In this document: piece by piece, positions 1 to 46,567 of the stretch
Layout of the letters: each line of letters opens with the position of its first letter
How positions within the stretch are numbered: position 1 is the stretch's first letter
Source: Planctomycetota bacterium
GTDB taxonomy: Bacteria; Planctomycetota; Phycisphaerae; UBA1845; UTPLA1
NCBI GenBank assembly: GCA_003576905.1
Contig: QEVG01000036.1
Coordinates: forward strand, 1-46,567
Reading direction: 5' to 3'
DNA: 46,567 bases
Notes under the pieces: model-generated
What the model was told of the DNA's origin: nothing
Database searches by the model: none
Seen by the model: only the letters and a program-made list of their open reading frames with translations
Translations under genes and position numbers: made by a program

Positions 1-3000
1 CGTCGCTCCAAGCGGAATCTGGCCCGGCCCGTTGCCGAAGATGCCGTCGAACCGCAGCAGCGTCTGGCGTTCGTCCGCCGTCGGCGGCTGGCCGTCAATA
101 ATCAGGACCGTCGCGGCCGCGTTGTTGGCCGTCGCGCTGCCCGCGTGAATATAAGTATCCACGGTGCTGTCGTACCCGCCGACGCCGTCCTGGAAGGTGA
201 CGGTGACCGGGGCGGCCTCGCACAGTCCGTTGGTCGGGTTGCAGGTCTGGCCCGGCGGGCAGGAGACGGGTGTTCCGGCGCAGGCGCCGCCGGAGCAGAC
301 GTCTCCGGTGGTGCAGAGGCTGCCGTCGTCGCAGGCATCAGTGTTATTGGTGTTCTCGCAGACGCCGGCGTTGCAGACGTCGTCCGTGCAGGGGTTGGCG
401 TCGTCACATTCCGCATTGTTTTCGCAGCCCGCGTCACCCGTCATCGTGGCGAGCAAGGTGAAGTCCGAACTGTCGGCCGTCAGGTTGTGGGCCTGGATGG
501 CAAGGACATTCGTGCCGGGCACCAGGAGGGTCGCCAGGTTCTGCGTGCTGTGAATCGCGAATGTCTGCGGCGGATTCGGAGTTGCGGAACCGGAACACTC
601 GTGATCCGCAGTGGCAAGCGTGCTGAACAGAGGCGGCGTGCCGGCCACGTTATTGCCGGCCACGCGAACACCGTTGATGTAGGCGACGAACGAATCGTCG
701 TAGTCAAGCGTCAGATCGAGCGCGGTCATGGCCGCGGGATTATCGATATGGAACCTGATTCGGGTGTAGATGCTTACATACCCGTTCTGCATGTCGGAGA
801 GAACCGTTCCGTACGGATCGCAATCGGTGCCATAGCCAAAGCCGCTGGCGCCTTCGAGCCATGTCGAATCGTCAAAGCCGGTTTGCGTCCACAGGAGGGA
901 GGCCACCGGCTCCGAGGGCTCCACGGTGCCCTTGAAGTAGCGCCATGTCGCCCCGGCCGCGATGGGCAGCGGAGGCGAGCTTGGCGCCTCGCACTGTCCG
1001 TTGCCCGTGTTGCAGGTCTGGCCCGGCGGGCAGTTGCTGACGTTTACACAACCCGTGACGGAGTTGCAGGAATCGTCGGTGCAGGCGACGCCGTCATCGC
1101 AGTCCGGCGGCGTACCGGGCTGGCAGGTACCGGCCTGGCAGGTTTCGACGCCGTTGCATGCGTCGTTGTCGTTGCAGTCAAGATCGGACTCGCAGCAGCC
1201 GGGGATCGGCGTGCCGGGCTGACAGGTTCCGCCCGCGCAGGTGTCACCCGTCGTGCACGGGTCGCCGTCGTCGCAGGCGGCCATGTTATTGGTGTTCTCG
1301 CACACGCCGGCATTGCACACGTCGTCGGTGCAGGGGTTGCTGTCGTCACAGTCCGAGGGGGTAACACAACCGGAGGGAACATAGGTCACGGTCAGCTTCG
1401 GTCGGCGCGTATTGCTCGAAGTCGTGGATTCCGACGATTCGAGCCGGAGGCCGTCGGTTCCCGTCGGGAGGATGGCCCAGCCGAAGTTGGTCGCGGGGTT
1501 CGCGGCCCAGGCCTGAACTGCGGCCGTGACGTTGATGTCTGCGGAGGTGCCCGCAATGGTGATCGTGGTTGTGCCGTCTGGCGCGGCGAGCGCGTCTACG
1601 CCGTCGTTCTGAATTCCGCCCGTGGCGTTCCAGGGCGCCACGCCATAGGCAGACCATACGGCCGTGTCGACCCACGATTGGAGCAGGCGGTGCAGGTTGA
1701 CCGCGTTGGCGCTCTGGTCGTTGCTGTTTGTACCGGCCCAAAGGGTCAGCGTTGCCGACGATACGGTTGACCCCGGTGGAATCTGCCCGGCGCCGTTTCC
1801 AAAAATGCCGTTGAACTGGAGGAGCACCTGCTGAACCGGGCTGCCGTCGACGACGATCGGCGTGACCGTGGCCTGAGACCCAAGCGCGGTGTCGATATAG
1901 GTGTCCATCGCGCCGGAATAGACCGGGGAACCCAGCCCCTGCTGGAAGGTCACGGTAATGGGCAGCAGTTCGCAGTTGCCGTTGGCCGGGTTGCACGTCT
2001 GTCCCGGCGGGCAGCTTGTGGGAGTGTTTACGCAGACGCCCGCCTCGCACGTATCCGTCGTGCAGAGCGAGGCGTCGTCGCACTCTCCGGCGTCAATGCA
2101 GGGTATACAGTTCGGGATCGGCGTATTGGCGCACTGGCCCGCGTTGCAGGCGTCGGTTGTACAGGCGTTGCCGTCATTGCATTCGGCAACCGTGTCACAC
2201 GGCGTGCAGTTCGGGATCGGCGTGTTCTCGCAGATGCCGTTGTTGCAGACGTCGGTCGTGCAGGCATTGCTGTCGTCGCAGTCGCCGCCATCGATGCAGC
2301 CCGAGGGATACGGGAAGCCGAGCCAGCCGATCTGCGTGTTGCCGGGTCCGGCCGTCAGGGCCGGCGAGCCGGTCTGGAGGCTGTAGTTGCAGCTCGTGCT
2401 GACGAACAGCGGGTTCACGGACTGGTTGCCGATGCCGCATCCGAGGTGCGCCGCGTTGCCGACAATGGAGTAATTGATCGTCGCCTGGCAGGTATCCGCG
2501 CTGTTGGTCCAGAGAATGCACTGCTCGATGACGGAGGCCGAACTCTGACCGTTCACATTGGTGTTGGATCCCAGCGTGCAGTTGGTCAGGAAAGCCGGCG
2601 CGCCGTTGCAGCGAATGCCGCCGGGGGCGTTGAACATGAGGCAGTTTGTCATCGTAATGGTTGCCTCCGGCCCTTCGGAAAGGAGGCCGATGCTCACGAC
2701 CTTGTCGCGGCAGTCATAAATGATGCAGCTCTCGATGACTGGCTGCGCGCCGGTGCTGTGGTCGATCATGTCGTCGCCGCAGTCCGTCATGATGCTTCGG
2801 CGCACCGTGTACGAGTTGCCGGGGCGATCGAGGTGCAGGATGTCTCCATCCACGCCGTTTGGCTCGGGAGCACGGCCGATGCGTGTGAACCACGAATCTT
2901 CGATGACCATGGTGCTGCCGGTGCCGAGCCATTCGCCGCCGATACCGACGCGCGAGAACAGGCAGCGGCGGAAGGTGTAGGTTCCGCTTGAGCCGCTCAG

Positions 3001-6000
3001 CGCCGACGTGCCCATGCCGGGGCAGTCCGCAAGGACGCAGTCCAGCATGGTGAGATTATGCGAATTCAAACAGCGCAGGATCGGGGGACGGGGGTGGCTC
3101 GCCACGATCGCATTGCCGGCGCCGGTCAGGAAAACGAACGAATAGGTCGAAGCGCCGGTGCTTTCGTGGTAGATGCCGCGCCATGAGACGTCGTTATTCT
3201 GCTGTGTCTGCGGCAGCACCATGGCCGGAGGCCCGGCAGTCGGGAAGAAGAAGATCGGCTGGTTGCGCGTACCGGTGGCGTTTACATGACCTCCACCGGT
3301 TGCGTTGATCGCGGTGCCGTTGTTGACCGGTCCCGAGTCCACCATGATAAGGGTGTCGGGGAGAATGGTCAGCGTATTTGCACTGTTGACCGTCACATCG
3401 CCAACGAGGTGAATGACACCGTCGCTCGGCCCCCATGTCAGGTTCGCGCCGGTGAGCGTGCCGGAGAGATTCTTGAAAAGCCCGGGCGCATCGGCATCAA
3501 GCACTTCGACGATCCGGGTCGCGCTCATTGCGCCGACCGTAACGGTGACGAGAATGTCGCCCGGGGCCGTAGCCGCGCCCGTGTCCAGCGTAATTGAGAC
3601 GCTTCCGACGCCGTTGTAGAAACGAATCGTGTCGGGCGCCGGGCCGCCCGAGCCCGCTCCGCCGCTGAGGGTTTCGAACACGGTAATGGACGTAGGTACC
3701 GGAGAGTTGTCGGAGAGGCGGACCGCGGAAACGGTTCCCACCTGTGTGCAGGTGCGCCACTCGATGTTCGAACTTGCGTCGAGAATCTCGGCCTTGAGCG
3801 TCAGGGTCTTGGTATCGAGCATGCGGTTGGGTGCCGTCATCCGGATGCCGGGAGCGGCGGGCGGCGGGTCGTAGATCACATTGTTGGTGATGCTCTGCAT
3901 CTCGACGCCGTTGCGGTCGAATGACTTCACGGTGATCTTGTTGATGCCAGGCCAGAGCGTGACGTTGTGGGACCATGTTCCCGAGAAAACGCTGAACGTG
4001 GCGGCCTGCCCGTTGACCGTGACATTGTGCGTGCCGGCCTGATTGATCTGGCCGCTGATGGCGATGACCGGGTTCGGGTTGGTGTATGGCGAGGCGGGCA
4101 CGCCGGTCAAAGTAAGCGAATCGATGATTTCGCCATTGATATAGTTGACGCGCGTCTGGAACCAGTCCTTGAACTGCTGCCGCGTGCGCGGCACGTCAGG
4201 CGTGCCGCCGCCGGCGAAAAACGCCTGATTCGGCATGGCGTCGATGCGCGCGTTGAAGTTTGCCGTCGTCAGGATGCCCGAATTGACGAGGTCGGAGATC
4301 TCCTTAACGAAGATCGGGGCAAAGGCATTGTGCCGGATGAAGTTTCGAATGGTGGCGATCGTATTATTCTGATTGCCCGTGCGCCAGATCGTCTCATTGT
4401 TCGCATCGCGAAGAACGGAGTCGGTGTCCCACGTGATGAACCGAGCGTCATAGCCGTCCGGGTGACCCGGCGGGTTCATATAGAAGTAATAATCATCGCC
4501 CGTGTCACGGTAGATTCCGCCTTCCTTGTTGGCGAGAATGTTGTGGATGGCGAAATACCGAAGACAGAGATCCTCATCGAGAAGGGCTGCGACGTTGGCC
4601 GCGTAGTTTGCCGCGGGCGAATTATTCATGGCGTCAAGGAGCGAGATAATGTCGGTCCAGACGTCCAATTCCTCGTTGTTCTCCTTGGCGTAGCCGTTGC
4701 GACCCCAGGCATTGACCCTGTAGGGCGCCGGGTCAGTCCCGCGCCAGTCAAAGCTCGCCGTATTCTCCCCGCGGTAGAGGTTTCCGTCGGAGGTCGTTCC
4801 TCGGTCCGGCGAGACCTGTCCGTTCTGTGAATCGAGAAAGTCGTTGTCGACGCGCTCGATGCAGGCGTAGAGTCCGTTGAACCCGGTGTTTGTGCCAATG
4901 CTGGTGACGTCGTAGTTGATGCCGGTAAACCGGAGCCGGACGAATTCGCATCTCGATGTAGGAAGCCCCGCATCACGGAAGATGTCAAAACCGAGCTTCT
5001 GTCGCGTTGGCTGGTTGCCGTTCAGAATCAGGCGCCGCGTGGTGAATCCCAGCGGGGTCGGCACCTGGTTGTTGGATGGAAAGTCAACGGCATAGGAACG
5101 CGGGAACAGACCGATGCTGCTCTGGCCGCGGTAGCGCTCCGTGACGTTGTAATAGACCTTGCCCAGATGATCGACAAATGTTGAATCGTACTCGGTCTTG
5201 CAAGGATCGAAAGCGGTCGCGCTTCCATTGCATCCCAAGGCTTCCTGGGCGTTCTTGTTGGGGCGGGTCACCAGAATGTGGTAGACCGGAAAATCCGTAG
5301 GCAGTGTTTCCGCCGAGAACTTGCACAGCAGGGTCTGGCACAGGATGCACGAAGGATTCTGATCCATCTGGCAGCCTTGCGCACAGGATGGATTCGCGCT
5401 GGAGTGATTCGTGGGGAACGTCGCCACCGCCGAGCCGTCGTCGGCCGTGATGTAGAAGTCATATTGCTCGCCGTCCGCCAGCCCCGTGAGTATCGCGCCA
5501 AAGACACTATCGCCGGCCGCCCCGTCGCCATGGGCGCCGTCATCGAGCATGGGCGTGACCGAGTACGCCGGCGGCGACGCGGCGTCCTGCCGGTAGTTCA
5601 GATTCACATTGGGCGGCGAAACGCCGTCGTCAAGCACGGTAGCGGTCACCGTGACCGGCGTGCTGGGAGCGGGTATCGACGGTGCATGCATCGGCGAGAT
5701 GATCAGCGGTGCCGGCGCCGCGACAAAAGTGCTGTTCACCGCGCCGGGCGTACCGTAGTTCCCTGAAGAAGGGCGCCATGCGCCGGGATATTGATTCGGC
5801 AAGCCGGGATTGATGAGTTCGAGCGTCGGCCCGGCGCCGTCCGGAGTGGAGGGCCATGAACCGCCGTCGCTGTATCCGACGGTGTCTATGACATTCCCAA
5901 ATGTGTCCGCCAGCGTGACCGACTCACCGCCATTGCTCAGATTGCCGGATATCCACTGTAGCGCCCCCGCGTAGCCCGTGCGCGCCAGGAGTTCGGTCGG

Positions 6001-7077
6001 ATTCGTCGCGATGACAAGGTACTCACCGGGGTCGATCGTGGTCGCCGCTGGGAAGACGATGGTGACGCCCGATGTCGTCCAACCGCTCATGTCAATCGTT
6101 GTGGCGCCGTTGTTGTAGAACTCGACGAATTCGGAGGTTTGTGCCGGGTCGAGGGTGTCGTGGGGGTGGTAGTTGAGTTCGTTGATGACGACACTGATGC
6201 CGACGGCGACAGTCCAGCTGTCACCGGTAAAGGGGGTCGAATCCGCCTGGGACACAATCGTTCCGGCCGCCAGCGCAATGCTGACGGAACCGCTCGCCGG
6301 CGCCGAATAGCCGCTGAACACGTAGGGGCCCGCGCCACTGCCCGACACGCTCGTGGCGGCCGATCCGTTAACGGTCAAATTGCCGGCGGCGACGCCCGTC
6401 ACGCTCAGGCTGAAGGTCACAGAGACCGAAGGCAGGGACGCGACGCCGGTCTGCCGGCCGGGAACCGTGGCAGTGACGACCGGCTGCGCGGGACACGCTG
6501 CGGAAACATGCGTGCCGGGGCTTCCGATGTTACCCCCAGTCGAAGTGAATGATCCCTGAACGTCTGCAACCGATGAGAGGAACCACAGATATGGATCATT
6601 GGCTCCAAGTCCGTCGTTACAGGCCCATCCACTTCGATTCTGAGTGCGTATTGAGCCGGGAAAGGACTGGTCCCCATAGCCGAGGCGGTCGGCCAGCACA
6701 TTCGAGGCGTTATAGATATTGATTACGTCGTTGCGCCCCAGCCCCTGTATCGATCCCCCAATAATCTTTACCGTGGGCGCCAAGTTCCAGGATAAGCGAA
6801 ATGCGGCTTCCGTCGCACTCGTGACGACTACGGACTCTCCGGCGCCGACGCTGCCGAAGGCGCTGAGGCTGAGGGATCCGGGAATATTCGTATCGTCGTC
6901 AAAGCTCCAGCCGGTCATGTCAACGGCCGAACCACCCACGTTGGTCAACTCAATAAACTCGCCGTCGGCGCCGTCATACATGTACTCGGTAATGCGAATC
7001 TGAGCTTGAGCCTGCGTACCGGCCAAGGTCGCGATAATGACAAGTGCCGCCGCCCGAATTTTCGCGTTCTTTAGCAT
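1..7077 (-). CDS. Giant secreted CotH/lamin-tail/beta-helix surface protein, C-terminus cut by window edge
   Basis: Open for 2359 codons from ATG 7075-7077 to the left edge, with no stop in this frame. Residues 1-25 form a signal peptide (MLKNAKIR then a hydrophobic run ending AQAQ). A lamin-tail domain (ITEYMYDGADGEFIELTN) covers about 26-130, an SbsA/Ig-like domain 198-285, and a second lamin-tail domain (VINELNYHP) 293-443. A CotH-like kinase region covers about 590-1010, with YRGQSSIG near 648 and ITWDTDSVL near 882. Parallel beta-helix-like sequence lies at about 1260-1560. Cys-rich CDDGNACTTD-type repeats (about 1590-1700, 1903-2032, 2213-2280) alternate with DNRLRE-like domains (1707-1900 and from 2287) and a domain with FDDSTWLEG and FVAYING (about 2045-2210). 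CotH domains phosphorylate proteins in spore coats and other secreted settings; activity here is inferred. The ribosome site is weak (AAGGGAA, about 11 bases upstream). Probably a cell-surface or extracellular protein. Confidence 0.9.
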   Translation of the reverse strand, partial: MLKNAKIRAAALVIIATLAGTQAQAQIRITEYMYDGADGEFIELTNVGGSAVDMTGWSFDDDTNIPGSLSLSAFGSVGAGESVVVTSATEAAFRLSWNLAPTVKIIGGSIQGLGRNDVINIYNASNVLADRLGYGDQSFPGSIRTQNRSGWACNDGLGANDPYLWFLSSVADVQGSFTSTGGNIGSPGTHVSAACPAQPVVTATVPGRQTGVASLPSVSVTFSLSVTGVAAGNLTVNGSAATSVSGSGAGPYVFSGYSAPASGSVSIALAAGTIVSQADSTPFTGDSWTVAVGISVVINELNYHPHDTLDPAQTSEFVEFYNNGATTIDMSGWTTSGVTIVFPAATTIDPGEYLVIATNPTELLARTGYAGALQWISGNLSNGGESVTLADTFGNVIDTVGYSDGGSWPSTPDGAGPTLELINPGLPNQYPGAWRPSSGNYGTPGAVNSTFVAAPAPLIISPMHAPSIPAPSTPVTVTATVLDDGVSPPNVNLNYRQDAASPPAYSVTPMLDDGAHGDGAAGDSVFGAILTGLADGEQYDFYITADDGSAVATFPTNHSSANPSCAQGCQMDQNPSCILCQTLLCKFSAETLPTDFPVYHILVTRPNKNAQEALGCNGSATAFDPCKTEYDSTFVDHLGKVYYNVTERYRGQSSIGLFPRSYAVDFPSNNQVPTPLGFTTRRLILNGNQPTRQKLGFDIFRDAGLPTSRCEFVRLRFTGINYDVTSIGTNTGFNGLYACIERVDNDFLDSQNGQVSPDRGTTSDGNLYRGENTASFDWRGTDPAPYRVNAWGRNGYAKENNEELDVWTDIISLLDAMNNSPAANYAANVAALLDEDLCLRYFAIHNILANKEGGIYRDTGDDYYFYMNPPGHPDGYDARFITWDTDSVLRDANNETIWRTGNQNNTIATIRNFIRHNAFAPIFVKEISDLVNSGILTTANFNARIDAMPNQAFFAGGGTPDVPRTRQQFKDWFQTRVNYINGEIIDSLTLTGVPASPYTNPNPVIAISGQINQAGTHNVTVNGQAATFSVFSGTWSHNVTLWPGINKITVKSFDRNGVEMQSITNNVIYDPPPAAPGIRMTAPNRMLDTKTLTLKAEILDASSNIEWRTCTQVGTVSAVRLSDNSPVPTSITVFETLSGGAGSGGPAPDTIRFYNGVGSVSITLDTGAATAPGDILVTVTVGAMSATRIVEVLDADAPGLFKNLSGTLTGANLTWGPSDGVIHLVGDVTVNSANTLTILPDTLIMVDSGPVNNGTAINATGGGHVNATGTRNQPIFFFPTAGPPAMVLPQTQQNNDVSWRGIYHESTGASTYSFVFLTGAGNAIVASHPRPPILRCLNSHNLTMLDCVLADCPGMGTSALSGSSGTYTFRRCLFSRVGIGGEWLGTGSTMVIEDSWFTRIGRAPEPNGVDGDILHLDRPGNSYTVRRSIMTDCGDDMIDHSTGAQPVIESCIIYDCRDKVVSIGLLSEGPEATITMTNCLMFNAPGGIRCNGAPAFLTNCTLGSNTNVNGQSSASVIEQCILWTNSADTCQATINYSIVGNAAHLGCGIGNQSVNPLFVSTSCNYSLQTGSPALTAGPGNTQIGWLGFPYPSGCIDGGDCDDSNACTTDVCNNGICENTPIPNCTPCDTVAECNDGNACTTDACNAGQCANTPIPNCIPCIDAGECDDASLCTTDTCEAGVCVNTPTSCPPGQTCNPANGNCELLPITVTFQQGLGSPVYSGAMDTYIDTALGSQATVTPIVVDGSPVQQVLLQFNGIFGNGAGQIPPGSTVSSATLTLWAGTNSNDQSANAVNLHRLLQSWVDTAVWSAYGVAPWNATGGIQNDGVDALAAPDGTTTITIAGTSADINVTAAVQAWAANPATNFGWAILPTGTDGLRLESSESTTSSNTRRPKLTVTYVPSGCVTPSDCDDSNPCTDDVCNAGVCENTNNMAACDDGDPCTTGDTCAGGTCQPGTPIPGCCESDLDCNDNDACNGVETCQAGTCQPGTPPDCDDGVACTDDSCNSVTGCVNVSNCPPGQTCNTGNGQCEAPSSPPLPIAAGATWRYFKGTVEPSEPVASLLWTQTGFDDSTWLEGASGFGYGTDCDPYGTVLSDMQNGYVSIYTRIRFHIDNPAAMTALDLTLDYDDSFVAYINGVRVAGNNVAGTPPLFSTLATADHECSGSATPNPPQTFAIHSTQNLATLLVPGTNVLAIQAHNLTADSSDFTLLATMTGDAGCENNAECDDANPCTDDVCNAGVCENTNNTDACDDGSLCTTGDVCSGGACAGTPVSCPPGQTCNPTNGLCEAAPVTVTFQDGVGGYDSTVDTYIHAGSATANNAAATVLIIDGQPPTADERQTLLRFDGIFGNGPGQIPLGAT
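318..410 (-). repeat. Near-identical intragenic repeat, second copy at 1259-1350
   Basis: These bases closely match 1259-1350 at the DNA level; both contain GTTATTGGTGTTCTCGCA and GTGCAGGGGTTG. Both encode the Cys-rich module CDDANPCTDDVCNAGVCENT or a close variant. They lie about 940 bp apart in the same reading frame. A more diverged relative is at 1985-2310. This indicates recent internal duplication or gene conversion. Confidence 0.75.
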
Positions 7078-7597
7078 GAGCTTCGTTCCCTTTTATGTGT
7101 CGGATGGGATTCCGACCTCTGCATTGGCCCCGTAACTGTCGCTTTATCCAAGACGCCTCAAAGCCGTGCCGCTGACCTATCGTTCAGTGAACAATCCGCG
7201 GCAGGCGCTTCTCGTGCCTGGGCGGCGAATCGGTCACATTCCACTGACCTCCCGGTCCTCGTACCGGCGGCGCCGCCGTCGAAGAACACGTCCGCCACGT
7301 ACCCGTCCCGGCGCATTGCGGCCGGTTCGGCGCTTTCCGGGTGAGTTGTCTTCCGTACGGTACAGGATTCGAATGAAGGATCGGATGCAAAACCCCCATG
7401 ACGATGCGGAACCACTGGCTGTCGCGCTTCCGTGTCGCTTCCCAGGCATTCCGGACTACCGGATGACCGTTCCGCGATCCCGCATCCTTTTTCTCCGGCC
7501 CTCTTCGATTCGTACTTTGCAGCCATTGGCCGCGTCCGAACTTTCCCGACCGCCGCCACCCACTATCCGCACGAACGCGTCACTGTCCGACTAGACC

Positions 7598-7618
7598 TTC
7601 GGGATTACGAATCCCGAA
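7598..7618. other. Perfect hairpin, 9-bp stem, 3-base loop
   Basis: TTCGGGATT and AATCCCGAA flank the loop ACG. There is no T-run on either side, so this is not a typical intrinsic terminator. It could be an operator or an RNA structural element. Confidence 0.6.
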
Positions 7619-7718
7619 TCGAGCGGGTGACCCAAATCTGACCCTGCAGATGCGAACAAATGGCTCGGTCGGGAGCGACTGCACTGTTCGGAATTGCATC
7701 TGCTTTGGCCCTTCGAAT

Positions 7719-7749
7719 CCGAGCCGAAATGAGAAGGGCGCCGGCTCGG
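7719..7749. other. Hairpin, 8-bp stem, 15-base loop
   Basis: CCGAGCCG at 7719-7726 pairs with CGGCTCGG at 7742-7749. It is the second of three hairpins in the gene-free stretch and has no adjoining T-run. Confidence 0.5.
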
Positions 7750-7856
7750 CGGTGCGCCAGAATATCGGAGTTTCAGATACCGGTCAACCTCGTGGGCAAT
7801 GCGCTAAAACGTCATTAACTTTGCACCAAGGTATCCGAAATCCCATGCGGATTCCA

Positions 7857-7883
7857 GATTCGGCGACGCAAAAAAGCCGAATC
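7857..7883. other. Hairpin, 8-bp stem with A-rich loop
   Basis: GATTCGGC at 7857-7864 pairs with GCCGAATC at 7876-7883 around a loop containing AAAAAA. The stem shares the GATTCGG-type sequence of the other two hairpins nearby. Confidence 0.5.
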
Positions 7884-8243
7884 GACGCGTATTCGCAAGG
7901 ACTTCCATTTCCTCATTCGTTCGGGTGATAACGGTCGCAGGGGGAATTGCACCCATGTTTTCCGGGCCTTTGCTCGCGAAATCTGGAAGTGAGGAACTTT
8001 TGAACCTGACTAAGTAGATAGGTAGGGCTGAAACGAACCCGTGAACGATTCCGGTCCATGCAGCTTGCACTATTCGAGCAGGCCTGATCGCCGGGCCATG
8101 ATTATCTGCGAATTGGGGCGGCCTATTTTTGCGAAGGAGTGTGTGTGTGATTGCGCCACACTTTACTCGCCAGCTGGTTGATCATTGCGGAATGCGGCAC
8201 CGGCTGCGGCGCATCGCAAATTTTCGCTCCAGCTTCGATCCTG

Positions 8244-10019
8244 CTAATTCGCCGTGTTGGGACGCGCCTGTGGCGCGCGGGCTTCGGGGGGCGGCGATGG
8301 CGGAGCGTCCGCGCGTGGCGGGCTTCTTCCGTCGATCAGGGCCGAAAGGCGTTCTTCAAGCAGTGCGTCGATGTTCGACTTGGCTCCAACGATCACCTGC
8401 TGAATAATCCCGTCTGCGGTGATGATGAACATCGTCGGGTAGCTGCGGGCACTGAAGAGCTGTCCGACGCGATTGCCCGAGTCCATTGCGATCTCAATGT
8501 TTGAGCCGACCGACGCGTACTCCTTCATTGCTTCTTCCGCCGTGAACGCCTTGCGCATGGTCTGGCTTACGTTCACGAAGCGCACGCCGAGTGCCTCATA
8601 TTTGGCACGAACCTGCTCGACCTTGGGGAGCTGTTTCTTGCAGAATCCGCAGTTGGGCGCCACGAAGTTGAGCACCGTCACCGGCCAGTAGCCGATTTCT
8701 TCGCGGGAAATGCGGCTGCCCGGCACCAGGGTCGCGAGGCTGAAGTCCGGAACCGCCTTTCCTTCCATCTCCATGGCGGGCGGCCTGCGGGGAGCGGGCT
8801 TTTTTTCCGCGACCTGCTGCGGGGGAGCCGCGCCGGCTGTTTCAATTCGGACCACCGTCACCGGGGAGACCGGATCGTCCGTGGTGATTCGGATGCCCCC
8901 TGAGCGCTCCGAAGGCTGAAAATCCGGCGGTACTTCGACGACGACTCGATAAAGCCATCCGTTAACCAGTTCGGCGTGGCTGACGCGTAGGGGCGGATCT
9001 TCGCTTACCGCCGAAAGCAGTCGAATCGGGCGGGTTCCGCGATTGCTCACATGCACAATGTGTCTCATCGCCGGCTGCGAAGGGGGGAGGGCGCCCTTTT
9101 CCTTTGCTTCGACGATGAGTGTCGTTGGTGTCACTTCCACGGCAGTGCCCATGGTGAATTCGATCGGGACCTCGATTGGCGCTTCGCCTGTCAGGCCGGT
9201 CTCAAGGAGCACCCGTGTCTGGACTGATTTTTCTCCGACGGGCGGTTTGGTGTTGACGGACAGAAGGTACTCCCGGCCCGGCACAATCGGGAGGATCTCA
9301 CAATGAAACGGGCCGGCGGGTGGCATCGAAGCAATTTTCACATTTGCCGAGTTGGTTCCGGAACAATGGATTCGTGCGGTCCGAACTTCGGGCACGTCTC
9401 CGCGAACGCCCTCGAATGAGATGCGCGAGGGTGTCACCTGTACGGACGCGGCGCGAGACCCTCGAACGCCGAGCGTAAGCTCCGGCTCATTCGCGCCGGC
9501 GACGTATACCTGGATCGAGCAGTCGAGAAGCCCCTGAACCGCGCCGCTGCGCACCGTTACAACGATCTCGGCGGAAGCTCCGGCGGCGACTTCATCACGT
9601 GGGGGCGATGCCGTGACCGCGGCACAACTCGATCTTGCCTCGCTGATCCTGAGAGGCGCCGTGCCCGCATTCCTGACTCGGAAAATGTGCCGCAGATCCG
9701 ATGTCGATAGGATTCTCCCGAAGTCAAATGACGATTGTTCGGACACAAGGCGCGGTGTCGGACGTGCGACGTCCGGCCTGCCAGATGGCACGAGCGATTC
9801 GGGGTTGGTCTGCCCGTGGGCGTACCTGGTCCCGGCCCCCGGTTGAGAAACAAGAATTGCGACCACAAGACCACATTGAACGCGGGCCGATTTTCGGAGC
9901 GAGGGGCCGTTTCGCCGCGCCTCGGGGCCTGCGCAGCGACCGGGCGGTCGTGAACCAACGGCTCCTTTGAAAGGACTCTGGCGGGGTGTCACAAAAAGTC
10001 TCGTAGGTCCTGGCCGCAA
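8244..10019 (-). CDS. DUF1573 domains fused to a TlpA-like redoxin
   Basis: An exported protein with an N-terminal DUF1573/ASPM-SPD-2-like beta-sandwich (SFDFGRILSTSD, FRVRNAGTAPLRI), further beta-rich repeats, and a C-terminal thioredoxin-fold domain at about residues 435-570. Numbered from the TTG at 10019, the redox pair is C457 and C460 in CGFC, and the cis-Pro loop is SYPTMFI. Such domains act in disulfide exchange or extracytoplasmic thiol reduction. The C-terminus is a Pro/Ala-rich tail. The start is unclear: the longest frame begins at TTG, the signal-like stretch CGLVVAILVS only begins near residue 49, and the intervening residues look unnatural. A strong AAAGGAG site near 9970 points to a TTG in a different frame. 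The product and frame after about residue 45 are secure; the start is not. Confidence 0.85.
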   Translation of the reverse strand: MRPGPTRLFVTPRQSPFKGAVGSRPPGRCAGPEARRNGPSLRKSARVQCGLVVAILVSQPGAGTRYAHGQTNPESLVPSGRPDVARPTPRLVSEQSSFDFGRILSTSDLRHIFRVRNAGTAPLRISEARSSCAAVTASPPRDEVAAGASAEIVVTVRSGAVQGLLDCSIQVYVAGANEPELTLGVRGSRAASVQVTPSRISFEGVRGDVPEVRTARIHCSGTNSANVKIASMPPAGPFHCEILPIVPGREYLLSVNTKPPVGEKSVQTRVLLETGLTGEAPIEVPIEFTMGTAVEVTPTTLIVEAKEKGALPPSQPAMRHIVHVSNRGTRPIRLLSAVSEDPPLRVSHAELVNGWLYRVVVEVPPDFQPSERSGGIRITTDDPVSPVTVVRIETAGAAPPQQVAEKKPAPRRPPAMEMEGKAVPDFSLATLVPGSRISREEIGYWPVTVLNFVAPNCGFCKKQLPKVEQVRAKYEALGVRFVNVSQTMRKAFTAEEAMKEYASVGSNIEIAMDSGNRVGQLFSARSYPTMFIITADGIIQQVIVGAKSNIDALLEERLSALIDGRSPPRADAPPSPPPEARAPQARPNTAN

Positions 10020-10514
10020 TACTGGGTGATCGTGACAGCCACCAAGCCGTTGGCGCCGACATGTGGCTGATTGGTCTATGCTGATGATTCTAATGGGTAC
10101 GAGCCGGCAAGTTAGATCGAATCAGCTTCACAAATCTCTAACAGAATATTGACATTTGGAGACCCATGCCCGATAATGAAAAACGCTCACGATACCCGCA
10201 TGGTCCCCGGGAGATCGTCGATATTCTTGATCTTCCGCCGAGCTGCACTAATCACAAATTAATGCAGGATCGTGGCTTAACGACGATGCCAGCTGCATTG
10301 CCGGGCGCCGTGCGGGGTGGAAGTACCCGCCTAATGGCCTGCAAGGCCGCCTTCGCATCACACCCATAACGTTCTGTAAATAATAGATTTGCGCACAAAA
10401 GCCGGTGAGCGGCGGCACGGAGATTCTGTATTGTACCTTTTCTGTCGTAAGGCTGGGGTGGCTAGGAAACCCCGCCGGAATGTGTCGACTCGGCAGAAGG
10501 GTCAAGGTTGAGGG
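10020..10514. other. Intergenic region with candidate promoter and long leader
   Basis: A 495-base divergent region between the DUF1573-redoxin gene (minus) and the Ig-repeat gene (plus). It has no convincing gene; a 67-codon frame at 10166-10369 has no recognisable features. It carries a good sigma-70-type promoter at 10149-10177, followed by about 330 bases of leader. Just before the gene is a small hairpin of GGGGT and ACCCC near 10455-10472. Confidence 0.55.
10149..10177 (+). promoter_or_regulatory. Candidate sigma-70-type promoter
   Basis: TTGACA at 10149-10154, a 17-base spacer and GATAAT at 10172-10177 match the housekeeping consensus at 11 of 12 positions. It faces the Ig-repeat gene starting at 10515 and would give a leader of about 330 bases. 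The pattern is seen directly; use by this organism's main sigma factor is inferred. Confidence 0.5.
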
Positions 10515-13500
10515 ATGAAGAAGCAATACTCTGCATCACTCGCCGTCACCACGGTCGTCGCGGCTTTCGCGCTTGCGGTCGGCCTCTCCTCCCGCGCTTC
10601 GGCGGAAGTCCCCTGGCCGGCAGAAGACCTGAGCAGCGCCGTGAATCTGACCTCAGTCGAAGGACCAGGCACGAACGACTTTTACGTGAATCTAAGCGGG
10701 GTTTTCTGGAATCCGGATACCCGGCGCTTATGGTTGTGCCGCAACGGCGGTACGGGCGGCTCGAAGTTCTGGGTCCTTCGCGAGGACGGCGTGGGCGGCT
10801 TTGAAGTCGACACGCGCAGCGGGCTTCGGGGCGAATGGACCAACTTCGGCGACCTCGAGGCGATCACCCAGGCCGACTACACTGAAGATGTCGTCTACCT
10901 GATGATCGAGGGCGAGGAGCGCATCAAGGAATACGACGTCTCGACGTATGGGACCGCCGTCCTGCGAAATAACTGGAACACGGCACCGCACCTGCCGCTC
11001 AGCGGCGGCTCGGGCGCTGAAGGCATCGTGTTCGTCCCGGACTCATTCCTCGCTGCTCAGAACTTCGTTGACGGCGCCGGCAATCCCTACGTCAGCCAAA
11101 ACGGCATGGGCGGGCTGATGTTTGTCGCGCACCAGAACGGCGGGCGACTCTACGCGTTTGATCTAAACCGCACCAACGGCACGTTCACGTTCGTCGGCGC
11201 GTACAAGACGAATTACGGCGAGAGCTGCGAACTGACTTTCGACCGCAGCGACGGCCGCATGTACATTCTGCACGGCGCTGACTGGAACCGGATCGAGGTT
11301 ACGACGCTCGGTTCCTCTCTCGTATCGGGCGAGCGACGGTTGAACGAGATTCTTACGTATGGCCGCCCGACCGGTAGTCCGACAAGCTGGAATCTCGAAG
11401 GATTCGCCGTGTTCTCCAACTCGGACTGTTCCGGTGGAACGCGCAGCGCTTTCATCACGATCGATGACGGCGGAGCCAACTCTCTGTATTGGTTCCGTTC
11501 GTTCCCCTGTACGTGCGACAGCACCGACGATGACGGCGACGGCGTTGATAACTGCGACGACCTGTGTGCATCGACTCCGGCGGGTCAGCCGGTCGACGCC
11601 TACGGCTGCGCATGCGGCCAGGGCGACCGAACCGGTCCGGACATCTCCAACCATCCGACGGACGGCACCGTCTGTTCGGGCGGCACGCGGCAGTTTTGCG
11701 TGGCGGCGTCGGGTGACGGCACGCTCACCTACCAGTGGCAGCGAAACGGCTCCAATATCAGCGGAGCTACCACGACTTGCTACACCGCGTCGCTGGCGGG
11801 CACGTATCGATGCATCGTGACAGATACATGCGGCTCGGCGACCTCGAATTCGGCGACCCTTACGATCGCGACATCTCCCTCGATCTCCAGCCATCCATCG
11901 CCCGCGACGATCTGTCAGGGCGGTTCGCAGAATCTGTGTGTCACTGCGAGCGGCACGTCCCCGATCAGTTATCAGTGGCAGCGTGACGGCGTCAATATTT
12001 CCGGCGCGACGTCGTCGTGCTATTCGGCGACAGTGGCGGGGGCGTATCGATGCCTTGTGACCAACCCCTGTTCGTCGGTATTAAGCAACAGCGCAACGCT
12101 CACGGTTCACGCCGCGCCCGCCATTGCCGTTGAACCGGCCGGCGGCGCCATCTGTTCGGGCAACGCGCATCCGCTTTGCGTCACCGCCACGGGCGGGGGC
12201 ACGCTGAGTTACCAATGGCAGCGGAATGGCGCGAATATCTCCGGTGCGACCGCATCGTGTCACGATGCCACGATCGCCGGCGATTACCGCTGCATCGTCA
12301 CGAGTGCCTGTGGTTCCGCGACGAGCGCCGTTGTAACCGTTTCGGTGTCGAGCGCCCCGTCCGTTACGTCGCATCCGACGCCTGCCACCGTTTGCAGCGG
12401 GTCAACCAGCCAGTTCTGCGTCAGCGCCTCGGGGACGGGGCCACTGAGTTATCAATGGCAGCGCAACGGCGTCAACGTGTCCGGTGCGACCTCCTCGTGT
12501 TACACGGCCTCGCTGGCCGGCTCGTATCGCTGTGTCGTATCCAATTCATGCGGCTCCGTTGTGTCGAACGCCGCCACGCTGACCGTGAACAGCCCGCCTT
12601 CCATCACCGGCAATCCGCTCTCGACGACGGTATGCAGCGGGAACACGGCTTCATTGTGCGTGACCGCCACCGGAAGCGCGCCGCTCTCCTATCAGTGGCA
12701 GCGCGGCGGCGTGAACATCTCGGGAGCGACCAGCGCCTGTTATTCGGCCTCCCTTGCGGGTACGTACCGCTGCGTCGTATCCAACTCGTGCGGCGCGGTC
12801 ACCAGCCTTTCGGCGACCCTTACCGTTCAGTCGTCGATGCTCTGGTATGCGGACGGTGACAACGACACCTTCGGCAACCCGGCGGTCTTTACAAGCGGCT
12901 GTACGCCACCCGCGGGCTATGTATCGAATAACCTGGACTGCAATGACGCCAATCCCAATGTGAATCCCGGCGCCAGCGACGTGTGCGGCGAGGACCGCAA
13001 TTGCGATGGCTCCTTTGTGGCGCCGACGGTCTGGTACCGCGATCTTGACGGCGACGGCTATGGAAACCCGGCGGTGACGACCCAAGCTTGTGAGAGTTCG
13101 CCCGGTTGGGTCGCCAACGCACTCGACTGCGACGACGGCTCCGACAGCAGGCACCCGGGCGCCACGGAAGTCTGTAACGGCCTCGATGACGACTGCGACG
13201 GGACCGCCGACAACGATGATGACTCAGACGGCGACGGCGTCTCGGACTGTCTGGATGCGTGTCCGGCGACGGCGGCCGGCGAGCCGGTCGATGCAAGCGG
13301 CTGTTCGTGCAGCCAGACCAATCCGACCACCGACACCGATGCAGACGGCGTGCCCGACTGCTCGGACACATGTCCGCAAACCAGACCCGGCGACAGCGTG
13401 AATTCTCAGGGCTGTTCGTGTCTGCAACTTTCCAACGGCGCGGACACCGATCACGACGGCGTGCCGGACTGCCTCGACGCCTGTCCCGATACTCCGAGTC

Positions 13501-13838
13501 ATGTTACGGCCAACGCCGTCGGGTGCAGTTGTCTCCAGCTCAACGGCAATGGCGCAGATGACGATCGAGACGGCGTGACCAACTGCAACGACCTCTGTCC
13601 GTTTACGCCGCCGGGAACCGCCGTGACCGCCAGCGGCTGCTCATCGGTGGCATCGAACGCCGGCACCGGAAACACGGAGGTCGGAAACGAAGTCCTGAGC
13701 ACCACGGACCCGGATGCGGGCGTTGTCGGCATCACGGGTGGCGCGATGTGTGGTGCCGGTATGGCGGCACACGGCATGCTCCTGGCCCTCGCGTTCCTGG
13801 GCTGGGAGCCGCTTTCACGCCGCCGCCACCGCCGCTGA
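10515..13838 (+). CDS. Secreted protein: phytase/SdiA-regulated-like propeller, five Ig repeats, metal-binding and TSP3 repeats, C-terminal anchor
   Basis: The start ATG has AAGG about 7 bases upstream. Residues 1-30 are a signal peptide ending ASA. Residues 31-335 resemble a propeller of the SdiA-regulated or phytase-like group (DLEAITQADY, GAEGIVFVPD, NLEGFAVF). A TSP3-like Asp-rich repeat (DDDGDGVDNCDDLC) follows. Five Ig-like repeats of 80 residues cover 375-774, each with YQWQR and LAGTYRC. Two putative metal-binding motifs follow (DNDTFGNPAV, LDGDGYGNPAV, ending in CDGS and CDGT). Then come four more TSP3-like calcium-binding repeats (DTDADGVPDCSDTCP type). The C-terminus is a short CGAG motif, a hydrophobic segment and SRRRHRR, the form of a C-terminal sorting tail. 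Probably a calcium-stabilised surface-anchored protein; its ligand is unknown. Confidence 0.9.
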   Translation: MKKQYSASLAVTTVVAAFALAVGLSSRASAEVPWPAEDLSSAVNLTSVEGPGTNDFYVNLSGVFWNPDTRRLWLCRNGGTGGSKFWVLREDGVGGFEVDTRSGLRGEWTNFGDLEAITQADYTEDVVYLMIEGEERIKEYDVSTYGTAVLRNNWNTAPHLPLSGGSGAEGIVFVPDSFLAAQNFVDGAGNPYVSQNGMGGLMFVAHQNGGRLYAFDLNRTNGTFTFVGAYKTNYGESCELTFDRSDGRMYILHGADWNRIEVTTLGSSLVSGERRLNEILTYGRPTGSPTSWNLEGFAVFSNSDCSGGTRSAFITIDDGGANSLYWFRSFPCTCDSTDDDGDGVDNCDDLCASTPAGQPVDAYGCACGQGDRTGPDISNHPTDGTVCSGGTRQFCVAASGDGTLTYQWQRNGSNISGATTTCYTASLAGTYRCIVTDTCGSATSNSATLTIATSPSISSHPSPATICQGGSQNLCVTASGTSPISYQWQRDGVNISGATSSCYSATVAGAYRCLVTNPCSSVLSNSATLTVHAAPAIAVEPAGGAICSGNAHPLCVTATGGGTLSYQWQRNGANISGATASCHDATIAGDYRCIVTSACGSATSAVVTVSVSSAPSVTSHPTPATVCSGSTSQFCVSASGTGPLSYQWQRNGVNVSGATSSCYTASLAGSYRCVVSNSCGSVVSNAATLTVNSPPSITGNPLSTTVCSGNTASLCVTATGSAPLSYQWQRGGVNISGATSACYSASLAGTYRCVVSNSCGAVTSLSATLTVQSSMLWYADGDNDTFGNPAVFTSGCTPPAGYVSNNLDCNDANPNVNPGASDVCGEDRNCDGSFVAPTVWYRDLDGDGYGNPAVTTQACESSPGWVANALDCDDGSDSRHPGATEVCNGLDDDCDGTADNDDDSDGDGVSDCLDACPATAAGEPVDASGCSCSQTNPTTDTDADGVPDCSDTCPQTRPGDSVNSQGCSCLQLSNGADTDHDGVPDCLDACPDTPSHVTANAVGCSCLQLNGNGADDDRDGVTNCNDLCPFTPPGTAVTASGCSSVASNAGTGNTEVGNEVLSTTDPDAGVVGITGGAMCGAGMAAHGMLLALAFLGWEPLSRRRHRR
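11637..12836 (+). repeat. Five tandem 240-bp coding repeats (Ig-like)
   Basis: Repeat units begin at 11637, 11877, 12117, 12357 and 12597, each at a proline codon, so all five are exactly 240 bp or 80 codons. Each contains five cysteines, YQWQR, SGAT and a YRC motif. They are diverged in DNA sequence but identical in length. Confidence 0.9.
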
Positions 13839-14124
13839 AGGAGCGCTCGCGGCGATCCGCTGTAGGGCGCAACGGCACCGATCCGGGCATTCCCGTCGCG
13901 CGGCGAGAGCGCTTGGGCTGCACAGGAAGCCTGTCCACCAGGTGCGATCACCCATTTCCAGTTCGCGACCCCGGTCCTGATTCTGATTCCCCGATCCCTG
14001 ATGTGATTGCCGTGCCGTTGGCGCATAATGGCGGGAGGCATGCTGCGCCTGATGATTCCTGTCGGCGTCGCCATGGCGCCGCATTGAGCCGGCGATCGTG
14101 CAAGACCCCTTACGGTGACCCCAC

Positions 14125-17100
14125 ATGTCCGACCAGCCGAACGATCTGGAACCGATCTTCAATGAGGCCCGGCGGATTACCGATCCCATGGCGCGAAATG
14201 CGTATCTGGATCGCGTCTGCGCGCCGGGTTCCGCGCTGCGCACCCGGCTCGACAGGCTTCTTCAGGCAGAGGCCGAATTCGCGGGATTCCTGAAGACCCC
14301 GATTCCCGAGGGAGAATTCGAAAAAAGGGCGGAAGTTCCATTTGACTTCGATCTGACCCAGGACTCCGCCTCCGCCGATGATCCCACCCGCATTAAGAAC
14401 GGCGACGCCCGCCGGGCGGAGGCACATCGATCATTGCCAACGGACGCGAACGGCGCCGCCATCGGCGGCACGATCGGGCATTACAAGCTCCTTCAGGTTA
14501 TTGGCGAGGGTGGTTTCGGAACGGTCTACGTTGCCGAGCAGGCAAGGCCGGTCCGACGGCGCGTCGCGCTCAAAGTCATCAAGCTGGGCATGGACACGCG
14601 CCAGGTGATTGCCCGGTTCGAGCAGGAGCGCCAGGCCCTGGCGATCATGGACCACCCCAACATTGCCAAGGTGCTCGACGCCGGGGCGACGGAAGCGGGA
14701 CGCCCTTACTTTGTGATGGAACTTGTCAAAGGCGTGCCGATTACGCAGTACTGCGATGAGCATCACCTCACGCCCACACAACGGCTGGAGCTGTTTGTGT
14801 CCGTCTGCAACGCGGTTCAGCATGCGCACCAGAAGGGCATCATCCATCGCGACATCAAGCCCTCCAACGTTCTCGTATCCCGCCACGATGACAAGCCGGT
14901 GGTCAAGGTCATTGACTTCGGCATCGCCAAAGCCACGGCCTCCCGCCTGACGGAAAAGACAGTCTTTACCGAGTTTCATAACGTGATCGGGACGCCGGCA
15001 TACATGAGTCCTGAACAGGCCGGCCTATCGGATCTCGACATCGACACGCGAAGCGATGTGTACAGCCTTGGCGTGCTGCTGTACGAACTCCTGACCGGCA
15101 CGACGCCGTTTGACATGCGGACCCTTCTGAGCGCGGGATACGCGGAGATTCAGCGGGTCATCCGCGAGGAAGAGCCGCCGCGGCCGAGCACGCGCCTGTC
15201 GTCGTTGAAGGACGAACTCCCGTCGGTCGCGGCATGCCGTCGGACCGAACCCGCCAAGCTTGCGCGGCTGGTCCGCGGCGATCTCGACTGGATCGTGATG
15301 AAATGCCTCGAAAAGGACCGGACGCGGCGTTACGACACGGCGACCGGGCTCGCGGCGGACATCCAGCGTTATCTAGCCGGAGAGGCCGTCGTCGCCGCGC
15401 CGCCGAGCCGGGCCTATCGCGTCCGTAAGTTCGTGCGTCGCCACCGCGGCACGGTTGTCGCCACGTGTCTTGTTGCGCTCGCCCTGGTCGCCGGAGCGTC
15501 CGCGGCGACCGCCGGCCTGATTTCCGCGCGGCGATCGCGTGACGCCGAAGCAAGACAAAGAGAGCTCGCTGAGATGAGCCAGCAGAAAGCCGCGGCCGTC
15601 AACCAGTTTCTCCTGAACATGCTCAAATCGGCCAATTTGCGGGAGCTGGGTCGGGACGCGCGCGTAGCGACCGTCCTTGACAAGTCCGCCGCCGAGGTCG
15701 GCACGGCGTTCGCTGATCGACCTGAAGTGGAGGCCGCCGTGCGGCAGATGCTGGGGGCGACGTATATCTCGCTGGGCATGCTCGATGAGGCCGAGCCCCA
15801 GGTTTCAACCGGGCTGGAGATGAACCGGCGCCTGTATGGGGAAGTTTCGCGTGAAGTCGTTGAGAGCTTGAAGGATCTTGCATTCTACAACACGTCGCGC
15901 GGTCAGACGCGCGCCGCCATTGCAATTTATCAAAAGGCCATTGATCTCTCGAATCAGGTGTTCGGACCGGAGCACAGCACGACACTTGGGCTCCGGGGGG
16001 ACTATGCAAACGCCCTCTCCCGGGACGATCGCGGCGACGAAGCGGAGAAGATTCTCCGCGAGACGCTCGCGACACGAATACGCGCGTATGGCCGTGACAC
16101 GCGTGACACGCAGATCATGACCAACAGCCTCGGCGTCCTCATGCACAACTTCAAGAGGCTGGACGAGGCGGAAGCCTTTTATCGTGAAGCCGTCGACATC
16201 GGAGAGCGCGCGCTGGGAGCGGAAGACCCCGATACGCTCACGGCGCGGGTGAATCTCGGAAGCCTTCTGGTATCACGCCGGAAGTTCGACGAGGCAGAAT
16301 CGCTGATGCTCAATGTATACGCGTCCATTCAGAAGGTCTTCGGCCCGGCGCATGCAAAGACGGCCGGCGCCGCCCGCGCGCTTGCAAACCTTTACGAGTC
16401 GGAGGGGCGACTCAAGGACGCCGTACCCTATTACGAAGCTTGTCTGGAAGCCATGCGGCGACTCCAGGGAGAAAAGACGGCGGAAATTGCCGAAATCAAG
16501 GTGCTCCTCGCCTCCTTGTTTCGCAGGTTGTCTGAATTCGACCGGGCCGAAAAGGTGCAGCAGGAAGCGATCGATGTCCTGACCGCGCTGTTCGGGACGG
16601 AGCATGAGCGGGTACTTCACGCCCGAATCGAGTTAGCTAATTCCCTGGCCGCGGCCGGGAAGTCCGCCGATTCGGAATCAATCCTCAAAGAACTCCTGGA
16701 GGTCTGTCCGCGCGTCCTGGGCGCGGACCACCGCGAGACGGCGATTGCCACAAACAGTTATGGCGTATTGCTCATGCGCGAGGGTCGATGGGCGGATGCC
16801 GAGCCCTATGTGCGACGCGCCCTCGAAATCGGCCGTCGCCTTTATGGTGAGGATGACACCGACACGATCGTCAGTCAGTACAACCTTGTCGTCGTCTTGC
16901 GCGAGACCGGTGATCTGGAGCAGGCTGAGCAGCTTGGACGCGACACGATTGACCGCTTTACGCGCGTGCTTGGACCGAAACACCCGAACACGGCGACCGT
17001 GCGAGGCGGTTATGGCGATATCCTCATCAAGCTCGGGCGCAAGGCGGATGCACGGCGAGAACTTGAGGACGCACTGGCCATCCAGAAGGCGGCACTGGGG

Positions 17101-17502
17101 GACAAGAGTCCTGGGATCGCGGGCGTATCCCTGACGTTGGCGCGGTTGCTCATCGAAATGGATGAACAGGCTGCGGCCGAGCCTGTTCTGCGCGAGGTGA
17201 TCGAGATACAGTCGAAGGCGCGGGGGGAAGATTCGATCTATGTGGCGGGGCCCCGCTTGGAACTCGGGCGCTGCCTTACCGTGCAGAATCGCTTCGACGA
17301 AGCCGAAGCGCATCTGACTGCCGCACATGGCATCATTGTCAAATCGCGGCCGGCCGGACACGAACAAAGGGCAAAGGCGAGGCGCGCACTGGCGGACCTG
17401 TACCGCAAGTGGAATCAAACCGCGCCCGATCCCGAACGAGCACGCAAGGCCGCCGAGTGGGCCGCCGACGCAGAGGCCCCCGCAACCGCGCCAGCGGATT
17501 GA
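14125..17502 (+). CDS. Membrane Ser/Thr protein kinase with TPR tail
   Basis: A Hanks-type kinase. The N-terminal 115 residues have [14 protein letters not shown], typical of planctomycete kinases. The kinase domain runs from about 116 to 435: glycine loop [12 protein letters not shown] lysine K150 in VALKV, catalytic D243 in HRDIKPSN, D264 in DFG, and [10 protein letters not shown] transmembrane segment at about 445-470 separates it from a C-terminal region of roughly 600 residues made of about ten TPR-like repeats ([22 protein letters not shown] and similar). TPR arrays bind partner proteins, so the outer part probably senses or recruits a partner while the kinase stays cytoplasmic. Many planctomycete kinases of this form sit next to an ECF sigma gene; this one does not. 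The ribosome site is weak (GGTGA). Confidence 0.95.
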
Positions 17503-17591
17503 CGATTGCCCAGTTGTGCTCGGCTTCGTCGGCGGGCGGATGCCCGGGACCGCCGAGAATCCATACTGATTCACGACGACGGAGACTTCCC

Positions 17592-18905
17592 ATGCTGGAG
17601 AGAAGAGAGTTTCTGCATCGAGCGGGACTGGTCATCGGAGCGGCCGCCGCGTCGACCCTGCTGCCGGGGGCCGAGGCTGAGCCGGATCAGCCCGCGCCGG
17701 CGCCGCTGGAATCCCACGATTGGCGAAGCGTTCGGGCACAGTTTCCATTGGCGAGCGACAAGATTCACCTCGCGTCCTTTTTTCTGGTATCGCACCCCCG
17801 GCCGGTGGCGGAGGCGATCGAGCGCTACCGACGCGCGCTGGATCTGGATCCCATCGGATACGTCCACGAGCACAATGGTCCGGCCTCCGAGCGCGTGCGC
17901 ATCGCGGCGGCGAAATACATGGGAGCACAGGCGGACCTGATAGCCCTGACCGAGAGCACGACCATGGGTCTGGGCCTGGTGTACGGCGGGCTGGATCTCA
18001 AACCCGGGCAGGAAATCGTCTCCACGGTCCACGACCATTATTCGACGCAGATGTCGCTGCAACACCGCGCCGAACGGACGGGCGCGAAGGCGCGAGAAAT
18101 ATCCCTTTATGACGATTCCGCCGCGGTTTCGGTCGACGGGATTGTCGAACAAATGCGAAAGGCGATTTCCGATCGTACGCGGGTCCTTGCGGTCACGTGG
18201 GTTCACTCCTCCACGGGCGTCAAGCTGCCTGTCGCGGAAATGTCCCGGGCGCTCGATGAGATTAATCGCCGTCGGGCGGAGTCGGAGCGGGTCCTTTTCT
18301 GTGTGGATGGAGTGCATGGCTTCGGTGTTGAAGATATGACCGTAGCCGACCTGGGGTGCGATTTCCTGATTGCCGGTACGCACAAGTGGCTCTTCGGACC
18401 GCGGGGAACGGGTCTCATCTGGGGCCGCCGGGACGCATGGCGCGCCGTGCATCCGGTGATTCCCAGCTTCGGATTGAATTATGACGTCTGGTTGGGGACG
18501 GCCGATCGAAGCGATGTTCCCACCGGGGACCTGATGTCGCCGGGGGGTTTTCATTCGTTCGAGCACCGATGGGCGACAACGGAGGCATTCCAGTTTCACA
18601 TGCGGATCGGCAAGGATCGCGTCGCAAAGCGCATTCACGAGCTTAACACGATGGCGAAGACGGAGCTGGCGCGCATGAAACACGTCAAGCTGCGCACGCC
18701 CATGAGCCCGGAACTCTCATCGGGCATTATTTGCTTCGAGGTGGACGGAATGCGTCCCGATGACGTCGTCGCGCGGCTAGCGCGGCGAGGGATTATTGCC
18801 AGCACGAGTCCTTATCGCGTTTCCTGCGCGCGGATCGCGCCGAGCCTGGTCAACGACGAGAACGAGATTGAACGGACGATCGCTGAAATCAAGGCGATGG
18901 CATAA
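17592..18905 (+). CDS. Tat-exported class V aminotransferase-like PLP enzyme
   Basis: A 437-residue fold-type I PLP enzyme of the aminotransferase class V group (cysteine desulfurase / isopenicillin-N epimerase relatives). The PLP lysine is K265 in AGTHKWLFGP, the pyridine-binding aspartate is D239, and the ring-stacking histidine may be H242 in DGVHGF. The N-terminus MLERREFLHRAG with a hydrophobic run and GAEAE is a twin-arginine signal, so the enzyme probably folds with PLP in the cytoplasm and is then exported. The start chosen has GGAG 7 bases upstream; a longer frame from 17409 overlaps the kinase gene and lacks support. It lies about 90 bases after the kinase gene and may share its transcript. 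The substrate cannot be told from sequence. Confidence 0.9.
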   Translation: MLERREFLHRAGLVIGAAAASTLLPGAEAEPDQPAPAPLESHDWRSVRAQFPLASDKIHLASFFLVSHPRPVAEAIERYRRALDLDPIGYVHEHNGPASERVRIAAAKYMGAQADLIALTESTTMGLGLVYGGLDLKPGQEIVSTVHDHYSTQMSLQHRAERTGAKAREISLYDDSAAVSVDGIVEQMRKAISDRTRVLAVTWVHSSTGVKLPVAEMSRALDEINRRRAESERVLFCVDGVHGFGVEDMTVADLGCDFLIAGTHKWLFGPRGTGLIWGRRDAWRAVHPVIPSFGLNYDVWLGTADRSDVPTGDLMSPGGFHSFEHRWATTEAFQFHMRIGKDRVAKRIHELNTMAKTELARMKHVKLRTPMSPELSSGIICFEVDGMRPDDVVARLARRGIIASTSPYRVSCARIAPSLVNDENEIERTIAEIKAMA

Positions 18906-18973
18906 CCCGACTGCGGCGGCATAGCCATTCGACGTGCGATGGGTCCGATCGAACGAGATTCGCGAACAGCGCC

Positions 18974-21061
18974 CTAAAGACAAGGACCGCCCGCCAGCAA
19001 TTCCGCGACAAAGAGCGGGATGTCCGCCAGGTCAACCACTTCGTCCACGTTCATGTCGGCGCAGGCGCAGTGATCGCCGGTCATCGACGAAAGCAGGATG
19101 CACCGCGTGAACGCGGCGACGTCGAGAGCGTCTCGAAATCCGTCGCCGTTCACGTCCCCCGGACAGGTACACTTGCATTTGCCCAGCGAGCCGGCATCGA
19201 AAATGGCGGCGACCTCTCCCGGCGCCAGGGCGCGGTCAAAAAGCTCAACCTCGTCAATACAACCCTCAAAATTGCTCCCGGCGCCGACGGTCAGGTGCCC
19301 GATCCGGAGGAAGTTCGTGTTTGCATAGGAGAGCGGCCGGCAGGATGGATCAAATGTGCCGATGGCGACCCCATCGACATAAAACGTTCCGCCGCCGGGG
19401 ACGCGGGCGACCGTGATCGCGACGTGGTGCCACTGGCCGTCGGCCACGAAACCGGCAGGCCCGGACACATAATTCGTGCAGGCGGCCGCCGCGCCGCAAC
19501 TGCATGAGTTGGACCCGTCGCCGTCGGCAAGCTGGCAACCGAGCTGGCCGCTCGAAAGGAACATCGCATAACCGATCACGCCGACCGGGCTCGTGGGGCT
19601 GGCTCGCTTGTCGACGATGACGCGCACGCCGGTTGCGTTCGTCGTGCGGACCCACGCATCGATGGAAAAGTCGGTCATGTCGAAGTCAATCTCCGGCGCG
19701 TGCGGCACATGTACGTATTGCGCGGAGCCGTTGAAGCACAGGGAATTCTGCACTTGCTCGCCGATGTTGCGGGTCGGAAGGCCGACGTTTGACCCGTCGT
19801 TTCCGCTGATCAACTCTTCGCTGGTCGATCCGGTGTGCTCGTCAAAGGGCCACCATGCGACCATGTTCGCGGGCGGGTCGACGCAGGTCGGCTCGACGGC
19901 CGTAACGAACACATCGTTTCCGTCGCCGCCCACATAGGTGATCTGCCACAACTGCCCCGCGTTGAGAAACGTCGCTCCCTCCGGCAATCCGGCGAATGTG
20001 CCGACGACAGGATCGGCGCCGTCGTTGTTAATCACCTCGAATGTGTTGCCGACGGCGGGCGCATAGTTGATCTTAAGATCAAGGATGCCGTCGTTGATGG
20101 TGACTGCGCCGAAAACGACCAGTCGATCCTGCGTGGTGAGAAACGGGAGATTTGCGTCCAGTTCGTACACGGCCGCCGCGTTCTGCGTGAAATTCCCCCG
20201 GACGACTGTCATTTGCGTAAATGTGTCGCCCGGCGCGATTGTTCCGCCGTTAATGGTTAGATGAAAATTTGTTGTCACGCTGCCGAACTCATCGACGTCG
20301 AGCCTGCCGCCGTCCATTGAGAAGTTACCGAGAGTCGTGGAGTTGCGCAGAATCCTCGTGGCCGTAAGCGTTCCGCCGTTTAGCTGATAGGACCCCGAGC
20401 CGCCATGACCGGCCATCAGCACGGTACTCGCATTGACTGCGGTAGGAGCGTTCTGTGTGAAACTGCCGGACCCCTGGTATCCGACGTAGAGTGTTGAGCT
20501 GATATTCACCTCGCCGCCGTTTGACACCCAGGTCCCCGATGCATTCGTGCCCTCGCCGATCGTGAGGACGGCTGTATCGACTACTCCGCCATTGTGGGTC
20601 ACGGCGGCGTCACCCAGGTTGCCCAGGCCAATGCTGCCCGCCACGTCAATGTGGCCGTCATCCAGGGTCATCGAGCCGAAGCTGAGCAGGTTGTTTGTCC
20701 CGAAGCGAAGGTGCATCGTGGCAATGGTCGACGCGTTGTCTACGTTCAGGTGGCCCGTGCCATGGTCGCCCACGTGAATGACCAGCGACGTGGACAGTTC
20801 GCCGCCTATGACATCGAGGAACCCGGTTGATCCCGGGACAGACGCGAGGTAGACAGTCTGCAGAAGCGGAGTTGTTCCTGAAATGATCTGGGCGGTGCCG
20901 CCGTTGTTTATGAACCCGCTTTCTCCCGCGGCAGGGACGCCCGTGTTCCAGTTTGAGGCCACAAACCAGTCGCCGGCTCCGGGGTTCGTCCACTGGCGTA
21001 CCTGCCCAGGAGCGCCGGATGCAGCTGAGAGAAAGACAACCAACGCCGCCTTGAAGTTCAT
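18974..21061 (-). CDS. Secreted LamG-domain protein with C-terminal dockerin-like repeats
   Basis: A 695-residue protein with signal peptide MNFKAALVVFLSAASGAPGQ. Residues about 20-390 are Gly/Asn/Thr-rich beta repeats (GSGSFTQNAPT, GGSGSYQLNGGT) like those associated with autotransporters. A LamG/concanavalin-like domain follows at about 405-625 (VAWWPFDEH, FSIDAWVRT, WHHVAITV, IDEVELFDRAL). The C-terminus holds two dockerin type I-like calcium loops (CPGDVNGDGFRDALD and ADMNVDEVVDLADI). The start is the internal ATG at 21059-21061, because upstream residues are basic and unlike a signal peptide. LamG domains often bind glycans. No cohesin gene is present, so the dockerin probably serves another attachment role, as is usual in planctomycetes. 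Confidence 0.9.
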   Translation of the reverse strand: MNFKAALVVFLSAASGAPGQVRQWTNPGAGDWFVASNWNTGVPAAGESGFINNGGTAQIISGTTPLLQTVYLASVPGSTGFLDVIGGELSTSLVIHVGDHGTGHLNVDNASTIATMHLRFGTNNLLSFGSMTLDDGHIDVAGSIGLGNLGDAAVTHNGGVVDTAVLTIGEGTNASGTWVSNGGEVNISSTLYVGYQGSGSFTQNAPTAVNASTVLMAGHGGSGSYQLNGGTLTATRILRNSTTLGNFSMDGGRLDVDEFGSVTTNFHLTINGGTIAPGDTFTQMTVVRGNFTQNAAAVYELDANLPFLTTQDRLVVFGAVTINDGILDLKINYAPAVGNTFEVINNDGADPVVGTFAGLPEGATFLNAGQLWQITYVGGDGNDVFVTAVEPTCVDPPANMVAWWPFDEHTGSTSEELISGNDGSNVGLPTRNIGEQVQNSLCFNGSAQYVHVPHAPEIDFDMTDFSIDAWVRTTNATGVRVIVDKRASPTSPVGVIGYAMFLSSGQLGCQLADGDGSNSCSCGAAAACTNYVSGPAGFVADGQWHHVAITVARVPGGGTFYVDGVAIGTFDPSCRPLSYANTNFLRIGHLTVGAGSNFEGCIDEVELFDRALAPGEVAAIFDAGSLGKCKCTCPGDVNGDGFRDALDVAAFTRCILLSSMTGDHCACADMNVDEVVDLADIPLFVAELLAGGPCL

Positions 21062-21319
21062 TTTTGCACCCGCCACACCCGGGCCGCGGCTACGATCGCA
21101 CTTTCTCCGGCCCGATCGTTCGATCGGCAAGCGCGACCCAGCTCCCGGCTCGGATTCCTGATTACCTCTCTCCCGTCACGAGGACCGGAACCTCAGCGCC
21201 TATTGTACAGAAACGATTGGATTCATGCGCAGCCTGACCACGCCTCCACGGAGTGCGCCGGGCGGCAAACGGTCCTTTTCCGGCGTGGTCTCCTGAAACT
21301 CGCTGCAAACCGGGCTGCC

Positions 21320-22210
21320 CTATTGGGCCCATGCCGGTGGGACCACCGGGCGGCACCGTAGAGCGGTCGGTTCCGGGGCCGGTTCGGTCGGTGCTCCCGT
21401 AATCGGGCGGGAATCACCCAACCCCTGAATGACATCCACGATACGCTGGCAGAATAGAGGGGCGATCCTCTTGGCGAAGTCCTCACCGGGATGCGAATCG
21501 CCCGCCGCGTGGGCGTCCTTCAGATACAGGCCGCCGTCGGTTTCAAGGGTCCGGAAGTCCCAAAGAAAGATGTTGTCGCCCCTCTCGTCCCACGAGTTCA
21601 CGACCCAGTCGAAGAATGCCTTGGCGCGCCGGGCGGTGTCCGCGTCGGTCTCTGATTTCACGAGGGCCGGCCCGGTCCACAGGATGAACTTCGTATGTGG
21701 AAACTCGCGCAGCTTCTTCTTGAGCGCGGCATACTGAAGCTTGTAGTTTTCGATTCGCTTCTCTTCGCCGCTTACACTTGGTTTACCCGTGTCCTCCTCA
21801 ATAGCCGAAACCGGGAAGCAGTGTTTGAAGACGATGACATCGTGCCTTGGCGTGAGAATTTCGAGCGTGGGCTCATCCTTGAACGCCTTCTTGCCCGCAT
21901 GCTTCACCCAGATGTTCCAATAGTCGAAGGGGTAGTTGTTCCACCCGTACGGGGATTCCTTTGGGAACGCCTGCTCGCTGAGGGAATAAGCGGTTTTGTG
22001 CGATTCGTTGAATTTCTCGAACCAAGCCTCAACGCCCCCGTTCCAGACGGCCTCACCGGTGCTGTGATGGAGGAAGAGGATTCTCGCCTTTGTCGGGATT
22101 GCCGCGGATTCGCCCGGCTTCTCGGGAGGTCCTCCCGTCGCGCTCGTTACGCCGCCGATACAGAAGACGAGCAGCCCGATCAGCGCCCATTTGATGATCG
22201 CGATCTTCAT
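21320..22210 (-). CDS. Secreted SGNH-hydrolase-like protein
   Basis: A 296-residue exported protein with signal peptide MKIAIIKWALIGLLVFCIGG. The start ATG has GGAG 8 bases upstream. The first conserved strand is ILFLHHSTGEAVWNGGVE and a late motif is DSHPGEDFAKRIAP, which places an Asp/His pair as in the last block of SGNH/GDSL hydrolases. The usual GDS serine block is replaced by HHSTG, so the assignment to the SGNH superfamily is tentative. The strand FKHCFPVSA and the stretch FILWTGPALV match the central sheet expected. The C-terminus is Pro-rich and low in complexity. It lies 258 bases upstream of the LamG-dockerin gene on the same strand. The substrate is unknown. Confidence 0.8.
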   Translation of the reverse strand: MKIAIIKWALIGLLVFCIGGVTSATGGPPEKPGESAAIPTKARILFLHHSTGEAVWNGGVEAWFEKFNESHKTAYSLSEQAFPKESPYGWNNYPFDYWNIWVKHAGKKAFKDEPTLEILTPRHDVIVFKHCFPVSAIEEDTGKPSVSGEEKRIENYKLQYAALKKKLREFPHTKFILWTGPALVKSETDADTARRAKAFFDWVVNSWDERGDNIFLWDFRTLETDGGLYLKDAHAAGDSHPGEDFAKRIAPLFCQRIVDVIQGLGDSRPITGAPTEPAPEPTALRCRPVVPPAWAQ

Positions 22211-22527
22211 GATGACGTCTCCTTCCATTGTGGATGTGCAGTCGGACATGTGGCGGCCGAAGAACTTTGGCCGCCGGAGGATTTATAGCCGCCGAATTGC
22301 GGCCGGCATTCTGGTGATCGCGTTTTCCTAGATTGTGGACTCGATGCGAAAGGAATTTCGGTTTGGAAGGACCTCCCGGCGCTCCGAGCGGGGTCCTATT
22401 CTCCGGCAGGTCCTGTCCTGGGCTCCTTGGAATCTTATCGTGATGTCCTTCGTCCGAGTTTTCCAGGCCTCAATGCCCCTGTTCTCATGAGGGCAGCCTT
22501 GTGCCCGCGATCTCGCGATAGAACATG
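22211..22527. other. 317-base intergenic stretch with leader hairpin
   Basis: No gene is visible. On the minus strand, an inverted repeat of GGCGGCC (22252-22258) and GGCCGCC (22269-22275) sits about 40 bases before the ATG of the SGNH-like gene, in its likely leader. Another small inverted repeat, GGGCA/TGCCC, lies near 22492-22520 just past the amidase stop. Neither is followed by a clear T-run. Confidence 0.5.
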
Positions 22528-23529
22528 CTAGCGGGAGCCCGGAAGCACGCGGGCCCAGTCAAAGGCCGGGCCGGGATCGACTTTGCTTTCGGTAATGTGG
22601 TAGTGGCCGACGATACCGCTGAACCGGGCAAGTTCGTCGGGCGTCAGAGCGTCCGCGCGGATTTCCCCGGTCGGGCGTCTTGGAGCGTCAGGCCGAATGC
22701 GCGGCAGGACGCGCGTCAAAGCGGCAACAAGCTTGGTCAATGAATCGTATTGGGCATCCGTCAGATCGTATTGCCAGAGATCCCGGTTGTGGATGCGGCC
22801 GCGCACCGCCTCATTCTGCGCGGGATAGGCGACGAACTCCGGCGTCCGAATGCCCGTTCTGCCGTCGGTGAGCGGCGGCTCGAAGAACACGCGCCCCTGC
22901 GCGTTTCGAGAATACCACGCATCGAGCTTTGCTCGATCCTCGTACGCCCCCATGTTTGCAATCTCGATGCCGATACTCCGATCATTTGCCGGTCCGGCGT
23001 GCCAGGCGCGTTCCTTGAGGTCCAACGTCTGGTAGATCGTGCCGTCGACATCGAGCAGGAAGTGGACGCTCAATCCCCGAACGTCGTGCAGAACCTTGAA
23101 GCATCTTCGCGATGTGCCGCATGCGTCGTAGTGCAAAACAAACAGGTCGACGTGCTTCCGGAGCATCTCAAGCTCCCAGCCGTTCTCTCGAACCGCCGCG
23201 GTATCATCCGGGGGCATGTGGCGACGGAAACTCCCGTATCGCGCGGGAGAATCTGCGTGGACCGCATCGGCGGGGAGCGCACGGTCCGGCGTGAAACGGC
23301 ACTCCACCCGATAGGCGTCGTACCCGCACGGATCGAGCCACAGAACGACCGGCGCGCCGGTATGAAAGAACCGCCCGCAGGCGACGATCTCTTCGCCATG
23401 CCGTTCATGGGGCGTGCCCGGGCGGGGACCGACACAGCCGGCGGCGATGAGGCAGCCCCAAAACGGGAGCGCTGCGACGGCACGTATGCCGCGTATGGGG
23501 TGTGTCCATCGGCATGCCTGTATCACCAT
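22528..23529 (-). CDS. Lipoprotein N-acetylmuramoyl-L-alanine amidase (Amidase_2)
   Basis: A 333-residue amidase_2/AmpD-like zinc amidase, which cuts the bond between N-acetylmuramic acid and the first L-alanine of the peptidoglycan peptide. The domain shows FVLHYDACG (first zinc His), VHFLLDVDGTIYQ, ERAWHAG, SIGIEIAN, and GHYHITESKVDPGPAFDW (late zinc ligand and the K/DPG active-site block). The N-terminus has a hydrophobic segment ending in lipobox AAGC, so it is probably anchored in a membrane facing the periplasm. The start ATG at 23527-23529 has GGGAG 6 bases upstream; the longer frame to 23859 overlaps nagB and is rejected. An insertion of about 100 residues separates the lipobox from the first zinc His. 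It diverges from nagB-lmbE. Confidence 0.92.
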   Translation of the reverse strand: MVIQACRWTHPIRGIRAVAALPFWGCLIAAGCVGPRPGTPHERHGEEIVACGRFFHTGAPVVLWLDPCGYDAYRVECRFTPDRALPADAVHADSPARYGSFRRHMPPDDTAAVRENGWELEMLRKHVDLFVLHYDACGTSRRCFKVLHDVRGLSVHFLLDVDGTIYQTLDLKERAWHAGPANDRSIGIEIANMGAYEDRAKLDAWYSRNAQGRVFFEPPLTDGRTGIRTPEFVAYPAQNEAVRGRIHNRDLWQYDLTDAQYDSLTKLVAALTRVLPRIRPDAPRRPTGEIRADALTPDELARFSGIVGHYHITESKVDPGPAFDWARVLPGSR

Positions 23530-23695
23530 ATCAGCTCCCTCCCCCTTCCGCGCCCGGGGCTCGAACGATCCCGGGTCGACCACCGATAAAGCCGCGGACG
23601 ATATTTCTAATGCGCCCTCGCCGAATGTTAATCCGATGTCCGGATTTGGACACGGGTGTGACCGCGCGGCGAGCGGCTTGTTACAGGGTTTTCTC

Positions 23696-25645
23696 ATGAT
23701 CGAATCGACTCTGCGGTTTTCCGCCAGGCCGGACCAGCCGCCTGCCAAGGACCGGCGCTGCGAAGTATCTGTATTCGAATCGAGCGTGACTGCCAGTGCC
23801 GCCGTGGCGCGCGAAATCTCTGAACTGATCCGCGAGCGAGCGCGCGAGAACCGGCGCATTGTCCTTGGGCTTGCGACGGGTTCGACGCCGCAGGACTTCT
23901 ATGACGAGCTGGTGCGCATGCACCGCCGGGAGGGCCTTTCATTCAAGAACGTCGTCACGTTCAATCTCGACGAATACTGGCCCATGAACCCGGACGCGCT
24001 GCAGAGTTATCACCGGTTCATGGCGGAGTCACTTTTCGATCACGTCGACATTCCGCGGGACCACGTGAATATCCCGGACGGGCGTCTTCCGCAGGAGAAG
24101 ATCGCGGAATATTGTGAAAGTTACGAGCGCAGGATCCGAGAACTTGGCGGTATTGACTTTCAGATTCTTGGCATCGGCCGGACGGGGCATATCGGCTTCA
24201 ACGAGCCCGGTTCTCCGCGAAACAGCCGAACGCGCCTGATTACGCTGGACCGCGTGACGCGCCTCGACGCCGCGAGCGATTTCTTCGGCGAGCGGAATGT
24301 GCCGCGCCGGGCCATCACGATGGGCGTCGGCACGATTCTCGAAGCCCGCCGGATCGTGCTCATGGCGTTCGGCGAGGGAAAGGCCCCGATCCTTCGCCGC
24401 GCCGTCGAAGGCGAGGTTACTCCGGCCGTCGCCGCGAGCTTTTTACAGGAGCATCCGCACGTGTCGGTCGTGCTCGATCGCGCGGCTGCGAGTGAATTGA
24501 CCCCAGTAAAGACGCCGTGGCTTCTCGGCCCGATTGACCGCTACGGCAGAACATGGGATGAGCGGACGACGCGCCGCGCCGTCATCTGGCTGGCTCACCA
24601 GCTGAACAAACCCATCCTCAAGCTCGTTGAAGAGGACTACAACGAAAACGGCCTTCAGGAACTGCTTTCGGCCCGCGGCGCGGCCTATGACGTGAACATC
24701 GAAGTGTTCAAAAGGATTCAGCAGACCATTACGGGATGGCCCGGCGGAAAGCCCGAGGGAAACGGAAAGGGTCCCGGCTCGGAGCCTTATCCCAAGCGCG
24801 TGATCGTCTTCAGTCCGCATCCGGACGACGATGTGATCTCAATGGGTGGGACCCTCATTCGGCTCTGCGAGCAGGGCCACGATGTGCACGTCGCGTATCA
24901 GACTTCGGGGAACATCGCCGTCTGGGACGACGAGGCGATGCGGTACGCCGACTTTGTGTCCGAATTCTGCGAGGAGTTCTCGCTCGGGTCCGATGGGCAG
25001 GTCGCCGGCATACGGGAGAAAATCGCAAGGTTCATCGGCAGCAAGAAGCCGGGAGACATCGATAACATCGAGTTGCAGCGCATCAAGGCCCTGATTCGCC
25101 GAACCGAAGCCGCGGCCGGCGCCCGGTTTGCCGGGGTCCGGCAGGACCGGATTCATTTCCTCAACATGCCTTTCTATGAAACCGGCCGTGTACGCAAGGA
25201 TCGGCTGTCCGACGCGGACATCCGACTCGTCATTGAACTTCTCGAAAAGGTGCGGCCGCATCAGATCTACGCGGCCGGCGACCTGTCGGACCCGCACGGG
25301 ACACATCGCGTGTGCCTTTCCGCGATCAACCAGGCAATCGAGCGCCTCGCGCCGCAGGACTGGATGGCCTCCTGCGCCGTCTGGTATTACCGCGGTGCGT
25401 GGCAGGAGTGGGAGCCGCACGAAATCGACATGGCCGTGCCGCTCAGTCCGGAGGAGGTCGACTTGAAGCGGCTGGCCATCTTTCGGCATCAATCTCAGAA
25501 GGACAAGGCGCTGTTCCCTGGTCCATCGGATCCGCGCGAGTTCTGGCAGCGCGCCGAGGATCGCAATCGCCATACGGCGGAGCTCTACGACAAGCTGGGT
25601 CTGCCCGAGTACCAGGCGATTGAAGCATTCGTTCGACGGGGCTGA
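23696..25645 (+). CDS. nagB: NagB-like deaminase fused to LmbE/PIG-L deacetylase
   Basis: A 649-residue fusion. Residues 1-275 resemble glucosamine-6-phosphate deaminase, which converts glucosamine-6-phosphate to fructose-6-phosphate and ammonia: D92 in LDEY, H165 and E170 in GHIGFNEPG. The position of the E. coli NagB active-site Asp141 is T163 here (GIGRTGH instead of GNDGH). Residues about 365-620 are a LmbE/PIG-L zinc deacetylase: PHPDDD with H375, D377 and D378, and a second metal site DPHGTH with H534 and H537. A linker joins them. The same fusion is known from Bacteroidetes and planctomycetes, where the two activities are thought to handle amino sugars in sequence. ATG 23696 has AGGG 7 bases upstream. 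The protein has no signal peptide and is cytoplasmic. Confidence 0.9.
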   Translation: MIESTLRFSARPDQPPAKDRRCEVSVFESSVTASAAVAREISELIRERARENRRIVLGLATGSTPQDFYDELVRMHRREGLSFKNVVTFNLDEYWPMNPDALQSYHRFMAESLFDHVDIPRDHVNIPDGRLPQEKIAEYCESYERRIRELGGIDFQILGIGRTGHIGFNEPGSPRNSRTRLITLDRVTRLDAASDFFGERNVPRRAITMGVGTILEARRIVLMAFGEGKAPILRRAVEGEVTPAVAASFLQEHPHVSVVLDRAAASELTPVKTPWLLGPIDRYGRTWDERTTRRAVIWLAHQLNKPILKLVEEDYNENGLQELLSARGAAYDVNIEVFKRIQQTITGWPGGKPEGNGKGPGSEPYPKRVIVFSPHPDDDVISMGGTLIRLCEQGHDVHVAYQTSGNIAVWDDEAMRYADFVSEFCEEFSLGSDGQVAGIREKIARFIGSKKPGDIDNIELQRIKALIRRTEAAAGARFAGVRQDRIHFLNMPFYETGRVRKDRLSDADIRLVIELLEKVRPHQIYAAGDLSDPHGTHRVCLSAINQAIERLAPQDWMASCAVWYYRGAWQEWEPHEIDMAVPLSPEEVDLKRLAIFRHQSQKDKALFPGPSDPREFWQRAEDRNRHTAELYDKLGLPEYQAIEAFVRRG

Positions 25646-25876
25646 CACGCGCATCCACGCGGCCGGGGCCTTTCGTCTCAATTGACATTCAGAAAGAACG
25701 GGTTCGAACTTCAGCCCGCCGGGCCGCACCCGAAACGCATCGGACCGAAGTCGCTCGGCGATGTGCTTGGCGCGGCGGCCGGTCTCTGCAAAGATAGCGG
25801 GTTCCCCGGTGGCGTCGCTTCGTCGGCGGGGATGCGTCGAATCTAAGTCTAGAAGCCCCAAGAGGCTGCAATCTGA

Positions 25877-27034
25877 ATGCAGAAGCTCCCGACACGCATC
25901 CTGCTCGCCAAGGTGGGCCTCGACGGCCATGACCGCGGCGTCAAAGTCCTTGCTCGAGGTCTTCGCGACGCCGGCATGGAGGTCATTTACACCGGTCTCT
26001 GGCAGACGCCAGCGGCTGCGGCGAAGGCCGCCGTGGAAGAGGATGCCGATGTTCTGGGCGTCAGCTTCCATAGCGCCGCCCACATGACGCTCGTCCCGAT
26101 CATCATGGAGGAGATGAAGGCGCGGGGCAGGCCCGACATGCCGGTTGTCATCGGGGGGATCATTCCACCCGATGATGTCCAGGCCATGAAGGATGCCGGT
26201 TGCGCCGCCGTGCTCGAGACGGAAGCGTCGATGCAGTCGATTGTCGATACCCTGACCGCGCTGGCCGACAAGAGCCGCGCCGCCCGGTCGGCGGCGCACG
26301 CCAACGGCACGCTGGACAAATGGATCGATGCGGCCGGGAAGGGCGATCGAACGGCCCTTGGACGCGTGCTCACGTGGATCGAGAATTCCTCCACTCCAGA
26401 TGAGGCGGCGGCCCGCCTGAAGGGTCAGACGGACGGCACCCTGATCGTCGGAATGACCGGCCCGCCCGGCGTGGGCAAGAGCACGCTCATCGGCCGCCTC
26501 CTCAAGGAGTTCCGCTCGCGCGGCAAGCAGGTGGCAGTCGTTGCCGTCGACCCGGCAAGCCCCCTCACCGGCGGCGCCCTCCTCGGCGATCGTGCCCGGA
26601 TGACCCAGAACGCGGGAGACGCGGGCGTGTTTCTGCGCTCGTCGGCGAGCCGCGGGCAGCTCGGCGGCCTCGCGCCCTCGACGGCCGCCATGGTTCAGGC
26701 CATCCGCCGATCCAAGGTGGATGTGGTGATGATCGAAACCGTGGGCGCGGGGCAGAACGACGTCAGCGTATATCACCTAGCCAGCCCCCTGGTTCTGTTG
26801 ATGATGCCGGGCGCGGGCGACGACCTCCAACTCGAAAAGGCGGGCATTACGGAAGTGGCGGAGATCTTCGTCATCAACAAGGCGGACCTGCCGGGGGCGA
26901 CGCGGCTGGAGGCGCAGATACGCGATACGCTCGGCTCGGGCCGCCCGATCGTCCAGACGGTGGCAAGCCACGGACAGGGGATCAGCGAGCTGGCCGATGC
27001 GATCCTGGCCCACAAGCCCAAGGCGCGCCGGTAG
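25877..27034 (+). CDS. B12-binding domain fused to MeaB/ArgK-type GTPase (IcmF N-terminal half)
   Basis: A 385-residue fusion. Residues 1-135 form a methylmalonyl-CoA-mutase-type cobalamin-binding domain: DGHDRG with the cobalt-ligand His, then GVSFHSAAHMTL and VVIGGIIPPDD. Residues about 150-385 are a MeaB/ArgK G-protein: Walker A GPPGVGKST, VDPASPLTGGALLGDRARM, IETVGAGQND, GAGDDLQ and NKAD. MeaB proteins load and repair cobalamin in acyl-CoA mutases using GTP. Stand-alone MeaB has roughly 60 more residues after the last GTPase block, forming a dimer arm; here the protein ends right after GISELADAI. The order B12 domain then truncated G domain equals the first half of IcmF. No mutase catalytic barrel lies in the window. 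AAGAGG precedes the ATG. etfB follows after 33 bases. Confidence 0.9.
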   Translation: MQKLPTRILLAKVGLDGHDRGVKVLARGLRDAGMEVIYTGLWQTPAAAAKAAVEEDADVLGVSFHSAAHMTLVPIIMEEMKARGRPDMPVVIGGIIPPDDVQAMKDAGCAAVLETEASMQSIVDTLTALADKSRAARSAAHANGTLDKWIDAAGKGDRTALGRVLTWIENSSTPDEAAARLKGQTDGTLIVGMTGPPGVGKSTLIGRLLKEFRSRGKQVAVVAVDPASPLTGGALLGDRARMTQNAGDAGVFLRSSASRGQLGGLAPSTAAMVQAIRRSKVDVVMIETVGAGQNDVSVYHLASPLVLLMMPGAGDDLQLEKAGITEVAEIFVINKADLPGATRLEAQIRDTLGSGRPIVQTVASHGQGISELADAILAHKPKARR

Positions 27035-27067
27035 CGAAGCGAAGCGAACAGCAAACGCAGGTGCATC

Positions 27068-27868
27068 ATGAAGATACTGACTCTCGTTAAGTGCGTTCCG
27101 GAATCAACGGCGAACATCCGGATCAAGCCGGACGGCAGCGGCATCGAGACCGCCGGCGTGAAATTCGTGATGAACCCGTTCTGCGAGTTCGCCGTGGAAG
27201 CGGCGCTTCAGTTCAAGGAGAAGAACGCGGCGGCAAAGGCGGAGATTACGGCCCTGACCGTCGGCCCCGCGGCCCATGCCGACGTCCTTCGCACGGCCTT
27301 TGCGATGGGCGTGGATCATGCGGTGCATGTGTGCGACGACGCGCTTAAAAACATCGATGAACTGGCCCTGGCCCGGGTGATCGCCGCCGCCATCAAGGAC
27401 GGGGGTTTCGATCTCATCATCGCCGGCAAGCATGCCATCGACTATGACAGCGGACAACTGGGCCCGGCACTGGCCGAGTGCCTCGCCTGGCCGCACGTCG
27501 GCGCGGTCATCGCGTGGGACTGGGCGGCGGATTTCAAGAACTGCACCGTGCGGCGCCGCATCGAAGGTGCGGAGGAAGTCGTCGAGTTGAAACTGCCCGC
27601 GCTGCTCACTGTCGACAAGGGTCTCGTCGAGCCGCGCTATCCGTCCCTGCCCGGCCTGATGAAAGCCAAGAAGCGGCCGATCGACGTAAAAAACCTCGCG
27701 GCCCTTGGCCTGTCCGCAGCGGACTTCTCTGTAGGCGCGATCGGAACAACCATGGGCGAGTTCGCGCCGCCGCCGCCGCGACCGCCGGGGCGAAAGCTCT
27801 CGGGCGAGCCGGCAGACATGGCGAAGGAACTGGTTCGCATTCTCCGCGAGGAAGTCAAGGCGATCTGA
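27068..27868 (+). CDS. etfB: Electron transfer flavoprotein beta subunit
   Basis: A 266-residue ETF beta subunit. ETF is a soluble FAD/AMP heterodimer that takes electrons from acyl-CoA dehydrogenases. The N-terminus MKILTLVKCVPES, the block NPFCEFAVEAALQ, AGKHAIDYDSGQLGP and the family signature around EGAEEVVELKLPALLTVDKG (about 165-185) are all present, and length is normal. AGG lies 7 bases before the ATG. It follows the B12-MeaB fusion by 33 bases and precedes an SGNH gene by 39, so they probably share a transcript. The partner alpha subunit (etfA), normally adjacent, is absent from this window. Confidence 0.93.
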   Translation: MKILTLVKCVPESTANIRIKPDGSGIETAGVKFVMNPFCEFAVEAALQFKEKNAAAKAEITALTVGPAAHADVLRTAFAMGVDHAVHVCDDALKNIDELALARVIAAAIKDGGFDLIIAGKHAIDYDSGQLGPALAECLAWPHVGAVIAWDWAADFKNCTVRRRIEGAEEVVELKLPALLTVDKGLVEPRYPSLPGLMKAKKRPIDVKNLAALGLSAADFSVGAIGTTMGEFAPPPPRPPGRKLSGEPADMAKELVRILREEVKAI

Positions 27869-27907
27869 CGCCGCGGTAATGCGGCCGGCCATCGGAGAGC
27901 GCGCCCG

Positions 27908-29134
27908 ATGAATCGCCGACGCAGGATCATCTTCGCCGCCGCGGCCGTTGTTTTCGGCAGCATCGTTGCCCTGGTCTTTGGCGACCTCATCGTTTACTGG
28001 TGGGACGCCCGCACGGCAGCCGGACGTCCTCGCGCCGGTCCGATTCCCTTTACGCGCCTGGCCGACCCTCCGATCAACGACATGACACCCGGCGGGATGC
28101 GGCTTCGGCGCATGCTGGATTGCACGATCGTAGACCCGGCAAGCGGGAAAGAGGTTCGCCTGCGGACCAACGCGCTCGGCTATCGCGGCGGCCAGGTCAT
28201 GCCCAAGGCGCCCGGCGAGTATCGGATTCTCGTACTGGGGGATTCCATCACGCTGAGCCTGCACACGGAAGAGAAAGATACCTACCCCGCCGTTCTGGAA
28301 AGGCTTCTTTGTGATGTTGCGGGCACGCAGCAGCCGACGGGATCGGCCGGGGAATCCTCGGCGCCGGCATCCGCCCCAGCCGGCCCGCGCGGCGATTCAG
28401 AGTGTCTTATCCGTGTCATCAACGCCGGAATGCGCGGGGCCGGACTACGCGAGGAGCTGTTGATCCTCACCGAGACCGGCCTGCTCACTCAGCCCGACCT
28501 GGTCATCGTCGGGTTGTACCTGAACGACGCGAAAAGATCCCGCGTCTATCCGCTGCCCGAAGGGCTGGCCGCCTACAGCGCGATTGCTCGAAAGATGAGC
28601 GACATCGCCCTCGCCAATGAGCTCTCCGACAAAGCCCGCGCCCGATGGGAAAAGTACTCCGGTCGGCCCTTTCCTGCGATGTCATTCCCTCTCGACGCGT
28701 GGCGCACCGACCGCGAGGCATTCGAGGCGGAGAAGGCAAAGGCGGCGTGCGACTGGGGCTTCGCGTGGTTTCGCGCGGCGTGGGACGAGATGCGCCCCGA
28801 CATGCAGCTCATCAAGGACCTCGCGGCCCGGTACGGATTCGAGCTCGTTGTCGTGCTTTTCCCCTCGGCGCTTCAGGTCGAGGCGGAGTTTCTCGACGAC
28901 GTGCCCCAGGCGTACTTCGCTGAGATGGTGCGCGAAATGCGCATCCCGCATGCCGATCTGCTGATACCGATGCGCGCGGCGTTTCAGGCCACCCGGCGCT
29001 CGCTCGCCTACGACAACTGTCATCTCACGCCGGAGGGAAACCGGCTGGCCGCCGAACTCATCCGAGAGCTGGTCCACCCCTTTGTGGCGGCGCATCTGGA
29101 ACACGCCCGGCCGGCGGACAATGCGAACCATTGA
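27908..29134 (+). CDS. Membrane-anchored SGNH/GDSL hydrolase-family protein
   Basis: A 408-residue protein with a basic N-terminus (MNRRRR) and a hydrophobic segment at about 8-30, a membrane anchor or uncleaved signal. SGNH block I is LVLGDSITL, with the catalytic Ser after GD. Block II fits VINAGMRGAGL, block III VGLYLNDAKR, and block V YDNCHLTPEGN, with the Asp and His of the triad. An insertion rich in Ala/Gly/Ser near 145-165 lengthens a loop. The family includes esterases and carbohydrate O-acetyl hydrolases; the substrate here is unknown, but an envelope location suggests polysaccharide deacylation. GGAGAG lies 8 bases before the ATG. It is the last gene of the B12-MeaB/etfB run. Confidence 0.9.
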   Translation: MNRRRRIIFAAAAVVFGSIVALVFGDLIVYWWDARTAAGRPRAGPIPFTRLADPPINDMTPGGMRLRRMLDCTIVDPASGKEVRLRTNALGYRGGQVMPKAPGEYRILVLGDSITLSLHTEEKDTYPAVLERLLCDVAGTQQPTGSAGESSAPASAPAGPRGDSECLIRVINAGMRGAGLREELLILTETGLLTQPDLVIVGLYLNDAKRSRVYPLPEGLAAYSAIARKMSDIALANELSDKARARWEKYSGRPFPAMSFPLDAWRTDREAFEAEKAKAACDWGFAWFRAAWDEMRPDMQLIKDLAARYGFELVVVLFPSALQVEAEFLDDVPQAYFAEMVREMRIPHADLLIPMRAAFQATRRSLAYDNCHLTPEGNRLAAELIRELVHPFVAAHLEHARPADNANH

Positions 29135-29195
29135 GATACGCGTCGGGAGAGTCCGTCGACGACGAGAGGATACCGACCGCCATAAGCTCCCCATG

Positions 29196-29221
29196 GGCCG
29201 TCCTTTATTTGTCGGACGGCC
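29196..29221. other. Inverted repeat across the anti-sigma stop codon
   Basis: GGCCGTCC (29196-29203) and GGACGGCC (29214-29221) form an 8-bp perfect stem with the stop codon of the anti-sigma gene in the loop, in a convergent region. There is no T-run after it on the minus strand, so termination is only a guess. Confidence 0.4.
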
Positions 29222-30089
29222 GGGTCGATGCGGGACGCGTGGTCGTTGATTGCGAAGCCGCGGGTGCGGGCTGTGAAGTTGCCGGCTGGGTGGCCGCGGG
29301 TTGACTCGTGGGTTGTGACGCGGCGGGTCGCGAGGTTACCGGAGGCTGTCGCAGGGCCATCGGTGTCGCCGCGGAAGAATCTCGCGTGGCCGCAACGCCA
29401 TCCGCGACGGTGGCGGACTTCTCGGCCGACTCCAATGCGGCGCCGAGTTGCATCTCTCCACTGTGCGCCGAATCCGTGCGGGCCGTCGTTCGAAGATCGA
29501 ACGATCCGGCTTCATCCGCTGCTCCGGCGCGTGGCGCATTCTCTCCCATGGCCACAGGACCTGCCGGTCGTAAACCTGAAGTGTCTGATTCAGGCGATTC
29601 CTCGCCGCGAATGTTCTGTCTGAATGTTTGAACCGAGGGCCCCTCTCGATCCAGGGCATCGACCCGCTCCGTTGGTCCGGCCTCACTCTTCGGCGCAGCC
29701 CTCGTCACCAGGGCAACCGGACTTTCCGAGGCGATTCTTCGAGGGATGTCGGGCAAAAGGAGCCAGCCGGATGTCACGATAATCGCCAGGGCGGCCGCCG
29801 CCACAAACACCCGCGCCCACACGGAGAACTTGACCGGCCGCGCGTCTGCGCTTTCTCCCAGGAGCGCCGCGCGCTCCAGGCGAGCGGTAATCTCGGCCGA
29901 CAATCCGGGTGGCGCGGGCGCCCGGGGAAGATCACTCACGAACCGCGCCGTTCGCCGGAGCTCCTCCAGCAGCCGCCGGGCGGACGGATCGCGCGCGATC
30001 ATCGCCTCCACCTGTTCGCGCTCTGTATCCGACAACTCGCCGTCGAGATAGGCTGTGAGCTGCTCCAGTTGTCGCGTTTCGTCAGTCAC
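29205..30089 (-). CDS. Membrane anti-sigma factor
   Basis: A 294-residue anti-sigma factor for the ECF sigma gene just upstream. The first 50 residues carry the anti-sigma helix pattern LTAYLDGELSDTEREQVE and RDPSARRLLEELR; zinc-binding versions have His/Cys here, and this one has none. A transmembrane segment spans about 92-112 (VFVAAAALAIIVTSGWLLL). The outer part is Ser/Thr/Ala/Pro-rich and of low complexity, ending in TSQPAATQPAT-type repeats. The start is GTG 30087-30089, overlapping the sigma gene by 8 bases, so the two are probably translationally coupled. Stress would release the sigma factor, likely by proteolysis of the membrane protein; that step is inferred from the family. Confidence 0.85.
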   Translation of the reverse strand: MTDETRQLEQLTAYLDGELSDTEREQVEAMIARDPSARRLLEELRRTARFVSDLPRAPAPPGLSAEITARLERAALLGESADARPVKFSVWARVFVAAAALAIIVTSGWLLLPDIPRRIASESPVALVTRAAPKSEAGPTERVDALDREGPSVQTFRQNIRGEESPESDTSGLRPAGPVAMGENAPRAGAADEAGSFDLRTTARTDSAHSGEMQLGAALESAEKSATVADGVAATRDSSAATPMALRQPPVTSRPAASQPTSQPAATQPATSQPAPAASQSTTTRPASTRPSDK

Positions 30090-30732
30090 ATTCGTCTTCC
30101 ACTAGCGCACCCAGTTTGTTGCGAAGTGCCATTCGAGCCCGGTGAAGCCTGGATTTCACCGTGCCTTGGGCGATCTCCAGTACGGCGGCGATCTCCGCGT
30201 AATCCATGGCTTCCATATCCCGCAGAATGATGATCGCACGCTGCTCGTGGTCCAAGTCGTCGAGTGCGGCCATCACCCGGCCATGGCGCTCACGGGTATC
30301 CGCTTCGTGCGACGGGTCCTGCCCGTCCGATTTAAACTGGTTGCGCGGGACCGGTCGGCCCGCGTCTTCGGACTCCGCCGCATTGAGCGAAACAACGCGT
30401 CTCCGCCGGCCGCCGCGCCGCGCGCTGAGAACGACGTTTACCGCAATTCGAAAGAGCCACGTGTAAAAGCGCGACCGGCCGTCAAAGCGCGGGAGCGATG
30501 AAAAAGCCTTGAAAAATGCCTCCTGAGCGAAGTCTTCGGCGTCTTCCGGCTTCCCGCAAAGGCGCAGGCACGTGTTATAGACCCTGTCCTGATACCGGTG
30601 CACCAGCGGTTCGAAGGCGGCGGTATCGCCGTGCCGGCATCGCTCAATGAGCGCGAGTTCCTCATCCGACAGCCCCTCATCGGTCGTTAACGGCCGGGCG
30701 TTCGCAATCATTGGACGCGTTTGCGGGTCCAT
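30082..30732 (-). CDS. ECF RNA polymerase sigma factor (RpoE-like)
   Basis: A 216-residue sigma-70 family ECF factor. Region 2 covers about 20-95 (AFEPLVHRYQDRVYNTC, DAEDFAQEAFFKAF, FYTWLFRIAVNV). Region 4 covers about 155-210 (LDDLDHEQRAIIILRDME, YAEIAAVLEIAQGTVKSRLHRARMALR) with a clear helix-turn-helix. The linker between them is long and charged. The start ATG 30730-30732 has GGGGA about 5 bases upstream; ATG 30709-30711 is an alternative. It directs polymerase to envelope-stress-type promoters and is held by the overlapping anti-sigma factor. It is divergent to the L,D-transpeptidase gene, about 220 bases away. No convincing ECF-type promoter pair was found between them. Confidence 0.93.
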   Translation of the reverse strand: MDPQTRPMIANARPLTTDEGLSDEELALIERCRHGDTAAFEPLVHRYQDRVYNTCLRLCGKPEDAEDFAQEAFFKAFSSLPRFDGRSRFYTWLFRIAVNVVLSARRGGRRRRVVSLNAAESEDAGRPVPRNQFKSDGQDPSHEADTRERHGRVMAALDDLDHEQRAIIILRDMEAMDYAEIAAVLEIAQGTVKSRLHRARMALRNKLGALVEDECD

Positions 30733-30954
30733 GGTTCCCCGTTTTCCCGACCACCAAGCGAGACGCCTGGACGCTCGGATTCCGGTCATCCGACGTCCGG
30801 TTCGCCGGCCTTTTCTGTTTACGCCGGAGGATGATTCTGGTTGCCGGAACCGCGGGGGTCAACTCAAGGCCGCGTTGCGGCGGCCTTCGCGTCCCGGTGC
30901 ACCGCGGGCCCGCGTTGAAGATGCGCGGAGATGTCGATAGGATCGCAAACCGCA

Positions 30955-31596
30955 ATGCGACGGAGCGCACTGATCATCCTGACATGCCTTGTGTTTCCCG
31001 GGTCTCAGGTCGTCTGCCGGAAGGGGGAGCCGAAATCGCCCGTTCCCGTCGTAGGCCAGCCGATGCCGCCGGAAATAATGTCGTCGCTTGAATCTGCGGG
31101 GTGGACGGATCGCACCGGGGGCGAGCTGGGGCTTTGGGTGTCAGTCGCACGGCAGCAGCTGATCGGCATTGACGCGGGCACCGTCGCGTTCATTTACACG
31201 TGTTCGACGGCCGCGAAGGGCCTCGGCAACCGGGCGAATTCCTATCAGACTCCGGCCGGGTGGCACGAGATTGATGAGCGTATCGGCGACGATGCCCCCA
31301 TCGGAGCGATCTTTGTCGAACGGAAGTTCACGGGAAAGGTCTGGGTGCCGGAGCAACCCACCGAGAAGGACTATGTCCTGACGAGGATCATGTGGCTGCG
31401 CGGACTCGAACCGGGGCTCAACGCCGGACCGGGCATCGATTCGCACGATCGATATATCTATGTTCACGGCACCCCGGCGGAGGACAAGCTGGGCACGCCG
31501 GCGTCGCTCGGATGCATACGACTGTCGAACAAGGACGTGATCGAAGTGTTTAACCGCACCCGGCGCGGGACGCGCGTGCTTATCACCGAGTGGTAG
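30955..31596 (+). CDS. Exported L,D-transpeptidase (YkuD family)
   Basis: A 213-residue YkuD-fold enzyme that forms 3-3 crosslinks or attaches proteins to peptidoglycan. The active-site block is IYVHGTP (H171) followed by ASLGCIRLSN (catalytic C187), matching the family HxGT...S.GCIR pattern. The upstream segment LWVSVARQQLIGID is the usual first strand. The N-terminus MRRSALIILTCLVFPGS is a signal peptide. The ATG at 30955 suits the signal peptide; ATG 30931 is an alternative, and ribosome sites are weak for both (TAGGA, GGAG too close). Its place next to a divergent ECF sigma pair suggests cell-wall stress control, which is inference. Confidence 0.92.
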   Translation: MRRSALIILTCLVFPGSQVVCRKGEPKSPVPVVGQPMPPEIMSSLESAGWTDRTGGELGLWVSVARQQLIGIDAGTVAFIYTCSTAAKGLGNRANSYQTPAGWHEIDERIGDDAPIGAIFVERKFTGKVWVPEQPTEKDYVLTRIMWLRGLEPGLNAGPGIDSHDRYIYVHGTPAEDKLGTPASLGCIRLSNKDVIEVFNRTRRGTRVLITEW

Positions 31597-31804
31597 CGCC
31601 GGCGGGGTCGTCCGTGCGATTCAATGCGTCCGGGCCGGCTCCTCACAATCGCCGGAACAGCCCATCCGCATTAGGTCGGATTCGTGGACTCAGGATCCTT
31701 GCGTGAGCCGTAAGGTCGCCGTCCGTTCACCTTCCTCGTGGCGAGCCGACCGGGGATTCACTCCGGCCTATCTGCCCACCGTACTTTGGGGTAAAACCCG
31801 CGAA

Positions 31805-31831
31805 CCGCCCGGCGGCATGTGCCGCGGGCGG
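31805..31831. other. Strong GC-rich hairpin upstream of 31868 gene
   Basis: CCGCCC pairs with GGGCGG and GCGGCA with TGCCGC, giving a 12-bp stem with one bulged G and a minimal loop. It is followed by CAGTTTT and lies 36 bases before the next ATG. It may stop read-through from the transpeptidase gene or fold in the leader of the next gene. Confidence 0.55.
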
Positions 31832-31867
31832 CCATCCAGTTTTGGCATTCATCTGTGGAGGACGTTC

Positions 31868-32962
31868 ATGTCTGATCTTGTGCGGCACAAGTTGTTGCGG
31901 GTGATCCCCGTTCTGGGGGTGGTGCTGGGGTTCGGTGCGTCGGCTCTGGCGGCGGAGTCGCTGGTGATCCAGCGCAAGTACGACCCCAAGCGCGTGAACT
32001 ATCTTGAGAGCAAGGCGGATATCACGCAGAAGATAAAAATGCCGAACATGCCGAACGGCGGTGAAATGGAGATCAAGATCAAGCAGGTCTTCAACATCCG
32101 GGAGAACGTCGAGGAAGGCAAGCTCGGCAAGAAAGCGGTCAAACTCACCTTTGACCGAGCCATGCAGTCCATGGACTCGCCGATGATGGGCACGATGGAA
32201 TACGACACCGACGACCCCGACAACGAAGAGTGGGCGCCGCAGCTCGGACAAATCTTCCAGCCGATGATCGGGGAGACCCTTATGGTCGAAGTGACGCGCG
32301 ACGGCAAGGTCGTCAAATTTTCGGGTATGGACGCCATCGCCAAGAAAATCTCCGAGAAGGCCGTGGGCAACATGTTCTGGCAGCAGATGAAGGGACGCTA
32401 CACGGACCAGCGGGCGCGCCGCGAGTATGGAGAGGATCCGCTGCGCATGTACCCGAACAAGGAGGTCAAGGTGGGCGAGTCGTGGGAGGTTGTCTCCGAG
32501 GACGAGGACCCGCAGCTCGGTCTCGTGATCCGCAAGACCAGGTACACGCTCGAGAAGATCGGCACCGAGGACGGACGAAAGGTCGCCGTCATCTCGTCGC
32601 AGACGGATATCAGCAAGGGCGAAGGCGGAGAAGGCGACGCGGCCAAGGCCAAGGTAAGCGGAAAGGCCACGGGCAAGTCGCTGTACGATGTAGATCTCGG
32701 AATCGTGGTTCGGAACGAGACCGAGAGCGATATGAAGATCAAGATGGCGGCCCAGGGAAACATGATGGACATCAATGTCCTGAGCAGCGGCGTCAGCCGG
32801 CTCATGACCGAAGCCGAGCGGCAGAAACAGAAAGAGGGGATGGCCGCCAAAATCGCAGAACGCAAGAAGGCGGAGGAGGCCGAGGAAGAGGAAGATGAGG
32901 ACGAGGACACGGACGAAATTGATGACGACGATGACGAGGATGATTCCGACGACTCCGAGTGA
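31868..32962 (+). CDS. Secreted protein of unknown function with acidic tail
   Basis: A 364-residue exported protein: signal peptide with VLGVVLGFGASALAAES and a strong GGAGG site 6 bases before the ATG. The body (about 30-310) is beta-rich with Lys/Glu/Asp and shows YDPKRVNYLESKADI, PQLGQIFQPMIGETLMVEV, VGESWEV and VVRNETESDMKIKM. It could be one of the secreted beta-strand families of planctomycetes, but I do not recognise a named one. The last 50 residues are a charged helix (EAERQKQKEGMAAK) and a nearly pure Asp/Glu tract, which could bind cations. A strong terminator follows the stop. The function is unknown. Confidence 0.85.
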   Translation: MSDLVRHKLLRVIPVLGVVLGFGASALAAESLVIQRKYDPKRVNYLESKADITQKIKMPNMPNGGEMEIKIKQVFNIRENVEEGKLGKKAVKLTFDRAMQSMDSPMMGTMEYDTDDPDNEEWAPQLGQIFQPMIGETLMVEVTRDGKVVKFSGMDAIAKKISEKAVGNMFWQQMKGRYTDQRARREYGEDPLRMYPNKEVKVGESWEVVSEDEDPQLGLVIRKTRYTLEKIGTEDGRKVAVISSQTDISKGEGGEGDAAKAKVSGKATGKSLYDVDLGIVVRNETESDMKIKMAAQGNMMDINVLSSGVSRLMTEAERQKQKEGMAAKIAERKKAEEAEEEEDEDEDTDEIDDDDDEDDSDDSE

Positions 32963-32984
32963 GCACTCGTGACCCGCGTCGATC

Positions 32985-33014
32985 AGGCCCACGGATGTTC
33001 GTCCGTGGGCCTTT
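32985..33014 (+). terminator. Intrinsic terminator after the acidic-tail gene
   Basis: An 11-bp perfect stem: AGGCCCACGGA (32985-32995) pairs with TCCGTGGGCCT (33002-33012) around the loop TGTTCG, followed by TT. The T-run is short, but the stem is long and GC-rich. It lies 22 bases after the stop at 32962 and separates that gene from the propeller gene. Confidence 0.75.
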
Positions 33015-33082
33015 GCACATGCGTACAATTGGCGCGGCGTGGATCATGCGAGTCCTGCCGCACGCCCATGAGAGGCACGACA

Positions 33083-34405
33083 ATGACACCATTTCAGCTT
33101 GTCAAGGACCGCATAACGGTGTTCCTGGGTTGCGCGGCCTTTGTGTGGCTCAGCGCGAGTGCGGTTGCCTCGGCAGGCGACTGGCCGCAGTGGGGTGGGC
33201 CGCGCCGGACTTTCAAGGCGGACTGCAAGAACCTGGCGTCGAAATGGCCGGAGGACGGCCCGCGGAAGCTCTGGGACATCGAGCTTGGAGACGGCTACTC
33301 GGCAATCATCCGCGACGGCGACACGCTCTTTACCATGTATTCCGTTCGCAAGCAGATCGGCGAACAGAAGTGGGAGGCGGAAGGACAGGAGGCCGTGGTC
33401 GCCCTTGACGCCGCCACCGGCGCGAAAAAATGGGAGTTCAAGTACGACGCGCCATGGGAAAAGGACATGAACATGGAGTTCGGTCCCGGCCCGCATTCGA
33501 CGCCGCTCGTCGTCGGCGACCGCCTCTTCGCCGTCGGCTGCACCTGCAAACTTCACTGCCTCGACAAGACCTCCGGCAAAGTTCTGTGGAGCAAGGACCT
33601 GCACAAGGAGTTCGAAGCGAGTACGCTCGGACGCGGATACGGAGCGAGCCCGCTCGCGTACAAGGACACAATCATTCTTCCCGTCGGGGGCGAGGGGCGC
33701 GGCGTGATCGCGCTGCGCCAATCGGACGGCGGCGTCGTCTGGAAGAACCAGAACTCGAGCGGGACCTATGCCTCACCGATGCTGGTAACGATCGACGGCG
33801 TCGAGCAGATCATCACGTTCGCCGACAATGGCGTTTCCGGCCTGAATCCCGGCGACGGCTCCCTCCTCTGGAATGCCCCGCACAAGACCCAGTACGACGC
33901 CAATATCAGCACGCCGGTGCTGTGCAGGGACAACATCGTGTTCTGTTCCTCCGCCTACGGAAACGGCGCCCGCGGCATCGAGGTTAAGAAAGAGGGCGAC
34001 GCGTGGACGGCCAGGGAACTCTGGTACAACCCGAAAATGAAGATCCACCACGGCAACGCGGTGTCCATCGGACGGCACGTGTACGGCTCCAGCGGCGACT
34101 TCGGACCTGCGTTCTTCGCGTCCGTGGACATCCGCACAGGCGAGTTCGGGTTCAAGAAACGCGGCTTCTCCAAGGCCACCTGCGTCTATGCCGACAAGAA
34201 GCTCATCATCCTCGACGAGGACGGAAATCTGGCCCTTGCCAAGGTGAGCCCGAAGAAGTTGAAAGTCCTATCCAAGGCGCAGGTGTGCAGAAAGATCGCA
34301 TGGACCGTGCCGACGCTGGTGGACGGCGTGCTGTACCTGCGCGACCGGCACCGCGTCCTGGCGCTCGACATCAGCGAGGGCGCGGAACAGGCCGCGCTGC
34401 GATAG
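33083..34405 (+). CDS. Exported PQQ-like beta-propeller repeat protein
   Basis: A 440-residue protein with PQQ-like propeller repeats: the start block DWPQWGGPRRTF, then VVALDAATGAKKWEF, LHCLDKTSGKVLWSKD, VIALRQSDGGVVWKN, and GLNPGDGSLLWNA. These recur in quinoprotein-like and BamB-like proteins; the repeats form blades, and no quinone-binding dehydrogenase motif is visible. The N-terminus DRITVFLGCAAFVWLSASAVASA is a signal peptide. ATG 33083 has GAGAGG 8 bases upstream and is preferred over ATG 33068. Planctomycetes carry many such proteins. It probably acts outside the cytoplasm as a binding or scaffold protein; the ligand is not known. Confidence 0.9.
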   Translation: MTPFQLVKDRITVFLGCAAFVWLSASAVASAGDWPQWGGPRRTFKADCKNLASKWPEDGPRKLWDIELGDGYSAIIRDGDTLFTMYSVRKQIGEQKWEAEGQEAVVALDAATGAKKWEFKYDAPWEKDMNMEFGPGPHSTPLVVGDRLFAVGCTCKLHCLDKTSGKVLWSKDLHKEFEASTLGRGYGASPLAYKDTIILPVGGEGRGVIALRQSDGGVVWKNQNSSGTYASPMLVTIDGVEQIITFADNGVSGLNPGDGSLLWNAPHKTQYDANISTPVLCRDNIVFCSSAYGNGARGIEVKKEGDAWTARELWYNPKMKIHHGNAVSIGRHVYGSSGDFGPAFFASVDIRTGEFGFKKRGFSKATCVYADKKLIILDEDGNLALAKVSPKKLKVLSKAQVCRKIAWTVPTLVDGVLYLRDRHRVLALDISEGAEQAALR

Positions 34406-34448
34406 GCGCTTCGGCGGATGCCCGGTTTATCGACCGTCCATGCCGCCG

Positions 34449-34799
34449 CTACTTGGCGGGAACCTTGATGGCCAGCACGCTGGCTTCGATGTCCTTTGCG
34501 AAGCCGTCCTTGCATTCCGCCGAACAGAAATGCATCGTGTAGCCGTGCGATTGGAGCGCGAATTCGCTCTTGCCGTCCATTCCGAGGGCGCAGCCCGCGC
34601 ACTTCGAAACGACCTTGTCGCTCTTGCCGTCAATCGCGTCGGCGGAAACGAGAATGGCCTCGGCGCCGGACGGGGCCTTGATGTCGATTGACACGTCGCC
34701 GGCCTTGATCTCCGCCGCCGGCTTTTCCGGTTCCGACTTCTCACATCCGACCGTGGCCCACAGTGCCAGACATGCCAGGGAACAGATCAATCGTTTCAT
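34449..34799 (-). CDS. Small lipoprotein with TRASH-like metal-binding motif
   Basis: A 116-residue protein. The N-terminus MKRLICSLACLALWATVGC is a lipoprotein signal with C19. Residues 67-97 hold CAGCALGM, then HGYTMHFCSAEC: the C67xxC70 and C92xxxC96 spacing resembles TRASH/YHS metal-binding domains that handle copper or related metals. A GGAG site lies 8 bases before the ATG. It lies 112 bases downstream of msrB on the same strand and may share its transcript. The bound metal is inferred, not shown. Confidence 0.85.
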   Translation of the reverse strand: MKRLICSLACLALWATVGCEKSEPEKPAAEIKAGDVSIDIKAPSGAEAILVSADAIDGKSDKVVSKCAGCALGMDGKSEFALQSHGYTMHFCSAECKDGFAKDIEASVLAIKVPAK

Positions 34800-34911
34800 G
34801 GGTCATCTCCCGTTGGGCGGCCGCATTGCCGCCGCACGGAAGTATATATCAAGCCGGCGGGTCCGGGTGCGCGGAAACCCTCCCTTCGTGCCCGGCGGGA
34901 CGGGAGATCCG

Positions 34912-35496
34912 CTATTTGCCGGTCATTTCCGTGCGATCCTTGAACTTCAGCGCCGCGGAATTGATGCAGTACCGCATGCCGGTCGGGGCGGGGCCGTCGT
35001 CGAAGAGGTGGCCCAGATGCGCGCCGCATTTGCGACACTTGACCTCGGTTCGGATCATGCCGTGCGATGCATCGCGCGATTCGGCGATGGCTGCTTTATC
35101 GGCTGGGTCGAAGAAACTGGGCCAGCCGGTGCCTGAGTCGAATTTCGTTTTCGAATCGAAGAGAGGCTCTCCGCAGCAGACGCATGCGTACATGCCGTCG
35201 CCCTTGTGATTCCAGTATGCGCCGCTGAAGGGCGGCTCGGTGTCACTACACCGCGTCACCGCGTACTGCATGGGCGTCAGTTTCTTCTTCCATTCCGCAT
35301 CGGGCGTCTTATCGTTCATTGTATTTGTCTCTCGCGCGAGGGCGGTCGTCGTATTGTCGGTCTTTTCCGTGCGACCGTCCTCCCTCTTCGTGGGACCCGT
35401 CTCGCCGGTCGTGCGCGTTGTTGCATTCTGGTCCTTGCACGCGCTGACAAACAGGGCCGCTGCCAGTATCCCGCAGACGATCAAACTGTATCGCAT
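34912..35496 (-). CDS. msrB: Lipoprotein peptide-methionine (R)-S-oxide reductase
   Basis: A 194-residue MsrB, reducing methionine-R-sulfoxide in proteins. Zinc cysteines are C105, C108, C154 and C157, and the catalytic cysteine is C177 in RYCINSAAL. The blocks [10 protein letters not shown] and [14 protein letters not shown] are present, and the domain from about residue 60 is complete. The N-terminus is a lipoprotein signal with C20 (FVSAC) and a Ser/Thr-rich linker, so it works outside the cytoplasm, unlike the common cytoplasmic MsrB. C83 is a candidate resolving cysteine. AGAGGA lies 7 bases before the ATG. A longer frame to 36114 is rejected because it covers the SnoaL-like gene on the other strand. 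Confidence 0.95.
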
Positions 35497-35670
35497 GTCG
35501 CTGTCCTCTTGTCCTGCGCCGGGGTCCCGACGGCGGATCGTAGCGCTGGCGGCGTCACCGGGACAACCGGTATGATGACGAGATGGCCGCCGTCCGAGGT
35601 TGGATGTCGGACGGACGCCGGAGGTCACCGGTTTTTTGGATATGCCGGAGCCGATGCGAGGAGTTTGCTC

Positions 35671-36102
35671 GTGTACCCGCGATGGATGATTGTCGCGTGC
35701 CTTTTTCTCTCTTCGGGCTGCGGCAGTGCCGTACAGCACCCGGAAATCCTGGCCGTTTTGGAGGCTCAGCAGGCTGCCTGGAACCGAGGAGATATCGACC
35801 AATTCATGCAGGGCTACTGGGTGTCTGACAATCTCACATTTGGGACGCCCGAGGGGCAGACGCGAGGTTGGCAGGCCATTCGCGATCGATTCAAGGCGAA
35901 ATACCAGCACGCCGGGCAGATGGGCAAACTGACCTTTGATCGGCTGACGGTCGCGCGAACCGGGCCGGACACCGCGGATGTATCCGGTACATTTCATTTG
36001 AGCGTGTCCGAGGGGGTCCGTTCGGGCCGTTTTTACCTGAAAATGCGGCGAATTGACGCGCAATGGGTGATCGTGCAGGACTTCACGACGCCCGATTCCT
36101 GA
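35671..36102 (+). CDS. SnoaL/DUF4440-like lipoprotein
   Basis: A 143-residue protein with lipobox LSSGC (C17). The mature part matches the SnoaL/DUF4440 NTF2-like fold: [43 protein letters not shown], and the strands [10 protein letters not shown] and [10 protein letters not shown]. These small alpha+beta barrels are mostly binding modules or weak enzymes. The start is GTG at 35671, with GAGGAG 7 bases upstream, giving a proper Arg-then-hydrophobic lipoprotein signal. ATG 35686 is a shorter alternative. It is divergent to msrB, sharing a 174-base region. The ligand is unknown. Confidence 0.85.
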
Positions 36103-36275
36103 ACCCCCCGGCACCCAGCATCCGCCCGCGCTGCCCGGGTTCTTCGACCCTTTTTCACCTGCTTGATCGAGCCTTTGGGACGGGAGTCGGCCTTGCGACC
36201 CGTGCGCCGCCCGTGGTAACCTATGCGGCTCGCGACTCTACGGTTAACCACTGACGCAATCAGGAGTTTCCATTC

Positions 36276-38387
36276 ATGATGAAGTGGCTTCGGGCACATA
36301 GCAAACAGATCATGGTCATCGTCGTGCTCCTGGCCATGTTTTCGTTCGTCGGGGGTTCCGCGCTGGTTTCGTTCCTCGCGCCCAATCCGGCCAAAGAGGT
36401 CGTCGCCCGGGCATACGGCAGCGAAATCACGCAGGGCGAGCTGAGCTACGCCCGGCGCGACATTGAAGTACTCGAGAATATCTTTTTTGTCCCGCAGCAG
36501 TTCAAGGCGCAGTACGGCGAAGTCTGGCAGTTCGGAAACCGCAAGCTGACGCCGCTGCACTGGTACCTTCTGGCGCAGGAGGCGGAGAAGTGCGGAGTTG
36601 CGGTATCCGATCAGGAAGTGGATCAGCAGATTGAAGCGCTTCCGCCGGAAACCGTGGACATGCTCAGAACGGTCAAGCGCATCACCCCTCCTGAGATCCG
36701 ACAGGCCCTGCGACGGCAGATCGCGATTCAGAAAAACGCCAATCACATTCTTCAGTCGGCGATGCCATCCGAAGCGGAGGTCAAGCACTACATCGTTGAC
36801 ACCGAGGACAAGATCCGCGTGAAGTTCGCCGCCGTCTCGGCCGAGAAGTTCGCCGACAAGGATGCTCCCGTCGCAGAAGAGGATCTCGCGGCCCATTTTG
36901 CCCGGTACAAGGACATGGATCCGATCGAGAGCGACGACGGTTTCGGCTACATGCACCCGCGTCGCGTAAAGCTTCAGTACATCGTGGCCGATCTCGCGGA
37001 TATCGCGCCGCAGGTCCAGGTTTCGCTCGACGCCGTGAAGGCCTACTGGAAGGCGAACAAGGCGAACTACAAGAAGACCATCTTTGTTGAGCCGGAGCCC
37101 ACGAGCCAGACGACCACCGACGCAACGAGCCAGCCGACCACCAAGCCCGCACCACAGCCCAAGCAGGTCGAAAAATCCTTCAGCGAGGCGCAGGCGGACA
37201 TCGATCGCGAGATTCGCCAGAAAAACGCCCTCCAGATCGCGGAACAGGCGATGAAAAAAGCCCTGAGCCTGCTCGCCAAGCCCTGGCAGGACGTGAAGAC
37301 CGATCCCGCGACCGGATACAAACCGGTCCCGCCGGGAGCCGATGCCACGGCTGTCATGCAGGAAATCAGCGACCGCGTCTCCCGCGAGTTCGGCATTCCG
37401 CTCAAGTTCATCGAGACGGGACTGATGTCTGAAGCCGACCTCGCCGCCGAGCCGAATCTGCGGGGCGCGTTTCTGCCGGGTGCGGGTGCCGACGCGTCGC
37501 TTTCGGCCTGCGCGTTCCGCATTCAGCCCTTTCACAAGGAAAAGACCGAGGACGACATCGGGATGTGGCTTCAGTTGCATCAGCCGGTGGACGCGCCCTT
37601 TACGGGCATGTCTCCTCAGATGCTGGGAGGAACATTCCAGTACACGACCGCGCGGCTGATTATTTTCCGCGTGGTCGATGCGCGAGAGTCCGAGGCTCCC
37701 GCAGAGCTTTCGGAAGTGCGCGAAAGGGTCGAGCGCGACGTCCGCCTGCTTAAAGGCTATCAGAAGGCCGAACCGGTCGCGCGCGAGTTGTACGCGATTG
37801 CGGCACGACTCGGCCTGGTCAAGGCCCTCGACATGATGCCCGCTCTGAAGACCTCGCCGGGCCCGGTCATGATCACGACGCCGCCGGCGTTCGCACGCCG
37901 GACCCGGCTCAACGACGCGTTGGCGCGAGAAGCCCTGGATGAGGGCAGGCCTCCCCTGGGTGCGCCGAGCGTTACTGGCGTGGGCGTATCCGAAGCGTTT
38001 GTAGATGCGTGTTTCGAAATGGCATCGTCGGGCTGGACACCGCCGGCGATGGACATTCCCGAAACGGAGCAAACGGCCGCCGCCACGACCCAGCCGGCCC
38101 TTGAGCCTGCGCCGGTGGTCCGCCTCATTTCGCTGCCCAAGCTGCGGAAGCACTTCGTGGTGGAACTTGAGGGCACCGAGCCCGTCGACGCGGAAAAGTT
38201 CGCTTCGCAGCTTCGCCAGAACGGCTATTACCGCCTGCTCGCCGACCGTGGAAACCTGCTTCGGTCCAAATGGTATGAAACGACGGAGATAGAGAAGCGA
38301 GTCGGGTTCGAGCGGCTTGGCGATCCGGCAGGCGGCGGGCTGGAGGGGATTCACCTGCCCCAGGCGCCCGAGCCTCCTGTGTTCTGA
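36276..38387 (+). CDS. Membrane-anchored SurA/PpiD-like foldase
   Basis: A 703-residue protein with an N-terminal transmembrane segment (IMVIVVLLAMFSFVGGSAL) and an AGGAG site 9 bases before the ATG. Residues about 45-170 match the SurA/PpiD N-terminal chaperone core (VVARAYGSEITQGELSYARRDIEVL, PPEIRQALRRQIAIQKN). The middle (about 175-260) has the PpiC-like linker pattern VKLQYIVADLADI and VSLDAVKAYWKANKANYKK. A clear active PPIase block is not visible, so it may be chaperone-only. A Thr/Gln/Pro-rich linker lies near 272-292. It probably helps fold exported proteins, which are numerous here. It is convergent with the GspE-like gene. Confidence 0.85.
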   Translation: MMKWLRAHSKQIMVIVVLLAMFSFVGGSALVSFLAPNPAKEVVARAYGSEITQGELSYARRDIEVLENIFFVPQQFKAQYGEVWQFGNRKLTPLHWYLLAQEAEKCGVAVSDQEVDQQIEALPPETVDMLRTVKRITPPEIRQALRRQIAIQKNANHILQSAMPSEAEVKHYIVDTEDKIRVKFAAVSAEKFADKDAPVAEEDLAAHFARYKDMDPIESDDGFGYMHPRRVKLQYIVADLADIAPQVQVSLDAVKAYWKANKANYKKTIFVEPEPTSQTTTDATSQPTTKPAPQPKQVEKSFSEAQADIDREIRQKNALQIAEQAMKKALSLLAKPWQDVKTDPATGYKPVPPGADATAVMQEISDRVSREFGIPLKFIETGLMSEADLAAEPNLRGAFLPGAGADASLSACAFRIQPFHKEKTEDDIGMWLQLHQPVDAPFTGMSPQMLGGTFQYTTARLIIFRVVDARESEAPAELSEVRERVERDVRLLKGYQKAEPVARELYAIAARLGLVKALDMMPALKTSPGPVMITTPPAFARRTRLNDALAREALDEGRPPLGAPSVTGVGVSEAFVDACFEMASSGWTPPAMDIPETEQTAAATTQPALEPAPVVRLISLPKLRKHFVVELEGTEPVDAEKFASQLRQNGYYRLLADRGNLLRSKWYETTEIEKRVGFERLGDPAGGGLEGIHLPQAPEPPVF

Positions 38388-38538
38388 GTCGACCGTTTCG
38401 ACGCGTCGACAGGCCAGCAGGACATCCCGAACGGGGTGCGCTGGTACCCCGACTCAGGCACTTGCCTGCGGGTCCAGGTCGCGAGCATTCGCAAACCGGA
38501 TCGCGGACCGAGCCCGCGCGGAGAGACGCGGCGGTCGT

Positions 38539-40209
38539 TTATCCCTTTGTCGCTTGTACAACTTCCGAGATGGTGGTCATGCCGCGGCGAACCTTGCTCC
38601 AGCCGTCCTCGCGCAACATGACCATGCCTTGCTTGATCGCGGCATTTCGGATTTTTCCGGCGCTGGCCCGTTCGAGGACCAGTTCGCGAAGATCGTCGTT
38701 CAGCATCATCAGTTCGAAGATGCCTTTTCTGCCGGCGTAACCGGTATTACGGCATTCGCGGCAGCCCCGTCCGCGGAAGAGCTTCTCGCCGTTCCAGTTG
38801 AAATCCGGTGGGACTTCAAGCTTGTCGGGCATGTATTCCTCGCGGCAATGCTTGCAGATCGTACGCACCAGACGCTGGGCCAGAACGGCCTCTACCGAGC
38901 TGGCCACGAGGAACGGCTCAACGCCCATGTCAAGCAGTCGCGTCGTCGCGCTGGGGGCGTCGTTGGTGTGCAGGGTGGAGAGCACGAGGTGGCCCGTGAG
39001 CGACGCCTGCACCGCCGTCTCGGCCGTCTCGAGATCACGGATTTCACCGACCATGATCACGTCGGGGTCGTGGCGCAGGAACGCCCGCATGCCCTTGGCG
39101 AAGGTCAGGCCCGCCTTGAGATTCACGCCGACCTGGTTGACGCCGTTGAGGTGATACTCGACCGGATCCTCGACCGTGAGGCACTTGATCTCGTCGGAGA
39201 CGATCGTGTTGAGCGCCGCGTACAAGGTGGTCGTCTTTCCCGAGCCGGTCGGTCCGGTCACAAGCAGAATGCCGTGAGGCTGCGTGATGACGCGCTGGAA
39301 CTGTTTAAGCATTTCGGAATCGAACCCGAGGTCCTCAAGGGAAAGGAGGATCGCCTGCTTGTCGAGAATACGAAGCACGACGCCTTCGCCGAAGACCATC
39401 GGAATAATGCTCACGCGCAGGTCGATTTCGCGGCCGTGAACGCGGATCTTGAAGCTGCCGTCCTGCGGCACGCGCCGTTCGGCGATGTTCAGGTTGGAGA
39501 GAATCTTGATGCGGCTGATGATAGCGGCCTGGAGCTGGCGTATCTGGGGCGGCACATTCGTGCTGCGCATCACGCCGTCCACGCGATAGCGGATCTTGAG
39601 ATCATTCTCGTACGGTTCGATGTGCACGTCGCTCGCGCGCTCGTTGATCGCCTCAAGGATGATTTCATTCACCAGCTTGATGACGCTGGCATCCTCGGCC
39701 ATCTGCGCCAGATCGCCCGAGGACTCGTTGACGTCGCTGACGACCTCCAGTCCTTCTTCCTCGACGAGTTGGCTGATCGTGTCGCCGCCGACACCAAAGA
39801 ACTTCTTGATGATCTCGTTGATCTCGCTTTCCTTGGCGAGGACGGGCTTGACCTCCAGTCCCGAGAGCATGCGAAGTTCGTCAAACGCGTAGATCTGGAA
39901 CGGGTCCGGCGTGGCGACGCGCATCGATCCGTTTACGCGATCGAGTGGAATCAGCTTTGCGCGGTGAACCAGCTTCGACGGCATCTTGCGAAGCAACTCA
40001 ACGTTGACGGGGACGTTATCGCCCGACAGGTCGACGACGTCGAAGTGATAAAGCTCGCCCAGCGCGTCGAGCACGCTGGCCTCGCTGCAATAGCCCATTC
40101 GCACGAGTACGCGATCGAGCCGGTCCGTCGGCGCGCACTGCTCATTCGCCGCCTTGAGCTGTTCCGGCGTAATCGCCTTCTTGTGGATCAGGATTTCGCC
40201 GAGATTCAC
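38539..40209 (-). CDS. gspE: GspE/PilB-type secretion or pilus ATPase
   Basis: A 556-residue hexameric traffic ATPase for type II secretion or type IV pili. The N-terminal MshE-like domain covers about 1-150 (LGEILIHKKAITPEQLKAA). The ATPase core shows the Asp box around SDVHIEPYEN, Walker A GPTGSGKTTT near 320, VEDPVEYHLNGV, Walker B VIMVGEIRD and the His box LSTLHTNDAPSATTRL. A four-cysteine zinc module is complete (CKHC near 449, CREC near 484). The start is GTG 40207-40209, the first codon after an in-frame TGA; GGAGG lies 11 bases upstream. It is cytoplasmic and works with membrane partners, none of which lie in this window. Whether it serves secretion or pili cannot be told. Confidence 0.95.
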   Translation of the reverse strand: MNLGEILIHKKAITPEQLKAANEQCAPTDRLDRVLVRMGYCSEASVLDALGELYHFDVVDLSGDNVPVNVELLRKMPSKLVHRAKLIPLDRVNGSMRVATPDPFQIYAFDELRMLSGLEVKPVLAKESEINEIIKKFFGVGGDTISQLVEEEGLEVVSDVNESSGDLAQMAEDASVIKLVNEIILEAINERASDVHIEPYENDLKIRYRVDGVMRSTNVPPQIRQLQAAIISRIKILSNLNIAERRVPQDGSFKIRVHGREIDLRVSIIPMVFGEGVVLRILDKQAILLSLEDLGFDSEMLKQFQRVITQPHGILLVTGPTGSGKTTTLYAALNTIVSDEIKCLTVEDPVEYHLNGVNQVGVNLKAGLTFAKGMRAFLRHDPDVIMVGEIRDLETAETAVQASLTGHLVLSTLHTNDAPSATTRLLDMGVEPFLVASSVEAVLAQRLVRTICKHCREEYMPDKLEVPPDFNWNGEKLFRGRGCRECRNTGYAGRKGIFELMMLNDDLRELVLERASAGKIRNAAIKQGMVMLREDGWSKVRRGMTTISEVVQATKG

Positions 40210-40250
40210 GGCTGATCAGAACCTCCGCTACAGACGTCCGTGCTTTCGCG

Positions 40251-40298
40251 TGCCGGCCATGCCACTTTCACCTGGACCAGGGGCCTTGCCGGCCGGCA
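40251..40298. other. Inverted repeat in the GspE leader
   Basis: TGCCGGCC (40251-40258) and GGCCGGCA (40291-40298) are perfect 8-base inverted copies. The 11-base near-palindrome CCTGGACCAGG lies between them at 40271-40281. They lie 42-89 bases before the GTG start and could fold in the leader. Confidence 0.4.
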
Positions 40299-40414
40299 GG
40301 GAATCTTACTGTATATCCGACCGTAGGTTGCAGAGGTTCGCTTTGAACTTTGCCGTTCGATTGCCTCGTCTAGATAACTCATTTCTGAACAGTGCGCGTG
40401 TTCATGCGACGGTT

Positions 40415-41149
40415 TCAGCGACCAGGGGTCGATTCGTTAAAGCTAATCTGAACAGGGGCTTGCGCGTCGATCGCCAACGTCAGGTCCATGATGCCAGGTG
40501 CCTCCCACGCCCACCTGACGTCGGTAGCCCATCGGAGGGCTGCCAACATTCCGGCGTACTCACAGGCGCATGCAAACAGTTCTGCCGGCGCGCACACCGA
40601 AATATTCTGTCCGAAAACCGTCAACGGGCGGGTAACGGCAATTGCATGGTCCCTGAGGAAATCCGAATCGCTTGCGGCGGACGGGTCGCCCCTGAGCCGT
40701 TGCTCGTGACGGATACGCCAAAGACCCGCCTGCACCTCTCCCAGCTTATCATGCACTTGTCCCAGACACCGAAGGGACTGGCCATTGGGCAGCGGGTCGA
40801 AGCAGATCGGGCTATGGACATCGACGTGAGGGAAAAGCCAGCAAAGTGCGCAGAACTCGCCCCAAACCTGGCGCAGTCGCAGAGCAAGCTCGTCATCGGT
40901 GTAGGATCGAAGGAACTCCCTCGAGATCAGGGCATCGCGCATGCGACGGACCGGTCCGGGAGGGGGTGTTTGAATATCGTGCTGATCCGCGGCCACGCCA
41001 GCGCGCTTGCACCATGCCACTTTGAGCGCAACTACATTTGCTTGAACGACTTGTGACGCATAAGCGATCTCGTCAATCGATCGGGGGGTGAGCGCGGCCA
41101 GGGTTGGGTAATCAGCCATTTCGAGAGCATGATAGCACTTTGCGATCAT
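40415..41149 (-). CDS. Unrecognised 244-residue protein
   Basis: A continuous frame with natural-looking amphipathic sequence: YPTLAALTPRSIDEIAYASQ, RSYTDDELALRLRQVWGEFCALCWLF, PLPNGQSLRCLGQVHDKL, FGQNISVCAPAELFACACEYAGML. No signal peptide, membrane span or known motif was found. It is rich in Cys and Trp and looks like a cytoplasmic helical protein. Base composition appears more A+T-rich than the neighbouring genes, which may mean recent transfer or a fast-evolving lineage gene. The start could be ATG 41147-41149 or 41117-41119; neither has a good ribosome site. I do not recognise a family. Confidence 0.6.
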   Translation of the reverse strand: MIAKCYHALEMADYPTLAALTPRSIDEIAYASQVVQANVVALKVAWCKRAGVAADQHDIQTPPPGPVRRMRDALISREFLRSYTDDELALRLRQVWGEFCALCWLFPHVDVHSPICFDPLPNGQSLRCLGQVHDKLGEVQAGLWRIRHEQRLRGDPSAASDSDFLRDHAIAVTRPLTVFGQNISVCAPAELFACACEYAGMLAALRWATDVRWAWEAPGIMDLTLAIDAQAPVQISFNESTPGR

Positions 41150-41762
41150 GACGGACAGGTCGGAAGATCATGCCGGCCTGCGTCCAAGTGGACTGGAGTA
41201 CCCGGGACTGGAGTCGTCCGGTCGCGTCTGTAGGGATTGTTCCGCCCGAATCGAACTTGCGGTCGTGCGGCCTCACGCCTCAGGGGGCAAGCGTCTTTAT
41301 CCGATACACCCTTGGGAATTCGCCCGTTTTTGGGCGGTCGGCGTCGTTATTGGGGCCCAACGCGCTTGACGTATACGACCGAGTTTCGTTACGATATCTA
41401 TTCGAGCCATGAATTGGGGCGAGCCTACCACCGTGGGGCAACCACACCCCGCTTGCTGATGGGATAGAAGTATTTCAATCCGATTGAGTGATTGGTTTCA
41501 AGACGGCCTTGTGGCGAAGCTACAGGGCAGGACGAAATGTCGTCGTGGTGCGCGCTGAAACGGTCGAAGCCGTTGAAACCAGTCAGTCAGACATGCCGGA
41601 TGGGTGGAATAGAGTATCGGACAGCTTGGTTTGTCAGGATGACGGAGTGGGTCGGCCGAGTTCCCGCGCGGCGGGCCCGACTCGTTTTCTGTTCAGGGTT
41701 GATACAGACGAGTTGGATCACCAGAGCCAATCGTAATTCCTTAACTGGAAGGAGCAGGATCG
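41150..41762. other. 613-base intergenic stretch
   Basis: No convincing gene; short open frames lack family motifs. It holds a tandem pair of GGACTGGAGT (near 41190 and 41207), a candidate promoter near 41366-41395 and a long leader for the giant gene starting at 41763. The start of that gene has AAGGAG at 41749-41754. Confidence 0.55.
41366..41395 (+). promoter_or_regulatory. Candidate sigma-70-like promoter
   Basis: TTGACG at 41366-41371, an 18-base spacer and TACGAT at 41390-41395 (5 of 6 and 4 of 6 consensus). It would give a leader of about 360 bases for the gene at 41763. Weak evidence. Confidence 0.3.
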
Positions 41763-44700
41763 ATGAGAATGTCACGCACGAACTGGTTCGCAGGCATCGC
41801 GCTTGCGGCGTGTTTCTGTTGGCTGACGTGTCCGCGGCTCGCCACGGCGGCCCCGGGCGGTCAATCGAAGGATCGGAGCCACCAGGCGGGCTCGGATATC
41901 CAACCGCAGTATAAGCAGCCGATTCCGGCGGTGATTCCCAGTTTCGCGGACCCGGCGGACGGCGTCACGCCCCGCGGGACACCCCCGCCCTGCGTCTTCC
42001 AGGTCTGTGACCAGACGATCTACCTGAACGGCGGCGGCACCAGCGGTAGCACCTTCGGTGATCAGAACGGCGTTCCGCTTTACGACGACATCAACTTCAC
42101 CGGCGTCGAGCGATTTATCTGCCGAATCTCCGTCGTGGTCGGCGGCATCAACAACAGCGGTGGTGTCGTTCCAATGACCCTCACCGTGCGGACCGGCAAC
42201 CTGACGCCGGATTGCCCTGACAGCCCGAATTCGCAGGTGATCTTCACGGCCGTTCAGGATCTCCAGCTCACCAATCCCTTCCAGATCGTTGAATACAATT
42301 TCGATCCCGCGATTCTCGTCGACGAGAACTTTGTGTGGATCGGCTTGAGCACGCCTCCGCCCGGCAACGACGCCTCGTGGGCGATTGCCGACGTAGCCGA
42401 GACCGGCACGACCGCCGACCTCTTTGTCATTCCGAACGGCGACAACCAGTGCACCTTTGGCGCCGGCGGCGACTATTTCTTCTTCGGCGGCGATCCGCTC
42501 GCCGGCATGGGCATGCTGGTTGAGGCCAACGATGGTCCTCCCGGCGCGTGCTGTCTGCGCGACACCGACATCGGCGGCGGCGCTTCCCAGTGCAACGACG
42601 GCGTGCTTCGCTCCGCATGTCTGACCAACACGGTCAACGTCTGGAAGCCCGGTGAGTGTGCAGACTTCGGCACCGACCCGGCCTGTTCGCCCTGCATCAC
42701 CAATGCACAGGCCTGCGCCGGCGCTTCGCTCGAAGGCGAGCCGGTCTGTGGACCGGGTTACGAGGACTTCTTCAACCAGGGTTGTCTCGAAGCGCCGTTC
42801 TCGTTCTCGGCGATCGCCTGTGGACAGGTCGTCTGTGGCGAATCCGGTAACTACAACGCCGCGTGCACCGACGACTCTGAGTGTGCCGACGGCCAGACTT
42901 GCCAGTCCGGCGTCTGCTCCGGCCCGACGGATTCCCGCGACAACGACTGGTACAGGTTCGTCCTGACCCAGGACACCCAGGTGACGGCGACCCTGATCGC
43001 CCGCTTCCCCGCTCAGATTTCGATCATGAACAACGGCGGTGCGCCGCAGTCGGTCATCTGCCCGACCGCTGCGAACGCCTTCCTCGAGTTTGATCGCGGC
43101 CGCGCGTGTGACACGCTTACCGTCACGCGCTGCCTGCCGCCGGGCGAGTGGATTCTGCGGGTCCGCCCCGACACCTTCGAAGGCATCCCCTGCAGCACCA
43201 AGTACCGGCTGAGCTTGACCTGTTCGCCGTGCGACTTGCCGGAGGGTGCGTGCTGTGATACGAGCCCGAGCGGCTGTTCGTCGCTTGCGGAGATCGCCTG
43301 CACGGGTCGCGGCGGCGTGTACCAGGGCGACGGAACGAACTGCGCCGGCGCCGGCTGTCCGGGCCTGCCCGCGAACGATACCTGTGCCAACAAGATCACG
43401 CTGACCGGCGTTTCCGTCAGCGCGACGTATGATTCGACGTTCGCAACGACCGACGATCTCGCGACGCATCCCGGTCAGGACGTCCCGGCCGACTGCGAGA
43501 TTGGCGAACTGGCGGCGCCAAACGTGCCGATCGTCGCCGACGTGTTCTACAACTATCGGATCCCCACGAACTTCAACGGAACGGCCATCACCCAGGGTGA
43601 AGTGATCATCAGCACGGCCGGCAGCGCCTACGACACGTGGGTGGTTGTCTACGGCGATCCCAGTCTCGCGAATACGTGCGGTGCTTCGGCCTGCTCGCGT
43701 CCGCAGACGGCGTGCAACGACGACATCCTCGCGGACGACAACATCGGCGCGAAGTTCAATTCGCTGTCGTACCTGTCGATTCCGGTCGTCGCCGGAAGCA
43801 TTGAGTTCTTCGATCCCGGCGACTGCCTGAAGATTCGTGTCGGAGGCGCCGGTGCGCCGCCCGCGGGTCGCGGTGAAGGTCAGATCAACATCGACTTCAT
43901 TCCGCGCAGCGCTCCGTTTGCCCTTCAGACCGGCCGGTGCTGTTTCGAGAACGGCACCTGCAACATTCAGATCAGTGACGCGGACTGCATCAATCTCGGC
44001 GGATACCCGAGAACCCGCGTTGACTTCAACCAGGGTGATCCGGCGATTGTCGAGCAGTCGGCCGGCTGTCTGACCGATCCCTGTCCGGGACCGGGCCAGG
44101 CTTGCTACACCGCGCTCGACTTCAACACGCTTGTCGGTTCATCGGGAACTCTGACCCGCGACGTCAACCACGTCCTGTTTGTCAAGTATGAACTCCCGGC
44201 CAGCGGCGGCGTCGTCATCGACACCTGCGGCTCGCAGGGCGACACGATTCTCGGTATCTATAGCTCGATCACGACGAACCCCGGTGCCGGCGAGCTTTAC
44301 GGCGACTGCGCACTGAACTCGCTGGTTCTCCTCAACGACAACTGCACCGTGACGTCGTCGAGCGCCGATGGCGCTCTCCAGACCTCCACCTGCTACGGCG
44401 GTCTCAATGCGACGTTTGATTCGTGTCTCTGTCTCCAGGTCGGAAGTTCGCCTGCCCTCCAGCCGGGCAACGTGGTGTACATCGCGATCGGCGGAACCGG
44501 TCAGGCCGGCGGCCCGATTTTTGGCAATTCGCCGCGCGATATTTTCGATCCGGTCCTTAATAATCTGGCCGGAACGCTGGCGTATCAGCTCAACATCACG
44601 ACGGTATCCCAGTGCTTCGTTTGCCCGTCGAGCTGCCCCGGCGGCTCGCTCCAGGAAGGCCCTGACCAGGTCTGTGCGGACACCAACGATCCGAATCCGC

Positions 44701-46567
44701 AGGACCTGTACAACGGCGGCTGCAATCCCTCCGTGCCGTCGTTCAACGGCCCCTCGATCGATTGCAGCGGCGGTCCGGTCGTCATCTGCGGTCGGGCGGG
44801 TAACTACTCGCACCCGTTCCCGTGTGATACGCCGCTGGATTGTCCGAACAGCGCTCCGTGCTCCGGTCCGGGCGGCTTCTGCATCGGCGCTACGCCCTTC
44901 ATCGACCGCGATGAAGACTGGTACCTGATGACCGTTGATCAGCCCTCTACGATTCGCTGGCGTGTCTTGAGCGCCGAGTTTGCGGCTGAACTTGCGATCT
45001 TCAGCGATCCCGAGCGAGACTGCGACGGCCTCTTCGTCTTCGCCGCCGGCTCGCAGGATTTCGCCTGTGAACCCCCGACCGGTACGCCGACGTCGCTCGA
45101 AGTCACCGCGACGGTTTGTGCCGGCACCTACTACCTCGTCGTTCGGCCGTCCGTCTTCGGCGGTCTGGGGGAGGCCAACTGTTCCTCCGACTATGTCGTC
45201 GAGGCTTCGTGTCAGCCCTTCGAGCAGGTCACGACCTGCTGCCCGGGTGATATGAATACCGACGGCAAGGTCAACGGCCTTGACATTCAGAAGTGGATTT
45301 CGGTCCTCTTTACTCCTCCGACAGTGGCGGACGAGTTCCTCGGATGTTTCGCTCCGAACTACTGCCGGGCGGACATCAACGTGGACGGCGTCATCACGCT
45401 TGCCGACCTCCCGAGCTTTGTGAACCTGCTCGTGACGGCGACGAAGCCGGTCTGCGAAACGCCTCCGGCCTGTTCGGATCCGTCAACCAGCCAGCAGCCG
45501 TTCGACTCGATGGGTGTGACGCTCAGCGATCTTGACGCAACCGACGACGCACGCGCCGCCGACTGCTTCAAGCCGACCGAGAGCGGCAACATCACGACGG
45601 TCTGCTGGTGGGGCACGTATCTCAACAGCCAGGGCCTCACCTGCTCCGCGGAGAAGGACTGTTTCCAGATCACCTTCTACTCAACGGAGCTTGGCTGCAC
45701 GAACTCGGCGGCCAACCGATGCCCGAATCTGCGGATTGAGCCGCCGGGCTCCCAGTACATTGCGAACGTCAGTCGCGTTGCTTCGGGCGGCATCATTACG
45801 CCGGCCGGCGTCGTGACCGAGTTCTTCTACACCGCGACGCTGCCGGTTCCGATGCCGGTCGTGGCCGGTCAGTGCTACTGGATCGAGATCGTCAACAATA
45901 CGCCCGAGAACGATTGCCGATGGCATTGGGAGCAGTCGCCGCAGGGTGACACGCGTCATGCCTTTGTCGACGTGTCTCCGGCGACCGGCGATCTGCCGAC
46001 CGATTACTCGGCCTGCAACAAGCTCGAGCGCGATCTTGCGTTCAGCACGAACATCCGCATCGCGAAGGACGGCTGCGGCAAGCCGAACGGCAACTGCTGC
46101 TACGACGCTCCTCCGCTCGGTGTCGTGGATTGCGTCGTCACGACCGAGGAGAACTGTGTCTTCACACTCTTCGGCTCGTGGACCGAAGACGGCACCTGCC
46201 CGGGCACCTGTCCGCCGCTGGGCCGCTGCTGCTACCTGGATCAGTTCAACGCAACTCAGTGTGTCAGTACGTACCAGACAACATGCAACTCCCTTGGCGG
46301 TCTGTGGACCTCCGGCGCGAGCTGCCCCTGTCCAACCGGTCGATGCTGCGTCGGTACCTCCTGTACGCCTGGCCTCACTGAGGTTGAGTGTCTGTCCCAG
46401 GGCGGCGCCTGGCTCGGCGGTGCGACCTGCGCCCAGCCGTGCCCGACGGGGATCTGCAACAACAACGCCCGGTGCCAGTTGCCGCATCTTTCGAGCGGCC
46501 TGCAGCAGGGCGGCTATGTCACCGACATCGACAACGCCGTCAAGGTCGCCGACGATTTCCGTCCGGT
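41763..46567 (+). CDS. Giant secreted Cys-rich dockerin protein, C-terminus cut by window edge
   Basis: Open for 1601 codons to the right edge. ATG 41763 has AAGGAG 8 bases upstream. The signal peptide is MRMSRTNWFAGIALAACFCWL to ATA. Domains: a beta-rich first part (about 60-250, IYLNGGGTSG, VERFICRISV); Cys-Cys modules (GACC, GRCC, GNCC); two copies of a PPC-like domain beginning DSRDNDWYRFVL (about 390-490) and IDRDEDWYLMTV (about 1045-1160), each ending in a Cys-rich strand; a dockerin-like pair at about 1160-1225 (CCPGDMNTDGKVNGLDI, ADINVDGVITLADL). A further beta domain and Cys-Cys repeats follow. The last residues, GYVTDIDNAVKVADDF, start another domain. PPC-like domains often accompany secreted enzymes or adhesins; no catalytic motif is visible. 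Probably a surface or matrix protein. Confidence 0.9.
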   Translation, partial: MRMSRTNWFAGIALAACFCWLTCPRLATAAPGGQSKDRSHQAGSDIQPQYKQPIPAVIPSFADPADGVTPRGTPPPCVFQVCDQTIYLNGGGTSGSTFGDQNGVPLYDDINFTGVERFICRISVVVGGINNSGGVVPMTLTVRTGNLTPDCPDSPNSQVIFTAVQDLQLTNPFQIVEYNFDPAILVDENFVWIGLSTPPPGNDASWAIADVAETGTTADLFVIPNGDNQCTFGAGGDYFFFGGDPLAGMGMLVEANDGPPGACCLRDTDIGGGASQCNDGVLRSACLTNTVNVWKPGECADFGTDPACSPCITNAQACAGASLEGEPVCGPGYEDFFNQGCLEAPFSFSAIACGQVVCGESGNYNAACTDDSECADGQTCQSGVCSGPTDSRDNDWYRFVLTQDTQVTATLIARFPAQISIMNNGGAPQSVICPTAANAFLEFDRGRACDTLTVTRCLPPGEWILRVRPDTFEGIPCSTKYRLSLTCSPCDLPEGACCDTSPSGCSSLAEIACTGRGGVYQGDGTNCAGAGCPGLPANDTCANKITLTGVSVSATYDSTFATTDDLATHPGQDVPADCEIGELAAPNVPIVADVFYNYRIPTNFNGTAITQGEVIISTAGSAYDTWVVVYGDPSLANTCGASACSRPQTACNDDILADDNIGAKFNSLSYLSIPVVAGSIEFFDPGDCLKIRVGGAGAPPAGRGEGQINIDFIPRSAPFALQTGRCCFENGTCNIQISDADCINLGGYPRTRVDFNQGDPAIVEQSAGCLTDPCPGPGQACYTALDFNTLVGSSGTLTRDVNHVLFVKYELPASGGVVIDTCGSQGDTILGIYSSITTNPGAGELYGDCALNSLVLLNDNCTVTSSSADGALQTSTCYGGLNATFDSCLCLQVGSSPALQPGNVVYIAIGGTGQAGGPIFGNSPRDIFDPVLNNLAGTLAYQLNITTVSQCFVCPSSCPGGSLQEGPDQVCADTNDPNPQDLYNGGCNPSVPSFNGPSIDCSGGPVVICGRAGNYSHPFPCDTPLDCPNSAPCSGPGGFCIGATPFIDRDEDWYLMTVDQPSTIRWRVLSAEFAAELAIFSDPERDCDGLFVFAAGSQDFACEPPTGTPTSLEVTATVCAGTYYLVVRPSVFGGLGEANCSSDYVVEASCQPFEQVTTCCPGDMNTDGKVNGLDIQKWISVLFTPPTVADEFLGCFAPNYCRADINVDGVITLADLPSFVNLLVTATKPVCETPPACSDPSTSQQPFDSMGVTLSDLDATDDARAADCFKPTESGNITTVCWWGTYLNSQGLTCSAEKDCFQITFYSTELGCTNSAANRCPNLRIEPPGSQYIANVSRVASGGIITPAGVVTEFFYTATLPVPMPVVAGQCYWIEIVNNTPENDCRWHWEQSPQGDTRHAFVDVSPATGDLPTDYSACNKLERDLAFSTNIRIAKDGCGKPNGNCCYDAPPLGVVDCVVTTEENCVFTLFGSWTEDGTCPGTCPPLGRCCYLDQFNATQCVSTYQTTCNSLGGLWTSGASCPCPTGRCCVGTSCTPGLTEVECLSQGGAWLGGATCAQPCPTGICNNNARCQLPHLSSGLQQGGYVTDIDNAVKVADDFRP
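46089..46457 (+). repeat. Four tandem Cys-Cys protein repeats
   Basis: Units starting GNCCYD, GRCCYLD, GRCCVGTSC and a final GICN partial share GxCC, two or three later cysteines and GG-W. They are diverged modules of 30-40 residues inside the giant Cys-rich protein; diverged single copies also lie earlier in it (GACC at about 260 and 500, GRCC at about 725). Confidence 0.65.

Follow-up and report, generated by a model that had tools for sequence, protein, structure and literature searches.

Thr163, at the position of E. coli NagB Asp141, is an ordinary residue of a NagB-LmbE fusion family of Planctomycetota and Bacteroidota

Introduction

Several solved glucosamine-6-phosphate (GlcN-6-P) deaminases of the NagB type, those of E. 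coli, Vibrio, Borrelia and Pasteurella, have an Asp at the position of E. coli Asp141. The catalytic triad of the E. coli enzyme is made of Asp72, His143 and Glu148. Asp141 and Glu148 are listed among its activator-binding residues in PMC4281351. The NagB of B. subtilis carries an Asn instead of this Asp and is active, with a reported KM of 0.13 mM, that of E. coli NagB being 0.55 mM (PMC9812318). Therefore, an Asp at this position does not define a GlcN-6-P deaminase. Simulations of the S. mutans NagB point to Arg127 and His130, together with other residues, as holding GlcN6P (PMC8369159).

GlcNAc-6-P is produced from MurNAc-6-P by MurQ (PMC5790795). The available part of PMC5583593 gives known replacements of NagB and of NagK but mentions none of NagA. 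No NagB-LmbE fusion is mentioned in the available parts of PMC5790795, PMC2693436 and PMC5902328, and our literature search for a protein joining NagB to LmbE (PIG-L) found no paper; subscription papers were outside its scope and earlier work may exist.

The present analysis concerns such a fusion, encoded by a planctomycete contig (QEVG01000036.1) whose stretch of 46,567 nucleotides is hereafter called the window. The initial annotation had reported a Thr in place of Asp141 and had suggested that this change may mark either a different reaction or a family-specific mechanism.

Results

The fusion gene (Table 1), translated from the ATG at position 23696, encodes a protein of 649 aa, and this start agrees with homologues that align from residue 1 (74% identity over residues 1-647 for both L002 and L003). 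The protein belongs to the already named family NF002557 (PRK02122, "glucosamine-6-phosphate deaminase-like protein"), whose model it matches over residues 16-647 with 1003.8 bits for a cut-off of 384. It also exceeds the curated cut-off of the equivalog TIGR00502 (nagB; 258.9 bits vs 236.9) and carries both PF01182 and PF02585 (68.1 bits for the latter, whose gathering score is 28.2). No match of the fusion protein to TIGR00221 (NagA) was listed at E values up to 0.001. The divergent neighbor encodes an Amidase_2 protein with a weak match to AmpD (49 bits, below the cut-off of 143); because its longest ORF overlaps the fusion gene, its true start is probably located further inside.

Table 1. 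Features of the fusion locus, in positions of the window
Feature	Position	Strand	Evidence
Divergent neighbor, Amidase_2 (AmpD-like) ORF	22528..23859	-	PF01510, E 1.1e-22
NagB-LmbE fusion gene	23696..25645	+	649 aa; NCBIfam NF002557 (PRK02122)
NagB half (residues 22-285)	23759..24550	+	VIA-align to 1dea, 2bkv; PF01182 at 32-245
Asp92, counterpart of E. coli Asp72	23969..23971	+	Alignment; 158/158 fusion rows
Arg162	24179..24181	+	Arg in 146/146 Thr/Ser fusion rows
Thr163 (ACG), replaces E. coli Asp141	24182..24184	+	Translation, codon, alignments
His165, counterpart of E. coli His143	24188..24190	+	Alignment; 158/158 fusion rows
Glu170, counterpart of E. coli Glu148	24203..24205	+	Alignment; 158/158 fusion rows
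Linker region (residues 286-365)	24551..24790	+	Between VIA-align matched ranges of both halves
LmbE/PIG-L half (residues 366-649)	24791..25642	+	PF02585 at 370-547; VIA-align to BshB, Dac, MshB
HPDDD motif (375-379)	24818..24832	+	Alignment
HGTH motif (534-537)	25295..25306	+	Alignment

Other genes of the window, all on the + strand, include (i) a fusion of a B12-binding domain with a MeaB GTPase (25877-27034; PF02310, PF03308), an IcmF-like arrangement without the mutase part, (ii) directly 3' of it, an electron transfer flavoprotein beta-like gene (27068-27868), (iii) a class V aminotransferase gene (17409-18905) matching the PvdN family with 463 bits, below the cut-off of 650, and (iv) a gene (10515-13838) whose 1107-aa product has a MopE-type Cu-binding motif in addition to several Ig domains.

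An AlphaFold2 model built from 62 fusions has a mean pLDDT of 91.2 and a pTM of 0.88. With VIA-align, its residues 22-285 superpose on E. coli NagB 1dea (Z 36.7, rmsd 1.8, 254 aligned residues) and its residues 22-269 on B. subtilis NagB 2bkv (Z 36.5, rmsd 1.2, 242 aligned). Residues 366-649 superpose best, among named folds, on BshB 6p2t (Z 23.6, rmsd 2.4, 207 aligned), followed by diacetylchitobiose deacetylase (Dac) 3wl3 (Z 22.4, rmsd 4.5, 235 aligned) and MshB 1q74 (Z 18.5, rmsd 3.0, 213 aligned).

The initial annotation had described the LmbE half as intact, which agrees with the presence of both its HPDDD and HGTH motifs, the HPDD/HxxH signature of PIG-L/LmbE proteins. The HPDDD motif has a metal-binding or catalytic role in BshB and MshB and probably has it here as well, and HGTH presumably has a role in this half too. 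No variation was seen at H375, D378 or D379 across 158 fusion rows, D377 and H534 are each found in 156 rows and H537 in 157; in the 62-row fusion alignment, H375, D378, D379 and H537 are all invariant. The deviations consist of Ala at D377 (two rows), Asn at H534 (two rows) and Tyr at H537 (one row), and the few LmbE halves with these substitutions may have lost their activity.

The sequence GIGRTGH occupies residues 159-165 of the fusion, and Thr163 aligns without any gap with the Asp of E. coli NagB (gvgndgh) and the Asn of B. subtilis NagB (gigrngh). Thus, the reported replacement and the retention of Asp92, His165 and Glu170, counterparts of the three E. coli residues, are borne out by translation and alignment. 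The fusion set gathers the window, the best 80 of 265 relatives found by the contig search, the 29 Planctomycetota loci with the best scores (the own copy excepted), 30 Bacteroidota loci and 18 copies that we chose; collapsing identical cores reduced the 158 rows to 156, and L001 and L124, which are copies from the own genome, were not kept. Among these 156 distinct fusions (window included), residue 163 is Thr in 131, Ser in 13 and Asn in 12; at 80% non-redundancy, the counts are 71 Thr, 8 Asn and 5 Ser. Thr, about whose universality in such fusions the initial annotation had asked, is therefore prevailing but not universal, and Asp, whose frequent occurrence in close orthologues had been named beforehand as counter-evidence, is found in none of the 156. 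A sequencing error, a wrong frame or chance were rejected as origins of Thr163 since loci from several phyla share this residue.

Standalone NagB-like rows (63 distinct out of 64, all chosen by us, one gene being present twice as L147 and L237) show Asn in 39, Asp in 18, Thr in 3, Ser in 2 and His in 1; they include the contig-edge L258 and 10 divergent rows with an Asp at the Glu170 site. The 52 rows with a Glu at this site have 29 Asn, 17 Asp, 3 Thr, 2 Ser and 1 His. The 22 lactonase-like rows, left out of these counts, all have an Asp.

Thr or Ser at position 163 occurs only behind Arg162, in 146/146 fusion rows and 5/5 standalone rows; Asn is paired with Gly, Arg, Val or Ser at position 162 in fusions. 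From the matching spacing, Arg162 and His165 may be equivalent to Arg127 and His130 of S. mutans NagB. Furthermore, D92, H165, E170, R180 and K229 are invariant in the 158 fusion rows. Arg189, aligned with the phosphate ligand Arg172 of E. coli NagB, is conserved in 140 of them, the window fusion included, and replaced by another residue in 18. Two fusions, L062 and L068, have the motif GRTSH, with a Ser replacing the glycine ahead of the catalytic His; they were missed by the motif search, whose 80-row alignment thus holds 78 of the 80 loci next to L001 and the window.

A tree of 143 NagB domains, obtained by a quick method and with support below 80 for 67 of its 140 inner branches, unites 84 fusions with six standalone rows (SH-aLRT 99); the next larger group (support 98) contains the standalone L180 (Thr) and L187 (Ser). 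On this tree, the fusion state requires five changes, three of them forced by strongly supported branches, and a single origin of the fusion followed by losses is possible from this topology. Residue 163 also requires five changes (between Thr, Ser and Asn) within fusions, and Thr and Asn copies coexist in single Bacteroidota genomes (G328, G332 and G410).

The genome that carries the window, whose completeness is estimated at 97%, encodes the fusion as the single PF01182 gene found, without a second NagB, and has a second PIG-L gene. NagA was not found in it: the best of its 23 candidates, all scored, reached 26.8 bits for a cut-off of 225.65. AnmK, which carries out a step in feeding GlcNAc-6-P, is present (423 bits, cut-off 387), as is MurQ (361.5 bits, cut-off 302), and their genes are adjacent on another contig than the fusion.

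In 292 Planctomycetota genomes, with at most 4-7 candidates scored per genome, the fusion exceeds its cut-off in 42 and NagA in 45, with no overlap (0/42 fusion genomes vs 45/250 others; Fisher p = 8e-4, relatedness ignored). NagA is found in 24 of the 72 genomes that have only a standalone NagB (p = 5e-6 vs the 42 fusion genomes, relatedness ignored). Standalone NagBs were defined as listed NF002557 matches without the whole fusion (about 173-303 bits in Planctomycetota and 214-316 in Bacteroidota); the PF01182 search, topped mostly by 6-phosphogluconolactonase-like genes, did not enter the NagB counts. No NagA-like match (at least about 133 bits) was detected in 17 of the 42 fusion planctomycetes; in the remaining 25, a weaker match stays below the cut-off, and in seven of these it adjoins a divergent nagB-like gene. 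Such a divergent gene, seen in L200-L207, has the motif GENGHLAFNDPP (GENAH in L206) and an Asp at the Glu170 site, and adjoins a nagA-like gene in 7/8 genomes.

Among 148 Bacteroidota, with at most 7 or 12 candidates scored per genome, 56 have the fusion, 20 have NagA and 11 have both. A simple exclusion between the fusion and NagA was therefore rejected in this phylum (11/56 vs 9/92 others; p = 0.14, relatedness ignored). NagA is found in 8 of the 12 genomes with only a standalone NagB (p = 0.0024 vs the 11/56 fusion genomes, relatedness ignored) and in none of the 10 with both the fusion and a standalone NagB. No NagA-like match (at least about 151 bits) was detected in 42 of the 56 fusion genomes. 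Sixteen fusion genomes were reached through the loci, one of which (G298) also belongs to the Bacteroidota sample; NagA exceeds the cut-off in three of them and reaches 193 and 209 bits in two more.

MurQ (at least about 252 bits; 106 genomes, 100 over the cut-off) is present in all 56 fusion Bacteroidota (54 over the cut-off), compared to 50 of the 92 others. In Planctomycetota (E up to 1e-70; 161 genomes, 126 over the cut-off), its enrichment in fusion genomes is not significant (28/42 vs 133/250; p = 0.13, relatedness ignored). Neither the fusion nor NagA nor a NagA-like match was found in 40 of the 106 Bacteroidota and 87 of the 161 Planctomycetota that have MurQ. Therefore, MurQ demands neither the fusion nor NagA, and the idea that a deacetylase is strictly needed wherever MurQ occurs was not borne out.

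Neighborhoods were compared for 139 loci and the window; one member per protein cluster was checked for its family and the rest were placed by clustering. Neighbor genes were re-called after a first clustering, whose cluster 2 then probably corresponds to antisense ORFs over the fusion. The most common neighbors (a cluster of 32 loci) are Gfo/Idh-type genes, a name that we presume from their sequence. An amino-sugar neighbor was identified in a minority of loci only, most neighbors being without annotation. In L059, AnmK, MurQ and the fusion lie on one strand, with 59 bp from MurQ to the fusion, and the genome has no NagA over the cut-off. AnmK is also found near the fusion in L175 and L176 (by protein clusters), and MurQ in L157, L163 and L174, all three from genomes without NagA over the cut-off. 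Other neighbors include GH20 (L126, L151, L152 and L161), ROK (L075, L118, L153 and L162), a NagX-like gene (L047 and others; 190 bits in L047, below the cut-off of 480) and, in some loci, adjoining SusD and sodium-solute symporter genes. NagA lies near the fusion in L156, judging by position, and nagA immediately adjoins the fusion in G375. Seven planctomycete loci (L132, L133, L136 and L138-L141), whose fusions have a Ser at the Thr163 site, share an adjoining gene of one cluster, which encodes a separate PIG-L protein in the tested member L141.

Discussion

This work shows that Thr163 is an ordinary residue of the PRK02122 fusions, one that marks the family and very probably not a different reaction. 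Since the B. subtilis NagB is active with an Asn, position 163 tolerates more than an Asp in an active enzyme. The family-specific part of the initial proposal is thus retained (131 Thr and no Asp among 156 fusions), and its other part, a different reaction, was rejected given this active Asn enzyme and the exchange of Thr, Ser and Asn between fusions. It should be emphasized that E. coli Asp141 is not to be read as required in all NagBs.

Family membership and conserved residues make the prediction that the NagB half is a GlcN-6-P deaminase well supported. This half would open and isomerize GlcN-6-P and release ammonia: Asp92 would move the proton, His165 with Glu170 would open the ring, and Arg162, Thr64 and Lys229 would hold the substrate. 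Thr163 would merely replace the partner beside His165, at a position that would accept Asp, Asn, Thr or Ser. From gene content, we infer that the LmbE half may act on GlcNAc-6-P. The single protein would then convert GlcNAc-6-P into Fru-6-P, acetate and ammonia, and its substrate would be supplied by cell-wall recycling (AmpD-like amidase, AnmK and MurQ). Taken as a whole, a PRK02122 fusion with a family-typical Thr163, a working deaminase half and an LmbE half acting as GlcNAc-6-P deacetylase is the explanation towards which we lean slightly. Several observations speak against it: the many MurQ genomes with neither enzyme, the lack of a significant MurQ enrichment in fusion planctomycetes, NagA being no rarer in fusion Bacteroidota than in the others, the sub-threshold NagA-like matches of 25 fusion planctomycetes, the nagA next to the fusion in G375, the second PIG-L gene of the own genome, the variation at Arg189 and the small share of loci with an identified amino-sugar neighbor.

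Generalizing, NagB-LmbE fusions could be a widespread bifunctional GlcNAc-6-P to Fru-6-P enzyme, with LmbE as a non-orthologous stand-in for NagA when Planctomycetota and Bacteroidota recycle cell walls and amino sugars, and with Arg162-Thr163 as the ring-opening site of the fused form; this proposal is tentative, and we would put it just short of an even chance. Should the LmbE half indeed deacetylate GlcNAc-6-P, it would fill a missing step in genomes devoid of NagA and give a concrete function to a family hitherto named "deaminase-like".

The LmbE half could, alternatively, act elsewhere (on free GlcNAc, chitobiose, a GlcNAc-thiol precursor or a GlcNAc-1-P compound) beside an ordinary NagB half, the fusion channeling a different product. 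LmbE relatives use varied GlcNAc conjugates, the best-scoring named folds are BshB, then Dac and MshB, H375, D378, D379 and H537 are invariant in the 62-row alignment, and the fusion coexists with NagA in 11 of 56 Bacteroidota. However, a GlcN-6-P deaminase as partner points to a 6-phosphate substrate, and NagA over the cut-off is lacking in 42/42 Planctomycetota and 45/56 Bacteroidota fusion genomes and in the own genome, which makes this alternative rather unlikely. A comparably low probability can be given to Thr163 tuning the deaminase (its pH profile or its response to GlcNAc-6-P) with the reaction unchanged. The listing of E. coli Asp141 and Glu148 among activator-binding residues (PMC4281351) and the constant association of Thr or Ser with Arg162 are consistent with such tuning, and a fused enzyme would itself use GlcNAc-6-P as a substrate; however, Thr, Ser and Asn interchange, and neutral drift would give the same picture. 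A changed or lost NagB reaction marked by Thr163, which the absence of Asp from all distinct fusions and the location of this site two residues ahead of the catalytic His could suggest, is very improbable given the Asn of the active B. subtilis enzyme, the swaps within the fusion group, the five invariant residues of the NagB half and the TIGR00502 score.

Compared to known systems, the fusion resembles NagA (TIGR00221, an amidohydrolase) by the proposed reaction only, the families being different. With BshB and diacetylchitobiose deacetylase, its LmbE half shares the fold and the HPDD and HxxH motifs, but shows only about 22-24% identity and is joined to a NagB. With E. coli NagB (1dea), the fusion shares the fold, the counterparts of Asp72, His143 and Glu148 and the substrate-binding Lys; it differs by Thr163 instead of Asp141 and by the additional linker and LmbE half. 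The solved NagB that is closest to it by sequence is that of B. subtilis (2bkv), whose motif GIGRNGH is devoid of Asp in an enzyme that is nevertheless active; this protein has an Asn instead of the Thr, 242 aa and no LmbE half. Overall, the window protein is most like the other members of NF002557/PRK02122, which have the same two halves, match it over nearly its full length and usually carry a Thr at this position, sequence divergence being the only difference found.
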